A DNA stretch of 64,000 bases, taken from assembly GCF_900105115.1 (NCBI RefSeq), contig NZ_FNRV01000001.1, forward strand, positions 5,831,501 to 5,895,500. The letters are read 5' to 3'. The notes below the pieces were generated by a model. That model saw only the letters and a list, made by a program, of their open reading frames with translations, had not been told where the DNA came from and did not search any database. Numbering within the stretch: position 1 is the stretch's first letter; each line of letters starts with the position of its first letter. Position numbers and translations under genes: made by a program. Positions 1 to 64,000 of this stretch are shown here, in pieces. This DNA comes from Pseudomonas mohnii. Lineage in GTDB: Bacteria; Pseudomonadota; Gammaproteobacteria; Pseudomonadales; Pseudomonadaceae.

Positions 1-876
1 GTCGGACTTGAGCCAGCGCTGGGCGCCGCCCCAGTCGATCAACTGACGGCCGGGCAACGACAGTTTTGGCGTGTTGTTTGGCAGCGACAGGCGCCACAGG
101 GGCTGGTCTTCGTCGAAGAAACTCAAGCGCTGCTCATTGAGGTCGGCCCAGTAAGAGGCGTCCAGCAACTCCCCGCCCAAGCGGTCGTGGGCCGCCGCCA
201 CCGAACCTTCACCGCCCTCGAGTCGCAAGTGCAGGCACCGGCCGTCATGGCACGCGGCACTGATCGGCAAGGGTTGCTGGCCCCATTCAGCCAGGCGCAA
301 CAGGGCGCGTTCGCTGTCCATTTCCAGGCTGATGCTCAAGGCTTGCCGGGGTTTTGGCAGGACCTTGAGCGAGACTTCGGTGATCACCCCCAGGGTGCCG
401 TAGCTACCGGTCATCAGGCGCGACAGGTCGTAACCGGCGACGTTTTTCATGACTTCGCCGCCAAAGCGCAAATGCTTGCCGTGGCCGGTGATCACCCGGG
501 TGCCGAGCACGAAATCCCTGACCGATCCCGACCAGGGCCGACGCGGCCCCGACAGGCCACAGGCAATCATGCCGCCCACGGTGGCGCCATCGCCCAAGGC
601 GGGCGGTTCGCACGCCAGCATCTGTTGCGCGGCGTCCAGTGCTTGCGACAGCTCCGCCAACGGCGTGCCGCAACGAGCCGTGATCACCAGTTCGGTCGGG
701 TCGTAACTGACGATGCCCCGATGCGAGCGGGTGTCGAGTATTTCACCCGCGGTCACCCGTCCCAGGAACCCCTTGCTGTTGGAGCCCTGGATGCGCAGGG
801 GCGTAGCGTTTTGCAGCGCCTGATTGACCTGCTCCAGCAGCAGGCTGCTGTCGTCGCAATCGCCAGTGCCGTGCAT
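1..876 (-). CDS. glcE: Glycolate oxidase FAD-binding subunit GlcE (partial)
   Basis: The frame read leftward from an ATG at 876 stays open to the window edge, so about 292 N-terminal residues are present and the C-terminus is missing. The start reads MHGTGDCDDSSLLLEQVNQA and later contains FLGR, GEILDTRSHRG and SYDPTELVITA, which I recognise as GlcE (about 350 aa in full). GlcE is the second FAD_binding_4 subunit of the membrane-associated glycolate oxidase complex GlcDEF, which converts glycolate to glyoxylate. Its ATG overlaps the glcD stop by one base (TGATG), indicating translational coupling. The iron-sulfur subunit glcF would be expected just beyond position 1. Confidence 0.93.
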   Translation of the reverse strand, partial: MHGTGDCDDSSLLLEQVNQALQNATPLRIQGSNSKGFLGRVTAGEILDTRSHRGIVSYDPTELVITARCGTPLAELSQALDAAQQMLACEPPALGDGATVGGMIACGLSGPRRPWSGSVRDFVLGTRVITGHGKHLRFGGEVMKNVAGYDLSRLMTGSYGTLGVITEVSLKVLPKPRQALSISLEMDSERALLRLAEWGQQPLPISAACHDGRCLHLRLEGGEGSVAAAHDRLGGELLDASYWADLNEQRLSFFDEDQPLWRLSLPNNTPKLSLPGRQLIDWGGAQRWLKSD

Positions 877-2375
877 CAGAAACGCTCCAGGTCAGGGAAG
901 GGCAGTTGCCCGCCATGCACGTGCATGGCGCCGAACTCGGCGCAGCGGTGCAGGGTCGGAATATTCTTGCCGGGGTTGAGCAGGCCGCTGGGGTCGAACG
1001 CCGCCTTGATTGCGTGAAACAGGGTCAGTTCATCACTGTTGAATTGCGCGCACATCTGATTGATTTTTTCGCGGCCGACACCGTGTTCCCCGGTGATGCT
1101 GCCGCCGACCTTCACGCACAGTTCCAGAATCCTGCCACCCAGTGCCTCGGCGCGGTCGAGTTCGCCCGGTTGATTGGCGTCGAACAGGATCAGCGGATGC
1201 ATGTTGCCGTCGCCTGCATGAAACACGTTGGCCACCCGCAGGCCGTATTCCGCCGACAGCGCGGCGATGGCGTGCAACACGCCGGGCAACGCGCGGCGCG
1301 GAATCGTGCCGTCCATGCAGTAGTAATCCGGCGACAGACGGCCGACCGCCGGGAAGGCGTTCTTGCGCCCGGCCCAGAAACGCACGCGTTCGGCTTCGTC
1401 CCTGGCCTGGCGGACTTCGGTGGCACCGGCTTGTTCCAGCACTTGGCGTACGCGCAGGCAGTCGTCATGGACATCGGCCTCAACGCCGTCGAGTTCGCAC
1501 AGCAGGATGGCCTGGGCGTCGACCGGGTAGCCGGCGTGGATAAAATCCTCGGCGGCGCGGATGGCCAGGTTGTCCATCATTTCCAGGCCACCGGGAATGA
1601 TGCCGGCGGCAATGATGTCGCCGACGGCGTGGCCGGCTTTCTCAACGGAATCGAAGGCCGCCAGCAGCACTTTCGCGGTTTGTGGTTTGGGCAGCAGTTT
1701 GACCGTGACTTCGGTGATCACCCCGAGCATGCCTTCGGAGCCGGTGAACAAGGCCAGCAGATCAAGGCCGGGCGAGTCCAGGGCGTTCGAGCCCAGGCTC
1801 AGGTATTCGCCGTCGACGGTAAGGATGTCGACCTTCAGCACGTTGTGCACGGTCAGGCCGTACTTCAGGCAATGCACGCCGCCTGCGTTTTCGGCAACGT
1901 TACCGCCAATGGAACAGGCGATTTGCGAGGAAGGGTCCGGCGCGTAGTACAGGCCGTAGGGGGCGGCGGCCTGGGAAATGGCCAGGTTGCGCACGCCGGG
2001 CTGGACCCGCGCGGTGCGCGCGGCGGGGTCGATGTGCAGGATCTGATTGAAGCGCGCCATCACCAGCAGCACACCTTTTTCCAGCGGCAGCGCCCCACCG
2101 GACAAACCGGTGCCGGCACCGCGGGCGACTACCGGCACCTGACGCTCATGACACAGGCGCAGCACGCCCTGGACCTGCGCAATGTCACGGGGCAACACCA
2201 CCAGCATCGGCGTCGTACGGTAGGCCGAGAGCCCGTCGCACTCGTACGGCTTGAGTTCTTCCTGCTGATGCAGCACTTCCAGGCCCGGCCACTGCGTGTG
2301 CAACGCCTGCAACAACCCGGCCTTGTCCACGTCCGGCAGCACGCCATCGACGCGTTCATCGTAGAGAATGTTCAT
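876..2375 (-). CDS. glcD: Glycolate oxidase FAD-linked subunit GlcD
   Basis: This 499-aa protein has the usual GlcD length. The N-terminal FAD-binding half carries PVVARGAGTGLSGGALP and SIGGNVAENAGGVHCLKYG, the PP-loop and FAD pocket of the GlcD/D-lactate dehydrogenase family. The C-terminal FAD-oxidase half contains NVFHAGDGNMHP and ITGEHGVGREK, including the family histidine and glutamate that bind substrate and metal. The reading frame extends upstream to 2495, but the ATG at 2375 gives the standard start MNILYDERVDG. It oxidises glycolate (possibly also D-lactate) with GlcE and GlcF. The adjacent GlcE favours GlcD over a stand-alone D-lactate dehydrogenase. It lies 79 bp downstream of the permease on the same strand. 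Confidence 0.95.
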   Translation of the reverse strand: MNILYDERVDGVLPDVDKAGLLQALHTQWPGLEVLHQQEELKPYECDGLSAYRTTPMLVVLPRDIAQVQGVLRLCHERQVPVVARGAGTGLSGGALPLEKGVLLVMARFNQILHIDPAARTARVQPGVRNLAISQAAAPYGLYYAPDPSSQIACSIGGNVAENAGGVHCLKYGLTVHNVLKVDILTVDGEYLSLGSNALDSPGLDLLALFTGSEGMLGVITEVTVKLLPKPQTAKVLLAAFDSVEKAGHAVGDIIAAGIIPGGLEMMDNLAIRAAEDFIHAGYPVDAQAILLCELDGVEADVHDDCLRVRQVLEQAGATEVRQARDEAERVRFWAGRKNAFPAVGRLSPDYYCMDGTIPRRALPGVLHAIAALSAEYGLRVANVFHAGDGNMHPLILFDANQPGELDRAEALGGRILELCVKVGGSITGEHGVGREKINQMCAQFNSDELTLFHAIKAAFDPSGLLNPGKNIPTLHRCAEFGAMHVHGGQLPFPDLERF

Positions 2376-2454
2376 AGTCGCTTTACGATACTCCCTTCGT
2401 GAAAAGCCCGGACGATTGCCCGGGCATTTCGAGGCTGGCCAGGGCCTTGGGCGA

Positions 2455-4218
2455 TCAATGGCCGCCCACCACCATATGGCTGAACGGCGCCACATAAGCC
2501 TGCAATGTCACCAGCCCGCCGACCAGGATCGCCAGGACGATCGAGTGGAAGAACACGTAACGCAGGATTTCCCCTTCATGGCCGTACCAGCGGGTGGCGG
2601 TGGAGGCGACCACGATCGACTGGGCATCGACCATCTTGCCCATGACCCCGCCGGAGCTGTTGGCGGCGGCCATCAATACCGGGCTGAGCCCCAGTTGCTC
2701 GGACGTGACCCGTTGCAAGCCGCCGAACAGCACGTTGGAGGCGGTGTCCGAGCCGGTCAGGGCGACGCCGAGCCAGCCGAGCAGGGTGCCGAACATCGGG
2801 TAGAAAATCCCCGTCGCCGCGAACGCCAGCCCCATGGTCGCGTCCAGGCCCGAATAGCGCGTGAGAAAGCCGAGGGCGAGCATGGCCGTGATGGTGATCA
2901 GCGAATAGCGCACCACCCACAACGTTCGCAGGTACTGGCTGATCAACTGCGGGATGGAGTAACCCATCAGCAATCCGCCGAGAATCGCCGCGAGCAGGAT
3001 GCCGCTGCCGGTGGCGGTGAACCAGGTGAACTTGTACACCGCGTCCTCGGTTTTCGGTGCCGGTACCACCGGCGGCACCTTCTCGATCTGCTGGTGGATG
3101 GTGGTAAAGGTCAGGACCGGCGCGAACAGCGGATTGGCTTCAGACAACGGTTTGCCCTGGGGGTCGAGCTTGGCCGAATGGGTGGCCGGATCGATCGCCG
3201 GGCGCGTGTCGAACATATTCTTGAAGCCCTGGGTGCCCCAGGCGAAAACGAAGAGGGTCAGGATGATCCACGGCATCCATGCGCGCATCACCGCAGGCTT
3301 GGCATCGCTGGCAAAGGTCGCGGTCGGCTCGGGTTTGGTCTCGTGTTCGGTATCGATTTTCGAGTTGTCGACCCGTCCGGAAAGGGCGGCTGAGGTATGC
3401 ACCGTGGCCGGTTTCCAGACCTTGAGGAAACCGGTCAGGCAGGCCATGGAAATCAGCGCGGCGATCACATCCACCAGCATGGGCCCGTGATAGTTGGACA
3501 CCAGGAACTGCGGCACGGCAAAGGTGACCCCGGCCACCAAGATCGCCGGCCAGATTTCCAGCATCTTGCGCCAACCGGCGAAGGCCCAGATCAGCCAGAA
3601 CGGCACGATCACCGAGAAGAACGGCAGTTGCCGGCCGACCATCATCGACAGCTCCATTTCATCCAGCCCGGTGACTTTGGCCAGGGTGATGATCGGCGTG
3701 CCCAGGGCGCCGAAAGCCACCGGCGCGGTGTTGGCGATCAGCGCCAGACCGGAGGCCGCCAGCGGTGAGAAGCCCAGGCCGATCAGAATCGCCCCGGTCA
3801 CCGCCACGGGCGTACCGAAACCGGCCGCCCCCTCGAAGAACGCGCCGAAGCAGAAGGCGATCAGCAACAGTTGCAGGCGGCGGTCGTCGGTGATTCTCGC
3901 CAGGGAATCCTGCAGCACTTTGAACGAGCCGTTTTCGGTGGTCAGCCGGTGCAGGAAGATGATGTTCAGCACGATCCAGCCAATCGGCAGCAAACCATTG
4001 GCGGCACCGTACAACGCGGCCGACCCGGCCATGTTGGCGGGCATGCCAAAGGCGAAGATCGCGATCAGCAAGGCGGAGGTGAGGGCGAGCAGCGCCGCCA
4101 GGTGCGCCTTGACGTGAAAAAACGCCAGGGAGGCCAGCATCACCACCACCGGCACGGCCGCCATGAGGGTCGAAAGCACCGGGTTATTGAACGGATCGTA
4201 GACTTGCTGCCAGACCAT
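2455..4218 (-). CDS. glcA: LctP-family glycolate/L-lactate permease
   Basis: A 587-aa integral membrane protein of the lactate permease family (LctP/GlcA, proton symport). It starts MVWQQVYDPFNNPVLSTLMA and has about 12-14 hydrophobic segments. Family signatures include FFEGAAGFGTPVA, FGALGTPI, LTGSDTASNVLFG and AAANSSGGVMGKM. A soluble loop around residues 280-380 lies between the two membrane halves. It is the first gene of the operon with glcD and glcE, so glycolate is the likeliest physiological substrate. LldP and GlcA of enterobacteria transport both L-lactate and glycolate, so specificity cannot be settled from sequence. Confidence 0.9.
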   Translation of the reverse strand: MVWQQVYDPFNNPVLSTLMAAVPVVVMLASLAFFHVKAHLAALLALTSALLIAIFAFGMPANMAGSAALYGAANGLLPIGWIVLNIIFLHRLTTENGSFKVLQDSLARITDDRRLQLLLIAFCFGAFFEGAAGFGTPVAVTGAILIGLGFSPLAASGLALIANTAPVAFGALGTPIITLAKVTGLDEMELSMMVGRQLPFFSVIVPFWLIWAFAGWRKMLEIWPAILVAGVTFAVPQFLVSNYHGPMLVDVIAALISMACLTGFLKVWKPATVHTSAALSGRVDNSKIDTEHETKPEPTATFASDAKPAVMRAWMPWIILTLFVFAWGTQGFKNMFDTRPAIDPATHSAKLDPQGKPLSEANPLFAPVLTFTTIHQQIEKVPPVVPAPKTEDAVYKFTWFTATGSGILLAAILGGLLMGYSIPQLISQYLRTLWVVRYSLITITAMLALGFLTRYSGLDATMGLAFAATGIFYPMFGTLLGWLGVALTGSDTASNVLFGGLQRVTSEQLGLSPVLMAAANSSGGVMGKMVDAQSIVVASTATRWYGHEGEILRYVFFHSIVLAILVGGLVTLQAYVAPFSHMVVGGH

Positions 4219-4398
4219 GTTCCACCTCTGCTTTTTATTGTTGGAAGTGCAGACCCCTGAGGGGAGGTGGCTTTCAGTATAGGAGGCATTACGCCGCTGT
4301 CAGGGGGGAGCCTCCGGTCCTGTGGATCAGCGCTATTTGGCGTGGCTGAGCTAGCATGGCGGATAGGGTCCACATCCAGTACGGAGAGGAATGCCGCA

Positions 4399-4635
4399 AT
4401 GACTGAGCGCCATCTGATTCACAAGGAAACGCTGTCGAATGGATGCAGCATCGAGGTCAAGGCCGAAATCCTCAGGGACGGCTCGCTGGGGATGTTCATC
4501 GGTGTTTACCGGCCGGACGGCACGGTCATTGAAGAGAACCCTGATCCCAAGCCGCACATGCTGGACATGGAAGCGGCGATGGATTGGGGCATCGATATTG
4601 CCAAGGGCATCGGCAACAGTCAGAGGACGTTGTAG
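4399..4635 (+). CDS. Conserved hypothetical protein, 78 aa
   Basis: A small soluble protein starting MTERHLIHKETLSNGCSIEV. The frame is open from 4267, but the ATG at 4399 has GGAGAGGA about 8 nt upstream and gives a compact product. The sequence alternates short beta-like stretches (GSLGMFIGVYRPDGT) with a C-terminal helix (MLDMEAAMDWGIDIAKGI). I do not recognise a named family and assign no function. It is convergent with the APC permease and divergent from glcA, so it is probably a monocistronic gene. Confidence 0.65.
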   Translation: MTERHLIHKETLSNGCSIEVKAEILRDGSLGMFIGVYRPDGTVIEENPDPKPHMLDMEAAMDWGIDIAKGIGNSQRTL

Positions 4636-4674
4636 AGGTGGGTGCCGCACCATTGCGCAGGGCACAAAACCCGT

Positions 4675-4696
4675 AGGAGCTGGCAAGCCAGCTCCT
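4675..4696. repeat. REP-like perfect palindrome
   Basis: AGGAGCTGGC, spacer AA, then GCCAGCTCCT: a perfect 10-bp inverted repeat of the REP type (variant ending GGCTTGCCAGC). It lies 36 bp beyond the stop of the leftward permease gene and could protect or terminate the convergent transcripts. Confidence 0.7.
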
Positions 4697-4731
4697 GCAG
4701 GTCGGTTACAGGTCGTAGAGGGTCGGTGGGC

Positions 4732-6264
4732 TCAAGGCTGTTGCAGCGTTGCGCCGGCCACTCCCGTCGCTTTGGCCTTGGGTTTGGAGAACTTCCACGC
4801 GTCACCCGCCGGCGCCGTGCCCTTGTCATAAGGTTTGCCCAGCAGCATGTAGACCAGCCCGGCGCCCATCACCACCAGCGTGGTCAGGATCATCGAGTAG
4901 TTGATGTACCACGCGGCATCGGGCGAGCGCGGCCAGACCATGTTGACGATGGCGCACACGCCGTAGACCAGCGCAGCCAGGTTCACCCACAAGCCCCAGG
5001 CGCCGAGGGTGAATTGACCGTTCGGACGCCAGCCCTTGGCCCTGGCGATCAACGCGGCGACCACGATCAACTGGAAGGCCACGTAGATACCAATCGCGGC
5101 GAAGCCGACGATGGTGGCCACGGCATCGGCCATGAACATGCCCAGGCAGACAATCGCTGCCGGCACCAGGCCGCTGACCAGCAGGGCGAACGAAGGCACA
5201 TGGTTGGCCGACAGGCGCTTGAACAGCGAACTGCCGACGATCATTTCGTCGCGGGCGTAGGCGAACAACAGCCGACTGGCCGCCGCTTGCAGGCTCAGCA
5301 CGCAGGAAATGAACGACACCATGACCACGGCCATGACCAGGCGGGAACCGACCGGGCCGAAGGCATTGGCCAGGATGGTGGCGACCGGGTCGGTGTCTTC
5401 ACCGGCCAGGACCTTGGCCATGTCCGGCACCGAGAGGATCAGCGCCAGGCAGGCAAACATCGCCGCTGCACCACCGATGTAGATGGTCATGCGCATGGCT
5501 TTGGGAATGCGCTTGCCCGGGTTCGGCGTTTCTTCGGCGACATCGCCGCAGGCCTCGAAACCGTAGTACTGGAACAGGCCGGCCAACGACGCCGCCAGGA
5601 ACGCCGGCAGGTACGAGCCATTCACCTCGAGGTTGAAGGTGTTGAACAGCACGCTGAGCGGCTGGTGACGTTCGAAGATCAGCAGGTAGCCGCCGACCAG
5701 AATCGCGCCGACCAACTCGCACAGAAAGCCGAACATCGCCACCCGCGCCAACAGTTTGGTGCCCACCAGATTCAGCGCCGTGGAGAGCAGGATGATCGCC
5801 AGGGCGATGAGGATGTTGGACTCGGGACCGGGCTTGAAGCCGAGCATGATCGCCAGATAAGGCCCGGCACCCACCGCGACCCCGGCGATGGTCGCGCACA
5901 AGGCCCAGGCATACACCCAGCCGACCATCCACGCCCAGCGCTTGCCCACCAGCCGGCGGGCCCAAGGGTACACGCCGCCGGAAATCGGGAATTGCGATAC
6001 CACTTCACCGAAGATCAGGCACACCAGCATCTGCCCGGCGCCGATCAACAAGTAAGACCAGAACATTGGCGGGCCGCCGGCGGCCAGGCACAAACCGAAC
6101 AGGGTATAGACGCCGACGACCGGCGACAGGTAAGTAAAGCCCAGGGAGAAGTTCTCCCACAGGCTCATGCTGCGATTGAAATCCGAACTGTAGCCGAGGG
6201 CGCGGAGCTGTTCCGCATCCTGGTCGTCGCTGACGCTTGCACGCGCGTTAGGTGAGCCACTCAT
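4732..6264 (-). CDS. APC superfamily amino acid/amine permease
   Basis: A 510-aa membrane protein with about 12-13 predicted helices. The hydrophilic N-terminus runs into LGYSSDFNRSMSLWENFSLG, followed by the APC-type ISGGVYPWARRL in helix 2 and YYGFEACGDVAEETPNPGKRIP, the hallmark loop of amino-acid/GABA/choline permeases. It lies 104 bp downstream of the heme N-demethylase subunit gene on the same strand, separated by a perfect inverted repeat, so it is probably the last gene of that operon. By context it would import the methylated amine or amino acid handled by the demethylase. The real substrate is unknown. Confidence 0.85.
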   Translation of the reverse strand: MSGSPNARASVSDDQDAEQLRALGYSSDFNRSMSLWENFSLGFTYLSPVVGVYTLFGLCLAAGGPPMFWSYLLIGAGQMLVCLIFGEVVSQFPISGGVYPWARRLVGKRWAWMVGWVYAWALCATIAGVAVGAGPYLAIMLGFKPGPESNILIALAIILLSTALNLVGTKLLARVAMFGFLCELVGAILVGGYLLIFERHQPLSVLFNTFNLEVNGSYLPAFLAASLAGLFQYYGFEACGDVAEETPNPGKRIPKAMRMTIYIGGAAAMFACLALILSVPDMAKVLAGEDTDPVATILANAFGPVGSRLVMAVVMVSFISCVLSLQAAASRLLFAYARDEMIVGSSLFKRLSANHVPSFALLVSGLVPAAIVCLGMFMADAVATIVGFAAIGIYVAFQLIVVAALIARAKGWRPNGQFTLGAWGLWVNLAALVYGVCAIVNMVWPRSPDAAWYINYSMILTTLVVMGAGLVYMLLGKPYDKGTAPAGDAWKFSKPKAKATGVAGATLQQP

Positions 6265-6322
6265 GTTATTTCCTCATTATCAATGGCAGTGATTGGGTTC
6301 TGACCTTTGTTTCGCCACGGCT

Positions 6323-6350
6323 CCCTTGCAGGAGCTCGCTCCTGCAAGGG
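6323..6350. repeat. Perfect 13-bp inverted repeat between demethylase and permease genes
   Basis: CCCTTGCAGGAGC, two bases, then GCTCCTGCAAGGG. The 13-bp stem is perfect. It lies in the 104-bp gap between dmmC-like and the permease, where it could act as a partial terminator or mRNA stabiliser that sets their expression ratio. It resembles a REP core with extended arms. Confidence 0.75.
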
Positions 6351-6368
6351 ATAAAGGCGTTATTTTTC

Positions 6369-7409
6369 TTAAGCCTGCTTTGTCACTTCGCTGTCGCGCC
6401 CGTCGTCGTATTGCGACAACCACTGCACCGCCGCATCGCGATAACGGCTGAAGCCCTTGTAGTCGACCAGTTGCTGATCCAGGTCGCGCAGCACCCGGTG
6501 CATGCGCCGGGCCCAGGCCGGGTTGGTGGCGATGTCTTCGAGGCTGAGCAGGTAGGTGCGGATCGGGAAGACGATGGCGTTGCTGCGCGGCAGGCGATGC
6601 AGCGGTTGCAACTCAATGCGCAGGTAAACCAGTTTGCCGGCATTTTCCGCGGTCACGATGGTCCGGTCCGGTGCCCATTCCGGCAGGCTTTCGGCCGAGA
6701 CCTCGAGGCGCGGGTTGACCGTCAGCGACCAGTTCAGACGCCGCACCGGATGCCCGGTGCGCAGGCGCAGCAGGAACTTCAGCGCACGGTCGAGCATGCC
6801 GATTTCTTTCACCAGCGGCACCGGGCCGTGGAATTCTTCCCAGCTCATGCCGAGGTTGAATCGCAGCGAATAATCGGCGCGCTGGGTGGCGATGCCCGCT
6901 CCCCAGTACAGTGTGCCGTCGCGCTCCTCTTGCAACACCCAGTCGCCCTGGGCCTGGCGGGTCACGTACTCCATCGGCTCGTAGGGCAGGGTGGCCGGGT
7001 CACCGAAAGTGAAGCGGTCGTCAATGTCCAGCAACCGGTTGGTCCAGTGCCACTGGCGGCCTTCACGCTCCAGGCTGAAGTACTGCGGGTAGTCCCGGGC
7101 GTAGGATTCCATGATCAGTTCGAGCAAATCCCATTGCGCCTCCATCATGTGCGGCGCCGAGACATAGTGCATGCCCGGGTCTTTCTCCAGGGTGATCGCC
7201 CGGTCGCGGCATTCGCTGATGTAATGCTCATCGATATCGAACGCGGCGCGGAAGGCACCGTCTCCCACCGAGACATGGGGCTCGAGGTTCATCGAGTACA
7301 TGTAATTGTCATCGGGAAACGGGAAGGGCGCGCGGGCGATGCATTCCGGGCTGTTGGCGAAGGTGTAGTCGTCGCGGTAGGTTTCGTCGGGATTGAATGG
7401 GATGTTCAT
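6369..7409 (-). CDS. Heme-dependent oxidative N-demethylase, heme (DUF3445) subunit; DmmC-like
   Basis: A 346-aa protein starting MNIPFNPDETYRDDYTFANS. The frame is open upstream to 7787, but the ATG at 7409 has GGAG behind it and follows the stop of the reductase gene. The sequence (ISECRDRAITLEKDPGMHY, SAPHMMEAQWDLLELI, HPVRRLNWSLTVNPRLE, LRIELQPLHRLPRSNAIVF, FPIRTYLLSLEDIA) matches my knowledge of the DUF3445/HODM alpha family. In that family a PAS-like fold binds heme and demethylates secondary amines with O2. In Pseudomonas mendocina it is a subunit of dimethylamine monooxygenase. The neighbouring reductase would supply electrons. The true substrate here is unknown. Confidence 0.85.
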   Translation of the reverse strand: MNIPFNPDETYRDDYTFANSPECIARAPFPFPDDNYMYSMNLEPHVSVGDGAFRAAFDIDEHYISECRDRAITLEKDPGMHYVSAPHMMEAQWDLLELIMESYARDYPQYFSLEREGRQWHWTNRLLDIDDRFTFGDPATLPYEPMEYVTRQAQGDWVLQEERDGTLYWGAGIATQRADYSLRFNLGMSWEEFHGPVPLVKEIGMLDRALKFLLRLRTGHPVRRLNWSLTVNPRLEVSAESLPEWAPDRTIVTAENAGKLVYLRIELQPLHRLPRSNAIVFPIRTYLLSLEDIATNPAWARRMHRVLRDLDQQLVDYKGFSRYRDAAVQWLSQYDDGRDSEVTKQA

Positions 7410-7428
7410 TGTTTTTTTTCTCCGTCGA

Positions 7429-8397
7429 TCAGAGGTCGATGACCAGGCGATTGCATTTGGCGCGGGACACGCAGGGCATGATTTTCTTGCCGCTGGTTTT
7501 GTCCTCGTCGGACAGCCAGTCATCGGTGTGCAGCAGCTCGCCGTCGAGCTCCAGCACCTCGGTTTCGCAGTGGCCACAGGCGCCGCCACGGCACAGGTAA
7601 GGCATGCTGTAACCGGCGGCTTCCACGGCTTCGAGCATGGTCTGGTCGGGCGAGACCTCGATGGTCGCGCCACTGCGGCCCAGGGTGAAACTGAAGGCTT
7701 CGCCGCCGCTGCTTTGCTCCAGGAAACGTTCGAAGTGCACGTGGCTGTCGGTCCAGCCCAATTCGCGGGCGCAGGCCAGGGTGGCATCGATCATGCTGTC
7801 CGGGCCGCAGGCGTACACGTGACTGCCGAGCGGGCGATCGGCCAGGACCCGGCCGATGTCCATGCGCGCTTCGATGCCCTTGCGATACAGGTGAACCTTG
7901 TCGCCGTAGGTCGCCTGCAGCTCTTTGCCAATCTGCGCATGTTCTTCGCCGCGCACCGCGTAGTGCAGCTCGAACGGCACCTTGCTCAGGCGCAACTCCT
8001 CCAGTTGGGAAATCACCGGGGTGATGCCGACGCCGCCAGCGATGAACAGATGCAAGCGTGCCTGTTTGATCAGCGGAAACAGATTGACCGGCGGCGTGAC
8101 TTCGATCAGATCGCCTTCATTGACGCTGTCGTGCAGGGCCACCGAGCCGCCGCGACCGCTTTCCACGCGACGTACGGCAATCTGGTAGCTGCTGGTGTCG
8201 TAGGGCGAACTCAGCAGCGAGTAAGGGTTGCGCAAGGTGTTGCGGTCGTTGGCGATCAGCACCACCACATGGCTGCCACCGGAGAACGCCGGCAAGTGCT
8301 CGCCGGTCGGTGAGACCAGGGTGAAGCGCTTGATTTCCGGGGTCACCGATTCGATTCGGGCCACGCGCAGATTCAAAGTCCCAGTGTTCTGGCTCAT
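7429..8397 (-). CDS. PDR/VanB-type ferredoxin reductase; DmmB-like
   Basis: A 322-aa electron-transfer protein. Residues 1-100 form the flavin-binding barrel with the RNPYSLLSS flavin motif. Residues 105-225 form the NAD(P) domain with FIAGGVGITPVISQ and ACGPDSM. The C-terminal 85 residues are a plant-type 2Fe-2S ferredoxin with CRGGACGHC and a fourth cysteine in MPCVSRAKC. This is the phthalate-dioxygenase-reductase order. The start ATG at 8397 overlaps the stop of the upstream gene (ATGA). It passes electrons from NAD(P)H to the DUF3445 heme subunit encoded 19 bp downstream, corresponding by position to DmmB. Confidence 0.9.
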   Translation of the reverse strand: MSQNTGTLNLRVARIESVTPEIKRFTLVSPTGEHLPAFSGGSHVVVLIANDRNTLRNPYSLLSSPYDTSSYQIAVRRVESGRGGSVALHDSVNEGDLIEVTPPVNLFPLIKQARLHLFIAGGVGITPVISQLEELRLSKVPFELHYAVRGEEHAQIGKELQATYGDKVHLYRKGIEARMDIGRVLADRPLGSHVYACGPDSMIDATLACARELGWTDSHVHFERFLEQSSGGEAFSFTLGRSGATIEVSPDQTMLEAVEAAGYSMPYLCRGGACGHCETEVLELDGELLHTDDWLSDEDKTSGKKIMPCVSRAKCNRLVIDL

Positions 8398-8996
8398 GTG
8401 TCGAGCTCCTCGGCGGGCGGCAGTTCGCCCGGTACTTCGGCATCGGCCTTGACCGCTTGAAACGCTGCCAGCCGGCGGGAATAGTGATCGCGCACCACCA
8501 GCGTCAGGCCGCAACCGGGGCAGTCGTAGACACGTTGGGTGACGTTTTCGGTATAGGTGTCGCAGTGCACGCACCAGACCCGGCGCACCAGCGTGCCGGA
8601 ATGTTCGCGCAGCACTTCATCGCGGTTGAGGTCGTAACGGGTGGCCACTTGCATGGCGCTGCCCAGAAAACTTTCGGACCCGGCGAGGTACAGACGGGTG
8701 CCCATTCGCGCATCGAAGAGCAGGTCGTTCAGGTCATCGATCAACGCCTGGTTGCTGGCGTACAGCTTCAATTGATGGCCTGGATGCTCCTGCAGTTGGG
8801 CGACAAAGTCCTGCCCGGAAAAGGACTCGCGGGAATACAGCAAGGTGATGGGCCGGTCCAGGCCGGCCATTTCGTCGAGCAGGCGCAACATGGCGCGCCC
8901 GCCACTGCCTTGCCCCGCAATGATGTGCCGCGTACCGCCCGGCAGCGGTTGCAACTGGTCATAGACCGGTCGGCTTTTGATCCCGGTGATCAGCAT
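8394..8996 (-). CDS. Dimethylamine monooxygenase DmmA-family subunit
   Basis: A 200-aa protein starting MLITGIKSRPVYDQLQPLPG. The first 130 residues contain IIAGQGSGGRAMLRLL and a Rossmann-like pattern ending LYLAGSESFLGSAM. The C-terminal third has WCVHCDTYTENV and YDCPGCGLTLVVRDHYSRR, two CxxC knuckles that probably bind zinc or iron. This matches what I know of DmmA, the first of the dmmABC genes. It is the promoter-proximal gene, with AGGAGA upstream of its ATG and a sigma-54 type promoter about 90 bp further back. Its biochemical role is unclear even in the known system. Confidence 0.75.
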   Translation of the reverse strand: MLITGIKSRPVYDQLQPLPGGTRHIIAGQGSGGRAMLRLLDEMAGLDRPITLLYSRESFSGQDFVAQLQEHPGHQLKLYASNQALIDDLNDLLFDARMGTRLYLAGSESFLGSAMQVATRYDLNRDEVLREHSGTLVRRVWCVHCDTYTENVTQRVYDCPGCGLTLVVRDHYSRRLAAFQAVKADAEVPGELPPAEELDT

Positions 8997-9082
8997 TCTT
9001 GTTTTTTCTCCTGACTATCGGCTCGGCTGATGAAAGCCGGCTGTGATGCAAAGCCCAACGACGGTGGGTTGCGATAGCAGGA

Positions 9083-9097
9083 GCACAGGGCGTGCCA
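9083..9097 (-). promoter_or_regulatory. Sigma-54 (RpoN) promoter for the N-demethylase operon
   Basis: Read on the minus strand, the sequence is TGGCACG-CCCT-GTGCT. The consensus is TGGCACG-N4-TTGCW, so there is one mismatch in the -12 box and an exact -24 box and spacing. The predicted start is near 9072, about 75 nt before the dmmA-like ATG. A sigma-54 activator gene sits just upstream, which supports the call. The 9100-9265 segment upstream would hold its enhancer site, but I could not pick a convincing one. Confidence 0.8.
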
Positions 9098-9265
9098 GAT
9101 ATTCAAGTTATTGAAATTAAAGGGTTTTATTGTTTATTGAGGATGGCTTGGGGGTAAAAACAACGATGGGTGTAGGCATTTTTGCAGCATTCAGGCGGGA
9201 AGCCACATCACCCCTGTAGGCGCGAGCGTGCCCCCACAGGGTTGTGTGTTGAGGGAATCAAGACA

Positions 9266-10690
9266 TCAGTCACGCTGCAATTTGCGAATCAACGTACCGA
9301 TGTCGATGCCCAGATGCTGCGCCGCCTTGCGTTTGCTGCCGCACAGTTCCACCGCCTCGAGGATGACCTGGCGTTCGAACTGCTGGACCTGAAGTTTGAG
9401 GTTCTGCTCGGCGCTCTGATCGGTGGCGCCCTGAACGACGGAGGGTTTCAGTCGTTGCGCTTGCAGCAGCTCCGCGGGCAAATGATGCTCTTGCGCCTCG
9501 TCGTCGGCGAGAACCGCCAGGCGTTCGAAGATGTTGACCAGTTCACGAATATTGCCCGGGAAGTCATAGCTCATCAGCCGCTTGCGGCAACCGGCCGACA
9601 GGCTCAGGGAAGGCTCTCGATCACCGTTGATGCGGCTGAGCAGGATGTCGATGAGAAACGGCAGGTCATCGCGATGCTGGCGCAGTGGCGGGATTTCCAC
9701 CGGCAGCACGGCCAGGCGATAGTAAAGATCGGCACGAAATTCACCGGTGCTCACCAGGTGGCGCAGATCCTTGTTGGTGGCCGCGATCACTTGCACTTGC
9801 ACGGTTTTGCTCAGGGGCGAGCCGACCGATTGAATGGTGCTGTCTTCGAGAAACTTCAGCAACTTGGCCTGTACATGCAAGGGGATCTCGCCGATCTCAT
9901 CGAGGAACAGCGTCCCCCCGGAGGCCGCCTCGATGTAGCCTTGCTTGCCGCCCTGCAGCGCACCGGTAAAAGCGCCACGCTCGTAGCCGAACATCTCCGA
10001 CTCGAACAGGCTCTCGGGAATGCTCCCGCAGTTGACATGAATGAACGGTCGATCACCCCAGCCGGCCGCACGGTGAATGTGTCGGGCAATGGCTGTCTTG
10101 CCGACGCCGGGCTCGCCCAGGAGCAACAGTCGTGCGCGCCGGCGGAACGCGCGCACGCCGGTGTCGGCGATGCTCGACAGTTGAGGCGAGAGGTGCAGGG
10201 CGTTGTCCTGCGGGTCGCGCAGGCCTTGCGGTTCCGCCGGTCGATTGCCGAGTGATGCCCGCCGTTGCGGCTGGCTGCCGTCGAAGTCTTTCTGGGTCAG
10301 CATCCGGAACGGTTTTTCGTAGGCCCCGGTGGGGATGGCATGGGTGCTGCTGAGCAGCACCCGACCTTCCCGGGAACGGGTCAGGGCGCTGTTGCCTCCG
10401 CGATTGAGCGCGGCCAGCAAGTCGTCGTAATTCAGGGCCGAGCGCTGGAAGAAATCGCGCTCGGACAACCCGATGGCTTGCTGTTTCGACAACCGGTTGA
10501 CCCGCTCGGCGGCGAGGTTGAGAAAGCGCACCCGACCTTCGCCGTCAGTGACGATCAGTGCTTCGCTGAAGCTGTCGAGCAAGGCGTGCAGTGCCGGGGT
10601 TTCCAGCAAGGCACCCAGCACTTCACTGCTGGCATTGACCGAAGATCGCATGCCCATCTGCAACGAGGGCGGCAGGTTCGAGTCGTTCAT
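9266..10690 (-). CDS. Sigma-54-dependent activator (PAS-AAA+-Fis HTH)
   Basis: A 474-aa bacterial enhancer-binding protein. The N-terminal PAS-like sensor (residues ~35-130, EALIVTDGEGRVRFLNLAAERV) is followed by the AAA+ domain. That domain has Walker A GEPGVGKT, the sigma-54 contact loop GAFTGA, Walker B GGTLFLDEIGEIP and FRADLYYRLAVLPVEIPPLR. The C-terminal Fis-type helix-turn-helix is SKRKAAQHLGIDIGTLIRKL. The ATG at 10690 overlaps the upstream PAS gene stop (ATGA) and was preferred over an in-frame start at 10747 inside that gene. It is transcribed towards the N-demethylase operon and very probably activates the sigma-54 promoter at 9083-9097. The signal sensed is unknown. Confidence 0.9.
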   Translation of the reverse strand: MNDSNLPPSLQMGMRSSVNASSEVLGALLETPALHALLDSFSEALIVTDGEGRVRFLNLAAERVNRLSKQQAIGLSERDFFQRSALNYDDLLAALNRGGNSALTRSREGRVLLSSTHAIPTGAYEKPFRMLTQKDFDGSQPQRRASLGNRPAEPQGLRDPQDNALHLSPQLSSIADTGVRAFRRRARLLLLGEPGVGKTAIARHIHRAAGWGDRPFIHVNCGSIPESLFESEMFGYERGAFTGALQGGKQGYIEAASGGTLFLDEIGEIPLHVQAKLLKFLEDSTIQSVGSPLSKTVQVQVIAATNKDLRHLVSTGEFRADLYYRLAVLPVEIPPLRQHRDDLPFLIDILLSRINGDREPSLSLSAGCRKRLMSYDFPGNIRELVNIFERLAVLADDEAQEHHLPAELLQAQRLKPSVVQGATDQSAEQNLKLQVQQFERQVILEAVELCGSKRKAAQHLGIDIGTLIRKLQRD

Positions 10691-11814
10691 GGGTGCAAAT
10701 CCTGGACGCGACGCCCCTGGCATTCGCGAAACACCGCCACCCGCCACGCCACGCCCTCACGGACCAGGATGCGCGAGCAGTGCACATTGAAATTCCGGTC
10801 GCGCCCATGCAAATCAGGTAGCGGCAGGCTGTGCCAGGTGCGTTCGGGCAAGGCCATGTCCAGCAGCAACTGTGCGATCCCGGCGCCATGAGTGATGCCG
10901 AACGTGTCTTCGAACGCCGCATTGCGCCATTGCGGCTGCAGGTGTTCATCGATCACCAACACGGCGTCGGGCACGGCATCGAACACCCGGCGCAACGCTT
11001 CGATGCGCTGCTCGGCGTCGTGCTGCATGCGCAATTCCTGGCTGACGTCGCGAATGCTGCCCCACATCCGCAGCAGTTGCCCGTTGATGATGGTTGCCCG
11101 CACATCGTTTTCGACGTAGGCCGGCGAGCCATCGTGGCGACGGTCCACCGAGAGGGCGCAGTCGACGCTGAACCCGGCCTCGATCAAACGCCGCACGAAT
11201 GCTTCGTTGGCCGGGCTGCGCGGCCAGTACAGGCGGACGGGCTGCTGATTGAAATCGACATCCGACGGCATCTCGTAGACATCGGCCATGGCGCGGTTGC
11301 ACAAGCGCCAGTGGGAGTCGTTTTCAAAGACCTGGCGGACAATTTCGTCCGGGGTATTGTTGATGTTCACCGCTTCGGCGAATTCGATGCACCAGTACGC
11401 CACCTTTGCGCTCTGCAGCATCTGGCTCATTACTTCGTTGGCGTTGTGCATTTCCCGCAGCCGGTGGCCCAGCGATCCGAGGGGGATTTTCACCAGGTGC
11501 AGGCGCGCAGGTTGCACGGTCCGCCATTCCAGCAGGCCACTGGCGATCACATGCAGCAGGCCGCCATTGTGGCGAATCAAGGTGAGCTCCAGGCTCGGGA
11601 TGAGTTCGTCGGCAGGCGGGTTGGCGAACAGCGACTGCAAGGCACGCACCGACTCGACGCTGAAAATGCGTTCGATCGGTTGCGCCAGCAGTTCCTCCAG
11701 CGCATAGCCCAATTGATCGCTCAGGCTGGCGGACAGGTTGAGCAGTTGCCCGTCGGCGCTGACGGTGCTTGCGAGGGGCTGGGCTTTCTTGGCCAGCAAA
11801 TTCAGGATATCCAT
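10687..11814 (-). CDS. PAS-domain sensory protein coupled to the sigma-54 activator
   Basis: A soluble protein of 375 aa from the ATG at 11814 (MDILNLLAKKAQPLASTVSA). Another in-frame start at 11901 would add 29 residues of unlikely composition. It has an N-terminal PAS (LLNLSASLSDQLGYALEELL), a central region with WRLCNRAMADVYEMPSDVD, a PAC-like MWGSIRDVSQELR, and a C-terminal PAS (DAVPDAVLVIDEHLQPQWRNAAFED). There is no histidine kinase, GGDEF or HTH output. It shares an ATGA overlap with the downstream activator gene, so it probably signals to that activator by direct contact. A separate sensor of this kind for an enhancer-binding protein is unusual. Confidence 0.75.
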   Translation of the reverse strand: MDILNLLAKKAQPLASTVSADGQLLNLSASLSDQLGYALEELLAQPIERIFSVESVRALQSLFANPPADELIPSLELTLIRHNGGLLHVIASGLLEWRTVQPARLHLVKIPLGSLGHRLREMHNANEVMSQMLQSAKVAYWCIEFAEAVNINNTPDEIVRQVFENDSHWRLCNRAMADVYEMPSDVDFNQQPVRLYWPRSPANEAFVRRLIEAGFSVDCALSVDRRHDGSPAYVENDVRATIINGQLLRMWGSIRDVSQELRMQHDAEQRIEALRRVFDAVPDAVLVIDEHLQPQWRNAAFEDTFGITHGAGIAQLLLDMALPERTWHSLPLPDLHGRDRNFNVHCSRILVREGVAWRVAVFRECQGRRVQDLHP

Positions 11815-12339
11815 TGATGGATCAGCTCGATATTGGCGTTTGAGTGTTTGGATACGGCACATTGCATGCCAATCGAAACGCTTATAAACATTGACGTTCA
11901 CGAAGGCCTGTCTGGCTGAGCGCTGTGATAATGCAGCAGTTCATGCATATTTACAGCACTTTGCCGGGCCGGACACGCTATCCGATGAATGACCCTGTCG
12001 AGGCTGATCGCTGGAGCGGTGAGGGCGATAGCATTTTTCCCTCCAGCCAGGTGTTTCCCAGGATGAAATCGGTCTAAAAACGGCCACCCATTCCCTGAGT
12101 GCTTTGCTAATCTGAAGTTGTAGGTGAAAACGCAGACTGATGCGCAAGCGGATAGCGAGGAGGCGTGGGGCGCGCTCCGAAGGGTACACGGTTAGAAAGA
12201 TCTCCGCGCTGAGATCCAGCCCTTATGCCGTGTGAAGCAGGACAGTGTTTAGTTGCATCATGGTTACATGACTGTTCTGTGGGAGGCCTGATAAACCTTG
12301 TAAGCCAGAGACCAGCGCTGGCCACCTACTTAACCTTCG
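11815..12339. other. Gene-free stretch with a possible structured transcript
   Basis: I see no convincing coding frame here. The right half, about 12190-12340, is rich in short complementary segments: GGACAGT at about 12240 against ACTGTTC at about 12272, and CCAGCGCTGG at about 12311-12320. It runs directly into a strong rightward terminator at 12340-12363, which fits a small RNA or a 3' end of roughly 150-200 nt. No promoter was identified with confidence. Confidence 0.35.
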
Positions 12340-12363
12340 AAGCCCGCCTTGAGCGGGCTTTTT
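12340..12363 (+). terminator. Rho-independent terminator
   Basis: AAGCCCGC, loop CTTGA, GCGGGCTT, running into TTTTT: an 8-bp GC-rich stem with a T tract on the plus strand. No annotated rightward gene precedes it, so it probably ends a non-coding transcript. Confidence 0.85.
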
Positions 12364-12400
12364 AATGCCGTTCACGCAATCCTGCAGAAGCCAGGCACAG

Positions 12401-13014
12401 GTAACGCAATACCTGTAGGAGCGAGCCTGCTCGCGATGGACTCCAATACGCCGCGTTTAACCAGGCCACACGCGTCATCGTTAACGACCCTCGCCAGCAG
12501 GCTGGCTCCTACAGAGGGATGTAACGCCATACCTGTAGGAGCGAGCCTGCTCGCGATGGACTCAAATACACCGCGTTTAACCAGGCCACACGCGTCATCG
12601 TTGACGACCCTCGCCAGCAGGCTGGCTCCTACAGAGGGATGTAACGCAATACCTGTAGGAGCGAGCCTGCTCGCGATGGACTCAAATACGCCGCGTTTAA
12701 CCAGGCCACACGCGTCATCGTTAACGACCCTCGCCAGCAGGCTGGCTCCTACAGAGCGATGTAACGCAATACCTGTGGGAGCGAGCCTGCTCGCGATGGA
12801 CTCAAATACACCGAGTTTAACCAGGCCACACGCGTCATCGTTGACGACCCTCGCCAGCAGGCTGGCGCCTACAGAGGGATGTACCCAGGCATAGGTAACA
12901 ATACCTGTAGGAGCGAGCCTGCTCGCGATGGACTCAAACACGCCGCGTTTAACCAGGCCACACGCATCATCGTTAACGACCATCGCTGGCAGGCCGGCTC
13001 CTACAGAGCGATGT
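12401..13014. repeat. Tandem array of five 120-bp REPIN units
   Basis: Four near-identical units start at 12401, 12521, 12641 and 12761 with an exact 120-bp period. A fifth, more divergent unit occupies 12895-13014 after a 14-bp spacer. Each unit holds an inverted REP pair: GTAGGAGCGAGCCTGCTCGC on the left and its partner GCCAGCAGGCTGGCTCCTAC on the right, flanking a conserved centre with CGCGTTTAACCAGGCC. Differences between units are single substitutions, e.g. the 12761 unit begins GTGGGAGC. Because 120 is divisible by three, false open frames run through the array on both strands. Arrays this long probably arise by recombination between copies. Confidence 0.95.
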
Positions 13015-13103
13015 ACCCCAGGCATAGGTAACGCAATTCGACTGGCAGGGCTCACCGGCTGTGCTAGCGTCTTGAGGTCAACCCTCATTCGCGAGCTCCC
13101 TCC

Positions 13104-13976
13104 ATGGACGAGACTATCGTTAATGTCACCACTGCCAAGTTCAACGCCCTCATCGCCATCGTCCAGGCCTACGGGGCCGCTTTCGCGATCAAGATTCTCA
13201 CCGCCATCGCGTTCTGGATCGTCGGGCGCTGGCTGATCGGCTTTGCCGTCCATATGGTGCAAAAGGCCCTGGGCAAGCAGAAGGTCGACCCGACGGTGTT
13301 GCGCTATGTGGGCTCGGCGATCACGGTGACGCTGAACATCATCCTGGTGATCGGCATCCTCGGTTACCTCGGCATGCAGACCACCACCTTCGCCGCGTTG
13401 CTCGCCGCAGTCGGCCTGGCAATCGGCATGGCCTGGTCGGGGTTGCTGGCCAACCTGGCGGCCGGTGCCTTCATCATTGTCCTGCGGCCGTTCAAGGTGG
13501 GCGATTTCATCTGCGCCGGCGGGGTAACAGGCACGGTCACCGAGATCGGACTGTTCGCCACGGCGATCAACACCCCGGACAACGTGCTGACCCTGGTGGG
13601 CAACAACAAGATCTTCAGCGACAACATCCAGAATTTCACCCACAATCCCTTCCGCCGTGTTGAACTCAAGGCACAGCTGTCCGGCGCCGCCGACTGGAAG
13701 GCAGCGGCGGCCTTGCTCAAGCAGAAAATCGCGTCCATTCCCAACGTGCTCGCCGAGCCGGCGGTGGATGTGGAGATTCTGGAGTTCAATCTGGTAGGGC
13801 CCGTGTTGGCGGTGCGTCCTTATTGCCACAACGAAAACTACTGGCAGGTGTATTTCGACACCAATCGCACCATCAAGGATGCCCTCGGCGAGGCGGGCTT
13901 CCCGGCACCGATACCGGCGCAAACGGTGATTTTCCAGCAGGGCGCTACCTTACCCGGAGCGCTGACCAAGGAATGA
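13104..13976 (+). CDS. mscS: Small-conductance mechanosensitive channel, MscS family
   Basis: A 290-aa protein close to E. coli MscS in length (286 aa). Three N-terminal membrane segments lie at about residues 20-50, 65-90 and 95-125. The pore-lining third helix reads AALLAAVGLAIGMAWSGLLANLAAGAFI, rich in Gly/Ala as in MscS. The beta domain follows with RPFKVGDFICAGGVTGTVTEIGLF and NTPDNVLTLVGNNKIFSDNI. It opens under membrane tension and releases solutes during osmotic down-shock. The start ATG gives MDETIVNVTTAKFN, and no strong Shine-Dalgarno is visible. It stands alone after the REPIN array. Confidence 0.93.
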   Translation: MDETIVNVTTAKFNALIAIVQAYGAAFAIKILTAIAFWIVGRWLIGFAVHMVQKALGKQKVDPTVLRYVGSAITVTLNIILVIGILGYLGMQTTTFAALLAAVGLAIGMAWSGLLANLAAGAFIIVLRPFKVGDFICAGGVTGTVTEIGLFATAINTPDNVLTLVGNNKIFSDNIQNFTHNPFRRVELKAQLSGAADWKAAAALLKQKIASIPNVLAEPAVDVEILEFNLVGPVLAVRPYCHNENYWQVYFDTNRTIKDALGEAGFPAPIPAQTVIFQQGATLPGALTKE

Positions 13977-14044
13977 CGGCGTCAGTTCGATTGCGGTCAT
14001 GGGTACCGGGTCGCAATCGACTTCATGCGGAGCAGGATCAATAA

Positions 14045-16870
14045 ATGCAGGATGTTCGCCCCAACCCAATGCTGACCCTGGAATATTGTGTCGAACGTCC
14101 GATATTCATGGATTTCTTGCAGTACGCGAACCGTACACCCGATGCAACCGCTGTCATTTCCCACGATGCATCGTGCAGTTATCGTCAACTTGAGCGCATA
14201 AGCCGGGGCATTGCCGGCTTTCTGATCGAAAAAGGCGCCCGCGAGTCAGACCGGGTGGTCATCATTTCCAATCGCTGCGCGGGCCTGGTCTACGCCATGC
14301 TCGGCGCCTCGCGGGCCGGGTTGACGTTCAGCGTCGCCGACATGGCCTATCCCGCTGCGCGCATCGACCAGATCATACGCATCCTGCAGCCCTCGTTTGT
14401 GTTGCTTTGCGGCGGGGCGACCTTCGATCCCGGGCCTGTACAACCGGGGCAGGGCACTGCTCATCCGCAGGTGGTGCAGATTCCCGAATCGCCTGACGAA
14501 TCCCTGCAAGCGTTTGCCATTGCTCCAGATGATTTGCCGGAAGTCGACCCGGCTCATCCGGCCTACATCACCTTCACATCGGGCAGTACCGGTGAACCGA
14601 AGGGGATTGTCACCCACCATGCGCCGCTGGTTCATTTCATCGAGTGGCATGCCCGGCATCATTCGCTATCGGAAAACGATTGCTTTTCCCTGTTGTCCGG
14701 ACTGGGTCATGACCCTGTCTACAGGGACGTCTTCACGCCGCTGTCCATCGGCGCGAAAGTGGTCATTCCGGCGCAGTCGCTGGTTATCGATCCATCGGCC
14801 CTGGCCACATGGCTGCATGAACATGCCATTTCGGTCATTCACTTGACGCCGCCCCTGGGCAAGCTCATTGAAGCGGGCGCAAAGATCAATGGAACCCGAT
14901 TCAACGATTTGCGCTACCTGTTTTGGGGTGGCGACGCCCTGAGCGATACCTTGTACGAACAGATGCGCGTCATTGCACCCGATGCAAAGAGCGTGAACTT
15001 CTACGGTACGACGGAAACGCCACAGGCCATGGCGTTTCACCCGCTCGATCCCACCGCCGACAATTCGCGGATACCGCTGGGCAAAGGCATAGACGGGGCA
15101 CAACTGCTGGTCGTGAATGACGCCAGTCAGTTGGCCGGCATTGGAGAAGTGGGGGAAATCCTGATTCGCAGCCCCTATCTGTCATTGGGTTACTGGGGTG
15201 ACGCGGCGAAGACCCGGGATAGTTTTGTGGTCAATCCCTTTACCCGTGTCCCGGATGACATTTGCTACAAGACCGGCGACCTCGGCACCTACCTTCCGGA
15301 TGGCAGTGTCATGTTTCTGGGGCGGGGTGACAGTCAGGTCAAGATTCGCGGGCACCGAATCGAACTGACTGAAATCGAAGGCGCCATTTCGCGCCATCCT
15401 CGAATCAAGCAGTGCGTTGTGCTGGCGGCGAATGACCGTTCCAGCGTGAGGCTGGTGGCCTATTGCGTTTCAACCCAGCCTGTTTCGTCGGTTCAATTGC
15501 GCGAGCATGTCAGCAAGGCACTTCCCGACTACATGGTGCCGGCGTTGTTCGTGTTTCTGGACGCCATTCCACTGACGCCCAATGGCAAGATCGATAAGCG
15601 GGCGCTGACTGCGGCGGGCGCTTCGACGCAAGCGGCGTCCCCGGGCTCGGACCAGAATCTGTCGCCGATCGGGCTCAAGCTGGCGGACGCCTGGTCTGCA
15701 ATCCTCGACGTCCCGCATATCGACGCCAACCTGTCGTTCGTCGAGCTGGGCGGCGATTCGCTGTCGTTCGTCCAGGCGTCAATGGTCCTTGAGCGGTTGA
15801 TCGGGCATTTGCCCGAACGATGGGAAATGCTGCCGGTCCGTGATCTGGGTGAGTTGGCCAATACCGCCAAACCCTCGCGGCTGGCCGTTCGGGCAATGGA
15901 AGTTCCCGTGTTGCTGCGGGTCATGTCCATCGTGATGATCGTTGTCGGGCATTTTCAACTGTTTAAGGATTGGGCGTTCTTCGGCGAAACGGCGGTGTTG
16001 TTCGTCGTGTCCGGTCTCAGCCTGGCGAGGTTTCAATTTCAAGCCATCAATGAACGCGGTAACGCCAGTACGCTCGTCAAGTCCGTGGCCACTATCGCAG
16101 TGCCCACCGTCCTGTATACGTTGTTGACCCAGGTGCTTTTCGACAGATTTCACTGGCAGTCCGTCTTGATGATTTCCAACTGGTTTGCACCCAATGACAT
16201 CGGCTACTTCACCTATTGGTACGTTGAAGTGCTGTTGCAGATGATCGTGATTATCGGGCTAGTGTTGTCGTTCGAGCGCGTCAGGCAAATCATCCTTTCC
16301 AATCCGTTCCGTTATTTGCTCATGGCGTCCTGCCTGTTGGCGGTGGCTGATCTGTTGATCAGTCTGTATGTGTTTGACGCTTCAGCGCTGGATAACCGGG
16401 TGCCACAGCACTTCCTGGCGATCATGGTGCTCGGCATGGCCATTCACTATGCCGACTCCACCCGGCGCAAATGGATGGCCAGCGCGGTGGCGGTCATTGT
16501 GGTGGGCGGGCGAGATTTACTGGAGTTCTACGGGCATGGCTTGCCTGCGGTTGGCATGAGCGAATACATCGATGTGGCGGTGCCGGCGGTGCTCGCGGTG
16601 ATCTGGATCCGCTCGGTGCCCGTGCCAGGACTCATCGCGCGGGGGCTCGCCGCCATCGCGGCGTCAACGCTGTACATCTATCTGACGCACTTCCAGTTCC
16701 AGTCCGTGGCCCGTCGCCTCAATGACAGCCCTGTACTGGCCGTGGTGATCGCCATCGTCGGCGGGATCGTGGTCGGTTACGCCTGGAACAAGTTCGTGCG
16801 AATCGTGTTGATGCGCTTCAACGGCGCCGAGAAGAAGCGCCGTGCGCAAAAGATTGAACGGGTGGCCTGA
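14045..16870 (+). CDS. NRPS-like adenylation-carrier protein fused to membrane acyltransferase
   Basis: A 941-aa fusion. Residues ~15-500 are an adenylation domain with core motifs TFTSGSTGEPKGIVTHH, NFYGTTETPQ, YKTGDLGTYLPDG, LGRGDSQVKIRGHRIEL and PLTPNGKIDKRAL. Residues ~545-610 are a carrier protein with ELGGDSLSF, whose serine near 571 takes phosphopantetheine. From ~615 to 930 the protein becomes a polytopic acyltransferase-3-like domain starting LLRVMSIVMIVVGHFQLF, with about 9-10 hydrophobic segments. No condensation or thioesterase domain is present. The likely logic is that an amino (or other) acid is activated, loaded on the carrier, then transferred by the membrane domain to an acceptor, perhaps a lipid or glycan. 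AGGA lies 7 nt before the ATG. The substrate is unknown. Confidence 0.85.
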   Translation: MQDVRPNPMLTLEYCVERPIFMDFLQYANRTPDATAVISHDASCSYRQLERISRGIAGFLIEKGARESDRVVIISNRCAGLVYAMLGASRAGLTFSVADMAYPAARIDQIIRILQPSFVLLCGGATFDPGPVQPGQGTAHPQVVQIPESPDESLQAFAIAPDDLPEVDPAHPAYITFTSGSTGEPKGIVTHHAPLVHFIEWHARHHSLSENDCFSLLSGLGHDPVYRDVFTPLSIGAKVVIPAQSLVIDPSALATWLHEHAISVIHLTPPLGKLIEAGAKINGTRFNDLRYLFWGGDALSDTLYEQMRVIAPDAKSVNFYGTTETPQAMAFHPLDPTADNSRIPLGKGIDGAQLLVVNDASQLAGIGEVGEILIRSPYLSLGYWGDAAKTRDSFVVNPFTRVPDDICYKTGDLGTYLPDGSVMFLGRGDSQVKIRGHRIELTEIEGAISRHPRIKQCVVLAANDRSSVRLVAYCVSTQPVSSVQLREHVSKALPDYMVPALFVFLDAIPLTPNGKIDKRALTAAGASTQAASPGSDQNLSPIGLKLADAWSAILDVPHIDANLSFVELGGDSLSFVQASMVLERLIGHLPERWEMLPVRDLGELANTAKPSRLAVRAMEVPVLLRVMSIVMIVVGHFQLFKDWAFFGETAVLFVVSGLSLARFQFQAINERGNASTLVKSVATIAVPTVLYTLLTQVLFDRFHWQSVLMISNWFAPNDIGYFTYWYVEVLLQMIVIIGLVLSFERVRQIILSNPFRYLLMASCLLAVADLLISLYVFDASALDNRVPQHFLAIMVLGMAIHYADSTRRKWMASAVAVIVVGGRDLLEFYGHGLPAVGMSEYIDVAVPAVLAVIWIRSVPVPGLIARGLAAIAASTLYIYLTHFQFQSVARRLNDSPVLAVVIAIVGGIVVGYAWNKFVRIVLMRFNGAEKKRRAQKIERVA

Positions 16871-17060
16871 CGCCGATGTTTTCGTCAGGTCGCCACTTCA
16901 CGGCTATCCTGATTTCCATGTTCTTGATGCCGTTGCGCTTCGTTAACCGGAGTCAACTGTTGCCTGGATGATGGGTACCTTCTGGCAGGGAAGGGTCTTT
17001 CGGCGTTCCACAGGCTTTTCTGGATGAAAGGCGGTGGTTGCACGGATAAGTGTGGCAGCG
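16871..17060. other. Intergenic region, no gene seen
   Basis: This 190-bp stretch separates the fusion enzyme from the c-di-GMP gene. In-frame GTG codons at 17034 and later could extend the latter upstream. I see no clear promoter or terminator. Confidence 0.4.
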
Positions 17061-19679
17061 ATGAACACAAGGGTCGAACTGGCAAGAGACGAAGCGGCTC
17101 CAGGCGTCTTGGTGCAAACACTGGAGCAGGCTATCGACGCCGTGGTGGTCGTGGATGCGCAGGGCCTCGTGGTGTTTTTCAATGCCGCTGCCGAACGCTT
17201 TTGGGGCTGTTCGCGCATTGAGGCGCTGGGCGGTAACGTCAGTGCCCTGATTCCCCGGGGGCTTGACCCGAACCCTGACGATTCTGCCAGCGAGCACACG
17301 GACGGCGGCGTCCATCACCTGGCAGGCAGCAGTCTGGATACGCGGATCGTGCGCCAGGATGGTCAGGAGCGCTGGGGCGTGATGTCCGTCTCGACAATTG
17401 TTATGCATGACCAGACCCTGCATGCGGTCTTCCTCAAGGATGTCACGCACCTGCGCGTGCAAGACCTCGAGCACCGGTTGCTATCGATGTCGATCAATGC
17501 CACGCATTCGGCGACGTGCATCGTCGACGCCCATCGACAGCTTATCTACGTGAATGACGGACTGATCCGCTTGCTGGGGTATTCCCGTGAGGAGGTGATC
17601 GGGCAATCACCCTTGCTGTTCTTCGTGCCCGACGCTCGGGCCGAGACGCAAGCGGAGCCGGAGCTGGAAGCCATTCTCTGCGGCCAGCCTCACGAGTTCA
17701 GCGCACTGATCAGCAAACGCAGCGGACAGCGCCTGTGGGTGCATGTGTCCTCGACACCCGTCTTCGATGCTCAAGACCAGCTCGAACATGTCGTGATCGT
17801 GCTGACGGACATTACCCAGTCGAAGTTGCATGAGGTGCTGCAGAACAAAGTCATTGGCGCATTGCTCAAGGAGGAGTCGCTGGAGAGCGTGCTGACGTTG
17901 TTGTGCCATGAAATTGAACGCATCGCCCCCGAAGTCATCGTGTCGATCCTCAGTGTTGATCCGCAAGGAATTCTGCATCCCCTGGCCAGCCCCGGCTTGC
18001 CGGTCGAATACTCCAGGGCCATCGAGGGCCTGGTCATCGGCCCCACGACGGGGTCCTGCGGCACGGCCGCCTACCGGGGCGAACCGGTGCTGGTGACCGA
18101 CATCAACAACGACCCGCTGTGGGCGGACTACAAGCACCTGGCACAACAGTCCGGTTTGCAGGCCTGTTGGTCGATGCCGGTGCGCAACGGTGCCGGGCGC
18201 ATCGCCGCGACCTTTGCACTGTATTTCCGGGAAAGCCGTGGACCGGACCCCTTGCATGGCCACTTGGTCAAAGCGGGCACGCATCTGTGCATGTTGGCCC
18301 TCGAACGCGAGCAAGCCCGCCAATCCATTCGAAAAATGGCCTTTTACGATGGATTGACCGGCCTGCCCAATCGCAGTTACCTGCTCGCCCAGGCACAACG
18401 CACCCTGGGCGAAATGGCGCGAGAGCAGGCGGAGCTGGCCGTGCTGTTTGTCGACCTGGATCGTTTCAAGCAAATCAACGATGCGTTGGGCCATGCCTCG
18501 GGTGACGAGTTATTGCGCGTCACGGCGCACCGGCTGCGCAGCCTGTTGCGAGAGGCCGACCTGGTCGGGCGTTTGTCCGGCGACGAATTCGTCCTGGTGC
18601 TGCCACGCATGAACGCGACACAGGTCGCGACTTTTCTGGAGCGGATGATGATGCTCCTGAGTCGCCCGATGACGATCGCGGGCATGTCGGTGGTCGTTTC
18701 GGCCAGCATTGGCATCAGCCTGTTCCCCGGCGATGGGCGTGACATGGAGACCTTGCTGCACCGTGCCGACATTGCGATGTATCAGGCCAAGCGCATCGAG
18801 CGCGGCAGCTTCAGCTTTTTTGTCGAAAAGATGAACCGGATCGCTCAAGACCGATTGGTGCTGGAAACGGCGCTGCGCAACGCCATGGCCACCGGCAACC
18901 TCGAGTTGTTCTACCAGCCGCAGATCGACCTCAACAGCGGCAGGCTCGTGGGTGTCGAGGCGTTGGCTCGCTGGGCGCATCCGGCCCTGGGCGACATCTC
19001 GCCAAGGCAATTCATACCGCTGGCCGAGGAGTGCGGGCTGATTAATGAACTGAGTCAATGGGTGCTGCAAGCGGCATGCGAACAACTGGCCGTCTGGCGT
19101 CGACAGGGATTGGCGATTGCGTCGCTTTCGATCAACCTGTCGCCGATCAACTTTCATAACCTCGATCTGGCCGAACTGATTGCCGGCCAATTGCAGCGAT
19201 ACGGTTTGCAACCCGCCGACCTGTGCGTGGAAGTGACCGAGGGCGTGGTGCTTTCCAACAGTCCTGGCACCTGTAAAACCATCCGCGATCTGCACGCGTT
19301 GGGGGTGCGGCTGGCCATCGATGATTTCGGCACGGGCTACTCCAGTCTGGGGTATTTGCGGCATCTGCCGATCAGCGAGCTGAAACTGGACAAGAGTTTT
19401 GTCGACGACCTGGAGCACGATACGTCTTGCCGGGCCCTGAGCGAGTCGGTCATCGGCATCGGCAAGAGTCTGTCGTTGACCGTGGTGGCCGAAGGCATCG
19501 AGTCCGCCGTCCAGCGTGACATCCTCAAGGCCCAAGGGTATGAGGTCGGCCAGGGCAATTTCTTCTCGTTGCCACTGCCTGGCCAGGCGTTCGTGCAATT
19601 CATTGATTCGGTGAATGCGGGCGCGGCCGCGTGTAACGGGGCAGGGGCACTCTGCGTGGGGGCGGGGTTTTCGAGCTGA
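17061..19679 (+). CDS. DosP-like PAS-PAS-GAF-GGDEF-EAL cyclic-di-GMP protein
   Basis: About 872 aa, starting MNTRVELARDEAAPGVLVQT. A GTG at 17034 is an alternative start and neither has a strong ribosome site. Domains in order: PAS 1 (~20-120, AIDAVVVVDAQGLVVFFNAA), PAS 2 (~140-260, ATCIVDAHRQLIYVNDGLIRLLGYS), GAF (~275-425, GSCGTAAYRGEPVLVTDI), GGDEF (~435-595) and EAL (~605-860). The GGDEF signature is SGDEF with an upstream READ I-site. The EAL domain keeps EALARW, DDFGTGYSS and KLDKSFV, so phosphodiesterase activity is likely. The order resembles E. coli DosP, a heme oxygen sensor. A histidine in the matching loop (SEHTDGG) sits one position off the DosP ligand, so heme binding is only possible. 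No membrane segment. Confidence 0.88.
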   Translation: MNTRVELARDEAAPGVLVQTLEQAIDAVVVVDAQGLVVFFNAAAERFWGCSRIEALGGNVSALIPRGLDPNPDDSASEHTDGGVHHLAGSSLDTRIVRQDGQERWGVMSVSTIVMHDQTLHAVFLKDVTHLRVQDLEHRLLSMSINATHSATCIVDAHRQLIYVNDGLIRLLGYSREEVIGQSPLLFFVPDARAETQAEPELEAILCGQPHEFSALISKRSGQRLWVHVSSTPVFDAQDQLEHVVIVLTDITQSKLHEVLQNKVIGALLKEESLESVLTLLCHEIERIAPEVIVSILSVDPQGILHPLASPGLPVEYSRAIEGLVIGPTTGSCGTAAYRGEPVLVTDINNDPLWADYKHLAQQSGLQACWSMPVRNGAGRIAATFALYFRESRGPDPLHGHLVKAGTHLCMLALEREQARQSIRKMAFYDGLTGLPNRSYLLAQAQRTLGEMAREQAELAVLFVDLDRFKQINDALGHASGDELLRVTAHRLRSLLREADLVGRLSGDEFVLVLPRMNATQVATFLERMMMLLSRPMTIAGMSVVVSASIGISLFPGDGRDMETLLHRADIAMYQAKRIERGSFSFFVEKMNRIAQDRLVLETALRNAMATGNLELFYQPQIDLNSGRLVGVEALARWAHPALGDISPRQFIPLAEECGLINELSQWVLQAACEQLAVWRRQGLAIASLSINLSPINFHNLDLAELIAGQLQRYGLQPADLCVEVTEGVVLSNSPGTCKTIRDLHALGVRLAIDDFGTGYSSLGYLRHLPISELKLDKSFVDDLEHDTSCRALSESVIGIGKSLSLTVVAEGIESAVQRDILKAQGYEVGQGNFFSLPLPGQAFVQFIDSVNAGAAACNGAGALCVGAGFSS

Positions 19680-19760
19680 TTCAGGGACGGCCAGACGATG
19701 GCGCTGTAAACTGGCCGCCCGGTTTCGACCGACCCTTTACCCCTCGAGCAAGAGTTTCCC

Positions 19761-20141
19761 ATGGCCAATCAAGACATCACCTTCGTTCCTGACCCCGATG
19801 CCGATTCCATCTCCTCCGACGTTGCCGGTTTTGGCGGCCTGCTGGTCTCCACCCAGATCCCGACCCGTGCCGACGGCAGCCTGGAGCTGGGCGACATCAC
19901 CCTCCAGAGCGAATGCACCCTGCAGGCGCTGAAGGTTGCGCTGGAGCGGGCCGGCAGCTCCATGGACCGGGTTCTGCACCTGACCATCTACCTCACCGAC
20001 ATGGCCGACCGGGCTGCCTTCAACGAGGTTTACCAGCGCTTTTTCGCCAAGCCATGGCCGGTACGCGCCGCCGTTGGCGTGGCCGCCCTGGCAGTCGAAG
20101 GCATGCGCGTGGAAGTCACCGCGATGGCCGCCAAGGGCTGA
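19761..20141 (+). CDS. RidA-family (YjgF/Rid) protein
   Basis: A 126-aa member of the Rid family of imine/enamine deaminases. It starts MANQDITFVPDPDADSISSD and has GGLLVSTQIPTRADGSLELG, the helix TLQALKVALERAGSSMDRVLH, LTIYLTDM and the C-terminal end VRAAVGVAALAVEGMRVEVTA. The canonical RidA arginine motif near residue 105 (R in NxPxR) appears as WPVRAAVG, so an arginine is present. Whether it is a true deaminase or one of the divergent Rid1-7 subgroups cannot be decided. It lies between the c-di-GMP gene and rlhA and is probably a single-gene unit. Confidence 0.85.
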   Translation: MANQDITFVPDPDADSISSDVAGFGGLLVSTQIPTRADGSLELGDITLQSECTLQALKVALERAGSSMDRVLHLTIYLTDMADRAAFNEVYQRFFAKPWPVRAAVGVAALAVEGMRVEVTAMAAKG

Positions 20142-20165
20142 TCCCTTCCAGCGACACTCAACTCT

Positions 20166-20253
20166 GTGGGAGCGGGCTTGCCCGCGATGGCGGTGGGTCA
20201 GGCAACCAGGATGCTGGATGTACCGCCCCCATCGAGGGCAAGTCCGCTCCCAC
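20166..20253. repeat. REPIN (inverted REP pair)
   Basis: GTGGGAGCGGGCTTGCCCGC at 20166 faces its inverted copy GGGCAAGTCCGCTCCCAC ending at 20253, with about 38 bp between. The right copy carries mismatches (GAGGG, AGTCC). Confidence 0.88.
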
Positions 20254-20377
20254 ATTTGATCTGCTGTGTTTTGAAGAAAGTCAGCAAGTGAGCACCACCC
20301 GGCAGCATACGGGTGCCGGTCAGGCGTTTCGCCGCTACAATGCGTGCCTTGATCGTGACAAGCCAGACTAAAAACAC

Positions 20378-22375
20378 ATGTCCCTACCCAAGCATCACCT
20401 CGAATTGCTGAGCCCCGCCCGCGACGTCGCCATCGCCCGCGAGGCCATTTTGCATGGCGCCGACGCCGTGTACCTGGGGGGGCCAAGCTTCGGCGCCCGC
20501 CACAATGCCTGCAACGAGGTGAGCGATATCGCCCGGCTGGTGGAGTTTGCCCATCGCTACCACGCCCGGGTGTTCACCACCATCAACACCATCCTGCACG
20601 ACAACGAGCTGGAGCCGGCGCGCAAGCTGATCCACGAACTCTACGATGCCGGTGTCGACGCGCTGATCGTCCAGGACCTGGGCGTGATGGAACTGGATAT
20701 CCCGCCGATCGAACTGCACGCCAGTACCCAGACTGACATCCGCACCCTGGCGCGGGCGAAGTTCCTCGATCAGGCCGGTTTTTCGCAACTGGTGCTGGCC
20801 CGCGAGCTGAACCTGCAGGAAATCCGCGCCATCGCCGACGAGACCGATGCGGCGATCGAGTTCTTCATCCACGGCGCGCTGTGCGTGGCATTCTCCGGCC
20901 AGTGCAACATTTCCCACGCGCAGACCGGCCGCAGTGCCAACCGGGGCGACTGCTCCCAGGCCTGCCGTCTGCCGTACACCCTCAAAGACGAAAAGGGCGG
21001 GGTGATCGCCTACGAGAAGCACCTGCTGTCGATGAAGGACAACAACCAGAGCGCCAACATCCGCGCCCTGGTCGAAGCCGGCGTGCGCTCGTTCAAGATC
21101 GAAGGGCGCTACAAGGACATGGGTTATGTGAAGAACATCACCGCCTATTACCGCCAGCGCCTGGACGACGTGCTTGAAGACCGCCCGGACCTGGCCCGCG
21201 CCTCCAGCGGCCGCACCGCGCACTTCTTCCTGCCCGATCCGGACAAGACCTTCCACCGCGGCAGCACCGACTACTTCGTCAGCGAACGCAAGATCGACAT
21301 CGGCGCCTTCGATTCGCCGACCTTCACCGGCCTGCCGGTGGGCGTGGTGGAAAAAGTCGGCAAGCGTGATCTGCTGGTGGTCACTCACGAGCCGCTGTCC
21401 AACGGCGACGGCCTCAATGTGCTGGTCAAGCGTGAAGTGGTGGGCTGGCGGACCAACATTGCCGAGCCCAAGGGCGAGTTCGAAGAGGACGGCGAGAAGC
21501 GCTACCGCTACCGCGTCGAGCCAAACGAGATGCCAAAAGGCTTGCATCAGTTGCGCCCCAATCACCCGCTCAGCCGCAACCTGGATCACAACTGGGCCCA
21601 GGCGCTGCAAAAGACGTCCGCCGAGCGCCGTATCGGTCTCTCGTGGGTCGCGCGCCTGCGTGAAGATCGCCTGGAGCTGACCGCCACCAGTGAAGAGGGC
21701 GTCAGCGCCAGCGTCAACCTGGACGGACCGTTCGGTGTGGCCAACAAACCGGAACAGGCCCTGGAGCAACTGCACGATCTGCTGGGCCAACTGGGCACCA
21801 CCGAATACCACGCCACGGACATCAAGCTGGACGCACCCCAGGCCTGGTTCATCCCCAACTCGCAGCTCAAGGCCTTGCGCCGCGAAGTGATCGAAGCGTT
21901 GACCGTGGCGCGCATCGCCGCACACCCACGGGGCGCTCGCAAAGCCGAGACCACTCCACCGCCGGTGTACCCGGAATCGCACCTGTCGTTCCTGGCCAAC
22001 GTCTACAACCAGAAGGCTCGTGATTTCTATCACCGTCACGGCGTGAAGCTGATCGACGCGGCCTACGAGGCCCACGAAGAGACGGGCGAAGTGCCGGTGA
22101 TGATCACCAAGCACTGCCTGCGTTTTTCCTTCAACCTCTGCCCGAAACAGGCCAAGGGCGTCACCGGCGTTCGCACCAAGGTCGCGCCGATGCAACTGGT
22201 GCACGGCGATGAAGTGCTGACCCTGAAGTTCGACTGCAAACCGTGCGAAATGCACGTGATCGGCAAGATGAAGGGCCACATCCTGGATCTGCCGCAACCG
22301 GGCAGCGTTCAGTCAGTGGTCGGCCACATCAGCCCTGAAGACCTGCTCAAAACCATCCCCCGCGCGCCTCACTGA
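20378..22375 (+). CDS. rlhA: U32 family protein, 23S rRNA C2501 hydroxylation (RlhA-like)
   Basis: A 665-aa U32 'peptidase' family protein. The N-terminal domain has HLELLSPARDVAIAREAILHGADAVYLGG and VHASTQ-type motifs (ELHASTQTDI). The diagnostic cysteine segment is FIHGALCVAFSGQCNIS followed by RSANRGDCSQACR, whose cysteines ligate an Fe-S cluster. Further cysteines near the end (FNLCPKQ, FDCKPCEMH) fit the longer YdcP/RlhA branch, which makes 5-hydroxycytidine 2501 in 23S rRNA using prephenate. The length and C-terminal extension match RlhA (653 aa in E. coli) better than TrhP (about 450 aa). It stands alone between a REPIN and the convergent ClpP-like gene. Confidence 0.85.
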   Translation: MSLPKHHLELLSPARDVAIAREAILHGADAVYLGGPSFGARHNACNEVSDIARLVEFAHRYHARVFTTINTILHDNELEPARKLIHELYDAGVDALIVQDLGVMELDIPPIELHASTQTDIRTLARAKFLDQAGFSQLVLARELNLQEIRAIADETDAAIEFFIHGALCVAFSGQCNISHAQTGRSANRGDCSQACRLPYTLKDEKGGVIAYEKHLLSMKDNNQSANIRALVEAGVRSFKIEGRYKDMGYVKNITAYYRQRLDDVLEDRPDLARASSGRTAHFFLPDPDKTFHRGSTDYFVSERKIDIGAFDSPTFTGLPVGVVEKVGKRDLLVVTHEPLSNGDGLNVLVKREVVGWRTNIAEPKGEFEEDGEKRYRYRVEPNEMPKGLHQLRPNHPLSRNLDHNWAQALQKTSAERRIGLSWVARLREDRLELTATSEEGVSASVNLDGPFGVANKPEQALEQLHDLLGQLGTTEYHATDIKLDAPQAWFIPNSQLKALRREVIEALTVARIAAHPRGARKAETTPPPVYPESHLSFLANVYNQKARDFYHRHGVKLIDAAYEAHEETGEVPVMITKHCLRFSFNLCPKQAKGVTGVRTKVAPMQLVHGDEVLTLKFDCKPCEMHVIGKMKGHILDLPQPGSVQSVVGHISPEDLLKTIPRAPH

Positions 22376-22422
22376 GTGACAGGCGAGCGCGACGTCACGG
22401 CGTCGCGTTTGCCTGGCCCGCC

Positions 22423-22980
22423 TCATCCACCACTGACTTTCCAGTGTTTGACATCGTCGGCGAACACCATTTGCCGCATCTCGTGAGCGATGCCGTAAGC
22501 CATGGATTCGTGGGCGGCGATGACTTTTTCCTCCGCCGACAGGCAGTGGAAAATGTCCAGCCTGGTGGGGGCCTCCGCCGTTTCCTGGGCAAATATCTGG
22601 ACGTAGCGTGCCAGGTCGTTGTCCAGACTCGACAGGTATTCTCTCAACCGCTGGTGGTCGACCGATTTCTGGCTGAAGTACCAGTTCATCGGGTGAATCA
22701 GAAATCGCGAATGGGGGGATGTAATTCGACGGCCGGCTGCCAGGAACATGATGATGCCCATCGATTCGATGTTGCCGGCATTGATCGCGCAGAGTGGCAC
22801 TGGCAATGATTTCAAGAAGGTATAAAGGGTAAAGCCAAAGTTGGTACTGCCGCCGCTGGTGGACAGATTCAAGAGCAGCGAATGGGCCCCTTGATCGATC
22901 GCTTCCAGGCAGCAATCCCTGAAGCGCTCAGTCGTTCCCTGATCGATCTGGCAATGAAAATGTACGATGTGCTCTGTCAT
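22423..22980 (-). CDS. Orphan ClpP-like serine protease homologue
   Basis: A 185-aa protein from the ATG at 22980, which has GGAAGG 7 nt upstream. The fold signature is clear: LNLSTSGGSTNFGFTLYTFLKSL matches the ClpP oxyanion-hole region, IESMGIIMFLAAGRRITSP carries the likely catalytic Ser73, and SRFLIHPMNW the likely His96. The third residue is less certain, perhaps Asp142 in RLDIFHCLSAEE. It is shorter than housekeeping ClpP, shows no propeptide, and no clpX or clpA lies nearby. It may work as an accessory ClpP subunit or a stand-alone peptidase. Convergent with rlhA. Confidence 0.8.
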   Translation of the reverse strand: MTEHIVHFHCQIDQGTTERFRDCCLEAIDQGAHSLLLNLSTSGGSTNFGFTLYTFLKSLPVPLCAINAGNIESMGIIMFLAAGRRITSPHSRFLIHPMNWYFSQKSVDHQRLREYLSSLDNDLARYVQIFAQETAEAPTRLDIFHCLSAEEKVIAAHESMAYGIAHEMRQMVFADDVKHWKVSGG

Positions 22981-23244
22981 TGATTGGCCTTCCGAGTCCG
23001 CAGCCAGGAGGACGTACCGCGCGTTATCCAGTCTAGTCAACAATGCCCTTCGATTCTTGAAAAGCGGCGTACGGTCCGGGCTTGAGCGGCTGCGTCCGCC
23101 AGTCGATTGTTCCTGAATTCAATGGAACTAACCCTCGAAATCCACTCGTCGCGACACCGGATTTGCGTTCAAACTTTCGATTCCCTGCGCCCTCCGAATT
23201 GTACGGGCCCGAGCTCGTACTAACGACTCAAGAGGTGAACAGAA

Positions 23245-23664
23245 ATGGCCAATACAGAAAACAAGAACCCCGGTAATTCAGCCAGTGATCGGGACAAGGC
23301 TTCCGATACCACCAAGAAAGGCACAGGGGCTTCCGGCGGCAACGTAACCAATGATCCACAACGGGCAGGCCAGAAAGGCGGCCAGGCGTCGGGCGGGCAA
23401 TCGCGCGACGCTGATCGCATGTCAGGTGGTGGGCAAGGTACCCAGCGCGGCGGCGAGTTTGCTGACGACAAGCAGGACATGACCAAACCAGGACAGAAGG
23501 GTGGTCAGGCCTCCGGTGGACGCCAGTCGGGCGATGCTCATCATTCGACCACCGGCGGGCAGGGAAGCGGTCGTGGTGACAATATGGCCGATGACATGGA
23601 TAAAGGCTCTGAAGCGGGGCGCAAAGGCGGGGACCACAGCGGCGGCGGAGGACGTAAGGCCTAA
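23245..23664 (+). CDS. KGG-repeat (Con-10 type) stress-induced protein
   Basis: A 139-aa, glycine-rich, very hydrophilic protein starting MANTENKNPGNSASDRDKAS. It carries repeated KGG motifs in the contexts GQKGGQASGGQSRD, GQKGGQASGGRQSGD and GRKGGDHSGGGG. These are the stress-induced bacterial acidophilic repeat also found in E. coli YciG and fungal Con-10. It is predicted to be disordered. Such proteins accumulate in stationary phase, desiccation and under RpoS control, and in enterobacteria YciG affects motility. Its exact function is unknown. AGAGGTG precedes the ATG. A terminator-like hairpin follows. Confidence 0.85.
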   Translation: MANTENKNPGNSASDRDKASDTTKKGTGASGGNVTNDPQRAGQKGGQASGGQSRDADRMSGGGQGTQRGGEFADDKQDMTKPGQKGGQASGGRQSGDAHHSTTGGQGSGRGDNMADDMDKGSEAGRKGGDHSGGGGRKA

Positions 23665-23679
23665 TGCTGCGTGATCCTC

Positions 23680-23713
23680 ATCAAGCCTCGAGTCGTTTTC
23701 GGGGCTTGATCTT
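23680..23713 (+). terminator. Terminator-like hairpin after the KGG protein gene
   Basis: ATCAAGCC pairs with GGCTTGAT across a 15-nt loop, followed by CTTT. The stem is perfect but the T tract is short, so efficiency is uncertain. Confidence 0.5.
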
Positions 23714-23845
23714 TAGGGTCGGCTCAAACGTACGGGTTGGGCTGATCTGCGATAAACGCGATGTGGTTTGGATTGCGACCTGTCTTCAGCACCGACAGGG
23801 ACCTGCGCATACACAACAGGGACCTGCGCGACACACGGTGACCGC

Positions 23846-25258
23846 TTAATGGCTGCGGCGGCTGATCAGGGCGATCATACAAGCAATCCCGATCAGTCCC
23901 CATGCCACCATGAACGTCACGCCCATGCCCCTGGCAACCGCCTCGGGAGGTGCGGTATTGATGTCCACCGAATGAGATGCCAGCGCAAACACCGCGCCCA
24001 GCACCGAGGCCCCGGTGATCAGCCCGAGATTGCGCGACAGGTTGAGCAACGCAGAGACTAGGCCCCGCCGGTCCGGCGCCACATTGCTCATGACAACGGT
24101 ATTGTTGGCGGTCTGGAACACCGCGTAACCCAGGGTAATGATGACCATGGGTGCGAGGTAGCCGGCGATACCGAATGTCCTTGGTAGCGCCGATAGCGCG
24201 AAGCAACCCAGCCCCAGGGCGATGAGCCCGGCGAAGGTCATGCGCCGCGCGCCGAAGCGGTCGGCCATGCGCCCGGCGGGTACGCCGGCCAGTGCCGCCA
24301 CCAGTGGCCCGACCGACAACACCAACCCGACCCCGACCGCATCCAGCCCGAGCGCCCGGGCCAGGTAGAACGGCCCGACCACCAGCGTTGCCATCATCAC
24401 CGTCGTCACCAGCAGGCTCATGGCCAGGCTCGCGCTCAGCTGCGGATCGCGGAACATCCCCAGGCGAATCAGCGGCGCAGCGACCCGGGCCTCCACCCGA
24501 ATGAACAGGCCGACGCCCACGCACGTGACCAGCAACAGGGCGATGTTCAAGGGCCCAAAGTGGCCGCGGCCGAGGGTCATGGCCAATGCATAAGCGCCCA
24601 GTGTCAGGCCCAGCAACAGGCTACCCAGCGGATCGAAACCGCTGCCCACGGTGTCCGCCTTGCGCTGATCGGCCGGCAAGTAGCGATACGCAAGCAGCAG
24701 CGTCACCAGGCCCAGCGGCAGCATCATCAGAAACATCGCCCGCCAGCCGAAACCGCCGATCAGCAGGCCGCCGAGCGAAGGGCCCATTGCGGTGCCAATC
24801 GCCGACATTGTCCCGAGCAAGCCCATGGCGCTGCCGGTCCTTTCCTTGGACACGGTCTCGCTGACGAAGGCCATGGTCAGGGCCATCATGATCGCCGCGC
24901 CCAGGCCCTGCAGGACCCTCGCGCCGATCAGCAGGCCGAGCGTCGGTGCCAGGCCGCACAAGGCCGAAGCCAGGGTAAAAACGCCGATCCCGCCCAGGAG
25001 CAGGCGCCGCCGTCCGGTCAGATCGCCGAGCCGGCCGACGCTAACAATTAGCGTGGTGATGGCCAGCAGATACGCGAGGACGATCCACTGCACCTGTTGA
25101 AAGGAGGCCTCGAACACCTGGGCCAGCGTCGGCAAACCCACGTTGGCGATGCTGGTGCCGAGGGCGGACAGCAGCATCGACAATGACAGGCTGGCCAGCG
25201 CCCACCTGACGGATCCTGTTCGTTGCGCGCCCTCTGTCATTGTCGTTGTCGAATTCAT
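23846..25258 (-). CDS. MFS drug transporter, DHA2 (EmrB/QacA) type
   Basis: A 470-aa membrane protein with 12-14 predicted helices. Motif A appears as GRLGDLTGRRRLLLGG after helix 2, and GARVLQGLGAAIMMALTMAF is a typical DHA motif. The antiporter motif C is present as GTAMGPSLGGLLIG. Such proteins export drugs, dyes or metabolites with proton antiport. The ATG at 25258 has AGGGGG just upstream. It is divergent from a LysR regulator across 133 bp, the usual layout in which the regulator controls the pump. The substrate cannot be told from sequence. Confidence 0.9.
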   Translation of the reverse strand: MNSTTTMTEGAQRTGSVRWALASLSLSMLLSALGTSIANVGLPTLAQVFEASFQQVQWIVLAYLLAITTLIVSVGRLGDLTGRRRLLLGGIGVFTLASALCGLAPTLGLLIGARVLQGLGAAIMMALTMAFVSETVSKERTGSAMGLLGTMSAIGTAMGPSLGGLLIGGFGWRAMFLMMLPLGLVTLLLAYRYLPADQRKADTVGSGFDPLGSLLLGLTLGAYALAMTLGRGHFGPLNIALLLVTCVGVGLFIRVEARVAAPLIRLGMFRDPQLSASLAMSLLVTTVMMATLVVGPFYLARALGLDAVGVGLVLSVGPLVAALAGVPAGRMADRFGARRMTFAGLIALGLGCFALSALPRTFGIAGYLAPMVIITLGYAVFQTANNTVVMSNVAPDRRGLVSALLNLSRNLGLITGASVLGAVFALASHSVDINTAPPEAVARGMGVTFMVAWGLIGIACMIALISRRSH

Positions 25259-25391
25259 GGGGTCCCCCTCTCGTGGCCACTCCCGATTGGAGCTATCGGA
25301 AATTTACGCCCGCGCCTAACATGGCGGAAGACGCAGCCTTTGCACTTAATACGTGCATTCAACGCCCCATGAGCCCGCCACGAGGCATTGC

Positions 25392-26282
25392 ATGTCCACC
25401 GCCGATTTCAACTTGCTGATTACCCTTGATGTGCTGCTGGCAGAAGGCAGCGTGGCCCGCGCCGCCAAGCGCTTGCGCCTCAGTCCGTCAGCGATGAGCC
25501 GGGCGCTGGCGCGATTGCGCGAAACCACTGGCGATCCGCTGCTGGTCAGGGCCGGACGCGGTCTGGTGCCCACGCCTTGGGCACTGGCCTTGCGAGAGCA
25601 GGTGAGCCAACTGGTGCAGGAGGTCGAAGCGGTGCTGCGTCCGGCCGAGCAACCGGACCTCACGCAATTGGTTCGCACGTTCACCCTGCGCACCAGTGAA
25701 GGTTTTGTCGAAAATTTCGGCGCCAGGCTGATTGCGCGCATCGCCGAACAAGCGCCCGGTGTGCGCCTGCGCTTCGTGCACAAAACGGACAAGGACAGCA
25801 CGTCACTGCGCGACGGCACGGTGGATCTGGAAACCGGGGTGGTGGGGAAAGGCGCCGGTCCGGAATTGCGTACCCAGGGTCTGTTCCGTGACCGTTTCAT
25901 CGGCGTGGTGCGTTCGGGGCATCCGTTGAGTCAGGGCCCGATCAGCGCTGCGCGTTTCGCTACGGGCCGTCACATCGGCGTGTCCCGGCGCGGCCTGGAC
26001 AAGGGGCCGATCGATGACGCGCTGGAACGGCTCGGATTGGAGCGCGAGGTCGCCACCATCGTCGCCGGCTTTTCGACGGCACTTTCGCTCGCCCGGACCA
26101 GTGATTTGATCGTCAGCGTGCCGGAGCGCCACACGGCCGACCTGCGCGAAGGCATGCACAGTTTCGAACTTCCGGTGTCATTGCCTTCTTTCACCGTGGC
26201 CATGCTCTGGCACCCACGACTGGATGCCGATCCGGTGCATCGCTGGTTACGTGAATGTCTTCGAGTGGTTTGTTCGGAATAG
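25392..26282 (+). CDS. LysR-family transcriptional regulator
   Basis: A 296-aa LysR protein starting MSTADFNLLITLDVLLAEGS. The winged helix-turn-helix covers residues 5-65 (SVARAAKRLRLSPSAMSRALARLRE, with PLLVRAGRGLVPTPWA), and the ligand-binding domain runs from about 90 to the end. It resembles the NodD/SyrM/LeuO-like branch (PLSQGPISAARFATGRHIGVSRRG). The frame opens at 25353 but the ATG at 25392 matches the family start. Divergent from the MFS efflux gene, so it is probably its regulator; the inducer is unknown. Confidence 0.9.
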   Translation: MSTADFNLLITLDVLLAEGSVARAAKRLRLSPSAMSRALARLRETTGDPLLVRAGRGLVPTPWALALREQVSQLVQEVEAVLRPAEQPDLTQLVRTFTLRTSEGFVENFGARLIARIAEQAPGVRLRFVHKTDKDSTSLRDGTVDLETGVVGKGAGPELRTQGLFRDRFIGVVRSGHPLSQGPISAARFATGRHIGVSRRGLDKGPIDDALERLGLEREVATIVAGFSTALSLARTSDLIVSVPERHTADLREGMHSFELPVSLPSFTVAMLWHPRLDADPVHRWLRECLRVVCSE

Positions 26283-26799
26283 AAAGTAACTGGAGAAGGA
26301 ATAAGTTCTAATTAACTGGGCAAACATTCGTTGTTTTCCAAGTTGGTGTTAAGCTGTTGTTACTGATTTTGCTTTTACTAAATTTTAGTTATATCGAAAA
26401 GCCAAATGGCTATAAAAAAATTTTGAACTTCTGGTTTGAAGTGAGGTATGCCGGCAGTTTTATTAATTAAAGGCACTTATAGGGAAGAGTTTGCAAATGC
26501 ATTGAATGGCGCAACGCTATCAAGGTGGCGATTTACTAGTACTGACAATATATACAATAATATATCGGGCTATATTATCTAAGACGTTGATTTACATTGG
26601 TAAAAAATTTGATGTCGTGCGAGGTTGGTCGGCTGTGATCATTATCTGATTGAGGAAGGGTTGCAAAGGAAGTTAGGTGACGAAGTGCTGTTGCCGTGTA
26701 TCTGCAAAAAAATCAGAATAAAAGCAAGCGCGCTTCGTCATTGGTGCTAGTGTTGATAACTTCAATTCACCGCACTTGTCTCTCTAAAGGACGTGCGTC
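26283..26799. other. AT-rich intergenic region upstream of the polysaccharide-like operon
   Basis: 517 bp without a gene and strikingly richer in A and T than the flanks, e.g. TATAAAAAAATTTTGAAC near 26411 and ATATATACAATAATATAT near 26548. Such DNA is typical of MvaT/H-NS-silenced promoters. The following gene has AAAGGACG before its ATG. I could not fix a -35/-10 pair. Confidence 0.6.
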
Positions 26800-28197
26800 A
26801 TGCCCATTCCAAATCCTCGAATCGCGATACTCGGTAATAGAGTGCCCAGTCTGAATCTTCCAGAACTTGAACACTTTTCCGACTTGGGCAGCCTGTTGGC
26901 GGCCCGCGCATTTGATGTATTACTGCTGGACATGCCAGCGGCCTATGCGGGCAAAGTGCTGCGCAAGCTACGCTCGATCCCCCCGTATCGCTATACCCTT
27001 ATTTACTGTTGCCGCGACCAGGATGGCTGGTGTGAAGCGTTGGGCGATGGTGCGTGTCCTGTCGAGTCCAGTGAGATCAAGCAGCTTTGGGGCGCCTGGC
27101 AGGAGCGCTTCAGGCTGCTTGAACAGGGGGCCGCCCCCGAGCGATTCGAAAGCCGGGTGCTGTCCTGGTTGTGGTTGCGCGAAAACGCCCATGTGTTTGC
27201 GTTGCGCGACCCGGAGGTGCCCCAGCATTACCGTTACCCTTTGCTGGACGCCTTGGCTGACAACGAGCAGATCAACGCGTTTGTCTGGCTCGGCTTGATG
27301 GTGCAGCAGGACTGGCTCGAAGAGGGGGTGCTGGTCGATCGCGTTCGCCTCTGTTCAGACTGTGGCTCGGGCCGGCTCAATTACATCGACGTATGCGCCG
27401 AGTGTCAGGCCCTGGACATTTCCCGGCAGCCCTCGTTGCACTGCTTCACCTGTGGGCATGTAGGGCCACAGGAATCCTTTCTCAAAGACGGTGTGCTGCT
27501 GTGCCCCAACTGTTTGAGCCGGCTGCGTCACATCGGTACGGACTACGACCGGCCGATGGAGAACTATCGTTGCCGGTCATGCCAGGCGTTCTTTGTCGAT
27601 GCCGAAGTGCAGGCGCGTTGCCTGGACTGCGGCTTGTCCCATACGCCGGATAAACTGCGAGTCCGCGAGGTCAGGGATTTCCGCCTGAGCGAGGCCGGAC
27701 GGTTCCGCTGCCGCCAGGAGTTCAGTGATCGTTCGGTGCAGAACTTCGGTCGACTCAACCTGCTGGGCGGCAAGGATTTCTATGATCTGCTGAGCTGGCA
27801 GATCCAGGTCGTACGCCGCTACCCGTCGCCGACCTTTTCGGTGATCGGTCTGCGCTTCGTCAACCTGGCCGGCACGTTGTCGCACCTGGGGGAACAGCGC
27901 GGTCATGCCTTCATCGACAGCGTGGCCGATCGCTTGAAGGAAACCGTACGGGAAACGGACCGCTGCTCGCGAAGTACCGAAGAGTTCTTCTGGATCATGC
28001 TTCCCCATACCGATGGCAAAGGCCTGGAGTGCGTCAAACAACGCTTGAGCCGGATCGCCGAGCTGTTTTCCGCGCCGGAGGTCAGCGACCTTTCCCTGCG
28101 TGTCGTCAGCATCACGGCGCCCGATGATCTGCTCGATCAGGAAAACGGTGAACTGCTGCTGGCCCGTTTGGCCGGTGAGTTGGTGTTACACCCATGA
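26800..28197 (+). CDS. Pseudo-receiver / TackOD1-like zinc-ribbon / degenerate GGDEF protein
   Basis: A 465-aa soluble protein. Residues 5-105 look like a degenerate receiver domain (FDVLLLDMPAAYAGKVLRKL, then YTLIYCCRDQDG). Residues ~120-300 hold six CxxC pairs (185/188, 199/202, 215/218, 235/238, 258/261, 274/277), for example LCSDCGSG, HCFTCGHVG, LCPNCLSR and YRCRSCQAFF. They are preceded by YRYPLLDALADNEQINAFVWL. This pattern fits the TackOD1 signalling-output domain, a multi-zinc-ribbon family of unknown function. Residues ~310-465 have the GGDEF fold, but the signature is replaced by STEEFF, so cyclase activity is unlikely. First gene of a four-gene operon and probably its regulatory subunit. 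Confidence 0.75.
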   Translation: MPIPNPRIAILGNRVPSLNLPELEHFSDLGSLLAARAFDVLLLDMPAAYAGKVLRKLRSIPPYRYTLIYCCRDQDGWCEALGDGACPVESSEIKQLWGAWQERFRLLEQGAAPERFESRVLSWLWLRENAHVFALRDPEVPQHYRYPLLDALADNEQINAFVWLGLMVQQDWLEEGVLVDRVRLCSDCGSGRLNYIDVCAECQALDISRQPSLHCFTCGHVGPQESFLKDGVLLCPNCLSRLRHIGTDYDRPMENYRCRSCQAFFVDAEVQARCLDCGLSHTPDKLRVREVRDFRLSEAGRFRCRQEFSDRSVQNFGRLNLLGGKDFYDLLSWQIQVVRRYPSPTFSVIGLRFVNLAGTLSHLGEQRGHAFIDSVADRLKETVRETDRCSRSTEEFFWIMLPHTDGKGLECVKQRLSRIAELFSAPEVSDLSLRVVSITAPDDLLDQENGELLLARLAGELVLHP

Positions 28198-29522
28198 ACC
28201 CCTTGATGGAACAACTCTACAACGCATTGGGTGGGCTTGCCGGGGCGGATGGTCTGAGCCGGTTGTTCTACATGCTCTTTCCATCGTTTCTGATTTTTGA
28301 ATTGCCGATGATGATCCTGGTGATGCTGGGCGTGCTGCGCTGGTTCGCCCGCCGGCGTTCCCGCGTGCCGAAGATCAGCCTTTATCAGCCCAGGGTCTCG
28401 TGCGTCATCACCTGCTACAGCGAAGGAATGGACGTGCAGACCACGCTCTTGAGCCTGTGCGAGCAGACCTACGGCGGTCACATCGAGATGATTCCCGTGG
28501 TCGACGGCGCCACCGTGAACCAGGCGACGCTGGCCGCCGTGCGCAGTTTCAACGTCGACCCGCAGTTGTACCCCAGGCGCCATTTGCGCCCGATCGCCAA
28601 ATGGCAGCGGGGCGGGCGGGTGTCGTCCTTGAACGCCGGCCTGTCGCTGGCCAGTGGCGAAATCGTGATGGCGCTCGATGGCGACACATCCTTCGACAAC
28701 AACATGGTCAGCGCCATCGTGCGGCATTTCGAAGACCCCATGGTGCCCGCGGTGGCCGGTAGCCTGCGGGTGCGCAATGTCTGGGGTTCCTGGGTCACGG
28801 CGATGCAGTCGCTGGAATACCTGCTGTCGATCCACATGTCGAAGATCGGTCTGGCGGAATGGAACCTGGTCAACAACGTGTCCGGGGCCTTTGGCGCCTT
28901 CCGCCGCAGCTTCCTGGTGAAAATCGGCGGCTGGAACACCCATACCGCCGAAGACCTGGACCTGACGCTGCGTATCAAGAGCTACTTCAAACGCCATGAC
29001 CTGAGAATCCCCTTCGAGCCTGAAGCGATTGGCCACACCGACGCGCCGGCGACACTCAGCCAGTTCCTGATGCAGCGCCTGCGCTGGGATGGCGACCTGT
29101 TCTTTCTGTACATCAGGAAGCACAACCGCAACATCAGCCCGAAACTATTGGGCTGGAAAACTTTTCTGATGATCCTGTTGACGGGCTTCTTTTTCCAGTT
29201 GGTGCTGCCGTTCATCATCTTCACCTACACCTTGCTGGCCATCTTCATCCTGCCGGGCATGACCCTGTTGTTTCTGTTTTCGCTGATCTATCTGTTGTAC
29301 CTGACGATCACCCTGCTGATGTTCGGCGCCATGTTGTTGATGATCTCCGACCGCCCTCGACAGGACATGACCCTCGGCCTGCTGGTGCCGTTCTTCCCGC
29401 TGTTCATGTTGCTCCTGCGCTGCTGGAGCGTGGTCGCCATGCTCAACGAAATGTTCCGCCGCGGGCATGAAGAAAGCTCGATGGCGCCCTGGTGGGTGCT
29501 GAAACGAGCCACGAGGTTTTGA
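28194..29522 (+). CDS. Membrane glycosyltransferase family 2 (polysaccharide synthase)
   Basis: A 442-aa processive-type GT2. One N-terminal helix (residues 25-50) precedes the cytoplasmic catalytic domain with SCVITCYSEGMDVQTTLLSL, D104 in VVDGAT, the DxD motif ALDGDTSF (162-164), TAEDLDLTLR (253-254) and QRLRW (294-298). Four to five membrane helices follow at 321-417. This D,D,D,QxxRW set is that of BcsA, PgaC and hyaluronan synthase, which polymerise a sugar and extrude the chain. No PilZ domain is attached. The ATG overlaps the preceding stop (ATGA), so it is translationally coupled to the TackOD1/GGDEF protein. The polymer made is unknown. Confidence 0.88.
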   Translation: MNPLMEQLYNALGGLAGADGLSRLFYMLFPSFLIFELPMMILVMLGVLRWFARRRSRVPKISLYQPRVSCVITCYSEGMDVQTTLLSLCEQTYGGHIEMIPVVDGATVNQATLAAVRSFNVDPQLYPRRHLRPIAKWQRGGRVSSLNAGLSLASGEIVMALDGDTSFDNNMVSAIVRHFEDPMVPAVAGSLRVRNVWGSWVTAMQSLEYLLSIHMSKIGLAEWNLVNNVSGAFGAFRRSFLVKIGGWNTHTAEDLDLTLRIKSYFKRHDLRIPFEPEAIGHTDAPATLSQFLMQRLRWDGDLFFLYIRKHNRNISPKLLGWKTFLMILLTGFFFQLVLPFIIFTYTLLAIFILPGMTLLFLFSLIYLLYLTITLLMFGAMLLMISDRPRQDMTLGLLVPFFPLFMLLLRCWSVVAMLNEMFRRGHEESSMAPWWVLKRATRF

Positions 29523-29523
29523 C

Positions 29524-30354
29524 ATGCGTTCGATCCTTCAGGCCCTGTGCTTGCCCCTGCTGGTGGTCCTGTCGTTGACCGCGCAGGCGGCGCAAGCGGA
29601 GAAATGGTCACAGGCCAGTTATGTCTGGGACAGCGAAGCGTTGCTCGATCCCGGCCAGCGGCCGGCTGAACTGGACGCACTGCGCAACGCCGGGATGGAC
29701 AAGATTTACCTGGGCCTCAAGGCCGCGCAGATCAAAGACCTGGGCACGACCCGCCAGCGCCTGGAACAGTTGCTGCGGGACGCGGCGGGCAAGGGGGTAC
29801 AGGTCAGCCTGCTACTGGGCGACCCGAGCTGGATCGAACCGCCGGAACGCCATCAGCTCACCGATCTGCTGGCGAAACTCAAGGGGCTTGCCTTCAGCAG
29901 CCTGCACCTGGACCTGGAAGTCGAGCAACTGGGCATGCCCGTTCCGGATCAGCGCCTCAAAGACTGGCTCGAAACCTTGCGCGTAGCTTCTTCGGTGAGC
30001 CCATGGCCGGTCGAGATTTCCAGTCACCATCGCTGGTTCGCTGACCCTAAACCTGGACAAACCTGCGTGCCCTGTGCGCTTCCCGGTGCGGGAGTGCGGC
30101 AGGTCAGCCTGATGATTTACACCCGTAACCCCAACAACAGCGCGCGAATGGCAGAGCAAATCGCCAGGCGCTGGCCCGACCTGCAATTTCGCCTGGCACA
30201 AAGCACGGAGCCGCAACTGGATGCCACGGAGTCCTGGGCCGGTGTTTCGACCGAACAGTTGCAGCACCAGAGCAGCGCCTGGCGTGAACAACTGCAACCT
30301 CTCGGGATTGCCGGCATTGACTGGCAAGCCTGGCGAGACTTTCCAAAACGGTGA
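29524..30354 (+). CDS. Secreted protein of the polysaccharide-like operon, possible TIM-barrel hydrolase
   Basis: A 276-aa exported protein. The N-terminus MRSILQALCLPLLVVLSLTA is a clear signal peptide with likely cleavage after AQAAQA. The mature part (YVWDSEALLDPGQRPAELDALRNAGMDKIYLGLK, VSLLLGDPSWIEPP, LHLDLEVEQLG, PVEISSHHRWF, VSLMIYTRNP, GIDWQAWRDF) alternates beta strands and helices like a TIM barrel. LDLEVEQL could supply acidic catalytic residues, as in glycoside hydrolases that trim exopolysaccharides. I do not recognise a named family, so the enzymatic role is inference. The gene starts 1 bp after the glycosyltransferase stop. Confidence 0.65.
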   Translation: MRSILQALCLPLLVVLSLTAQAAQAEKWSQASYVWDSEALLDPGQRPAELDALRNAGMDKIYLGLKAAQIKDLGTTRQRLEQLLRDAAGKGVQVSLLLGDPSWIEPPERHQLTDLLAKLKGLAFSSLHLDLEVEQLGMPVPDQRLKDWLETLRVASSVSPWPVEISSHHRWFADPKPGQTCVPCALPGAGVRQVSLMIYTRNPNNSARMAEQIARRWPDLQFRLAQSTEPQLDATESWAGVSTEQLQHQSSAWREQLQPLGIAGIDWQAWRDFPKR

Positions 30355-30360
30355 ACCCCC

Positions 30361-31476
30361 ATGAAGATTCGTTTTGATAGTCGTAAAGAACTGAGCCCGA
30401 CCCACGAGCAGGGTTTGAACGTGCTCTATGCACCGGGCAAGCGCACGGCGTTTCGCGTGCGCTGGTATTTGATCCTGTTTCTGGTCGCCAGCCCGTTGAT
30501 CTGGCTGGGTGGCAAGCTGGCCTACGGCATGCTGATGATCGATGCGCCGGCTCAGTTGCGCTTGCCGATCATCGAAGTGCGTGCGAGGGATAGCGGTCGG
30601 GTCGAGCAACTGTTGGTCAAGGCCGGTGACCAGATTGGCGTCGATCAGCCGCTGGTCAATCTCGACAACCCCGAATGGCGGGCCCGGTTATCGCAACTGG
30701 CGGCCCTGCCGACCAACACCACACCGGTACGCAATACCAAATTGGGCGGCAGTGAGCGTCAGCTGCTCAATACCCGCATAGGCCGGGCACAGGCGCGCGT
30801 GAAGGTGCTGGAAGATCTGGTGTCGCGTGGCGCCGTTTCGCCGGGGGAAGTGTTGACGGCCAAATCCGAACTCGATGGTTTCAGGGCCGATCTGTTGGCG
30901 TTCGAGCGCCGTGAGCAACTGGCCAATCAGGCGCCGTTGAGCGTTGAGCGAGACGTCATTCAACAAAACGCCGAGCAGCAGTGGCTGAAGACGCGCCTGG
31001 CCGCGTTGCCGATCAAGGCCCCGCAGAGCGGACGCGTGGCGGAAGTGATGATCAACCCCGGTGAAAACGTCGGTGCCGGGACCTTGCTGATGCGCATCGA
31101 ACGACAGGAAGACCCGCTGCTGTGGATTTACCTGGAGCCGCAAAATATCAGCTACGCCGCCATTGGCCAGGCATTGCGCGTGCGCATGCCCAACGGTGAC
31201 TGGCTGGAGGCTCATGTTGTCCAGGCAGTGGACAGCGCCGGGCGCACGCCGACAGTGTTACGCGGACCGTTTACGGCCAGCGAAATGGGTTTGCAAGTCG
31301 CTGCCCGATTCGATCACCCGCTGCCGGCGAAGTGGCGAATCGATCAACTGCCGTTGAATGTGCGGTTTCCCACTGACTGGCAGCAGATGTTCGCCGACAG
31401 CCGTGAACTCATCGAGCAAGCGGGCGATCTGTTCGCCATTGGCCGGGCAACGGCCACCGCCCAGGAAAGTCGCTAA
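30361..31476 (+). CDS. HlyD/Alg44-like periplasmic adaptor
   Basis: A 371-aa protein with one membrane helix near residues 35-58 (WYLILFLVASPLIWLGGKLAYG) followed by a periplasmic membrane-fusion domain. The two lipoyl half-motifs are EVRARDSGRVEQLLVKAGDQ and ALPIKAPQSGRVAEVMINPGENV. Between them lies an alpha-helical hairpin (ERQLLNTRIGRAQARVKVLEDLVSRG). The C-terminal barrel contains LWIYLEPQNISYAAIGQALRVR. It resembles the HlyD part of the alginate protein Alg44, which links polymerase and export. It lacks a PilZ domain at its short N-terminus. Last gene of the operon, 6 bp after the secreted protein. No outer-membrane channel gene is adjacent. Confidence 0.82.
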   Translation: MKIRFDSRKELSPTHEQGLNVLYAPGKRTAFRVRWYLILFLVASPLIWLGGKLAYGMLMIDAPAQLRLPIIEVRARDSGRVEQLLVKAGDQIGVDQPLVNLDNPEWRARLSQLAALPTNTTPVRNTKLGGSERQLLNTRIGRAQARVKVLEDLVSRGAVSPGEVLTAKSELDGFRADLLAFERREQLANQAPLSVERDVIQQNAEQQWLKTRLAALPIKAPQSGRVAEVMINPGENVGAGTLLMRIERQEDPLLWIYLEPQNISYAAIGQALRVRMPNGDWLEAHVVQAVDSAGRTPTVLRGPFTASEMGLQVAARFDHPLPAKWRIDQLPLNVRFPTDWQQMFADSRELIEQAGDLFAIGRATATAQESR

Positions 31477-31534
31477 AGGATGACGGCCGATCCAGCATCG
31501 CCGACCTGACGGGCACTTGGCCTGGGGCGGCCTC

Positions 31535-31795
31535 TCAGACGTACTGATGACGGCGTGCAGTGGCGGCGGTTTCGGTCGCCTGCAGATGCTCGGCCAGCAC
31601 ATCGTTCAAGAACCGGAACTGATCATTGAGCCCGACCACTTCGTTGTTGAAGTGATTGGCGGCGGCCGGAATCAGCAGGGCTTCGAATTTTTTGTCGAAT
31701 ACCAGGGTCAACACTTTACGAGACTCGAAAGGTTGCGAGTAATAGTTGTTGCCAAACACCGGGAAGCTCACGGACAGGGTGACTTCGTTGATCAT
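31535..31795 (-). CDS. Small hypothetical protein, 86 aa
   Basis: Starts MINEVTLSVSFPVFGNNYYS with GAGGAGCG upstream of the ATG. Soluble, with a beta-rich first half (SRKVLTLVFDKKFEALLIPAA) and a helical tail (FLNDVLAEHLQATETAATARR). I do not recognise the family. Its start codon overlaps the stop of a 30-aa membrane peptide gene (ATGA), so the two are translationally coupled. Convergent with the HlyD-like gene. Confidence 0.6.
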   Translation of the reverse strand: MINEVTLSVSFPVFGNNYYSQPFESRKVLTLVFDKKFEALLIPAAANHFNNEVVGLNDQFRFLNDVLAEHLQATETAATARRHQYV

Positions 31796-31884
31796 GACGT
31801 GCGCTCCTCGGAGAGGACGAACCAGCCGAATGCACTCAACGTGAAGGCCGTCAGGGCCAGACAGGTCAGGAGATGGATAAGCAT
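31792..31884 (-). CDS. Very small membrane peptide, 30 aa
   Basis: A 30-residue frame reading MLIHLLTCLALTAFTLSAFG then WFVLSEERTS. A GGAGGG sequence lies about 7 nt before the ATG. One hydrophobic helix fills almost the whole peptide, with a short charged end. Its TGA overlaps the ATG of the 86-aa gene, a layout typical of real coupled genes. Small single-helix peptides of this kind often modulate a membrane complex; no function can be assigned. Confidence 0.6.
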   Translation of the reverse strand: MLIHLLTCLALTAFTLSAFGWFVLSEERTS

Positions 31885-32158
31885 GGTTCGACCCTCCGCT
31901 ACAGGGTTTCGTGTTGGGTTGGAACCGATCCTACGCTGACGGTGACGGGGCGGAAGAAATTCCTGGCGATGGTGAATATCGACATAAGTGATGGTCGGTT
32001 TTTGACCGTGTCGTTGAGGGTTTTATCGCGGACAAGCGGCGAAACCGGCATTGGGCGCAAGGTCCGCGCCGAGCGGACAATGGCCGCCACCTATACTCAG
32101 TTCAGGAGCTCTTGAACACCGAACATCCCGCTCGGAGCCGACTTTAGGAACTGCGATC

Positions 32159-33220
32159 TTGAACCTGCGCTGGTTGATCGTCGTCATACTGATGCTACTG
32201 GCGGGGTGCGCCACGCCACCGCGTGCGCCGGTGGCACCGCCCATCATTATTTCTCCCAGCACCTGGCAACAAGTGGATCGGGAGATCATTCAGGCGTCGC
32301 AATCGGCGACCGAGCAGACAAAAATCTACGCCCACGGTGCCATGGATTACTGGCGCACGCGGGTCTATGAGTTGACCGAGCAGAACTTCATTCCCTGGTT
32401 CAGCAGTTACTGGACCCAGGAATGGCTGTCAATGAAGGTCAGCTGGTACACCATCAGCGCCAAGGGCGAGCAGGACGCCTCGGAAAAGCGCCTGGCGGCT
32501 TATCTGCTGGAGCAGTATCAGGAAAAGGTCCTGGCGCCGGTGGCGGTGGAGATCGACCCGGATGCGATTCTCAGCCTGGCGGCGGCTTTCTACGTGGACA
32601 TTCTCAAGGAAGAACTGCAGAAAATCTCCCAACGCCATGGCGTGCCGATGGCCCAACTCAATGGCCGTATCCAGAAAATACCGGCCATCGCCCTTGGGCC
32701 GCCACCGGCCCGGGACGCCTCGCTTTATCAGATCGTTCACACCGAACAATTGAACAGCTTGCCGGCCTACGCCGCGTTGGTCGACAAGATCCACAAGGCT
32801 GGCGGCGATAAAGGCGTTGGTTCGACCGACACCGCCATGGCCCCCGTGGCCAGGCGCGCGAGCCAGCGGATGGAAGCCGAAATGGCCCCGCGCGGGGCGG
32901 CCAGTGCGGTGGCCGCGGCGGCCGGCAAACTCGCCGGGGGGTTGATCACCGTGGGGGTGGCGGGGGTTCGTGCATTGATTCAGGCCGCCGACCGGCCGGA
33001 CAGCGAAGCGTTGATCCGCAGCAGCCTGGGCAACACCTTCGACAAAGCCTGGGTGAAGCTGGTGCAGAACCCGACCACCGGTGTCATGGCCGGGACCTTG
33101 TACATGGCGGCGCAAATAGAAGGCAACCTGGCACAGAGTGCTGAACCGCCGGTCGGTTCAGGCGTGGGGTCTGTCGATTGGAGCCCGACTGAATCGACTA
33201 ACCAGCAGATCAACCCATGA
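32159..33220 (+). CDS. Hypothetical lipoprotein, 353 aa
   Basis: The best start is a TTG at 32159 with AGGAA 8 nt upstream. It gives MNLRWLIVVILMLLAGCATP, a textbook lipoprotein signal with lipobox LLAGC. The frame is open further upstream, but those residues do not look exported. The mature protein is largely helical (DYWRTRVYELTEQNFIPWFSSYWTQEW, LAAYLLEQYQEKVLAPVAVEID). A glycine/alanine-rich segment near residues 255-300 (SAVAAAAGKLAGGLITVGVAG) could insert into a membrane. No known family recognised. Gene 17 bp upstream of a DUF1428 gene. Confidence 0.75.
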   Translation: MNLRWLIVVILMLLAGCATPPRAPVAPPIIISPSTWQQVDREIIQASQSATEQTKIYAHGAMDYWRTRVYELTEQNFIPWFSSYWTQEWLSMKVSWYTISAKGEQDASEKRLAAYLLEQYQEKVLAPVAVEIDPDAILSLAAAFYVDILKEELQKISQRHGVPMAQLNGRIQKIPAIALGPPPARDASLYQIVHTEQLNSLPAYAALVDKIHKAGGDKGVGSTDTAMAPVARRASQRMEAEMAPRGAASAVAAAAGKLAGGLITVGVAGVRALIQAADRPDSEALIRSSLGNTFDKAWVKLVQNPTTGVMAGTLYMAAQIEGNLAQSAEPPVGSGVGSVDWSPTESTNQQINP

Positions 33221-33236
33221 CCCAAGGAGAAGCCCC

Positions 33237-33590
33237 ATGTCTTATGTCGATGGTTTTATCGCGGCGGTGCCCACCGCTAATCGTGAAAAATTCAAGAAAC
33301 ACGCTGAAATCGCCGCGGCGATCTTCAAGGAAAACGGCGCGTTGAGCCTGGCCGAGTGCTGGGGCGATGACGTGCCGGAGGGCAAGGTCACGTCGTTCCC
33401 GATGGCGGTAAAACTCAAGGAAGACGAGACCGTGGTGTTTGGCTGGATCATCTGGCCGGACAAGGCCACCCGCAATGCCGGGATGGAGAAAATGATGCAG
33501 GACTCGCGCATGAAGCCGGACGTCAATCCGATGCCGTTCGATGGCCAACGCATGGTATTCGGCGGTTTCGAACTGTTCGTCCAGGCCTGA
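33237..33590 (+). CDS. DUF1428 family protein
   Basis: A 117-aa protein starting MSYVDGFIAAVPTANREKFK, the typical opening of DUF1428 proteins (ferredoxin-like alpha/beta-barrel dimers, E. coli YbaA type). It continues with ECWGDDVPEGKVTSFPMAV, FGWIIWPDKATRN and MPFDGQRMVFGGFELFV. AAGGAGA precedes the ATG by 7 nt. The biochemical role of the family is unknown. It follows the lipoprotein gene closely and may be co-transcribed with it. Confidence 0.9.
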   Translation: MSYVDGFIAAVPTANREKFKKHAEIAAAIFKENGALSLAECWGDDVPEGKVTSFPMAVKLKEDETVVFGWIIWPDKATRNAGMEKMMQDSRMKPDVNPMPFDGQRMVFGGFELFVQA

Positions 33591-33604
33591 GGCAGGCCCC
33601 GGGG

Positions 33605-33799
33605 TCACTCCGCCGTCGGGGTGATCCTGCAGCTTTTGCGATGGCGGATCTCGTCATCGGTCGGCCGCACCCTGATGAATTCGAAACGCGGCTCGCCTTC
33701 GCTGTAGTGCACCAGCCAGCCCCATTCCAGTTCGAACTCATCCTGGCCGGGCCTGGGCGGCTCGGCCCACCATGGTTCCTTGCTGATGATCTGTCGCAT
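33605..33799 (-). CDS. Small conserved hypothetical protein, 64 aa
   Basis: Starts MRQIISKEPWWAEPPRPGQD with a good GGAGGGG ribosome site. It continues ELEWGWLVHYSEGEPRFEFI and ends RKSCRITPTAE. Rich in Trp, Glu and Arg, soluble, with no recognised domain. Convergent with the DUF1428 gene (15 bp apart) and divergent from thpR. Confidence 0.6.
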   Translation of the reverse strand: MRQIISKEPWWAEPPRPGQDEFELEWGWLVHYSEGEPRFEFIRVRPTDDEIRHRKSCRITPTAE

Positions 33800-33906
33800 G
33801 ACCCCTCCGATTGAATCGCTCGCCTCAACTATAGACCCGTGGCGAGGGCGCTTGTCGCTACGTCACAGGTTGTACACTCATGCGGTCTGCCGCCGAGGTG
33901 TCCTGC

Positions 33907-34446
33907 ATGAATGACGAATCCCGCGAACCGTTCAAACGGCTGTTTTTTGCCCTGGATTGCGCCCCCGCGCAACGCAAGGCCATCGCCCAGTGGCGTGGCG
34001 CGCTGCAACTGCGCAGCGGGCGGCCGGTGCCGGTGGAGAACTTTCATCTGACCCTGAAGTTTCTGGGTGCGGTGGCGGTGGGGCAGATTGCGGACATTTG
34101 CACGGCGGTCGCGTCCGTACGCACACCCGACGCGCGTTTGACCGTGGCGCTGGATCGGCTGGATGTCTGGCGCAGGGCAGGGGTGTTGGTATTGGCGCCG
34201 GAACAGGCACCGCCGGCGCTGTTGCGCCTGGTGTATGACCTGGAACAGGCCTTGTTGCCGTTTGGACTGGAGGATGCGCCACGGGAATTTCGTCCGCACC
34301 TGACCCTGGCCCGCGACTATCGGGCGCCGGTGCCGGAGTCCACCTCGTCACCTGAGTTTTTCCTGCGCGCCGACCGCTTCACCCTGTTCGAATCCCATAA
34401 GGGCCGCTACCGGGCGCTGGCGGATTGGCCGCTGGGGGCGGCGTAG
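33907..34446 (+). CDS. thpR: RNA 2',3'-cyclic phosphodiesterase ThpR
   Basis: A 179-aa member of the 2H phosphoesterase superfamily (LigT/ThpR). The two HxTx motifs are present, NFHLTLKFLG and FRPHLTLARDY. The N-terminal RLFFALDCAPAQRKAIAQW is the standard start region. It hydrolyses 2',3'-cyclic phosphate ends of RNA to 2'-phosphates and shows RNA-ligase activity in vitro. The ATG at 33907 has GAGGTG 5-7 nt upstream; an in-frame ATG at 33880 is less likely. Single gene. Confidence 0.92.
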   Translation: MNDESREPFKRLFFALDCAPAQRKAIAQWRGALQLRSGRPVPVENFHLTLKFLGAVAVGQIADICTAVASVRTPDARLTVALDRLDVWRRAGVLVLAPEQAPPALLRLVYDLEQALLPFGLEDAPREFRPHLTLARDYRAPVPESTSSPEFFLRADRFTLFESHKGRYRALADWPLGAA

Positions 34447-34456
34447 GCACTGCTAC

Positions 34457-34480
34457 AAAAAAAGGCGCCCGAGGGCGCCG
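34457..34480 (-). terminator. Rho-independent terminator for potF
   Basis: Read leftward: GGCGCC, tetraloop CTCG, GGCGCC, then seven T residues. It ends the leftward polyamine binding-protein transcript about 145 nt after its stop and lies just after the end of thpR. Confidence 0.85.
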
Positions 34481-34581
34481 AAATTCACCTTAACCGAGGA
34501 GCCAGGTGAGTGATGCAGCGGTGGTAAGGCGCTGCATGAACGTCAATCGGAAAATCAGATTTCAACCTGCACCCCCAACTT

Positions 34582-34606
34582 GTGGGAGCGAGCTTGCTCG
34601 CGATAG
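34582..34606. repeat. Single REP element
   Basis: GTGGGAGCGAGCTTGCTCGC followed by GATAG: one REP palindrome without an inverted partner, 20 bp downstream of the potF stop. Confidence 0.8.
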
Positions 34607-34625
34607 CGGCATCAGGTGCACTGAA

Positions 34626-35723
34626 TCAGTTACCCAGCTTCACCTTGGTCCAGCCCCGGGTCATCACCCGCTGCACACCGATCGGCATGTCGGGAATGGC
34701 ATACAGGGTCGCCATCACTTCCTGGGACGGATACGAACCCGGATCGTTGCGAATCGCTTCATCCACCAATGGCGTAGCGGCCGCGTTGGCGTTGCTGTAG
34801 CCGACGTTATTGGTGATCTCGGCGATGATGTCCGGGCGCATCAGGAAATTCATGAACAGGTAGGCGTTCTCGACGTTGGCGGCATCACGCGGGATGGCGA
34901 CCATGTCGTAGAAACTGCCGGCCCCTTCTTTGGGGATGCTGTAGTCGATCTTCACCTTGTCGCCGGCTTCCAGGGCGCGGGCCTTGGCTTGCAGCACGTC
35001 GCCGGAGTAGCCGACCGCCACGCAGATGTTGCCGTTGGCCAGGTCCGAGATGTATTTCGACGAATGGAAATACGCCACCGACGGGCGAATCTTCATGAAC
35101 AGCGCTTCGGCTTCGGCGATGTGTTGCTTGTCCTGATCGTTCACCGGGTAGCCCAGGTAGTGCAGGGCAGCCGGGAGCATCTCGGTCGGTGAATCGAGGA
35201 AACTGATGCCGCAGGCTTTGAGCTTTGCGGCGTTCTCCGGTTTGAACAGCAGGTCCCAGGAATTGGTCGGGGCATTGGCGCCGAGCACTTCCTTGACCTT
35301 GGCCGGATTGAAACCGATACCGATCGAGCCCCACATGTACGGGAACGCGTGGCTGTTGCCAGGGTCACTGGCGGAGGCGTTCTTCAGCAGGACCGGATTG
35401 AGGTTTTTCCAGTTCGACAGTTTGGATTTATCCAGTTCCTGATAGACCCCGGCCTTGATCTGTTTGGCCAGGAAACTGTTGGACGGCACGACGATGTCGT
35501 AACCGGATTTACCCGCCAGCAGACGTGCCTCAAGGGTTTCGTTACTGTCGAACACATCGTAGGTCACCTGGATGCCGGTCTCGTCTTCGAACTTCTTGAC
35601 GGTGTCCGGGGCAATGTAATCCGACCAGTTGTAGACGCGCAGTACCTTGTCATTGGCCTGGGCGCCGGTGGTCATCGCGCCCAATAAGGACAGTGTCAGC
35701 AGAGTCCTGCCAAACATTTTCAT
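34626..35723 (-). CDS. potF: Putrescine/polyamine ABC transporter, periplasmic binding protein
   Basis: A 365-aa exported protein. The signal peptide [23 protein letters not shown] is followed by the mature start [19 protein letters not shown], the hallmark of PotF/SpuD binding proteins. Further family segments are [51 protein letters not shown] and [20 protein letters not shown]. The ATG at 35723 has GGAG about 9 nt upstream. It captures putrescine (or spermidine) for PotGHI. The gene is last in the pot cluster, separated from potI by a REPIN, whereas in E. coli potF comes first. Confidence 0.93.
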
Positions 35724-35790
35724 CGGTACAACTCCATTTCTTTTCTTATTCAAATACACAAAGCAAAAATGCAGTGGCGCTTGTGTGCCC

Positions 35791-35890
35791 TGTAGGAGCG
35801 AGCTTGCTCGCGATGGACGTCAACGATGACGTGGGCTGCCTGAATTAACGCGGCGTCCTTGGGTCCATCGCGAGCAAGCTCGCTCCTACA
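35791..35890. repeat. REPIN between potF and potI
   Basis: TGTAGGAGCGAGCTTGCTCG at 35791 is matched by the inverted copy CGAGCAAGCTCGCTCCTACA ending at 35890. Arms are near perfect over 26 bp, with a roughly 48-bp centre. It sits inside the transport operon and may stabilise the upstream mRNA or separate potF expression. Confidence 0.92.
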
Positions 35891-35901
35891 GGTCGGCGGC
35901 A

Positions 35902-36786
35902 CTAGGTCGTCGCCTCCAGCATTTTCTTCTCAGGCGCCTGCCACGATTCGCTGGCAGTCTGGTCCATCGCTTCCTGGATCGCCCGCTTGCGGGTGGCTTC
36001 GGCACGGCGGCTGAAGTACCAGACCATGAAGGTCACGATCGAGACCGCCAACAGGATCAGGCTGGCCACGGCGTTGATCTCGGGCTTCACGCCCAGACGC
36101 ACCGCCGAGAACACTTCCATCGGCAGGGTCGTGGAACCCGGGCCGGAGACGAAGCTTGCCAGTACCAGGTCATCCAGCGACAGGGCGAACGACATCATGC
36201 CGCCGGCCGCCAGGGATGGCGCGATCATCGGAATGGTGATCAGGAAGAACACCTTGAACGGCTTCGCACCCAGGTCCATGGCCGCTTCTTCGATGGACAG
36301 GTCCAGCTCGCGAAGGCGCGCGGAGACTACCACTGCCACGTAGGCGGCACAAAAGGTGGTGTGGGCGATCCAGATGGTCACGATGCCGCGTTCCATCGGC
36401 CAACCGATCAATTGCGCCATGGCCACGAACAGCAGCAACAGCGACAGACCGGTGATCACTTCCGGCATCACCAGCGGTGCGGTGACCAGGCCGCCGAACA
36501 GCGTGCGACCCTTGAAGCGGGTGACGCGGGTCATGACGAACGCCGCCAGTGTGCCCAGGGCCACGGCCGCCAGCGCGGTGTAGCAGGCGATCTCAAGCGA
36601 ACGCACCACCGAACCCATCAACTGGGTGTTGTCGAGCAGGCCGGCGTACCACTTGAACGACCAGCCACCCCATACCGTCACCAGTTTCGAGGCGTTGAAC
36701 GAGTAGATCACCAGAATCAGCATCGGCAGGTAGATAAACGACAGGCCGAGCACCAGCATCATTTTTGAAAAGCCGAAACGCTTCAT
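35902..36786 (-). CDS. potI: Putrescine ABC transporter permease PotI
   Basis: A 294-aa inner-membrane permease with six predicted helices. It starts MKRFGFSKMMLVLGLSFIYL. The ATPase-contacting EAA loop is EEAAMDLGAKPFKVFFLITIPMI. SFNASKLVTVWGGWSFKWY and MPEVITGLSLLLLF are typical of PotI. It forms the channel with PotH. The ATG overlaps the potH stop (4 bp). The C-terminal tail after residue 265 is cytoplasmic and charged. Confidence 0.92.
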   Translation of the reverse strand: MKRFGFSKMMLVLGLSFIYLPMLILVIYSFNASKLVTVWGGWSFKWYAGLLDNTQLMGSVVRSLEIACYTALAAVALGTLAAFVMTRVTRFKGRTLFGGLVTAPLVMPEVITGLSLLLLFVAMAQLIGWPMERGIVTIWIAHTTFCAAYVAVVVSARLRELDLSIEEAAMDLGAKPFKVFFLITIPMIAPSLAAGGMMSFALSLDDLVLASFVSGPGSTTLPMEVFSAVRLGVKPEINAVASLILLAVSIVTFMVWYFSRRAEATRKRAIQEAMDQTASESWQAPEKKMLEATT

Positions 36787-37697
36787 CCCCGTGCCTCCAT
36801 TTCTTTGGCCTGACTGCGGTTGAACAGCAGGATCGGCACAATCAGGATCAACAGCATCACCACCGCCAGGGCGGATGCCACCGGCCAGTCGCGGTTATTG
36901 AAGAACTCTTGCCACAGCACGCGGCCGATCATCAGGGTCTCAGGACCGCCGAGCAGTTCCGGGATCACGAACTCGCCGACCACTGGAATGAACACCAGCA
37001 TGCAACCGGCGATGATGCCGTTCTTGGCCAGCGGCACGGTGATTTTCCAGAAGCTGTTGAAGGTGCTCGAACCCAGGTCCGACGCCGCTTCCAGCAAGCT
37101 CTGGTCGTGTTTGACCAGGTTGGCGTACAGCGGCAGGATCATGAACGGCAGATACGCATACACCACGCCTATATAGACGGCAGTATTGGTGTTGAGGATC
37201 TCGATCGGGTGCGACGTCAGCCCGGTCCACATCAGGAACGCGTTGAGCAGACCGTTGTTGCTGAGGATGCCCATCCAGGCGTAGACGCGGATCAGGATCG
37301 CGGTCCAGGTCGGCATCATGATCAGCAGCATCAGGACGTTTTGCGCTTCCTTGCTCGCCTTGGTAATGGCGTAGGCCATCGGAAAACCGATCACCAGGCA
37401 CATCAGTGTGCTGAACAGCGCGACCTTCAACGAACCCAGGTAGGCGGAGAGGTACAGCTCATCTTCGCCCAGCAAGGTGTAGTTGCCGATATTGAGCAAC
37501 AGCTGGAATTTCTGCTCGGCGTAGGTGTAGATCTCCGAGTAGGGCGGAATGGCCAGGGCCGCTTCCGAGAAGCTGATCTTCATGACCAGGAAGAACGGCA
37601 ACAGGAAGAACAGGCACAGCCACAGGAAAGGAATCCCGATGACGAGTTTTCGTCCGCTGGGCACCAGGCGCAGGAATTGCTGATTGAAGGTTCTCAT
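36783..37697 (-). CDS. potH: Putrescine ABC transporter permease PotH
   Basis: A 304-aa permease with six helices. It starts MRTFNQQFLRLVPSGRKLVI at 37697, overlapping the potG stop by 4 bp (ATGA). Its EAA loop is LEAASDLGSSTFNSFWKITVPLA. YAYLPFMILPLYANL and FVIPELLGGPETLMIGRVLW are well-conserved PotH segments. It pairs with PotI in the membrane complex. Confidence 0.93.
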   Translation of the reverse strand: MRTFNQQFLRLVPSGRKLVIGIPFLWLCLFFLLPFFLVMKISFSEAALAIPPYSEIYTYAEQKFQLLLNIGNYTLLGEDELYLSAYLGSLKVALFSTLMCLVIGFPMAYAITKASKEAQNVLMLLIMMPTWTAILIRVYAWMGILSNNGLLNAFLMWTGLTSHPIEILNTNTAVYIGVVYAYLPFMILPLYANLVKHDQSLLEAASDLGSSTFNSFWKITVPLAKNGIIAGCMLVFIPVVGEFVIPELLGGPETLMIGRVLWQEFFNNRDWPVASALAVVMLLILIVPILLFNRSQAKEMEARG

Positions 37698-38836
37698 GCG
37701 CGCAGTACCACGCCGCTGTCGTCTTCCCACCACACGTAGACCTGATCGTCCCAGGTCGGACGTGCGCCACGGCGTTCGGCGTTGGCCATGAACGACTGCA
37801 CAATCTTGCCGCCAGGCAGCTCCACGTAGAACACCGAATGGCCGCCGAGGTAGGCGATGTCATGCACCTTGCCGCTGGACCAGTTGTAGCGGGCCTCTGG
37901 CTTGGTGGTGCTGACCAGCAGTTTTTCCGGGCGGATGGCGTAGGTGATCGACTTGTCTTGCACCGAAGTGCTGACGCCGTGACCCACGTAGATCTTCTGT
38001 TCCAGGTCCGGGCTGTGAATGATCGCGTAACCTTCCAGGTCTTCGACGACGGTGCCTTCGAAGGCGTTCACGTTGCCGATGAACTCGCAGACCATGCGGC
38101 TGACCGGTGCTTCATAGATGTCCACCGGGCTGCCGATCTGGGCGATCCAGCCCAGGTGCATGATGGCGATGCGCTGGGCCATGGTCATGGCCTCTTCCTG
38201 GTCGTGGGTCACCATCACGCAGGTCACGCCCACGCGCTCGATGATTTCCACCAGCTCCAGTTGCATCTGCGAACGCAGCTTTTTATCCAGTGCGCCCATC
38301 GGTTCGTCGAGCAACAGCAGCTTCGGCCGCTTGGCCAGGGAGCGGGCCAGGGCCACGCGCTGACGCTGTCCGCCGGACAATTGATGGGGTTTGCGCTTGG
38401 CGTATTGGGTCATGTGCACCAGGCGCAGCATTTCTTCCACGCGGGCGTCGATTTCCGCGGCTGGCAAACGGTCCTGCTTAAGGCCGAAGGCGATGTTCTG
38501 CGCCACGGTCATGTGTGGGAACAACGCGTAGGACTGAAACATCATGTTGATCGGCCGCTCGTAGGGCGGCATGTCGGTGATGTCGACACCGTCGAGCAGG
38601 ATCCGGCCTTCGGTCGGCCGTTCGAAGCCGGCGAGCATGCGCAGCAGCGTCGATTTACCGGAGCCGGAGCCACCGAGCAGGGCAAAGATTTCGCCCTGAT
38701 GGATTTCCAGGGACACATCGTCCACAGCGGTGGTTTCGTCGAATTTCTTGGTGACGCGGTCGACTTTCACCAACACCTTTTTCGGTGCCTGGTGACCTTC
38801 AAGAGCCTTCCTGTAGATGCTGGAGGCGTTTGCCAT
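37694..38836 (-). CDS. potG: Putrescine ABC transporter ATPase PotG
   Basis: A 380-aa ABC ATPase. Walker A is GGSGSGKST, the signature is LSGGQRQRVALARSL, Walker B is LLLLDEPMGALD, and the H-loop is CVMVTHDQEEAM. A TOBE-type C-terminal domain follows (AIRPEKLLV, YLGGHSVFYVELPGG). The ATG at 38836 (MANASSIYRKALEGHQAPKK) has GGGAG upstream; the frame extends to 38899 without support. First gene of the pot operon, transcribed away from puuD. Confidence 0.94.
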   Translation of the reverse strand: MANASSIYRKALEGHQAPKKVLVKVDRVTKKFDETTAVDDVSLEIHQGEIFALLGGSGSGKSTLLRMLAGFERPTEGRILLDGVDITDMPPYERPINMMFQSYALFPHMTVAQNIAFGLKQDRLPAAEIDARVEEMLRLVHMTQYAKRKPHQLSGGQRQRVALARSLAKRPKLLLLDEPMGALDKKLRSQMQLELVEIIERVGVTCVMVTHDQEEAMTMAQRIAIMHLGWIAQIGSPVDIYEAPVSRMVCEFIGNVNAFEGTVVEDLEGYAIIHSPDLEQKIYVGHGVSTSVQDKSITYAIRPEKLLVSTTKPEARYNWSSGKVHDIAYLGGHSVFYVELPGGKIVQSFMANAERRGARPTWDDQVYVWWEDDSGVVLRA

Positions 38837-38935
38837 TTGAAACTCCCAACAGGTTTCAGTCGTCGGGCCAACGCGGCCTGACTTAATAGTTGATTGCAAA
38901 CCCGTATCGGGGACTTCGCTCAGAACGCGGACCCT

Positions 38936-39023
38936 GTGGGAGCGAGCTTGCTCGCGATGAGGTCAGGACAGTCGACATCAATGTCGCCTGACCTATCGCT
39001 ATCGCGAGCAAGCTCGCTCCCAC
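38936..39023. repeat. REPIN upstream of potG
   Basis: GTGGGAGCGAGCTTGCTCGC at 38936 and its inverted partner GCGAGCAAGCTCGCTCCCAC ending at 39023. The centre has a second inverted repeat (GTCAGGACAGTCGACAT against ATGTCGCCTGAC), so the whole unit folds into one long hairpin. It lies in the 374-bp gap between potG and puuD. Confidence 0.92.
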
Positions 39024-39210
39024 ATGGAATTGCATTTGCTGATCGAACTCACCCATACCGCTCGGGTTTATTCGGCGCCGCCGTCCTGGCTGCCTGGTGG
39101 TGCTTGTTGTTATTGCAGTGTGTTGTTGTCGTGAGGGACCGACGCGCACAAGCGCGCCCGCCTGACTCACGGGGGCAGTGAAATCGTTGAATCGTGTTTG
39201 AGTTCGTCAG

Positions 39211-39972
39211 TCAGCGCCCATGACGCAGCGCCGCCCGTTGCCGGCACGCTTCGCCAAACGCCTTGAAAATTCTCAAGTAAGGCGGATTCGACAGGACCTG
39301 CCATTCCGGGTGCCATTGCACGCCGAGGGCGAAGGCCTTGCTGTGCTCGACCGAGATCGCTTCGATCAAGCCGTCCGGCGCGAGCGCTTCGGCGCGCAGG
39401 CCTGGGGCGAGTCGGTCGATGCCCTGGCTGTGAATCGAATTGACCTGGAATTGCGTGGGCAGGTCCAGTGCCTGGAACACGCCGCCCGGTTGCACGTCGA
39501 CTGTGTGCGCCGGTGCGTATTGCACCGCCAGGTCAGGGTGGTTGGCTTCGCGATGATCGAGGAAGCCGGGCAACTCATGGACCTTCTGATGCAGGCTGCC
39601 ACCGAACGCCACGTTCATCTCCTGAAAGCCACGGCAGATGCCGAGCACCGGGACGCCAGCCGCAATGGCCGCGCGAATCAGGGGAAGGGTGGTGCGATCC
39701 CGCTGGGGATCGTGTTCCGTGCCGGGAGCGCTGTCCGGGCCTTGATAGTGGAAGGGTTCCACGTTCGAAGGCGAGCCGGTCAACAACAGACCGTCGAGCT
39801 GCGGCAGCAGATCATCGATTTCGGTCAGTTCAGCCAGGGAAGGAATGACGACGGGCAGCCCCAGTGCCGCAACGCTGACAGCACGCAAGTACTTGTCGCC
39901 GCTGACATGGTAGGGGTGCAGGCCAATCTGTTTGACGCATGCAGTAACGCCGATCAATGGCTTGAATGCCAT
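39211..39972 (-). CDS. puuD: Gamma-glutamyl-gamma-aminobutyrate hydrolase (PuuD/SpuA)
   Basis: A 253-aa class I glutamine amidotransferase-like hydrolase. It starts MAFKPLIGVTACVKQIGLHP. The nucleophile cysteine is in VLGICRGFQEMNVAFGG and the catalytic His/Glu pair is in GVQWHPEWQ. NSIHSQGIDRLAPGL is also typical. It releases GABA from gamma-glutamyl-GABA, the last step of the gamma-glutamylated putrescine pathway. The ATG at 39972 with GAGGTG upstream was chosen over a GTG at 39981. Divergent from puuA. Confidence 0.92.
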   Translation of the reverse strand: MAFKPLIGVTACVKQIGLHPYHVSGDKYLRAVSVAALGLPVVIPSLAELTEIDDLLPQLDGLLLTGSPSNVEPFHYQGPDSAPGTEHDPQRDRTTLPLIRAAIAAGVPVLGICRGFQEMNVAFGGSLHQKVHELPGFLDHREANHPDLAVQYAPAHTVDVQPGGVFQALDLPTQFQVNSIHSQGIDRLAPGLRAEALAPDGLIEAISVEHSKAFALGVQWHPEWQVLSNPPYLRIFKAFGEACRQRAALRHGR

Positions 39973-40255
39973 TTTTATCACCTCGAAGTTTCACACTTGA
40001 ACGAGCTTTTCCGGAGCTTAGCCTTGTTGATTTTAATTAACAACTCTCATGTAAAAAATTCTAAACGCCGTACGTCTGAAGATCAGGATTTACCTGCGTT
40101 TGAGCGATGATATGGCACTCCCGTGCCGCTGAGAGGCCCTAAAATAAACGCTGAAAGGCTGAGTGTTCGCTATTGACTTCACTTTGCCTTTCGGATTGAC
40201 TGGGCTCGTGAAAGGGCGGTGAACATAATAATTAACAGTAAAAAATAGGTGCATC
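39973..40255. promoter_or_regulatory. Divergent promoter region between puuD and puuA
   Basis: 283 bp with an AT-rich core near 40025-40065 (TGATTTTAATTAACAACTCT). A small inverted repeat GGCAC-TCCC-GTGCC at about 40114 could be an operator. Promoters for both operons and PuuR binding are expected here, but no site could be fixed. Confidence 0.5.
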
Positions 40256-41632
40256 ATGTCGGTCCCTCTGCGTACCGTTCAACTCAACGAAGCAAACGCA
40301 TTCCTTAAGAAATATCCTGAGGTTTTGTACGTCGACCTTCTGATTGCGGATATGAACGGTGTGGTGCGCGGCAAGCGCATCGAACGCACCAGTCTTCATA
40401 AGGTTTACGAGAAAGGCATCAACCTGCCGGCGTCGCTGTTCGCGCTGGACATCAACGGCTCGACGGTGGAAAGCACCGGCCTGGGCCTGGACATCGGCGA
40501 CTCTGACCGAATCTGCTACCCGATCCCCGGCACCCTGAGCATCGAGCCATGGCAGAAGCGCCCGACCGCGCAACTGTTGATGACCATGCACGAGCTGGAA
40601 GGCGAACCGTTCTTCGCTGACCCGCGTGAAGTGTTGGCCAATGTAGTGCGCAAGTTCGACGACCTCGGCCTGACCATCTGCGCCGCGTTCGAACTGGAGT
40701 TCTACCTGATCGACCAGGACAACGTGAACGGTCGTCCGCAGTCGCCACGTTCGCCGGTATCCGGCAAGCGTCCGATGTCGACCCAGGTGTACCTGATCGA
40801 CGACCTCGACGAATACGTCGACTGCCTGCAAGACATCCTCGAAGGCGCGAAAGAGCAGGGCATCCCGGCCGACGCCATCGTCAAGGAAAGTGCCCCGGCG
40901 CAGTTCGAAGTGAACCTGCACCACGTGTCCGACCCGATCAAGGCGTGCGACTACGCGGTCCTGCTCAAGCGTCTGGTGAAGAACATCGCCTACGACCACG
41001 AGATGGACACCACCTTCATGGCCAAGCCTTATCCGGGCCAGGCGGGCAACGGTCTGCACGTCCACATCTCGATTCTCGACAAAGAAGGCAAGAACATCTT
41101 TGCCAGCGAGGATCCCGAGCAGAACGCCGCACTGCGTCACGCGATCGGCGGTGTGCTCGAGACCCTGCCGGCGCAGATGGCGTTCCTCTGCCCGAACGTC
41201 AACTCCTACCGTCGCTTCGGTGCACAGTTCTACGTGCCGAACTCGCCGAGCTGGGGCATCGACAACCGTACCGTGGCGGTGCGCGTACCGACCGGTTCGG
41301 CGGACGCCGTGCGCATCGAACACCGCGTGGCCGGTGCCGATGCCAACCCGTACCTGCTGATGGCCTCGGTCCTGGCGGGCGTGCACCACGGTCTGACCAA
41401 TCAGATCGAGCCGGGCGCCCCGGTGGAAGGCAACAGCTACGAGCAGAACGAACAGAGCCTGCCGAACAACCTGCGCGACGCACTGCGCGAGCTGGACGAC
41501 AGCGAAGTCATGGCCAAATACATCGACCCGATGTACATCGACGTGTTCGTGGCGTGCAAGGAAAGCGAGCTGGCCGAGTTCGAGAACTCCATCTCCGATC
41601 TTGAGTACAACTGGTACCTGCATACCGTCTGA
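40256..41632 (+). CDS. puuA: Gamma-glutamylputrescine synthetase (glutamine synthetase family, PuuA/SpuB)
   Basis: A 458-aa glutamine synthetase-fold ligase. The N-terminal beta-grasp domain has VDLLIADMNGVVRGKRI. The catalytic domain has AAFELEFYLID, ESAPAQFEVNLHH, GNGLHVHISI (the ATP/metal-binding histidine), NSYRRF and RTVAVRVPTGS. Pseudomonas SpuB-type proteins share this length and PSLFALDING-like start (here PASLFALDINGSTVESTGLG). It ligates glutamate to putrescine using ATP, the first step of degradation. Starts the puuA-puuC-puuB run on the plus strand. Confidence 0.9.
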   Translation: MSVPLRTVQLNEANAFLKKYPEVLYVDLLIADMNGVVRGKRIERTSLHKVYEKGINLPASLFALDINGSTVESTGLGLDIGDSDRICYPIPGTLSIEPWQKRPTAQLLMTMHELEGEPFFADPREVLANVVRKFDDLGLTICAAFELEFYLIDQDNVNGRPQSPRSPVSGKRPMSTQVYLIDDLDEYVDCLQDILEGAKEQGIPADAIVKESAPAQFEVNLHHVSDPIKACDYAVLLKRLVKNIAYDHEMDTTFMAKPYPGQAGNGLHVHISILDKEGKNIFASEDPEQNAALRHAIGGVLETLPAQMAFLCPNVNSYRRFGAQFYVPNSPSWGIDNRTVAVRVPTGSADAVRIEHRVAGADANPYLLMASVLAGVHHGLTNQIEPGAPVEGNSYEQNEQSLPNNLRDALRELDDSEVMAKYIDPMYIDVFVACKESELAEFENSISDLEYNWYLHTV

Positions 41633-41655
41633 CGGGCAGAACCCAATGCAACACC

Positions 41656-41745
41656 TGTGGGAGCGAGCCTGCTCGCGATAGCGGAGTGTCAGACGATACT
41701 AATGCTGACTGATCCACCCCTATCGCGAGCAGGCTCGCTCCCACA
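41656..41745. repeat. REPIN between puuA and puuC
   Basis: TGTGGGAGCGAGCCTGCTCG at 41656 with inverted partner CGAGCAGGCTCGCTCCCACA near 41745; the arms are perfect over about 26 bp. Centre about 40 bp. Confidence 0.92.
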
Positions 41746-41821
41746 GGGGACTGCATTTCAATGCCTTGATTGGCTGGCATTCAGCCCGAGACCACCTATT
41801 CCCCTGCGTCGAGTCACAACA

Positions 41822-43312
41822 ATGACAATTACTCGCAGCGACTGGGAGCAACGCTTCCAGTCCCTAACCATCGAAAGCCGTGCCTTCATCGACGGTCAGT
41901 ACTGCGCGGCCGCCACTGGTGCCACGTTCGAATGCATCAGCCCGGTCGACGGTCGTTTTCTGGCGAACGTCGCCAGCACCGACGAAGCCGATGCCAACGC
42001 AGCCGTCGCCGTTGCCCGCCGTACCTTCGAGTCCGGCGTCTGGTCCAGACTGGCCCCGGTCGAGCGCAAGCGCATCCTGATCCGTTTCGCCGATCTGATC
42101 CTGGCCAACCAGGAAGAACTGGCGCTGCTCGAAACCCTCGACATGGGCAAACCGATCAGCGACTCCATGAGCATCGACATTCCGGCGACCGCCAACGCGA
42201 TCCGCTGGACCGCCGAAGCCATCGACAAGATCTACGACGAAGTCGCCGCTACGCCCCACGATCAACTCGGCCTGGTCACCCGTGAACCGGCGGGTGTGGT
42301 CGCGGCCATCGTGCCGTGGAACTTCCCGTTGATCATGGCCAGCTGGAAGTTCGCCCCGGCCCTGGCGGCGGGCAACTCGTTCATCCTCAAGCCTTCGGAA
42401 AAGTCGCCATTGACGGCGATCCGCATCGCGCAGCTGGCGCTGGAGGCGGGCATCCCCAAAGGCGTGTTCAACGTCCTGCCGGGCTTCGGCCACACCGTCG
42501 GCAAGGCGCTGGCGCTGCACATGGACGTCGACGTGCTGGCCTTCACCGGTTCCACGGCGATCGCCAAGCAACTGATGATCTACGCCGGGCAGAGCAACAT
42601 GAAACGCGTCTGGCTGGAAGCCGGCGGCAAGAGCCCGAACGTGGTCTTTGCCGACGCACCGGACCTGCGCGCAGCCGCCCAGGCGGCAGCCAGCGGCATC
42701 GCCTTCAACCAGGGCGAAGTCTGCACCGCCGGCTCGCGCCTGTTGGTGGAGCGTTCGATCCGCGATCAGTTCATCCCGCTGCTGGTCGAAGCCCTGCAAG
42801 CCTGGAAACCGGGTCATGCGCTCGATCCTTCGACCACCGTCGGCGCCGTGGTCGATCAGCGTCAGCTGGATAACGTGCTGCGCTACATCGGCATCGGCAA
42901 GGAGCAGGGCGCTCAACTGATCGCCGGCGGTAGCCGCACCCTCGAAGAGACCGGTGGCCTGTACGTGGAACCGGCGATCTTCGACGGCGTGACCAACGCC
43001 ATGACCATCGCCCGTGAAGAGATCTTCGGCCCGGTGCTGTCGCTCATCACCTTCGACACCGCCGAAGAAGCCCTGGCGATTGCCAACGACAGCATCTTCG
43101 GCCTGGCGGCCGGGGTCTGGACCAGCAACCTGAGCAAGGCCCACACCTTCGCCCGTGGCCTGCGCGCCGGTAGCGTCTGGGTCAACCAGTACGACGGCGG
43201 CGACATGACCGCGCCGTTCGGCGGGTTCAAGCAGTCGGGTAACGGTCGGGACAAATCGCTGCATGCGTTCGACAAGTACACCGAACTCAAAGCGACCTGG
43301 ATCAAGCTCTAA
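41822..43312 (+). CDS. puuC: Gamma-glutamyl-gamma-aminobutyraldehyde dehydrogenase (PuuC/KauB-like)
   Basis: A 496-aa NAD(P)-dependent aldehyde dehydrogenase. It has the cofactor/fold motifs VVAAIVPWNFPL, KPSEKSPL and FTGSTAIAKQL. The catalytic glutamate is in LEAGGKSPN and the catalytic cysteine in NQGEVCTAGSRLLVE. The product ends in the standard GGFKQSGNGRDKSLHAFDKY. The start MTITRSDWEQRF at 41822 was chosen over upstream in-frame codons that lie in the REPIN. Between puuA and puuB it oxidises the aldehyde made by PuuB. Related Pseudomonas enzymes (KauB) accept several omega-aminoaldehydes. Confidence 0.9.
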   Translation: MTITRSDWEQRFQSLTIESRAFIDGQYCAAATGATFECISPVDGRFLANVASTDEADANAAVAVARRTFESGVWSRLAPVERKRILIRFADLILANQEELALLETLDMGKPISDSMSIDIPATANAIRWTAEAIDKIYDEVAATPHDQLGLVTREPAGVVAAIVPWNFPLIMASWKFAPALAAGNSFILKPSEKSPLTAIRIAQLALEAGIPKGVFNVLPGFGHTVGKALALHMDVDVLAFTGSTAIAKQLMIYAGQSNMKRVWLEAGGKSPNVVFADAPDLRAAAQAAASGIAFNQGEVCTAGSRLLVERSIRDQFIPLLVEALQAWKPGHALDPSTTVGAVVDQRQLDNVLRYIGIGKEQGAQLIAGGSRTLEETGGLYVEPAIFDGVTNAMTIAREEIFGPVLSLITFDTAEEALAIANDSIFGLAAGVWTSNLSKAHTFARGLRAGSVWVNQYDGGDMTAPFGGFKQSGNGRDKSLHAFDKYTELKATWIKL

Positions 43313-43365
43313 GCCCTTTTAAGCGGCGGTCGCTTGCACGTTGCCGGCGACCCTCGGAGAAACCT

Positions 43366-44649
43366 ATGAAACAAACACATGTAAACAGTTACTACGCCGC
43401 CACCCGCAACTTCACCGGCGATTTCCCGGTGCTCGAAGAACTGGTGGAATGCGACGTCTGCGTGATCGGCGCCGGCTACACTGGCCTGTCCTCGGCACTG
43501 TTCCTCGCCGAAGCGGGTTACAGCGTCACCGTGCTGGAAGCCGCCAAGGTCGGCTTCGGCGCCAGCGGTCGCAACGGCGGTCAACTGGTCAACTCCTACA
43601 GCCGCGACGTCGATGTCATCGAAGAGCGCTATGGCGACAAGACGGCCGAAGTCCTGGGCAGCATGATTTTCGAAGGCGCCGACATCATCCGTCAGCGCAT
43701 ACAGCACTACGATATCCAGTGCGACTACCGCCCGGGCGGCATCTTCGCCGCGATGAACAAGAAGCAACTCAAAGGCCTGGCCGAGCAGAAAAAAAGCTGG
43801 GAGCGCTACGGCAACAAGAACCTGAAAATGCTCGACGCGGCCGACATCAAGCGCGAAGTGGGTTCCGACGCTTACGTCGGCGGCCTGCTGGACATGCAGG
43901 GCGGCCATATTCACCCGCTGAACCTGGCCCTCGGTGAGGCCTCGGCGATCATTGGCCTGGGCGGCAAGATCTTCGAGCAATCGGCAGCGGTGGAAATCAC
44001 CTACGGCGAACCGATCACCGTGCGCACCGCCAAGGGCGTGGTCCGTGCCAAGTACCTGCTGATCGCCGGTAACGCCTACCTGCCGCAAGGCCTGGATAAC
44101 CGCGTGACCAGCAAGAGCATGCCGTGCGGTTCGCAGATCGTCGTGACCGAGCCGTTGACGGAGCAACAGGCGCGCAGCCTGATCAAAAACAACTACTGCG
44201 TCGAAGACTGCAACTACCTGCTCGACTACTACCGCCTGACCGCCGACAACCGCTTGCTCTACGGCGGTGGCGTGGTCTACGGCGCGCGCGAACCGGACGA
44301 CATCGAGCAACTGATCCGCCCGAAAATCCTCAAGACCTTCCCGCAATTGAAGGACGTGAAGATCGACTACCGCTGGACCGGCAACTTCCTGCTGACCATG
44401 TCGCGCATGCCGCAATTCGGCCGTATCGAGAAAAACGCCTACTACATGCAGGGCTACAGTGGCCACGGCGTCACCTGTTCGCACCTGGCCGGCAAACTGA
44501 TCTCGGAAATGATCCGTGGCGACGCCGAACGCTTCAACGCGTTCGCCTCGCTGCCACACATGCCGATGTTCGGCGGCCGCACCTTCCAGGCCCCGCTCAC
44601 CGCCATGGGCGCCGCGTACTACTCGCTGCGCGACCGTTTCGGTATCTAA
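43366..44649 (+). CDS. puuB: Gamma-glutamylputrescine oxidase (PuuB), FAD-dependent
   Basis: A 427-aa DAO-family flavoprotein. It begins MKQTHVNSYYAATRNFTGDF, which is a PuuB-like start. The dinucleotide fold is CVIGAGYTGLSSALFLAEAG followed by VTVLEA. FGASGRNGGQLVNSY follows, and the C-terminal FAD motif is YYMQGYSGHGVTCSHLAGKL. It oxidises gamma-glutamylputrescine to the aldehyde, producing ammonia and H2O2. Located 53 bp after puuC. A clean terminator follows. Confidence 0.92.
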   Translation: MKQTHVNSYYAATRNFTGDFPVLEELVECDVCVIGAGYTGLSSALFLAEAGYSVTVLEAAKVGFGASGRNGGQLVNSYSRDVDVIEERYGDKTAEVLGSMIFEGADIIRQRIQHYDIQCDYRPGGIFAAMNKKQLKGLAEQKKSWERYGNKNLKMLDAADIKREVGSDAYVGGLLDMQGGHIHPLNLALGEASAIIGLGGKIFEQSAAVEITYGEPITVRTAKGVVRAKYLLIAGNAYLPQGLDNRVTSKSMPCGSQIVVTEPLTEQQARSLIKNNYCVEDCNYLLDYYRLTADNRLLYGGGVVYGAREPDDIEQLIRPKILKTFPQLKDVKIDYRWTGNFLLTMSRMPQFGRIEKNAYYMQGYSGHGVTCSHLAGKLISEMIRGDAERFNAFASLPHMPMFGGRTFQAPLTAMGAAYYSLRDRFGI

Positions 44650-44659
44650 GCTTTACCTC

Positions 44660-44695
44660 GCCGGCGGTCGCCCTAAAAGGTGTCGCCGGCTTTTT
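44660..44695 (+). terminator. Rho-independent terminator after puuB
   Basis: GCCGGCG pairs with CGCCGGC across a 17-nt loop, followed by TTTTT. It ends the puuA-puuC-puuB transcript 11 bp after the stop. A degraded REP copy (TGTGGGAGCAGGCTCGC) follows at about 44721. Confidence 0.88.
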
Positions 44696-44920
44696 AAAAT
44701 GCAGAAACACCGCAATGACCTGTGGGAGCAGGCTCGCTTCCTCAGTTGTATTGCATCAAGGCCGAGGCCATTTTCGACCACCGTTTATCGAACCTGCTGA
44801 GCAACACCAACAAACGTGATTTAATAGCCGCCTTTCACGGTTCAGGGACAGGGAAAACGGCAGGATCCGCGCCTGTTTTCCACCCCCATTACCCTTAAGT
44901 CGTTCTTGCATAAGGCTGTC

Positions 44921-45469
44921 ATGGATACGGGTTCTCGACTCAAATTAGTACGCGAAAGCTACAAACTGTCCCAGCGCGAGCTGGCCCGGCGTAGCGGCGT
45001 CACCAATGCCACCATTTCCCTGATCGAACAGAATCGCGTCAGTCCTTCCGTCAGCTCCCTGAAAAAGCTGCTCGAAGGCATTCCCATGTCCCTGGCGGAC
45101 TTCTTCACCTTCGATCAACCCCCGCGCGAGCATCAATACGTGTTCCGCGCCAACGAACAGCCAGACCTGGGCCGCAACGGCCTGCGCCTGCTGCTGATCG
45201 GCGCCTCCGTACCGAGCCGGCAGATGCGCTTGCTGCGCGAGCAATACGCGCCGGGCGCCAGCTCCGGGGAAGAACCGATCGTCCACGCCGAAGGCGAGGA
45301 GTGCGGGCTCGTCACGCGTGGCACGGTTGAATTGACGGTGGATGGGCAGATCAGCGTATTGAATGCCGGGGATGGCTATTACTTCCCGACGACCTTGCCC
45401 CATCGGTTCCGCAATATCGGGGCGGATGAGGCAGAGATTATCAGTGCGAATACGCCGGCGAACTTCTGA
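44921..45469 (+). CDS. puuR: XRE-cupin regulator of putrescine metabolism (PuuR-like)
   Basis: A 182-aa repressor. The N-terminal HTH is RLKLVRESYKLSQRELARRSGVTNATISLIEQNRVSPSV-like (residues 6-50), and the C-terminal cupin is near residues 110-178 (GEECGLVTRGTVELTVDG, PTTLPHRFRNIG). This order matches E. coli PuuR (185 aa), which represses the puu genes and is released by putrescine. The ATG at 44921 (MDTGSRLKLV) has AAGG upstream and is preferred over a TTG at 44906. Lies right behind puuB with its own terminator downstream. Confidence 0.9.
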   Translation: MDTGSRLKLVRESYKLSQRELARRSGVTNATISLIEQNRVSPSVSSLKKLLEGIPMSLADFFTFDQPPREHQYVFRANEQPDLGRNGLRLLLIGASVPSRQMRLLREQYAPGASSGEEPIVHAEGEECGLVTRGTVELTVDGQISVLNAGDGYYFPTTLPHRFRNIGADEAEIISANTPANF

Positions 45470-45508
45470 TATGGGTTACTGACAGGCGTTACATTCACGG
45501 TGGTTAAT

Positions 45509-45546
45509 AAAAAATCCGATGCCCGTTCAGGCGTCGGATTTTTTGG
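45509..45546. terminator. Bidirectional terminator after puuR
   Basis: AATCCGATGCC, loop CGTTCA, GGCGTCGGATT, with A6 on the left and T6 on the right. The 11-bp stem has one G-T pair. It can end both puuR and leftward transcripts from 45659. Confidence 0.92.
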
Positions 45547-45658
45547 TTGCGGCTGGTCGGGCAAACTGTTGAGTCAAAGTTTCAAACACGGGTTTCGAAA
45601 ACAGGGATTTGCGCCAGGTATTTAAGCGTCTCGCAACACTCGACTCTTCAACGCCTGA

Positions 45659-46147
45659 TCAGGCGAAATTTTTGTAAGTCCAGAACCACCCCCCGCCGTC
45701 TGGACCATCAAAGTCAACTTCAATTCCCATCCGGAAACCTGAAGTTAAATCACTCGAAACCTTCATGATGCGTTCGTAGCTGTGCCACGCGTTGTCCTGC
45801 CACATGGCATCCGGGGATACAAGCTTTCCAGAAGAGTGCCCAGCGCTCGTGAATTCAATATTTATATTGGCCCGATACTTGGGTGGATACCCCATGGCGA
45901 CCATTCTGTATCTATCAATCATGATGTGCCATGTTTGCCCATCTTTTCGATATCTGAATTCTACATCCGCTATGAATTGGTTTTTTCCAGCTCCTATCCC
46001 CCCTGTCGCAGTAATTAAACCTGTTGGCGCACCTTCCCAATAGTCTGAAACGGTGTGGGATTTGGGGCGAATGTATGAGCCGGTTTTTTTTAGATGTTCT
46101 TCGACGTCAGCTTCTACTTCATTGTTAAGCAATTCTGATTCGTTCAC
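45659..46147 (-). CDS. Unknown protein, 162 aa, lower GC
   Basis: I do not recognise this protein. The best start is a GTG at 46147 (MNESELLNNEVEADVEEHLK) with AGGTG 6 nt upstream; the frame opens at 46156. The N-terminus is acidic and helical. From residue 30 it is beta-rich and aromatic (YWEGAPTGLITATGGIGAG, TWHIMIDRYRMVAMGYPPKY, GGGWFWTYKNFA). No signal peptide or membrane helix. Base composition is clearly lower in GC than neighbouring genes, suggesting transfer. A small lectin-like or effector-type fold is possible but not supported by a motif. Confidence 0.65.
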   Translation of the reverse strand: MNESELLNNEVEADVEEHLKKTGSYIRPKSHTVSDYWEGAPTGLITATGGIGAGKNQFIADVEFRYRKDGQTWHIMIDRYRMVAMGYPPKYRANINIEFTSAGHSSGKLVSPDAMWQDNAWHSYERIMKVSSDLTSGFRMGIEVDFDGPDGGGWFWTYKNFA

Positions 46148-46494
46148 GATGATCACCTGACTTGTTTCTTGCTTTTGTTAGGGTTTACTTAGTTGGTTTT
46201 GATTCATGACAGATGCTATGTGGGGATGCTTGTTGGCTGCTACTGTCATTAATGACAGTTCACTAGACCTTTTTGTTTGTTTTGATTTTATTGAGTGACA
46301 TTTTACGAATATCCAGTGTGCCGCTATTACTCATTGGTGGGAGGACAGGGGGCGCCATGGTTGATCGGTTTTTAGCCCCAACCACCCCGGCATAAACAAC
46401 AAACCCCTGAACGGTCAGGGCTCTGTTGGTTGTGAAATGACCCAGGCCATCAACCCGCAGAACCTGCGGGTTGTTTTGCAGCTAAAAGTCGTCA
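46148..46494. other. Gene-free AT-rich stretch with hairpin
   Basis: 347 bp upstream of the orphan gene. It contains its presumed promoter, poly-T/A tracts near 46160-46300, and at 46452-46477 a hairpin AACCCGCAG-AAC-CTGCGGGTT followed by GTTTTG. This may be a weak terminator for rightward transcripts or for the leftward gene ending at 46495. Confidence 0.5.
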
Positions 46495-46785
46495 CTACCC
46501 CTTCGGCACCTCAAACCCTCGCTGCTCAATCACCCGAAACACATCGCTCACATCCTGGATCATGATCCGGGCGATGTTGGTGATGGTGTTGATGTCGTTT
46601 TCGGCGGAGTCGGGGAGGCTGGTGCAGGCCATGAGGTGCAGGTATTGGAGGACGGCGTTGAGGCGTTCGCTGACGCAGTTGTGCAGTTCGCGCAGCGGGG
46701 CGTCGCTGTCGATGAGCAGGACGGGGTAGTGGGTGGCGAATTGGGACATGGGGGTGAAGCGACGGGGTGGGTGTTGATTCGACAT
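46495..46785 (-). CDS. Small Pseudomonas hypothetical (DUF6124/DUF3077-like), 96 aa
   Basis: Starts MSNQHPPRRFTPMSQFATHY with AGGA 8 nt upstream of the ATG at 46785. The helical core reads APLRELHNCVSERLNAVLQY, then LMACTSLPDSAENDINTITN, ending VFRVIEQRGFEVPKG. The layout of short proline-rich lead, LLxxxxE(x)L helix and two more helices recalls the DUF6124/DUF3077 proteins found in many copies in Pseudomonas genomes. Function unknown. A structured 5' leader precedes it. Confidence 0.65.
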   Translation of the reverse strand: MSNQHPPRRFTPMSQFATHYPVLLIDSDAPLRELHNCVSERLNAVLQYLHLMACTSLPDSAENDINTITNIARIMIQDVSDVFRVIEQRGFEVPKG

Positions 46786-46935
46786 GGTGAAAATCCTGAT
46801 AAAAGAAGAATTGCCACCTTTCTGCTGCGAAACAAATGGGTGGCAGCTGTGCGCGGGTTCGCAGACCGGGGACCTCCACCAAAAACCCGGCAGACCCGAA
46901 GGTCTCCCACGCACAACCGCCATAAAACTAATGCA
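46786..46935 (-). promoter_or_regulatory. Structured 5' leader of the small gene
   Basis: Read leftward, the leader contains AGACC-TTCG-GGTCT (46892-46905), a stable tetraloop hairpin. Further down is GCCACC...GGTGGC (46813-46844), a 6-bp stem closing a 20-nt loop just before the ribosome site. I recall very similar leaders in front of other small Pseudomonas genes of this type, so it may be a conserved cis-acting RNA. The frame through it is open to 46923 but is better read as leader. Confidence 0.5.
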
Positions 46936-47533
46936 ACCAAAAGCGGCCGAATCATGCCTGACGGTTCTTTGGTGTCAATCCAGGGGGCTGCGAAACCCAT
47001 CACTATTTGTGTCAGCGGCGAGGCGAATATAGGCGCCCATTTTCATGCTCGCAACCGGGCTGTAGGACGCGTTGGCGGGCGTTTTGGCAAGGCTGATAGC
47101 CAATGTTTACGGGCTTTCGCGGCATTTCGGACAGTGCGCAGGGTCTTGGGAAATCGGGGGCAGGGTTTGGGGCCGCTTCGCTGCCCAACGAGGGCAAGCC
47201 CCTTCGCCACAAGAGGTAATTTCCTACAGGGTTTTCGGAAGTCCAAAATCAAAGGTGCGTCCGACTGGGGCCGTCGTCTTCGACGGCTTCCATGTGGATT
47301 CGGTTGTGGGAAAAGACAAAGCTCCGATTGATCGGCAAAGCTGTTTGGTTATGTACGAACACAGTATGTGTGGCGAGAGAGCTTGCTCCGGGCGGCGTTC
47401 CGACAAGCTCCCTCGCCACAGGTTACTGCTGGCTCGCTCTATCTCTTAACTGAACAGCGTTACGAATCACCGGGGCTTTGTCGTTCAAGCCGTGCAGTTT
47501 CCAGAGAGTGATCTCGGTGCATCCAGCGACCTT
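46936..47533. other. Gene-free stretch with REP-like inverted repeats
   Basis: About 600 bp with no convincing gene. It includes a different palindromic repeat at 47370-47419: GTGGCGAGAGAGCTTG and its inverse CAAGCTCCCTCGCCAC, a second REP family (GTGGCGAGGGAGC type) of fluorescent pseudomonads. A GGGCAAGCCCC segment near 47192 is a degraded REP. Confidence 0.55.
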
Positions 47534-47746
47534 TCAGGCCTGCGATGAATGCGGGTTTTGCGCCACATGCTTGGGGCCGGCCACTGCCCACGCAATCAGC
47601 CCGAACAGCGGCACAAACACAATTACCACCATCCACACCAGTCTGTTGCTGGATTTGCCCTCGGCTTTTCGCACCCGGTTGATCGCCCACAGCTCGATCA
47701 GCAGCAGAACGGCGGCGAGTACGATCCAGATTGTTTCGATTTGCAT
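47534..47746 (-). CDS. Small two-helix membrane protein, PLDc_N domain
   Basis: A 70-aa protein starting MQIETIWIVLAAVLLLIELW, with a very good ribosome site (AGGAGGTG). Two hydrophobic helices (residues 6-20 and 37-56) are joined by a basic loop NRVRKAEGKSSNRLVW. VWMVVIVFVPLFGLIAWAVAG matches the phospholipase D-nuclease N-terminal (PLDc_N) pattern of W...P..G...Y/W. These stand-alone membrane proteins have no known function. Confidence 0.8.
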   Translation of the reverse strand: MQIETIWIVLAAVLLLIELWAINRVRKAEGKSSNRLVWMVVIVFVPLFGLIAWAVAGPKHVAQNPHSSQA

Positions 47747-47796
47747 GGCTCACCTCCTGATAGTCAATTCGTTAGGCGAGCGAGCGGGCGAGGGGT

Positions 47797-48186
47797 TCAT
47801 TTTATTGCGGTGCAAAGTTCCACCAGCGTTCCGTCCGGGCAGCGCACGTAGGAGACGGTCTGGCCCCAGGGTTTGATCAGCGGGGCGGCCACCTCGCTGG
47901 CCCCTGCATTCAGGGCTTTGGCGTGGGCGGCGGGGACGTCGTCGGTGACGAGGCCGACTTCCATGCCCAGCGGTTTCACGCTGGTGTGGGCGCTGATGTG
48001 GCCGCCGTTGAAGTTCATGGCGGCCAGTTCGTCGGCGGCGAAAGCCAGGGCGGTTTCACCGGTTTCGAGTTCGCCGTAGGTGTTGGATTCGTGGAGGAAT
48101 CGCGTGGTGAGGCCGAACGCGGTTTCGAAGAATTGCAATGAGGCGGGGACGTTGGCGACGTAGACGATCAGGTAGCCGAATTTCAT
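47797..48186 (-). CDS. VOC-family (glyoxalase/bleomycin-resistance fold) protein
   Basis: A 129-aa protein starting MKFGYLIVYVANVPASLQFF, followed by FGLTTRFLHESNTYGELETG, AAHAKALNAGASEVAAPLIK and WGQTVSYVRCPDGTLVELCT. These are the paired beta-alpha-beta-beta-beta units of the VOC fold. The final glutamate in LVELC is a usual metal ligand. The ATG at 48186 has AAGGAA upstream; in-frame codons further up are unsupported. Substrate unknown. Confidence 0.85.
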   Translation of the reverse strand: MKFGYLIVYVANVPASLQFFETAFGLTTRFLHESNTYGELETGETALAFAADELAAMNFNGGHISAHTSVKPLGMEVGLVTDDVPAAHAKALNAGASEVAAPLIKPWGQTVSYVRCPDGTLVELCTAIK

Positions 48187-48235
48187 GGGTGAACATTCCT
48201 TGTTTTGATAGGGCGGGGCTAATGTAGCAGAGTCG

Positions 48236-48316
48236 CAGCGCTTGCTCGCAATGGACTGGACAGTCGACATGGAGGTTGAATGTCAGGTCCTCATCGCGGG
48301 CAAGCCCGCTCCCACG
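48236..48316. repeat. REPIN with decayed left arm
   Basis: The right REP CATCGCGGGCAAGCCCGCTC is intact (48292 onward). The left arm, CAGCGCTTGCTCGCAATGG, has lost part of its palindrome. The middle contains GACTGGACAGTCGACAT against ATGTCAGGTC, as in the unit at 38936. Confidence 0.75.
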
Positions 48317-48337
48317 GGGTTTTGTGATGCTTGTGAT

Positions 48338-49486
48338 TCAACTGATCGACAGCAGCATCCTTTGCAGCATTTCATCGCAGCCGTTCAATTGCTCCAGGCT
48401 GACGAATTCGTCCGGTTTATGCCCCTGATCCATGCTGCCCGGCCCGCAGACCACGGTGGGTATTCCTGCGGCGTCAAATAGCCCGCCCTCGGTGCCGAAG
48501 GCTACGGTGCCGAACACTCGGGAACCGGAAAACCCGGCGATCAGCTCGGCGGCTTCGCTGTGGGCTTCGGTCGCCAGGCCGGGATACGCCGATAACTCGC
48601 TGAAGCGAATCTCGCTCTGTTCGCTCACGGCGCGCATGCGCGGCAATACGTGGTGCTCGGCGTAGGTCTTCAATTCCTGCGCCACCTCGCTCGGATCGTG
48701 TGAGGGCAGGGCGCGGATTTCAAAATCGAAGCGGCAATCGGCAGGGACGATGTTCAAGGCCTTGCCGCCGGCAATGACGCCGGTTTGAACGGTACTGAAC
48801 GGTGGGTCGAAGCGCGCGTCGTGATGCTCGGGGGCTTTGAGCCGGTGGCCGATGCGTCCCAGTTCACCGATCAGTTCGGCGGCGTATTCGATGGCATTGA
48901 CCCCCAGCGGCGCATAGGCGGAATGGCAGGCCTGGCCGTGAATGTCACAACGCATCGCCAGTTTGCCCTTGTGGCCAAGCACCGGTTTGAGTTCGGTGGG
49001 CTCGCCAATGATGCAGAGCATCGGTTTGATGGGGCGCTGTTCCAGGGCTTTGAGCAAGGACCGCACGCCGAGGCAGCCGACTTCTTCATCGTATGACAGG
49101 GCGATGTGCACCGGCCGCCGCAGGTTGGCCGTTACCAGCGCCGGAACCAGGGCCAGCACGCAGGCGATGTAGCCTTTCATGTCCGCCGTGCCGCGACCGT
49201 AGAGTTTGCCGTCGCGCTCGCTGAGTTCGAACGGCGCGACGGTCCACGGCTGGCCGTCCACGGGCACCACGTCGGTATGCCCCGACAGCACGATGCCCGG
49301 ACGATCCGCCGGGCCAATGGTCGCGAATAGATTGGCCTTGCTGCGCTGCTCGTTGTAGATCAGTTCGCAAGGCACATCGAAGCGCGCGAGGTAATCGCGG
49401 ACAAACTCGATCAGCTGCAGGTTGGATTCGCGACTGGTGGTGTCGAAAGCCACCAGGGTTTTCAGCAAATCGCGGCTGCTGTTCAT
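48338..49486 (-). CDS. argE: Acetylornithine deacetylase-like M20 amidohydrolase (ArgE family)
   Basis: A 382-aa M20 metallo-amidohydrolase. Metal/catalytic motifs include VLSGHTDVVPVDGQPW, GRGTADMKG, YDEEVGCLG and IGEPTELKPVLGHKG. The C-terminal FGTEGGLFDAAGIPTVVCGPGSMDQGHKPDE matches ArgE. The ATG at 49486 overlaps the stop of the DUF1028 gene (ATGA). The neighbours (DUF1028, Rid protein, flavin monooxygenase) are catabolic, so this copy may deacylate an N-acyl or N-carbamoyl compound rather than serve arginine biosynthesis. Confidence 0.88.
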   Translation of the reverse strand: MNSSRDLLKTLVAFDTTSRESNLQLIEFVRDYLARFDVPCELIYNEQRSKANLFATIGPADRPGIVLSGHTDVVPVDGQPWTVAPFELSERDGKLYGRGTADMKGYIACVLALVPALVTANLRRPVHIALSYDEEVGCLGVRSLLKALEQRPIKPMLCIIGEPTELKPVLGHKGKLAMRCDIHGQACHSAYAPLGVNAIEYAAELIGELGRIGHRLKAPEHHDARFDPPFSTVQTGVIAGGKALNIVPADCRFDFEIRALPSHDPSEVAQELKTYAEHHVLPRMRAVSEQSEIRFSELSAYPGLATEAHSEAAELIAGFSGSRVFGTVAFGTEGGLFDAAGIPTVVCGPGSMDQGHKPDEFVSLEQLNGCDEMLQRMLLSIS

Positions 49487-50160
49487 CGGTCGTCTCCGGC
49501 GACGCCGTAGCCGGGGGATTTGTCGGGAGCGAGGGCGCGGTCGATGTAGTCCTGAACCTGCGGGCGATAGGCGTCCCAGAGCTTTTCCAACTGACCGATC
49601 GGGTTTTCGTCGGCCCAATCGACCCGCAGGTTGATGATCGGCCAGGTCAGTTCACCCACCACGACCATCGCCGCCGAATGCACCGGCCCGGCTTCGCCGC
49701 CCGCGGCAATGGCCGCTTTCATCGCGGCGAGCAGGCGGTCGGCGAGTTGACCTTCGCCGTGCTCGAACGCCTGGACCATGGCCTCGATCACCGAACGATC
49801 GGCCAGCATGTTGCCCGCCGCCACGCATTGTTCGCCTGACACGGCATTGTGGTTGCCCAGGGTTTGCGCGCCACTGAAGTGCACGGTGCGGCCGAGGTGG
49901 TCGATGGCGGTGACCTGCCGATACTGGCTGTAACCGTTGCGGGTCAGCACCTTGTCCAGCGCCTCGGCCGGCGCGAGGCCTTGCTCCATGAGGGCCAGGA
50001 CTTCCGGGCCGAGGGACGGCAGGGTGATGTTTTGCGTGGACACCGCGCCGACACCGGGCAACAGCCAGGGGCAGCGGGCGCCGACGGCGATGCTCGAGGA
50101 ACTGATCGCGATGCCGAATTGACCGGTTTCGGGGCAGCGTGCGGCGATGGAAAAGGTCAT
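49483..50160 (-). CDS. DUF1028 family protein (Ntn-hydrolase-like)
   Basis: A 225-aa protein starting MTFSIAARCPETGQFGIAIS, followed by GARCPWLLPGVGAVSTQNIT, the DUF1028 opening. AVSGEQCVAAGNMLAD and PIINLRVDWADENPIGQLEKLW complete the family pattern. DUF1028 proteins are thought to be Ntn-hydrolase-like enzymes, often encoded beside RidA and amidohydrolases, but no activity is established to my knowledge. AAGGAG precedes the ATG by 9 nt. Second-last gene of a four-gene leftward cluster. Confidence 0.9.
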   Translation of the reverse strand: MTFSIAARCPETGQFGIAISSSSIAVGARCPWLLPGVGAVSTQNITLPSLGPEVLALMEQGLAPAEALDKVLTRNGYSQYRQVTAIDHLGRTVHFSGAQTLGNHNAVSGEQCVAAGNMLADRSVIEAMVQAFEHGEGQLADRLLAAMKAAIAAGGEAGPVHSAAMVVVGELTWPIINLRVDWADENPIGQLEKLWDAYRPQVQDYIDRALAPDKSPGYGVAGDDR

Positions 50161-50195
50161 AGGTGTGCTCCTTGGTGAGGTGTCTGGGCGGGCCT

Positions 50196-50272
50196 CATCG
50201 CGGGCAAGCCCGCTCCCACAGATGATTGTGTGGATGCGACGATCCCTGTGGGAGCTGGCTTGCCAGCGATGG
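50196..50272. repeat. REP pair in the DUF1028-RidA gap
   Basis: CATCGCGGGCAAGCCCGCTC at 50196 is followed 28 bp later by GTGGGAGCTGGCTTGCCAGC at 50248. The pair is arranged back to back, opposite to the other REPINs in this window, and the two palindromes differ (GGGCAAGCCC against TGGCTTGCCA). Confidence 0.82.
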
Positions 50273-50284
50273 CAGCCACTCGGT

Positions 50285-50701
50285 CTATTCGGGAATCACC
50301 GCAATCACATCAATCTCCATCAGCCACTGTGGCTGCCCCAGGGCCGACACCACCAGCCCGGTGGAAATCGGGAACACGCCTTTGAGCCACTTACCCACCT
50401 CCTGGTAGACCGGTTCGCGGTAACGCGGGTCGATCAGGTAGGTGGTGGTTTTCACGATGTGGCTCAGGTCGCTGCCGGCCTCTTCCAGCAACTGTTTGAC
50501 GTTGCGCATGGCTTGCTCGGCTTGCGCACGCGGGTCACCCAGGCCCACCAGGTTGCCTTCGAAGTCAGTACCGACCTGGCCGCGCACATAGACGGTGTTG
50601 CCGGCCCGGACCGCTTGGCACAGGTCGTTGTCCAGGCTCTGGTTCGGGTAGGTTTGTTTGGTGTTGAACATGCGAATGCGGGTATGGGTTGGCGTGGACA
50701 T
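50285..50701 (-). CDS. RidA-family protein of the catabolic cluster
   Basis: A 138-aa Rid-family protein: MFNTKQTYPNQSLDNDLCQA, NTVYVRGQVGTDFEGNLVG, AMRNVKQLLEEAGSDLSHIV, TTTYLIDPRYREPVYQEVG and the end ALGQPQWLMEIDVIAVIPE. The usual arginine-containing end motif of RidA is replaced by GQPQWLMEID, so it is probably not a standard RidA deaminase and belongs to a divergent Rid subgroup. It lies between DUF1028 and a flavin monooxygenase on the same strand, a gene set seen repeatedly with Rid proteins. Confidence 0.85.
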   Translation of the reverse strand: MSTPTHTRIRMFNTKQTYPNQSLDNDLCQAVRAGNTVYVRGQVGTDFEGNLVGLGDPRAQAEQAMRNVKQLLEEAGSDLSHIVKTTTYLIDPRYREPVYQEVGKWLKGVFPISTGLVVSALGQPQWLMEIDVIAVIPE

Positions 50702-50725
50702 TTGACGCTCCTGACAGAAAAAGGC

Positions 50726-52036
50726 TTAGGCACTGACCGTGGTTTCAAGGGCAACCGGGGCCGCTTCGGCCTGCCGTTGCGCCGCATCGTGGTAGTCGAG
50801 GTATGAGCGCTGGATGGCGATCTGGTCAGCCACGTATTTGGCGTCGTGCCAGACGCCCCAGATAAACGACGAACCCCGTCGCGACTGCCACGGCAGACCG
50901 AGGAAATACACCCCGGGCTCGCTCGATACGCCGCGCTGGTGCTGCGGCTTGCCGTTGGCGTCGAAGGCGTTGACCTTCAGCCAGCTGTAATCGGTGGCAA
51001 AACCGGTGGCCCAGATGATCGAGGTCACGCCGGCCTTGGCCAGGTCCAGCTGCAGGATCGGATGGGTCACGCACTCGGGATCGGGGAAGGTTATCCGCGC
51101 TTCCGGTTCTTGCGGCAGGTCCAGGCCGTTGCGCTCGATGTACGCATCGGCGGCATCGAGCAGCGCCAGATAGTTCTCATCGCCCCGGGCCAGGTTCTCG
51201 GCCAGGTTCGGCTGGAAAGTCGCCACACTGCCATCGAACGACTGGGTCAGGCCGACCAGGGTCATGCCGCGATGGGCAAGCCCGCGAAAGTCCACGGTCC
51301 GCCCGCCATGGGCGCCACTGACGGCAATGGTCACGTGTTCCCGACCGGGCTTCATCGCCGCTTGATCCCATTCGCCCAGCACCCCCAGCCACCAGCAGAA
51401 ATCACGGTTGCGGTAGGCGCGGGGAGGGCGATCGTGGGCGCCTACCGAGAGGTAGACCTGCTTGCCCGCACGCTGCAACTCGTCGGCAATCTGCACCCCC
51501 GACGAGCCGGCGCCGACGACCAGAACGGCGCCTTCAGGCAATTGCCCAGGGTTGCGGTAATCAGCCGAATGGATCTGTAGCAATGGCTGATCTTTCGGCG
51601 CGATCGGCGGGATGACCGGGTTTTGGAAAGGACCGGTGGCGGCAACCACTCGGGCGGCTTCGATCACGCCTTCGGAGGTTTCGATGGTGAACCCGGGGCG
51701 ACCGACATTGCGCTCGACCTTCAACACATCGACGCCGGTGCGGATCGGGGCGTTGAATTTTTTCGCGTAGGCTTCGAAGTAATCGGCCACCCGCTCTTTT
51801 GGGGCAAAGCTGTCAGGGCTCAGGTCGTCGAATGCCAGGCCGGGAAAGCGGTCGTGCCAGGCCGGGCCATTGGCCACCAGCGAATCCCAGCGGCCGGTGC
51901 GCCAGCGTTCGGCGATACGGTTACGCTCCAGCACCAGATGCGGCACGCCCAGTTTGCTCAGGTGCTCGCTCATGGCCACACCCGCCTGACCGGCGCCCAC
52001 AATCAGCGTATCTGTTTTTATTTTTACAGTGGTCAT
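50726..52036 (-). CDS. Flavin-containing monooxygenase / FAD-dependent oxidoreductase
   Basis: A 436-aa FMO-like enzyme. The FAD fold is TLIVGAGQAGVAMSEHLSKLG, followed by HLVLERNRIAERWRTGRWDS. The FMO fingerprint-like region is around VAATGPFQNPVIPPIAP, the NADPH fold is AVLVVGAGSSGVQIADELQR, and SIIWATGFATDYSWL is the conserved ATGF motif. The ATG at 52036 (MTTVKIKTDTLIVG) has AAAGGG upstream. First gene of the cluster with RidA, DUF1028 and ArgE-like, so it probably oxygenates an amine or N-heterocycle whose products are then hydrolysed. Confidence 0.88.
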   Translation of the reverse strand: MTTVKIKTDTLIVGAGQAGVAMSEHLSKLGVPHLVLERNRIAERWRTGRWDSLVANGPAWHDRFPGLAFDDLSPDSFAPKERVADYFEAYAKKFNAPIRTGVDVLKVERNVGRPGFTIETSEGVIEAARVVAATGPFQNPVIPPIAPKDQPLLQIHSADYRNPGQLPEGAVLVVGAGSSGVQIADELQRAGKQVYLSVGAHDRPPRAYRNRDFCWWLGVLGEWDQAAMKPGREHVTIAVSGAHGGRTVDFRGLAHRGMTLVGLTQSFDGSVATFQPNLAENLARGDENYLALLDAADAYIERNGLDLPQEPEARITFPDPECVTHPILQLDLAKAGVTSIIWATGFATDYSWLKVNAFDANGKPQHQRGVSSEPGVYFLGLPWQSRRGSSFIWGVWHDAKYVADQIAIQRSYLDYHDAAQRQAEAAPVALETTVSA

Positions 52037-52798
52037 CTCAATACCCTTTGAAGTTGGATTCAAACCGCGTGTGGCCTGCCATCTCTTGGGGTCAAGACTA
52101 GGGATCACCCTGATATCGGTAAAATATTATTAAGCTGGCATTTGAGTATAAATAACTGATGCAGAGCCTTTGCCCCCCCTGGCTTGGGGGCCCGGCGGAG
52201 AATTGAAAGGCGTCGACAACACAGCAGGCAGGTTGCGTTCTCGATATCAGCCGCATAAACGATCTTCAGCGAGCATTTCCTGAGCTTATCGGCACCGGGC
52301 TCAAGCCTCTGCGCAGGCACTTGGCCAAACCTCTTGAACACAGGCGAACTGCTGATCTCTGAGGCAATACAGGCGGAAGATTTCAGGATCGGCCCCCTCG
52401 GAAATCCGGGACTGAGCGCGTTCACAGAAAAATATTTATTTTCCCTGACGCAAATCGATAGCTTGCCGGGCTTCCTTGTCTCCATATGGCAAGTCGAGGA
52501 CATCAAGTGAAGATCTATCGAGACGGTTTCCGGCCTCCGCTGATGCGGGTGCACTCCGTGAATCCAAGAGAAAGCCCGCAGTCCTGCGGTTTTTTTCGTC
52601 TTAAGGTTGCTCATTGCCCTTGGGCACTTCAGTTTTAGGGCGAGGGTCCGTAAGCGTCAGGCCAAGACGCCCCCTCGAAATCACAATCAGTCGGGACTTT
52701 CGAAACCCGTCTACCGACACAGCTGTCGCAGAGAAATTTCAAAATTGTTGAACCGAGGTTAATCTTTTACCCCTTCGACTATGACGCAAGGACAGCTG
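52037..52798. other. Gene-free stretch with terminator
   Basis: About 760 bp. A leftward frame at 52105-52614 (169 aa) has odd composition and runs back through the terminator, so I do not call it. The region should contain promoters for the monooxygenase operon and for grpB-like. Rightward sequence before 52600 may be a non-coding transcript. Confidence 0.45.
52574..52597 (+). terminator. Rho-independent terminator, orphan
   Basis: CCGCAG-TC-CTGCGG (stem CCGCAG/CTGCGG, extended by flanking bases) followed by seven T residues. No rightward gene precedes it, so it may close a small RNA whose 5' end is within 52400-52560. Confidence 0.75.
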
Positions 52799-53305
52799 AT
52801 GGCCCTCACCAGTGAAATCTCTCCATACAACCCTCAGTGGCCGCTACTTTTTACCGCCGAAAACCGACGCATAGAGGAGGGCTTCGGTACTGAGCTTATC
52901 GGAACTCATCATATTGGTAGCACCGCCGTTCCGGGGCTTTCCGCCAAACCGGAAATCGACATCTTGGTTGTGGTGTCGGAGCATATAAATGAGGTGGCTC
53001 GTAGCGAGTTCATGCGCACATTGGGCTATGTGCGGGGAACAGATCTTTCCGCCGGACACCACTTTTATCGTCGCGATGTTGATGGGGTGAGAACTCATAA
53101 AATACACGTGTGCGTTGCTGGTCATGGACAGATTGCACGAATGTTACGTTTCCGCGACCTGTTGAGAGAAGACAGCACTATCCGCAAGCAATACCAGGAT
53201 TTGAAGCTGCGGCTCGAAGCTGACAACCGGGGAGGCATTGCTGAGTATCTCGCGCATAAGGCGCCCTACATTGACGCCTTGATGAATATGCACCTAGGGG
53301 ATTAA
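52799..53305 (+). CDS. GrpB family (UPF0157) nucleotidyltransferase-like protein
   Basis: A 168-aa protein with the GrpB/UPF0157 signature ISPYNPQWPLLFTAENRRIE, IGTHHIGSTAVPGLSAKPEIDILV (a minimal nucleotidyltransferase GS...D.D pattern) and the later KIHVCVAGHGQIARMLRFRDLLR. The ATG at 52799 has AAGGA 6 nt upstream and is preferred over an ATG at 52781. Function of the family is unknown, though it shares the pol-beta superfamily fold. Lower GC than average and followed directly by IS66 debris, so it may be accessory. Confidence 0.9.
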   Translation: MALTSEISPYNPQWPLLFTAENRRIEEGFGTELIGTHHIGSTAVPGLSAKPEIDILVVVSEHINEVARSEFMRTLGYVRGTDLSAGHHFYRRDVDGVRTHKIHVCVAGHGQIARMLRFRDLLREDSTIRKQYQDLKLRLEADNRGGIAEYLAHKAPYIDALMNMHLGD

Positions 53306-53332
53306 GTCCGTGTTCATATCAGTGCTCCAGAG

Positions 53333-53449
53333 CTAAACGGGTATCCACTGATGCGGCAGCAGCTCAGCAACCTCACTCGCCCGCTGCGTCGGCAGACGCG
53401 TAAGGACATACTTCAGGTAGATTGCAGCGCCATGGCTTTGTTCGTGCGC
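53333..53449 (-). pseudogene. IS66 tnpC fragment (C-terminus)
   Basis: In a different frame from tnpA, the sequence reads GAAIYLKYVLTRLPTQRASE, VAELLPHQWIPV and a stop. This is the characteristic end of the IS66 transposase TnpC (IYLKDVLTRLPT, LLPHRW). About 38 of some 510 residues remain. The junction with tnpA lies near 53440. Confidence 0.8.
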
Positions 53450-53589
53450 ACTCGAATCCATTTATGAACGAGGTTCGCGTTAAAGCCATGGTGCTGCGCG
53501 ACGCTAGCAATCGAAGCGCCGGGCTGGGCGCACTCTTGGACAACATGGGCCTTGAAGGATTTGGAATAGGAACGGCGTTTTGGCTGCAT
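53413..53589 (-). pseudogene. IS66 tnpA fragment (N-terminus)
   Basis: Starts MQPKRRSYSKSFKAHVVQEC and continues AQPGASIASVAQHHGFNANL, the helix-turn-helix of IS66 TnpA, then VHKWIR. After that the frame enters foreign sequence and stops at residue 58. The intact protein is about 100-130 aa. Confidence 0.82.
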
Positions 53590-53852
53590 GGAAAGACCCG
53601 CTTAAAAGGCTAGAAATGGTGTCCACTAAAATTAGGTGGACACCATCGCCGTTGGCGTTGGGGTCTGAAAGGTGAGTTGGCCGGACGCTTACGAGGGTCC
53701 TGCACTATCAGTTGCTGCTCCTGCCAGGTTTGATCCTGCTGTTTCCCTTTCTTGAGCAGGGAATGGTTGCTCGCGGGTCTTTATCCGTTGAATCAGATTA
53801 AGTGTCTGGCTTTTGGCTGGGCGCCGGGATTGACTCAACGTGAGTAAACCTT

Positions 53853-54623
53853 TCAGCCAATGGTCGGGGTTGGCCAAGCCACGTTTGGCAGTGTTTCGTA
53901 TTCGGGCTTTGCGAAAAGATAGCCTTGATAGAAGTTAATGCCCAGGGTCAGTAACTGCTGTAGTTCGGCATTGGTCTCTACGCCCTCTGCAATCACTTCA
54001 ATGTTGAGCGCTTTGCATACACCGAGGATGCCTTGGACGATTGCCTGTCGCACCGGGTCAGTGCAGATGCTACGTACCAGGGCCATGTCCAGTTTGATGA
54101 TGTCGGGTTGAAACTCTGCCAGCAAATTGAGCCCTGAGTACCCGGCACCGAAATCATCTATCGCTGTCTTGAAGCCTTTAAGACGATATTCTCGAATGAT
54201 GCTTTTCAGATGTTCCTTGTCCACCAGTTCTTCGTTTTCGGTGATCTCGAAAATCAGTCTTTCTGTGGGAAAACCAAATCTGCGTGCAGCTTCAAGCGTC
54301 GCACGAATGCATGTGGCTGCTTGATATACCGCGTTGGGCAAGAAGTTGATGCTGACAAAACAGGGGATTTTCAGGCGTGAAGCAAGCTCGACAGCCTTGA
54401 CGCGACATGCTTGGTCAAAGGCATAACGGTTCTGTTCGTTCACCTTTCCAAGAATGGCGGCGGCACCACTGCCATCGCAACCACGTACCAAGGCCTCGTA
54501 GGCAAAAATACTGTTGTCGCGCAGGTCTACGATTGGCTGGAACGCCATACTGAACTCAAAATCCAGTGCATCGCCTTCTCTACAGGCACTGCAAGGAGGG
54601 ACTATGGGTGATTTCGTGTTCAT
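53853..54623 (-). CDS. Stand-alone EAL-domain c-di-GMP phosphodiesterase
   Basis: A 256-aa protein starting MNTKSPIVPPCSACREGDAL at 54623, with AAGG 6-7 nt upstream. The frame extends to 54749 without support. The EAL domain fills residues ~25-245: MAFQPIVDLRDNSIFAYEALVRG, FVSINFLPNA, EITENEELVDKEHL, IDDFGAGYSGLNLL, IIKLDMALVR and EVIAEGVET. Metal and substrate residues (E of EAL, DD, K, E) appear intact, so it should be active. An N-terminal CSAC motif might bind metal. It lies 70 bp downstream of a BdlA-like gene, same strand. Confidence 0.9.
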   Translation of the reverse strand: MNTKSPIVPPCSACREGDALDFEFSMAFQPIVDLRDNSIFAYEALVRGCDGSGAAAILGKVNEQNRYAFDQACRVKAVELASRLKIPCFVSINFLPNAVYQAATCIRATLEAARRFGFPTERLIFEITENEELVDKEHLKSIIREYRLKGFKTAIDDFGAGYSGLNLLAEFQPDIIKLDMALVRSICTDPVRQAIVQGILGVCKALNIEVIAEGVETNAELQQLLTLGINFYQGYLFAKPEYETLPNVAWPTPTIG

Positions 54624-54693
54624 TCGAGACCTTATTTTAATAATGATTAGTGTGTCGACCGAGCCAGGGTTTTGTACATGCCGCAAGGCTGAC

Positions 54694-56010
54694 TCATCGT
54701 GCCAAAGTCGACGAGAAATTGCTGATTGCCTGTACGACTTGGCGAGCACTGTCCTGAATATCCAGTATCACTTGACCAGCCTCACCGGCTAATTTGACTC
54801 CTTGTTCCGCCTTGTCTTTACTCGCCTCCATCCTGGCCACCGCCCCCTTGGCCAATTCACGATTGTGCTGCACCACCTCGACAATCTTGAGGGTGGCCTG
54901 GCTTGTGCGCGAAGCCAGATTGCGCACTTCGTCAGCGACCACCGCAAAACCTCGACCCTGCTCTCCGGCACGAGCCGCTTCGATGGCGGCGTTTAGCGCT
55001 AGAAGATTCGTTTGTTCGGCGATGCCACGGATGGTCTGCACGATGCTGCTGATGACTTCCGACTGTTGACTGACATCATTGATACCTTCGGCTGCGTGAT
55101 TCAATTCGCCCGCCAGGCTTTGCATGACATCCACGGTCTCCTGCACCACTCGGGCACCTTCGTGTGCTGTATCGTCGGTTTTCAATGAAGTCTCATAGGC
55201 CATGCGTGCTGCTCGTGACTCAGCTTCCTGCTGGAGAACCTGAGCCGTGATATCGCTCGCAAACTTGACGACTTTATACAGGCTGCCGTTGGCGTCGAAC
55301 ACGGGGTTGTAAGTCGCACGTAACCAGACGGTGCGTCCCCGGTTGTCGAGGCGCTTGAAGTTGCCGGAGAAAAACTCGCCTTGATTCAGGCGCTCCCAGA
55401 ACTGGCGATACTCATTGGATTCACTTTCGCTACGCTCACAGAACAGACGATGGTGCTTGCCAACAATCTCATCGAGACGGTAACCCATCACGGCAAGGAA
55501 GTTTTCGTTGGCGCTGATGACTTCTCCCAGCCGGTTGAACTCAATGGTTGCCATGGAACGGTTAATCGCCTTGATTTGGCTCTCCTGCTCTTGTTCCTTC
55601 TGCACCCGGGCAGTGACATCAGAAGCAATCTTGACGACCTTGATCACCTGTCCAGAGGCGTCGCGAACAGGGTTATAACTGGCCTCCAGCCAGATCTCAC
55701 GCCCCTGTTTGTCCAGGCGCAGGAAGCGGTCGTTTATGAACTCACCCTTACTCAGGCGTGACCAGAAACCTTGATAAGCGACGCTGTTGGCGCATTGCGG
55801 TGTACAGAACAAGCGGTGATGCCTGGAGTGAATTTCCTCAAGGCGATAGCCCATTATTCTCAGGAAATTGTTGTTCGCGCCGAGGACCTTGCCATCAGGC
55901 TGGAACTCAATCAGCGCCATGGAGCCACCTAAGGCGGCAAGGGTGGCTTCGCAGTCAGCCAAGCGCTGCTGGCTGAGGGCCAGCTTTTTTTTGATTTGCG
56001 AGTTGAACAT
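54694..56010 (-). CDS. bdlA: BdlA-like soluble PAS-PAS methyl-accepting protein
   Basis: A 438-aa protein with no membrane helix. Two very similar PAS domains occupy residues ~20-140 ([27 protein letters not shown]) and ~145-260 ([30 protein letters not shown]). An MCP signalling domain follows, with the hairpin [34 protein letters not shown]. This architecture and length match P. aeruginosa BdlA (biofilm dispersion, about 417 aa) and related Aer-like soluble receptors. BdlA responds to nutrient and redox cues and acts through c-di-GMP phosphodiesterases. The adjacent EAL gene fits that picture. Chemotaxis coupling remains an alternative. Confidence 0.85.
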
Positions 56011-56346
56011 ACGTACCTCAGTGGATATGGACTGCTTGGCACTTTCATCAAGCTAACGCAAAAGTTATACATTGCTGTAGTGATTGTACAAGAAAATTCG
56101 AGATTGAACACGAAGGATGGATGTTGATCGCGGGTCATGCCTTAATCGGGTAGGGGGATCGAGCGTTGGCAATTGAGGGTTGGTTTGCGCAGCTGGGGCA
56201 TAATCGACAGCGCACTCGATGCCTGAGCATTCTTGTGCGTAGGACGTTATTTTGTATAGGTTTGTATCAAGCGGGCCCGGGAGCAGGCTGAGGATGGACG
56301 CTGTTCTTTCTGTGAGAGTGCCGCCCCTTCGAGTCGGGGCGGCTGT
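56011..56346. other. Intergenic region between bdlA-like and hiuH
   Basis: 336 bp without a gene. It should hold the bdlA-like promoter. At 56320-56343 is a hairpin GCCGCCCC-TTCGAGTC-GGGGCGGC, 28 bp beyond the hiuH stop, which probably ends the hiuH transcript although no T tract follows. Confidence 0.55.
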
Positions 56347-56371
56347 CTATTCATTGGGTATCGCTTGACGA

Positions 56372-56782
56372 TCAATTTCCTCGGTAGGTGGAGAAGCCAT
56401 AAGGGCTGAGAAGCAACGGGATGTGGTAGTGAGGAACGGTACCGTCCACTTCAAAAATGACGGGTACCTCCGGAAAGAAGCTGGACGTTTTGTGCGCTTT
56501 GAACCACTCACCGGTCTTGAAGGTGACACGGTAGGTACCTTTTTCCAGACCCCGACCTTCCGGATACAGCCCGGTGATACGACCTTGCTCGTTGGTTGCC
56601 GCGCTGTTGAGCATGTCCCAGTTTTTTCCATCCTGTTTTTCCAGCGTGACATTCACGCCAGGGGAGGGCAGGCCATCCTGCAAGTTGAGTACATGCACGC
56701 TCAATGGATTTGCCGCTGCTGATGCAAGGGCTGAAAGGGCACTCAATACAGCGCCAGCGAAGAAGCTTTTCAATACAGTCAT
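56372..56782 (-). CDS. hiuH: Periplasmic 5-hydroxyisourate hydrolase (transthyretin-like)
   Basis: A 136-aa protein with a signal peptide (MTVLKSFFAGAVLSALSALA...ASAAA), then the transthyretin-related core: NPLSVHVLNLQDGLPSPGVN (HVLN-LD-G-PA pattern), KTGEWFKAHKTSSFFPEVPV, VPHYHIPLLLSPYGFSTYRG and a final N. The C-terminal YRGN varies from the usual YRGS. HiuH hydrolyses 5-hydroxyisourate in urate degradation; E. coli HiuH is also periplasmic and controlled by HprRS. AAGGA precedes the ATG at 56782. Follows the GlcG-like gene by 10 bp. Confidence 0.9.
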   Translation of the reverse strand: MTVLKSFFAGAVLSALSALASAAANPLSVHVLNLQDGLPSPGVNVTLEKQDGKNWDMLNSAATNEQGRITGLYPEGRGLEKGTYRVTFKTGEWFKAHKTSSFFPEVPVIFEVDGTVPHYHIPLLLSPYGFSTYRGN

Positions 56783-56792
56783 GGGGATGTCC

Positions 56793-57296
56793 TTAGTTTT
56801 TAACGGCAGGTAAAACTTTGTTAATAGCAACCTCTGCACAACCTTCATCGTTTGCAGCCCCGCCCGCACCGGCCACGCCGATGGCGCCGATGACCTGACC
56901 CTCAAATTTCAATGGCACGCCTCCACCGAGCAGTAACAACTCATCAAGGGTGTTGAGGTTTTCAGCATCCGGATTCGCGCGAGCGCGTTCAGCCAGCAAC
57001 CGCGTCGAAGTCTTGGTCGACAGGGCGGTATAGGCTTTGCGTTGCGCGGCTAACGTGTTGTGCGGGCCGACATTGTCATCGCGTTGCACGGCAACCAGAT
57101 TGCCGCCACGGTCGACCACTGCGGCAACGGCGGTGCGGCCATCGGCGTGACAGGCCATCAGCGCGGCATTTAGCAAATCGTTGGCCATTGCCAGTGACAC
57201 GTCCTTGCGCTGCACAACTTGATCCGGGGCTGCAACGGCGAATGCAGAGCTCATGGCGAGTGTGATGAGCAATGAAGTCGATAGGCTTGTACGCAT
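56793..57296 (-). CDS. Periplasmic GlcG/HbpS-family (heme-binding-type) protein
   Basis: A 167-aa exported protein starting MRTSLSTSLLITLAMSSAFA (cleavage near AVAA). The GlcG/HbpS (DUF336) core follows: AMANDLLNAALMACHADGRT, AVVDRGGNLVAVQRDDNVGP, ARKAYTA-like (AQRKAYTALSTKTSTRL), LLLGGGVPLKFEGQVIGAIG and VAGAGGAANDEGCAEVAINK. HbpS in Streptomyces binds heme and signals redox stress to a two-component system. With hiuH and an HprRS-like pair beside it, a role in periplasmic oxidant or heme sensing is plausible. Promoter-proximal gene of the leftward pair. Confidence 0.88.
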   Translation of the reverse strand: MRTSLSTSLLITLAMSSAFAVAAPDQVVQRKDVSLAMANDLLNAALMACHADGRTAVAAVVDRGGNLVAVQRDDNVGPHNTLAAQRKAYTALSTKTSTRLLAERARANPDAENLNTLDELLLLGGGVPLKFEGQVIGAIGVAGAGGAANDEGCAEVAINKVLPAVKN

Positions 57297-57375
57297 GCTG
57301 TTTCCTTGGGTTGAGTCTGTCTGAGTCATTGCCAGACATCATGACCAGCGCACCCCGTCAGAATGATTGCCTGCG

Positions 57376-57393
57376 CATTACCAAGATGTAATG
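57376..57393. promoter_or_regulatory. HprR/CusR-type operator box
   Basis: CATTAC-CAAGAT-GTAATG, a perfect 6-6-6 palindrome in the divergent promoter. It matches the CATTACNNNNNNGTAATG box that HprR (YedW) and CusR recognise in E. coli. It lies 51 nt upstream of hprR and 80 bp upstream of the GlcG-like gene, well placed to regulate both operons. Confidence 0.85.
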
Positions 57394-57443
57394 TGAGAAA
57401 TCAGCGAAGCGGGCTAGCCTGTGCTCCAGTCCTGGAGGAAAAA

Positions 57444-58111
<668 letters not shown>

Positions 58112-58115
<4 letters not shown>

Positions 58116-59482
58116 AACTGTTTCCGCGCACCCTGAGCCTGCGCCTGGCGATCATGTTCGCCCTGGTCAGCACGCTGTTACTGGGCTCCATTGGTTTTTA
58201 TCTTTATCAATCGTTGCAGCGAGAGATTGCCTGGCGCGATGATCAGGCCCTGCTGGGGCGCCTGGAGCGAATGCAAGCCTTGATCAGCGATAGCGACAGC
58301 ATCGAGCAACTGCGAGGTCGGCCCAAGCTCTACGAAAACATGTTGGGCAATCGCGACAGTCTGCTATGGATCGTCGATGACACTGGCAAGGTGTTAATCG
58401 AAATCAATCCAGTGCGAATGACGTTGCCGAAGTTACCCGCTGCACCCCACGCTCGCCTCGTTGACGATCACTCCTCCGAGCCAGTGCGACTTGCCTGGCA
58501 GGATGTCATACAGGGTGATCGCGGTTTGACCCTGATTGCTGGCAAGTTGCTGGGGGAACGCGACCAGATGCTGGGGGCTTACCGGCTCAAGCTCTGGCTG
58601 GCCATGTCAGTCGGTGCGCTTCTGGCTTTTGCACTCGGCTGGTGGGTCAGTCAACGAGGCTTGCACCCTGTGCGCCTGCTGGCCAAGCGCGCAGCCGGAA
58701 TCGATGTGCAGCATCTGCATCTGCGGCTGGATCAGTTCAATGAACTGAATGAGCTCAAGCTGCTCTGTAGCGCCCTCAACCAGATGCTTGCACGCCTTGA
58801 GGACGGATTCGCCCAGCTTTCACGCTTCTCGGAAGATCTCGCCCATGAGATGCGAACCCCGCTTGGCAACCTGATGGGACATACCCAGCAAGCCCTGAGG
58901 CGCAGTCGCTCTATCGAGGACTATCAGAACCTGCTGGTTTCCAATCAGGAAGAGTATGAAAGGCTGGCCCGAATGATCGACAGCATGCTGTTTCTCGCTC
59001 GCACCGAGCAGCCAAACGCTTGCGTAAAATTCGAGCAAATCAACCTGCACGATCTGATCGAGCAGCTATGTGAGTATTTCGAAGGCGTGGCGCAGGAGCG
59101 AGATGTGCAACTGATCAACCAGACTCAGGATCAGTTGCGGGGTGATCCAGGCTTGATCCGTCGAGCATTGGCTAACTTGCTGGCCAATGCGCTGCGCTAC
59201 GCAACGCCCGCCTCTGCAGTGACGGTCAGCAGCGAGGTTTCGCAGGACACGCTCGAAATCACGGTGCACAACCACGGCGAGCCGATTGCAGCAGAGCATC
59301 TGCCGCGATTGTTTGAGCGCTTTTACCGGTGTGACCCCTCACGCAATCAACCCGACGATTCCGGGGGGCTGGGATTGGCCATTGTTCGCTCAATCATGCA
59401 ACTGCATGGCGGTCGCGTATCCGTTGATAGCACTGAAGCAGGTACGAGCTTTCACTTGGAGTTTCCCCTTGGAAACGCTTGA
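58112..59482 (+). CDS. hprS: Sensor histidine kinase, HprS/CusS-like
   Basis: A heavy-metal-type sensor kinase of about 456 aa if started at a CTG at 58112, which overlaps the hprR stop and has GAGG 7 nt upstream. This gives [20 protein letters not shown] with a normal first membrane helix. The first ATG (58154) lacks a ribosome site and shortens the cytoplasmic lead. Two helices (~12-32, ~158-180) flank a periplasmic sensor, then HAMP. The H-box is [12 protein letters not shown], followed by [13 protein letters not shown] N-box (LLANALRYA) and the G-box [11 protein letters not shown]. It phosphorylates HprR; E. coli HprS senses H2O2. Confidence 0.87.
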
Positions 59483-59484
59483 AT

Positions 59485-59763
59485 ATGAGTAGCGAAAGTC
59501 CAACCACCAAAGCCGAGCGTCTTCGCATTCCGGGGACGATCTGGGCGTTGGGCTTTGTCAGCCTGTTCATGGATCTGTCTTCTGAGCTGGTACACAGCTT
59601 GCTACCTGTATTTTTGGTGACGACATTGGGTGCGAGTGCATTGACCGTCGGGGTCATCGAGGGGATTGCCGAGTCGACCGCAATGCTCGTCAAGATATTC
59701 TCGGGTGCTATCAGCGACTTTATGGGGCGGCGCAAAGGATTGCTGTTACTCCAGAAACAATAA
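59485..59763 (+). pseudogene. Truncated MFS transporter gene
   Basis: Starts MSSESPTTKAERLRIPGTIW, then ALGFVSLFMDLSSELVHSLL and GVIEGIAESTAMLVKIFSGAISDFMGRRKGLLLLQKQ, a clear beginning of a drug or metal MFS transporter with motif A (SDFMGRRK). The frame ends after 92 residues (about 400 expected) and the following DNA has no continuation in any frame. It directly follows the kinase gene by 2 bp. The 3' part was probably lost when the adjacent segment with the DedA-PAP2 gene came in. Confidence 0.82.
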
Positions 59764-59807
59764 TTGTTCAGGCAGGGTGCAGAAGAATGGCGATCGGATT
59801 GAGCAAC

Positions 59808-61871
59808 TCACCGGTTGCACAGAGCGCTTGGGCCACGGGTGGTTTTGGTATGGCGAGCTAACAGGACTTTGCCATCCCAACCCCCGTCTGCCGTACCTGG
59901 AGGGCGAGGCACAAGTCGTGCATCGCCAAAAGCAACAGCCAGCGTGCTTCGTGGCGCATTCACATCAGGCTGTGTAGACGTCAAGGTAATGAGGGACATG
60001 GGGTGATAAATGCGTTCCTCGACAACCGAGCCCATCCACAGCGATGAAGTCCGTTCGTTTGTAAGCTCCAATTCGACGACCCATACGCGAAGTACGAGAC
60101 GCGAACGGCTCAAAGCTTCATCACTATTCGCTCGAACGAGGGTGAGACAAGGGAGGCGACCGCCGGCGAAAAATGGAATGACCGGGAGAGCTGCCGGGCC
60201 AGTCTGGAAGTTAAACCAATTCAGTGCGTTCATTGGTGTCCAGTCCGCCGAGTCGTTCCAACCTTGTTTTTGCAGGATATCTTGCAAGTCGTTCAGATCA
60301 CCGGCCCACTGGAACGACATGGGCTCATTTGTGTCGCCCGTGAGGTCAATACGTCGTACCGGCACTTGCTGCCAGCCCGACGCCCACCAATCGGTGGCGG
60401 TCATGCCTGGAGTCGTTGCTTTCACAGCATAGCGGTCGATATCGGCGGCATGGCTGCGATAGATATTGAGTCCCCCCACAAGTATCAGTGCTGAACATCC
60501 GGCGGCGAGTAGGCCCTTTGGTCCAACGTGTCCAACCTGGCGTCGTAGGTAGGACAGTCCGAGCAGCGCCAGCCAGGCCGACCCGAATGCCAATCCCCCG
60601 ATAACGTCGGAAAACCAATGCGCACCGAGGTAGAGGCGCGAGGAGGCGATCAGAAATATCAGGATTGCTGCGCCGAGAGCGACCACGAGGCGCCAGGCCG
60701 GGTGCAAATCACGCGCGATGAGAAAGGCGAGGAAACCGTAGAGCACGACGTTGACCGTGCTATGGCCGCTAGGGAAGGACAATGCACTCCAGCCGGAGTA
60801 GAGAAGCTCGCCGGGGCGAACTCGATGCAGCGCCACTTTGATGACCGAGTTGAGTGCTGAAGCGCCGGCAATCGCAATCAGCCAATAGGCCGCTGTACGC
60901 CAGGCGCGTTTCCAGATGAGCCATGACAAGACAGCCAGCGTTACCGCAGCCACGACTGTAGTGTCGCCGAGCTCTGTAATGGCGATCATCACCGCATCGC
61001 CTGGCACTGTTCGAAGATCCTGGAGCACGTGGTATATCGCACTGTCGACGAGCAGCAACGGGTCGCCGGTGATGACATCTTCAAGGATGCCAAAGAAGAG
61101 CCAGGCTGCACCGACGAGAAGCACGGCTGACACTGCGAGAGTTCGTGCTTCGGGCCGCGAAGGATCGAGTAAATGGCTGAGACGGCGGCTCAACCAGGTG
61201 TCGTGAGCCCCGACCCGGCACTGCAGGCGGCCCCATGCGTCGATGACGTCGGGGATGCCGCGACGCAACGTCCAGCGCACGATGTACAGGAGTACCCAGC
61301 CCACAGCGAGTAGTACGACCAGCAGGATCGCCAGCGGCTTGGCAGCCGCTCCAAGAATGCTGAATGTTGCGCCAACGAGTACACCGGACAGGATATGCGA
61401 CGAAGCCCAAGCGAGCGCCGAGACAATATTGACGGCATAGAATCGACTGGCCGTCATCCCCAGCATGCCGGCGAGGAGGGGGATGACGGCGCGGACACCC
61501 GGTACGAAGCGCGCGAAAAACACACTCTTGGCGCCGTGACGCTCAAAGAAGGCCTCGCTTCTCTGAATCAGTTCAGGGTGGCGGCTCAGAGGCCAGAAAC
61601 CAAGAATTTCGCGGTTGTATCGATGCCCGAGCCAGAACGAAAGACCATCACCCGCGATGGCACCTGACGTAGCGGCGACCAACAACGGCCAGAGCAGTAA
61701 TACGCCGCTCGGTACCAAGGCACTGAGCGTGAGAATCACGGCAGTGCCGGGAACGACAGCGCCGATAATCGGGATTGACTCGGAAAGTGCCAGAAGAAAC
61801 ACCGCCAGGTAGGCAACATGTGGATTTGCCGTGAGGAACTCGATGATTGATGAGACCATGTACGTCATCAT
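59808..61871 (-). CDS. DedA-PAP2-LssY-type fusion membrane protein
   Basis: A 687-aa protein joining two membrane enzymes. Residues ~1-200 are a DedA domain (LALSESIPIIGAVVPGTAVI, FWLGHRYNREILGF, FFARFVPGVRAVIPLLAGML). Residues ~230-450 are a PAP2 phosphatase with KVALHRVRPGE, FPSGHSTVNVVLYG and SRLYLGAHWFSDVIGG, the three lipid-phosphatase motifs. The last 220 residues form a soluble LssY-like C-terminal domain (VRRIDLTGDTNEPMSFQWAG). DedA proteins move or recycle undecaprenyl-phosphate and phospholipids; PAP2 dephosphorylates such lipids. Fusion suggests coupled lipid-carrier recycling. Start codon is not fixed by a ribosome site (61859 is an alternative). Confidence 0.88.
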   Translation of the reverse strand: MMTYMVSSIIEFLTANPHVAYLAVFLLALSESIPIIGAVVPGTAVILTLSALVPSGVLLLWPLLVAATSGAIAGDGLSFWLGHRYNREILGFWPLSRHPELIQRSEAFFERHGAKSVFFARFVPGVRAVIPLLAGMLGMTASRFYAVNIVSALAWASSHILSGVLVGATFSILGAAAKPLAILLVVLLAVGWVLLYIVRWTLRRGIPDVIDAWGRLQCRVGAHDTWLSRRLSHLLDPSRPEARTLAVSAVLLVGAAWLFFGILEDVITGDPLLLVDSAIYHVLQDLRTVPGDAVMIAITELGDTTVVAAVTLAVLSWLIWKRAWRTAAYWLIAIAGASALNSVIKVALHRVRPGELLYSGWSALSFPSGHSTVNVVLYGFLAFLIARDLHPAWRLVVALGAAILIFLIASSRLYLGAHWFSDVIGGLAFGSAWLALLGLSYLRRQVGHVGPKGLLAAGCSALILVGGLNIYRSHAADIDRYAVKATTPGMTATDWWASGWQQVPVRRIDLTGDTNEPMSFQWAGDLNDLQDILQKQGWNDSADWTPMNALNWFNFQTGPAALPVIPFFAGGRLPCLTLVRANSDEALSRSRLVLRVWVVELELTNERTSSLWMGSVVEERIYHPMSLITLTSTQPDVNAPRSTLAVAFGDARLVPRPPGTADGGWDGKVLLARHTKTTRGPSALCNR

Positions 61872-62075
61872 TCGCGGGCAACCTATGCAATGTCGGCCCT
61901 AAGGCGATCAAGGCGCGTGTCTTCCCGTCAGGGCGACTTCCGCGTGTTTGAACTCAACGCATCCTTGGGCTGGTTTCTCGTGGTATTTGACGTTGCCAAA
62001 CAGTTGATAATGGTCGGGAAACACTCCTCCCGGCAACATAAGCAGCACCGCCGAGATGAAAGTAAGGATCGATAT

Positions 62076-62447
62076 ATGCTTTTGAGCAAGCGCGAACAGG
62101 CACAACTTGAGCGTCGCCTGATTACCGCCCTTACCGAGGCCTGCGAGACGGCCAAAGCGGAGATTGTGGGTTTCTCCTGGTTGACCCACGAGGTGGATTA
62201 CGCGCTGTTCCCATCCAGCCTGATAGTTGTTTGGGTTTTCGACACCCTCGCCAGCAGGAATCAAGCGCTTGCCTGTGGACAGGACAAACGTATGCTTGAG
62301 CTGACCACTCAGGCGCTACTCGCAGCGGGTATTCAAATCAGCCAAGTGATGGCTCACCTGCACTTCGACAGTGAAGAGCAATGTCGGCGGATGAACGCGG
62401 GTGACTGGCAGCAGCGCTTGGCGCGTAAACGCTTTATGAAGAGTTGA
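62076..62447 (+). CDS. Conserved hypothetical protein, 123 aa
   Basis: Starts MLLSKREQAQLERRLITALT at 62076, with AAGGA about 8 nt upstream; an upstream in-frame start at 61890 is unsupported. It continues EACETAKAEIVGFSWLTHEV, YALFPSSLIVVWVFDTLA and HLHFDSEEQCRRMNAGDWQQ, with a basic end. Mixed alpha/beta, no signal or membrane helix. I cannot name the family. Followed after 3 bp by the DUF1289 gene, so the two are probably co-transcribed. Confidence 0.75.
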   Translation: MLLSKREQAQLERRLITALTEACETAKAEIVGFSWLTHEVDYALFPSSLIVVWVFDTLASRNQALACGQDKRMLELTTQALLAAGIQISQVMAHLHFDSEEQCRRMNAGDWQQRLARKRFMKS

Positions 62448-62450
62448 AGC

Positions 62451-62633
62451 ATGGCCAAGGATATCGAAAACCCCTGTATTTCTGTTTGCCAACTGAACAG
62501 CGAGCTTTGCCTGAGCTGCGGTCGCACCAAGGAGGACATCAAAAAATGGAAGCGCATGAAGCGCCCGGAAAAGATGGCTGCCGTGCAGCGTGCGACGCTG
62601 CGTCTGAAAAGCCTGCAAAAAAAGAACGCTTGA
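62451..62633 (+). CDS. DUF1289 family small cysteine protein
   Basis: A 60-aa protein: MAKDIENPCISVCQLNSELC followed by LSCGRTKEDIKKWKRMKRPE. The C-x3-C-x6-C-x2-CGRT pattern is the signature of DUF1289, thought to bind a metal or Fe-S cluster. The tail is strongly basic (LRLKSLQKKNA). Function unknown. Second gene of a two-gene unit. Confidence 0.9.
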   Translation: MAKDIENPCISVCQLNSELCLSCGRTKEDIKKWKRMKRPEKMAAVQRATLRLKSLQKKNA

Positions 62634-62836
62634 ATCTTTATACGCATCAATACCGAGCAACACCGATTGGGCTTGTTGTCGGAAAGTCAGCGTCCGGCGA
62701 AGACACCTGCCCTGATGTCACATTCAGGGCATTGGCGTGCTCTGCGGCATTAGCTCAACACTATTCCTGACGCTGAAACCGGGCAACGGGGAGCCCGGGC
62801 GGGTATCTTCAGGCTGCATCCGGGGCATTGTGGAGA

Positions 62837-62860
62837 GGCGCCCAACCACGGTTGGGCGCC
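62837..62860. terminator. Hairpin at the 3' end of the monooxygenase gene
   Basis: GGCGCCCAAC, loop CACG, GTTGGGCGCC: a perfect 10-bp stem 8 bp beyond the leftward stop at 62868. No T tract follows on either strand, but the position fits a terminator for the convergent transcripts. Confidence 0.6.
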
Positions 62861-62867
62861 ATTTGAC

Positions 62868-64000
62868 TCAGCCAGTGTGGTGGCTTTCGGCAAGGCCGTA
62901 GACGGATGTGTCGATGCCTTCGAAGCGCGCTTTTAACTGCAGTGCCAGATACAGCGAATAATGCCGTGACTGGTGCAGGTTGCCACCGTGGAACCAGAGG
63001 TTTTGCTGCTGTGTTGGCTTCCACATGTTGCGCAGTTCGCCCTCGTACGGGCCAGGATCATTCGTGGTTCCAGAACCCAAGCCCCAGCAGCGGCCGACCT
63101 TGTCAGCGACTTCCTGGGAAATCAGCTTCGCCGCCCAACCGTTCATTGAGCCATAGCCCGTGGCGTAGACGATCAGATCGGCCGGTAATCGGCTGCCATC
63201 GTTGAGTACGACGGCATCTGCCTCGATGCGTTCTACACCCAGGCTTGGCGCGCTCTTGAGCTTGATCGTGCCATTAGCGATCAGTTCGGAGGCGCCGACG
63301 TCGATGTAGTAACCAGAACCACGGCGTACGTACTTCATGAAAAGGCCAGACTCGTCGTCACCGAAATCGAGCATGAAGCCGGCCTTGGTCAAGCGCTCGT
63401 AGAAGTCCTTGTCACGCTCCTTGATCGCGTCAAAGATGGGTCGATGAAAGTCTGGCATGACCTTGTAGGGGATCGAGGCGAACAGCATGTCGGCCTTGTC
63501 CGTGGTCAACCCCGTCTCCAGGGCGTCTTCAGAGTAGAGCCCGCCGAAGACGAGATCCATTAAGCTGTCGGAACGCACGATGTGGGTGCTGGAGCGTTGC
63601 ACCATGGTCACCTCGGCACCGTTCTCCACCAGGTCGGCGCAGATATCGTGAGCCGAATTGTTCGCACCGATGACCACCGCACGCTTGCCGCTCCAGGCAT
63701 CTCCGCCGGGATGGCGGCTGGAATGATGCTGTTGTCCATTGAACACCTCGGCACCCGGATAACGGGGAACATTGGGTACGCCAGACATGCCGGTGGCGAG
63801 GATCAACTGGGTAGGTTGTAACGTCACACGCTCGCCATCGCGCTGCACTTCAACCTTCCAGGCGCCACTTTGCTCGTCAAAACTGGCGCTCAGGCATTCC
63901 GTACGCGGCCAATAATTGAGCTCCATCACTTTGGTGTACATTTCCAGCCAGTCGCCAATCTGGTCTTTTGGGGTAAACACTGGCCAGTGATCGGGGAAGG
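62868..64000 (-). CDS. FAD-dependent monooxygenase (FMO-like), partial
   Basis: The frame stays open to the right edge, so the N-terminus is missing (about 377 residues seen of perhaps 600). Visible parts include PDHWPVFTPKDQIGDWLEMY, LILATGMSGVPNVPRYPGAE, the NADPH-binding fold RAVVIGANNSAHDICADLVE, VQRSSTHIVRSDSLMD and ADLIVYATGYGSMNG. This is the long subgroup of flavoprotein monooxygenases with SidA/FMO similarity. The first FAD motif would lie beyond position 64000. The residue run WFHGGNLHQSRHYSLYLALQ near the end is typical. Substrate unknown. Confidence 0.88.
   Translation of the reverse strand, partial: FPDHWPVFTPKDQIGDWLEMYTKVMELNYWPRTECLSASFDEQSGAWKVEVQRDGERVTLQPTQLILATGMSGVPNVPRYPGAEVFNGQQHHSSRHPGGDAWSGKRAVVIGANNSAHDICADLVENGAEVTMVQRSSTHIVRSDSLMDLVFGGLYSEDALETGLTTDKADMLFASIPYKVMPDFHRPIFDAIKERDKDFYERLTKAGFMLDFGDDESGLFMKYVRRGSGYYIDVGASELIANGTIKLKSAPSLGVERIEADAVVLNDGSRLPADLIVYATGYGSMNGWAAKLISQEVADKVGRCWGLGSGTTNDPGPYEGELRNMWKPTQQQNLWFHGGNLHQSRHYSLYLALQLKARFEGIDTSVYGLAESHHTG

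Follow-up and report, generated by a model that had tools for sequence, protein, structure and literature searches.

The question raised by this locus is what a packed set of four genes in Pseudomonas mohnii produces, and how a protein combining zinc ribbons with a degenerate GGDEF domain could take part in that production. The window, that is, the whole 64,000-nt stretch of contig NZ_FNRV01000001.1 that was analyzed, carries the four genes on the + strand at positions 26800–31476, tightly packed and all present as described in a first-pass annotation, which had proposed a polymer synthase controlled by a zinc-ribbon signaling protein. G1 (26800–28197, +; 465 aa) encodes a receiver-like part, TackOD1 zinc ribbons, and a degenerate GGDEF domain; G2 (28194–29522, +; 442 aa), a processive family-2 glycosyltransferase (GT2; polymer synthase) with PF13641/PF13632/PF00535; G3 (29524–30354, +; 276 aa), a signal peptide recognized by eye and a glycosidase-like (beta/alpha)8 barrel; and G4 (30361–31476, +; 371 aa), a HlyD-type membrane-fusion adaptor (PF16576, PF13437, and PF00364). 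The ATGA overlap earlier invoked as coupling G1 to G2 is present in the window, although some close relatives have a short gap at this junction, tight packing being the general feature. Position 26283, from which the feature had originally been drawn, is a real boundary, not of a gene, but of an AT-rich intergenic stretch. This region upstream of G1 (26283–26799, +; 517 bp) has a GC content of 37.7%, versus 60.6% in the four genes, and contains conserved blocks in an alignment (A5) of the window with 11 relatives; on the basis of its composition and these blocks, a regulatory role is possible. An AlgU-type promoter upstream of G1 was considered and not counted: GAACTT is conserved, but no matching -10 element was seen in A5. 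An Rfam scan of the window gave no match at the four-gene locus, its sole match lying elsewhere in the window.

Profile searches of the kind that the first-pass annotation had suggested placed both of the domains it named in G1 above their cut-offs. The TackOD1 domain (residues 113–296; 27136–27687, +) scored 212 bits against PF18551 (cut-off, 32; E=7.2e-63) and contains six CxxC pairs, whose twelve cysteines are nearly invariant in a set of 122 G1 homologues (110 distinct sequences, including that of the Aminobacter locus L151): nine occur in 122/122 and the remaining three in 114, 120, and 121 of the 122. By score and cysteine pattern, G1 is a full TackOD1 member. The degenerate GGDEF domain, extending in Pfam over residues 331–426 (27790–28077, +), scored 30.3 bits against PF00990 (cut-off, 23.8; E=4.4e-07), and GGDEF domains matched residues about 312–465 when the predicted model was compared by VIA-align. 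In the alignment of G1 with 3ign, a GGDEF domain structure solved with c-di-GMP, which is ungapped in the active-site part, the GGEEF position reads T393-E-E-F-F; G occupies position 393 in only 4/122 homologues. Because GGEEF is replaced by TEEFF, the catalytic site looks dead, in agreement with the previous view that G1 cannot make c-di-GMP, the earlier reading of the motif as STEEFF differing by a frame of one residue. Many homologues bear the public name diguanylate cyclase, but an active enzyme of this type was rejected for G1 since the catalytic motif is gone.

The N-terminal part of G1 (residues 1–110; 26800–27129, +) shows a beta-alpha pattern in the model (pLDDT block means, 69–93), with D44, conserved in 92/122 homologues, at a phosphoacceptor-like position. 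Its receiver identity, not called by Pfam and therefore deduced from the model, is plausible; of the pseudo-receiver previously assigned here, the beta-alpha pattern stands, but a Pfam match is lacking, the full-length fold-search matches are of low quality, and the acidic pair after strand 1 was not seen. The G1 model as a whole is weak (pLDDT 65, pTM 0.43), the cysteine-rich part being mostly near or below 50. No membrane segments were seen in G1 by eye, and no PilZ match was found by Pfam in any of G1–G4, as had been expected.

G1 appears to have lost the enzyme motif and kept the c-di-GMP pocket. The residues R384-E-T-D387 (27949–27960, +) align with the I-site RxxD of c-di-GMP-bound 3ign, ending five residues before T393, and R415 (28042–28044, +), located 31 residues after R384, falls at the third I-site arginine position; the spacing of R384/D387/R415 matches that of R359/D362/R390 in PleD. 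Among the 122 homologues, D387 is conserved in 121 and R384 in 119, and position 415 is R in 114 and K in 5. Moreover, in 25 representatives sharing less than 60% identity, the columns conserved best across the GGDEF domain are D387 (24/25), R340 (23/25), and R384 (22/25); the active-site motif is lost, and the GGDEF parts show identities down to 15% with that of the window's G1. This conserved putative I-site lends weight to the earlier suggestion of c-di-GMP binding by G1, whose lost catalytic motif and retained RxxD are the sequence features of degenerate-GGDEF c-di-GMP receptors of the PssE/YdaK/PelD kind. There are exceptions: in the Aminobacter system L151 none of the three residues is left (they read A, A, and V), H384 and G415 occur in L138, L056 has F384, L133 has E415, and the five further cases are those with K415. 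Either c-di-GMP gating is not common to all TackOD1 systems, or the site is a relic.

These exceptions bear on an alternative that we consider unlikely, in which G1 would serve the synthase as an adaptor responding to zinc or redox state and make no use of c-di-GMP, the GGDEF fold being a relic retained for dimerization or docking. Indeed, conservation within G1 is highest in the cysteines and the TackOD1 core, and PF00990 does not pick up a GGDEF domain in the distant TackOD1 proteins of L139, L141, and L151, the last of which has no I-site residues. However, a plain fold relic would not be expected to favor just the I-site, which argues against this alternative given the retention of D387 and R384 among the divergent representatives after the catalytic motif had gone. 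A related proposal of the first-pass annotation, that G1 might relay a metal signal, was not supported; a structural role of zinc would account for the near-invariant cysteines equally well or better.

The assignment of G2 as a GT2 synthase holds on its Pfam GT2 families and on the presence of all processive motifs, namely D104, D162xD164, E253D254, and Q294xxRW, which are invariant in 17 aligned sequences. The best-scoring NCBIfam family was PgaC_IcaA with 134.6 bits, far below its cut-off of 422.3, and the identities of G2 to PgaC, NodC, and IcaA are 23–29% (PgaC, 29%; IcaA, 23%); on these grounds, G2 was ruled out as PgaC, NodC, or IcaA. The locus resembles the PNAG systems pgaABCD/icaADBC in the top-scoring family of G2 and differs from them in that G2 lies below the family cut-off and PgaA, the PgaB deacetylase, and PgaD have no Pfam or NCBIfam match in G1–G4. 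The cellulose bcs system has a CelA/BcsA equivalog with PilZ, whereas G2 scored 14.7 bits against that equivalog model (cut-off, 699.1) and PilZ is unmatched in G1–G4. In the alginate Alg8-Alg44 system, a GT2 synthase works with a HlyD-like periplasmic adaptor, Alg44, that carries PilZ, in contrast to G4, which has no PilZ match in Pfam. In agreement with the first-pass annotation, the Pfam, NCBIfam, and G2 identity comparisons ruled out operons of the pga, ica, bcs, and alg types. Orthology to a described synthase was likewise not found, G2 being unlike the references tested, a set outside which BgsA lies. One further GT2 in the same genome is related to G2, distantly (27% identity).

That the product of G2 is instead a short glycan or a glycolipid/envelope modification, exported or placed by the HlyD(-TolC) components, seems to us quite improbable. 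Proteins or small molecules are the usual cargo of HlyD-TolC lines, and G2 scores 80.8 bits against the NodC family, whose members make short oligosaccharides, both of which favor such a product; against it stand the PNAG synthase model as the best family, its score far below cut-off notwithstanding, and the invariance of Q294xxRW in the G2 alignment.

For G3, which has no Pfam or NCBIfam match, the model is a predicted (beta/alpha)8 barrel (pLDDT 91.3), consistent, together with the signal peptide, with the TIM-barrel-like secreted protein first described. The barrel domain (residues 27–276; 29602–30351, +) has invariant D130, E132, E134, E229, and Y199, as read from alignments A2 and A3 (45 and 44 sequences, respectively), and its (beta/alpha)8 fold with conserved acidic residues at the strand ends fits a glycoside hydrolase. 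Foldseek gave mixed TIM barrels, and the VIA-align matches were glycosidases from several families, PgaB among them, lying only a few Z units apart. Six solved chains matched the G3 sequence with E values no higher than 10, the best being 0.18, and all of them looked unrelated. No named GH family was assigned, because no solved-chain or Pfam match was credible and many GH families are close in fold. The likeness to PNAG and alginate machines drawn earlier is accordingly loose, PgaB being a single entry among the many glycosidases whose folds match that of G3. G4 matches only HlyD_D23/HlyD_3 and biotinyl-lipoyl families in Pfam, in keeping with the HlyD-type adaptor previously named, and has one N-terminal hydrophobic segment by eye.

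The initial account of the third gene was right about the barrel but missed a TolC-type domain present in relatives and its loss in the window's clade. Gene 3 is long in 47/77 loci, and the extra part gave an OEP/TolC Pfam match in 4/4 long forms tested. This part is absent from the window's clade (25 rows) and, separately, from L020, L021, and L023–L025 (L022 retains it) and from L081. Judged from this distribution, the window's clade has lost the TolC part of gene 3, so that the system was probably, in its ancestral form, a synthase-HlyD-TolC export line. No dedicated outer-membrane exit protein is among the window's four genes, and a search of the same genome with the TolC-barrel fusion protein gave no other match at E<=1, a level at which remote TolC-family genes are possible. 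In the distant contexts L139–L144, the TolC-barrel profiles had no match; a 726-aa protein of L142, similar by eye, was rejected as a fusion and left uncounted (8.1 bits versus <=6.8 in 500 shuffles, without Pfam OEP). The least probable alternative, that the window's clade has changed the use of the system, so that without the TolC part the product is periplasmic (cf. periplasmic glucan) or the barrel is an independent enzyme, would fit the absence of that part from this clade and the other loci just listed alongside purifying selection on all four genes (dN/dS 0.04–0.16 versus six close relatives), yet the retention of a G4 constrained within this range would make little sense if the adaptor had no partner in the outer membrane.

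The co-occurrence of the genes was examined as one of the points on which the first-pass annotation had staked its proposal. TackOD1, G2, the barrel, and G4 are common to the same 25/298 Pseudomonas-genus genomes, and all four genes are in order at 76/80 genome loci, the other 4 ending at contig edges; at L051, G2 was not seen, and the contig ends there. By these counts, the four-gene set is a conserved unit. The complete set is also found on an Aeromonas caviae plasmid, and the set appears mobile and patchy in its distribution. Remnants occur in two genomes, G269 (by eye, a GT2 3' end followed by a short barrel) and G258 (residues 228–344 of G4); in G163, the barrel lies in two frames. In a 398-genome Pseudomonadota sample, a GT2 adjoins 16/16 above-cutoff TackOD1 genes (the window's own and 15 others), and a HlyD homologue is present in 7/7 distant TackOD1 contexts examined (one cut at a contig edge). 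A search starting from GT2 also found, on an Aminobacter plasmid, a GT2 between the TackOD1 and HlyD genes (L151). In the GT2 tree, the window-type group of 18 rows had 100/100 support, and a single origin of all TackOD1-linked GT2s versus the references was recovered in 10% of 200 bootstrap trees. The sub-cutoff TackOD1 matches L135–L137 have no G1 or G2 homologue, and L145, a fuller stretch for L135, gave no match to any of five profiles. Among viral contigs, there were 13 pattern matches, none of which is a relative.

Collectively, the reading that we prefer, with moderate confidence and from sequence evidence, is that the locus encodes a c-di-GMP-gated synthase-dependent exopolysaccharide machine working like the PssE/YdaK systems. 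As its GT2 motifs suggest, G2 would polymerize a nucleotide sugar at the cytoplasmic side and push the chain through the inner membrane. G1 would be the dedicated soluble regulator of G2, its TackOD1 zinc-ribbon part serving as a scaffold that docks on the synthase, and its dead GGDEF domain would sense c-di-GMP via the I-site and thereby switch G2 on. G4 would conduct the chain through the periplasm into a TolC-type channel, which most Pseudomonas-type relatives would encode as the N-terminal part of gene 3, fused to a glycosidase-like barrel with a trimming or editing role. The window's lineage would have deleted this channel part and kept the barrel as a free periplasmic enzyme, so that another TolC/OprM-family channel would have to serve.

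The hosts of the Listeria pss and Bacillus yda systems have a Gram-positive envelope, and neither system is known to have a HlyD or TolC line. What the Listeria monocytogenes pssA-E and B. subtilis ydaJKLMN loci share with the present one is an EPS operon with a dead GGDEF domain keeping RxxD: in the GT2-containing Listeria operon, the degenerate GGDEF protein bearing RxxD is PssE, which has a Kd of 0.79 uM for c-di-GMP and is required for EPS (PMC4125290), and YdaK is an I-site c-di-GMP receptor (PMC7064775). The accessible passages of these sources mention no zinc ribbon, whereas G1 has them, and describe four membrane segments in YdaK, in contrast to G1. The Thermosynechococcus XcsA-XcsB-TolC system, a proposed line of GT2, HlyD-like adaptor, and TolC with a separate glucanase, is experimentally unconfirmed according to the accessible part of a review, which gives XcsA a PilZ domain and describes the genes as scattered in T. 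vulcanus (PMC12430437); here, the regulator is a TackOD1-GGDEF protein, and a single operon of the window's relatives encodes the TolC part and the barrel as a fusion. The rhizobial BgsBA system for mixed-linkage glucan also pairs a GT2 with a HlyD-domain protein and is c-di-GMP-activated; BgsA, however, binds c-di-GMP by its own C-terminus, and the accessible text gives a putative bicistronic operon and names no TackOD1 gene (PMC9495663), so that BgsBA is set apart from the window's set by description. In archaea, TackOD1 serves two-component regulators as an output domain whose function is obscure, according to the accessible part of the source (PMC5847659), whereas that of the window is tied to a polymer synthase. 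Among open-access PMC papers, TackOD1 is named in one only, and none of the titles and abstract openings listed names the four-gene operon.

The system would be an uncharacterized variant of known biofilm-polymer machines. Whether it amounts to a separate machine class, old in Pseudomonadota, in which TackOD1 is the c-di-GMP receptor and scaffold of a GT2 and exit is by HlyD and a TolC channel, fused in one large branch to a glycosidase so that trimming and export are combined in one protein, we judge to be evenly balanced. If so, TackOD1 would gain its first function, and the polymer would exit via a TolC-type channel and not a porin of the BcsC/PgaA/AlgE type. TackOD1, called functionally obscure in the one paper found, gains a consistent partner in the Pseudomonadota sample, the GT2 polymer synthase, and R384, D387, and R415 of G1 are offered as exact residues for study. 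The window's relatives provide an operon-encoded GT2-HlyD-TolC line, the route proposed for cyanobacterial cellulose, with its TolC part fused to a glycosidase-like barrel. At present, most annotations of the cassette read 'diguanylate cyclase' and 'glycosyltransferase'. Being patchy and also present on a plasmid, the cassette may provide environmental bacteria with a biofilm trait that is transferable.

The four ORFs described in the first-pass annotation were confirmed by their positions, all on the + strand: G1 (26800–28197), matched by Pfam to TackOD1 and GGDEF; G2 (28194–29522), matched to GT2 families; G3 (29524–30354), in which a signal peptide is joined straight to a predicted glycosidase-like (beta/alpha)8 barrel and for which the Pfam search returned no match; and G4 (30361–31476), matched to HlyD families. 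They are spaced by −4 bp (G1/G2), +1 bp (G2/G3), and +6 bp (G3/G4), and comparison with six close relatives gave dN/dS values in the purifying range (0.04–0.16) for all four. The TackOD1 gene is present in a single copy in the 6.59-Mb genome, and of the named relatives whose loci were fetched, P. moorei is closest, its G2 being 98% identical. The intergenic stretch at 26283–26799 is AT-rich (37.7% GC vs 60.6% in the genes) and contains blocks conserved in a 12-sequence alignment, including TGAACTT and, close to the start codon, TGCTAGTGT. Elsewhere in the window, a 139-aa ORF with repeated KGGQASGG-type motifs (23245–23664) presumably encodes a KGG stress-protein-like product, and a C4 antisense RNA match (RF01695; 46836–46927, − strand; 80.2 bits vs a gathering score of 45) overlaps the 5′ portion of a short ORF (46495–46923).

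Co-occurrence was analyzed by scanning species genomes with a G1 profile, which yielded 154 relatives. Among the best 80 of these 154, G2 adjoins G1 in 79 loci and the full ordered set is found in 76, the exceptions (L051, L054, L058, and L061) all running to a contig end. Within the genus (298 genomes, own included), TackOD1 is present in 25 genomes, and G2 (E ≤ 1e-60) in exactly the same ones; the barrel and G4 (E ≤ 1e-20) occur in these plus one remnant (G269) and one fragment (G258), respectively. Because the genome sets are nearly identical, the unit is patchy yet nearly all-or-nothing. At a decayed locus (L147; 7130–8194 and 8320–10185), the 3′ end of the GT2 gene by eye continues into a short barrel gene, and the next gene codes not for HlyD but for a large protein resembling a polysaccharide deacetylase.

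The processive GT2 motifs of G2 are invariant in 17 aligned sequences. Its best NCBIfam family, PgaC_IcaA, scored 134.6 bits, far under the cut-off of 422.3, and direct identities were 29% to PgaC, 26% to NodC, and 23% to IcaA; the window-type G2 proteins cluster firmly (18 rows, 100/100), separate from all three, whereas a single origin of all TackOD1-linked GT2s appeared in 10% of 200 bootstrap trees. The earlier proposals of a single gene set and of a GT2 synthase without known pga, alg, or bcs genes were both borne out. Membership of the system in pga, ica, bcs, or alg is ruled out by the features tested.

Gene 3 occurs in two lengths. Its frame is long in 47 of the 77 loci having it (about 620–760 aa, one at 573) and does not exceed 341 aa in the remaining 30. 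The N-terminal extra part was a TolC-type outer-membrane efflux protein (OEP) in all four long proteins tested (32–39 bits vs a cut-off of 22). On the G2 tree of 78 rows, three changes to the short form are needed: in the window's clade (25 rows), in a neighboring group of five (L020, L021, and L023–L025), next to which L022 keeps the long gene, and in L081. L020 retains a stump of the TolC start, and a search of the window's own genome with the fusion protein (E ≤ 1) gave no other match. In L117, a more distant gammaproteobacterial system, the architecture is AMIN-OEP-barrel, with the extra AMIN domain at the N-terminus of the fusion gene product (5933–8443).

The four-gene unit has moved between hosts. 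The mobilizable-typed, 29-kb Aeromonas caviae plasmid pKAM329_3 bears a complete set of Stutzerimonas type, its G2 nesting beside that of Stutzerimonas degradans on branches as short as 0.003; another A. caviae plasmid record, listed in two places, matches as well. On pKAM329_3, the cassette is flanked by partition/toxin-antitoxin genes and a recombinase gene. Among 81 loci compared for flanks (80 genome loci and the plasmid), DNA like the window's LysR gene was found in 25 and like its MFS gene in 24, so that the site looks old in the window's Pseudomonas group. L020 and L021, with identical G2, come from a single joined contig of P. frederiksbergensis 36C6, where they face opposite ways at a distance of about 86 kb; they represent a duplication or an assembly artefact. 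L081 is a MAG labelled Synechococcus with a Pseudomonas-type cassette; the label may reflect contamination or misbinning.

Within a sample of 398 Pseudomonadota genomes, TackOD1 goes with a polymer synthase: 15 genomes had above-cutoff TackOD1, and a GT2 gene stands directly beside it in all 16 loci (the window's own, L121–L134, and L138) and beside none of three sub-cutoff matches. An HlyD homologue adjoins in all seven TackOD1-bearing contexts examined for distant systems (L139–L144 and L146, of which L146 is truncated by its contig), and a GT2-first search found an Aminobacter plasmid GT2 (~30% identity) between TackOD1 and HlyD genes. Since a search of 369 genomes of the class found the barrel in 6, counting the window's own and one weak match (20.6 bits), the core module is TackOD1-GT2-HlyD, the TolC-barrel part being confined to some lineages. 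At L142 (9687–12453, − strand), a distant HlyD-TackOD1-GT2 set is accompanied by a TPR protein and by a 726-aa protein that resembles first TolC and then a barrel but gave no significant profile score; the opposite flank of the set has a gene with a cNMP-binding domain.

The anatomy of the proteins suggests a route that probably leads from c-di-GMP to trimmed export. c-di-GMP would bind the I-site in the degenerate GGDEF domain of G1 (R384, D387, and R415); G1, held by its zinc ribbons, would activate G2, which would make and translocate the chain; G4 would guide it; and the TolC-type channel, covalently joined to the barrel in many Pseudomonas-type relatives, would let it out and trim it. Precedents are PssE in Listeria (PMC4125290), YdaK in Bacillus (PMC7064775), the proposed XcsAB-TolC (PMC12430437), and BgsBA (PMC9495663). 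The combination of a TackOD1 receptor with a TolC-glycosidase fusion was not found among the titles and abstract openings of the open-access papers searched. The earlier interpretation, a synthase controlled by a zinc-ribbon protein, is partly supported: it stands in its gene set and missed the I-site and the TolC part of gene 3 in relatives. Judged from sequence, the four-gene system probably functions in the manner of a synthase-dependent exopolysaccharide system gated by c-di-GMP, and the TackOD1-GT2-HlyD set of the Aminobacter plasmid pAA02 (L151; 3535–7221), whose TackOD1 protein is without the I-site residues, provides a natural comparison for the generality of this gating.
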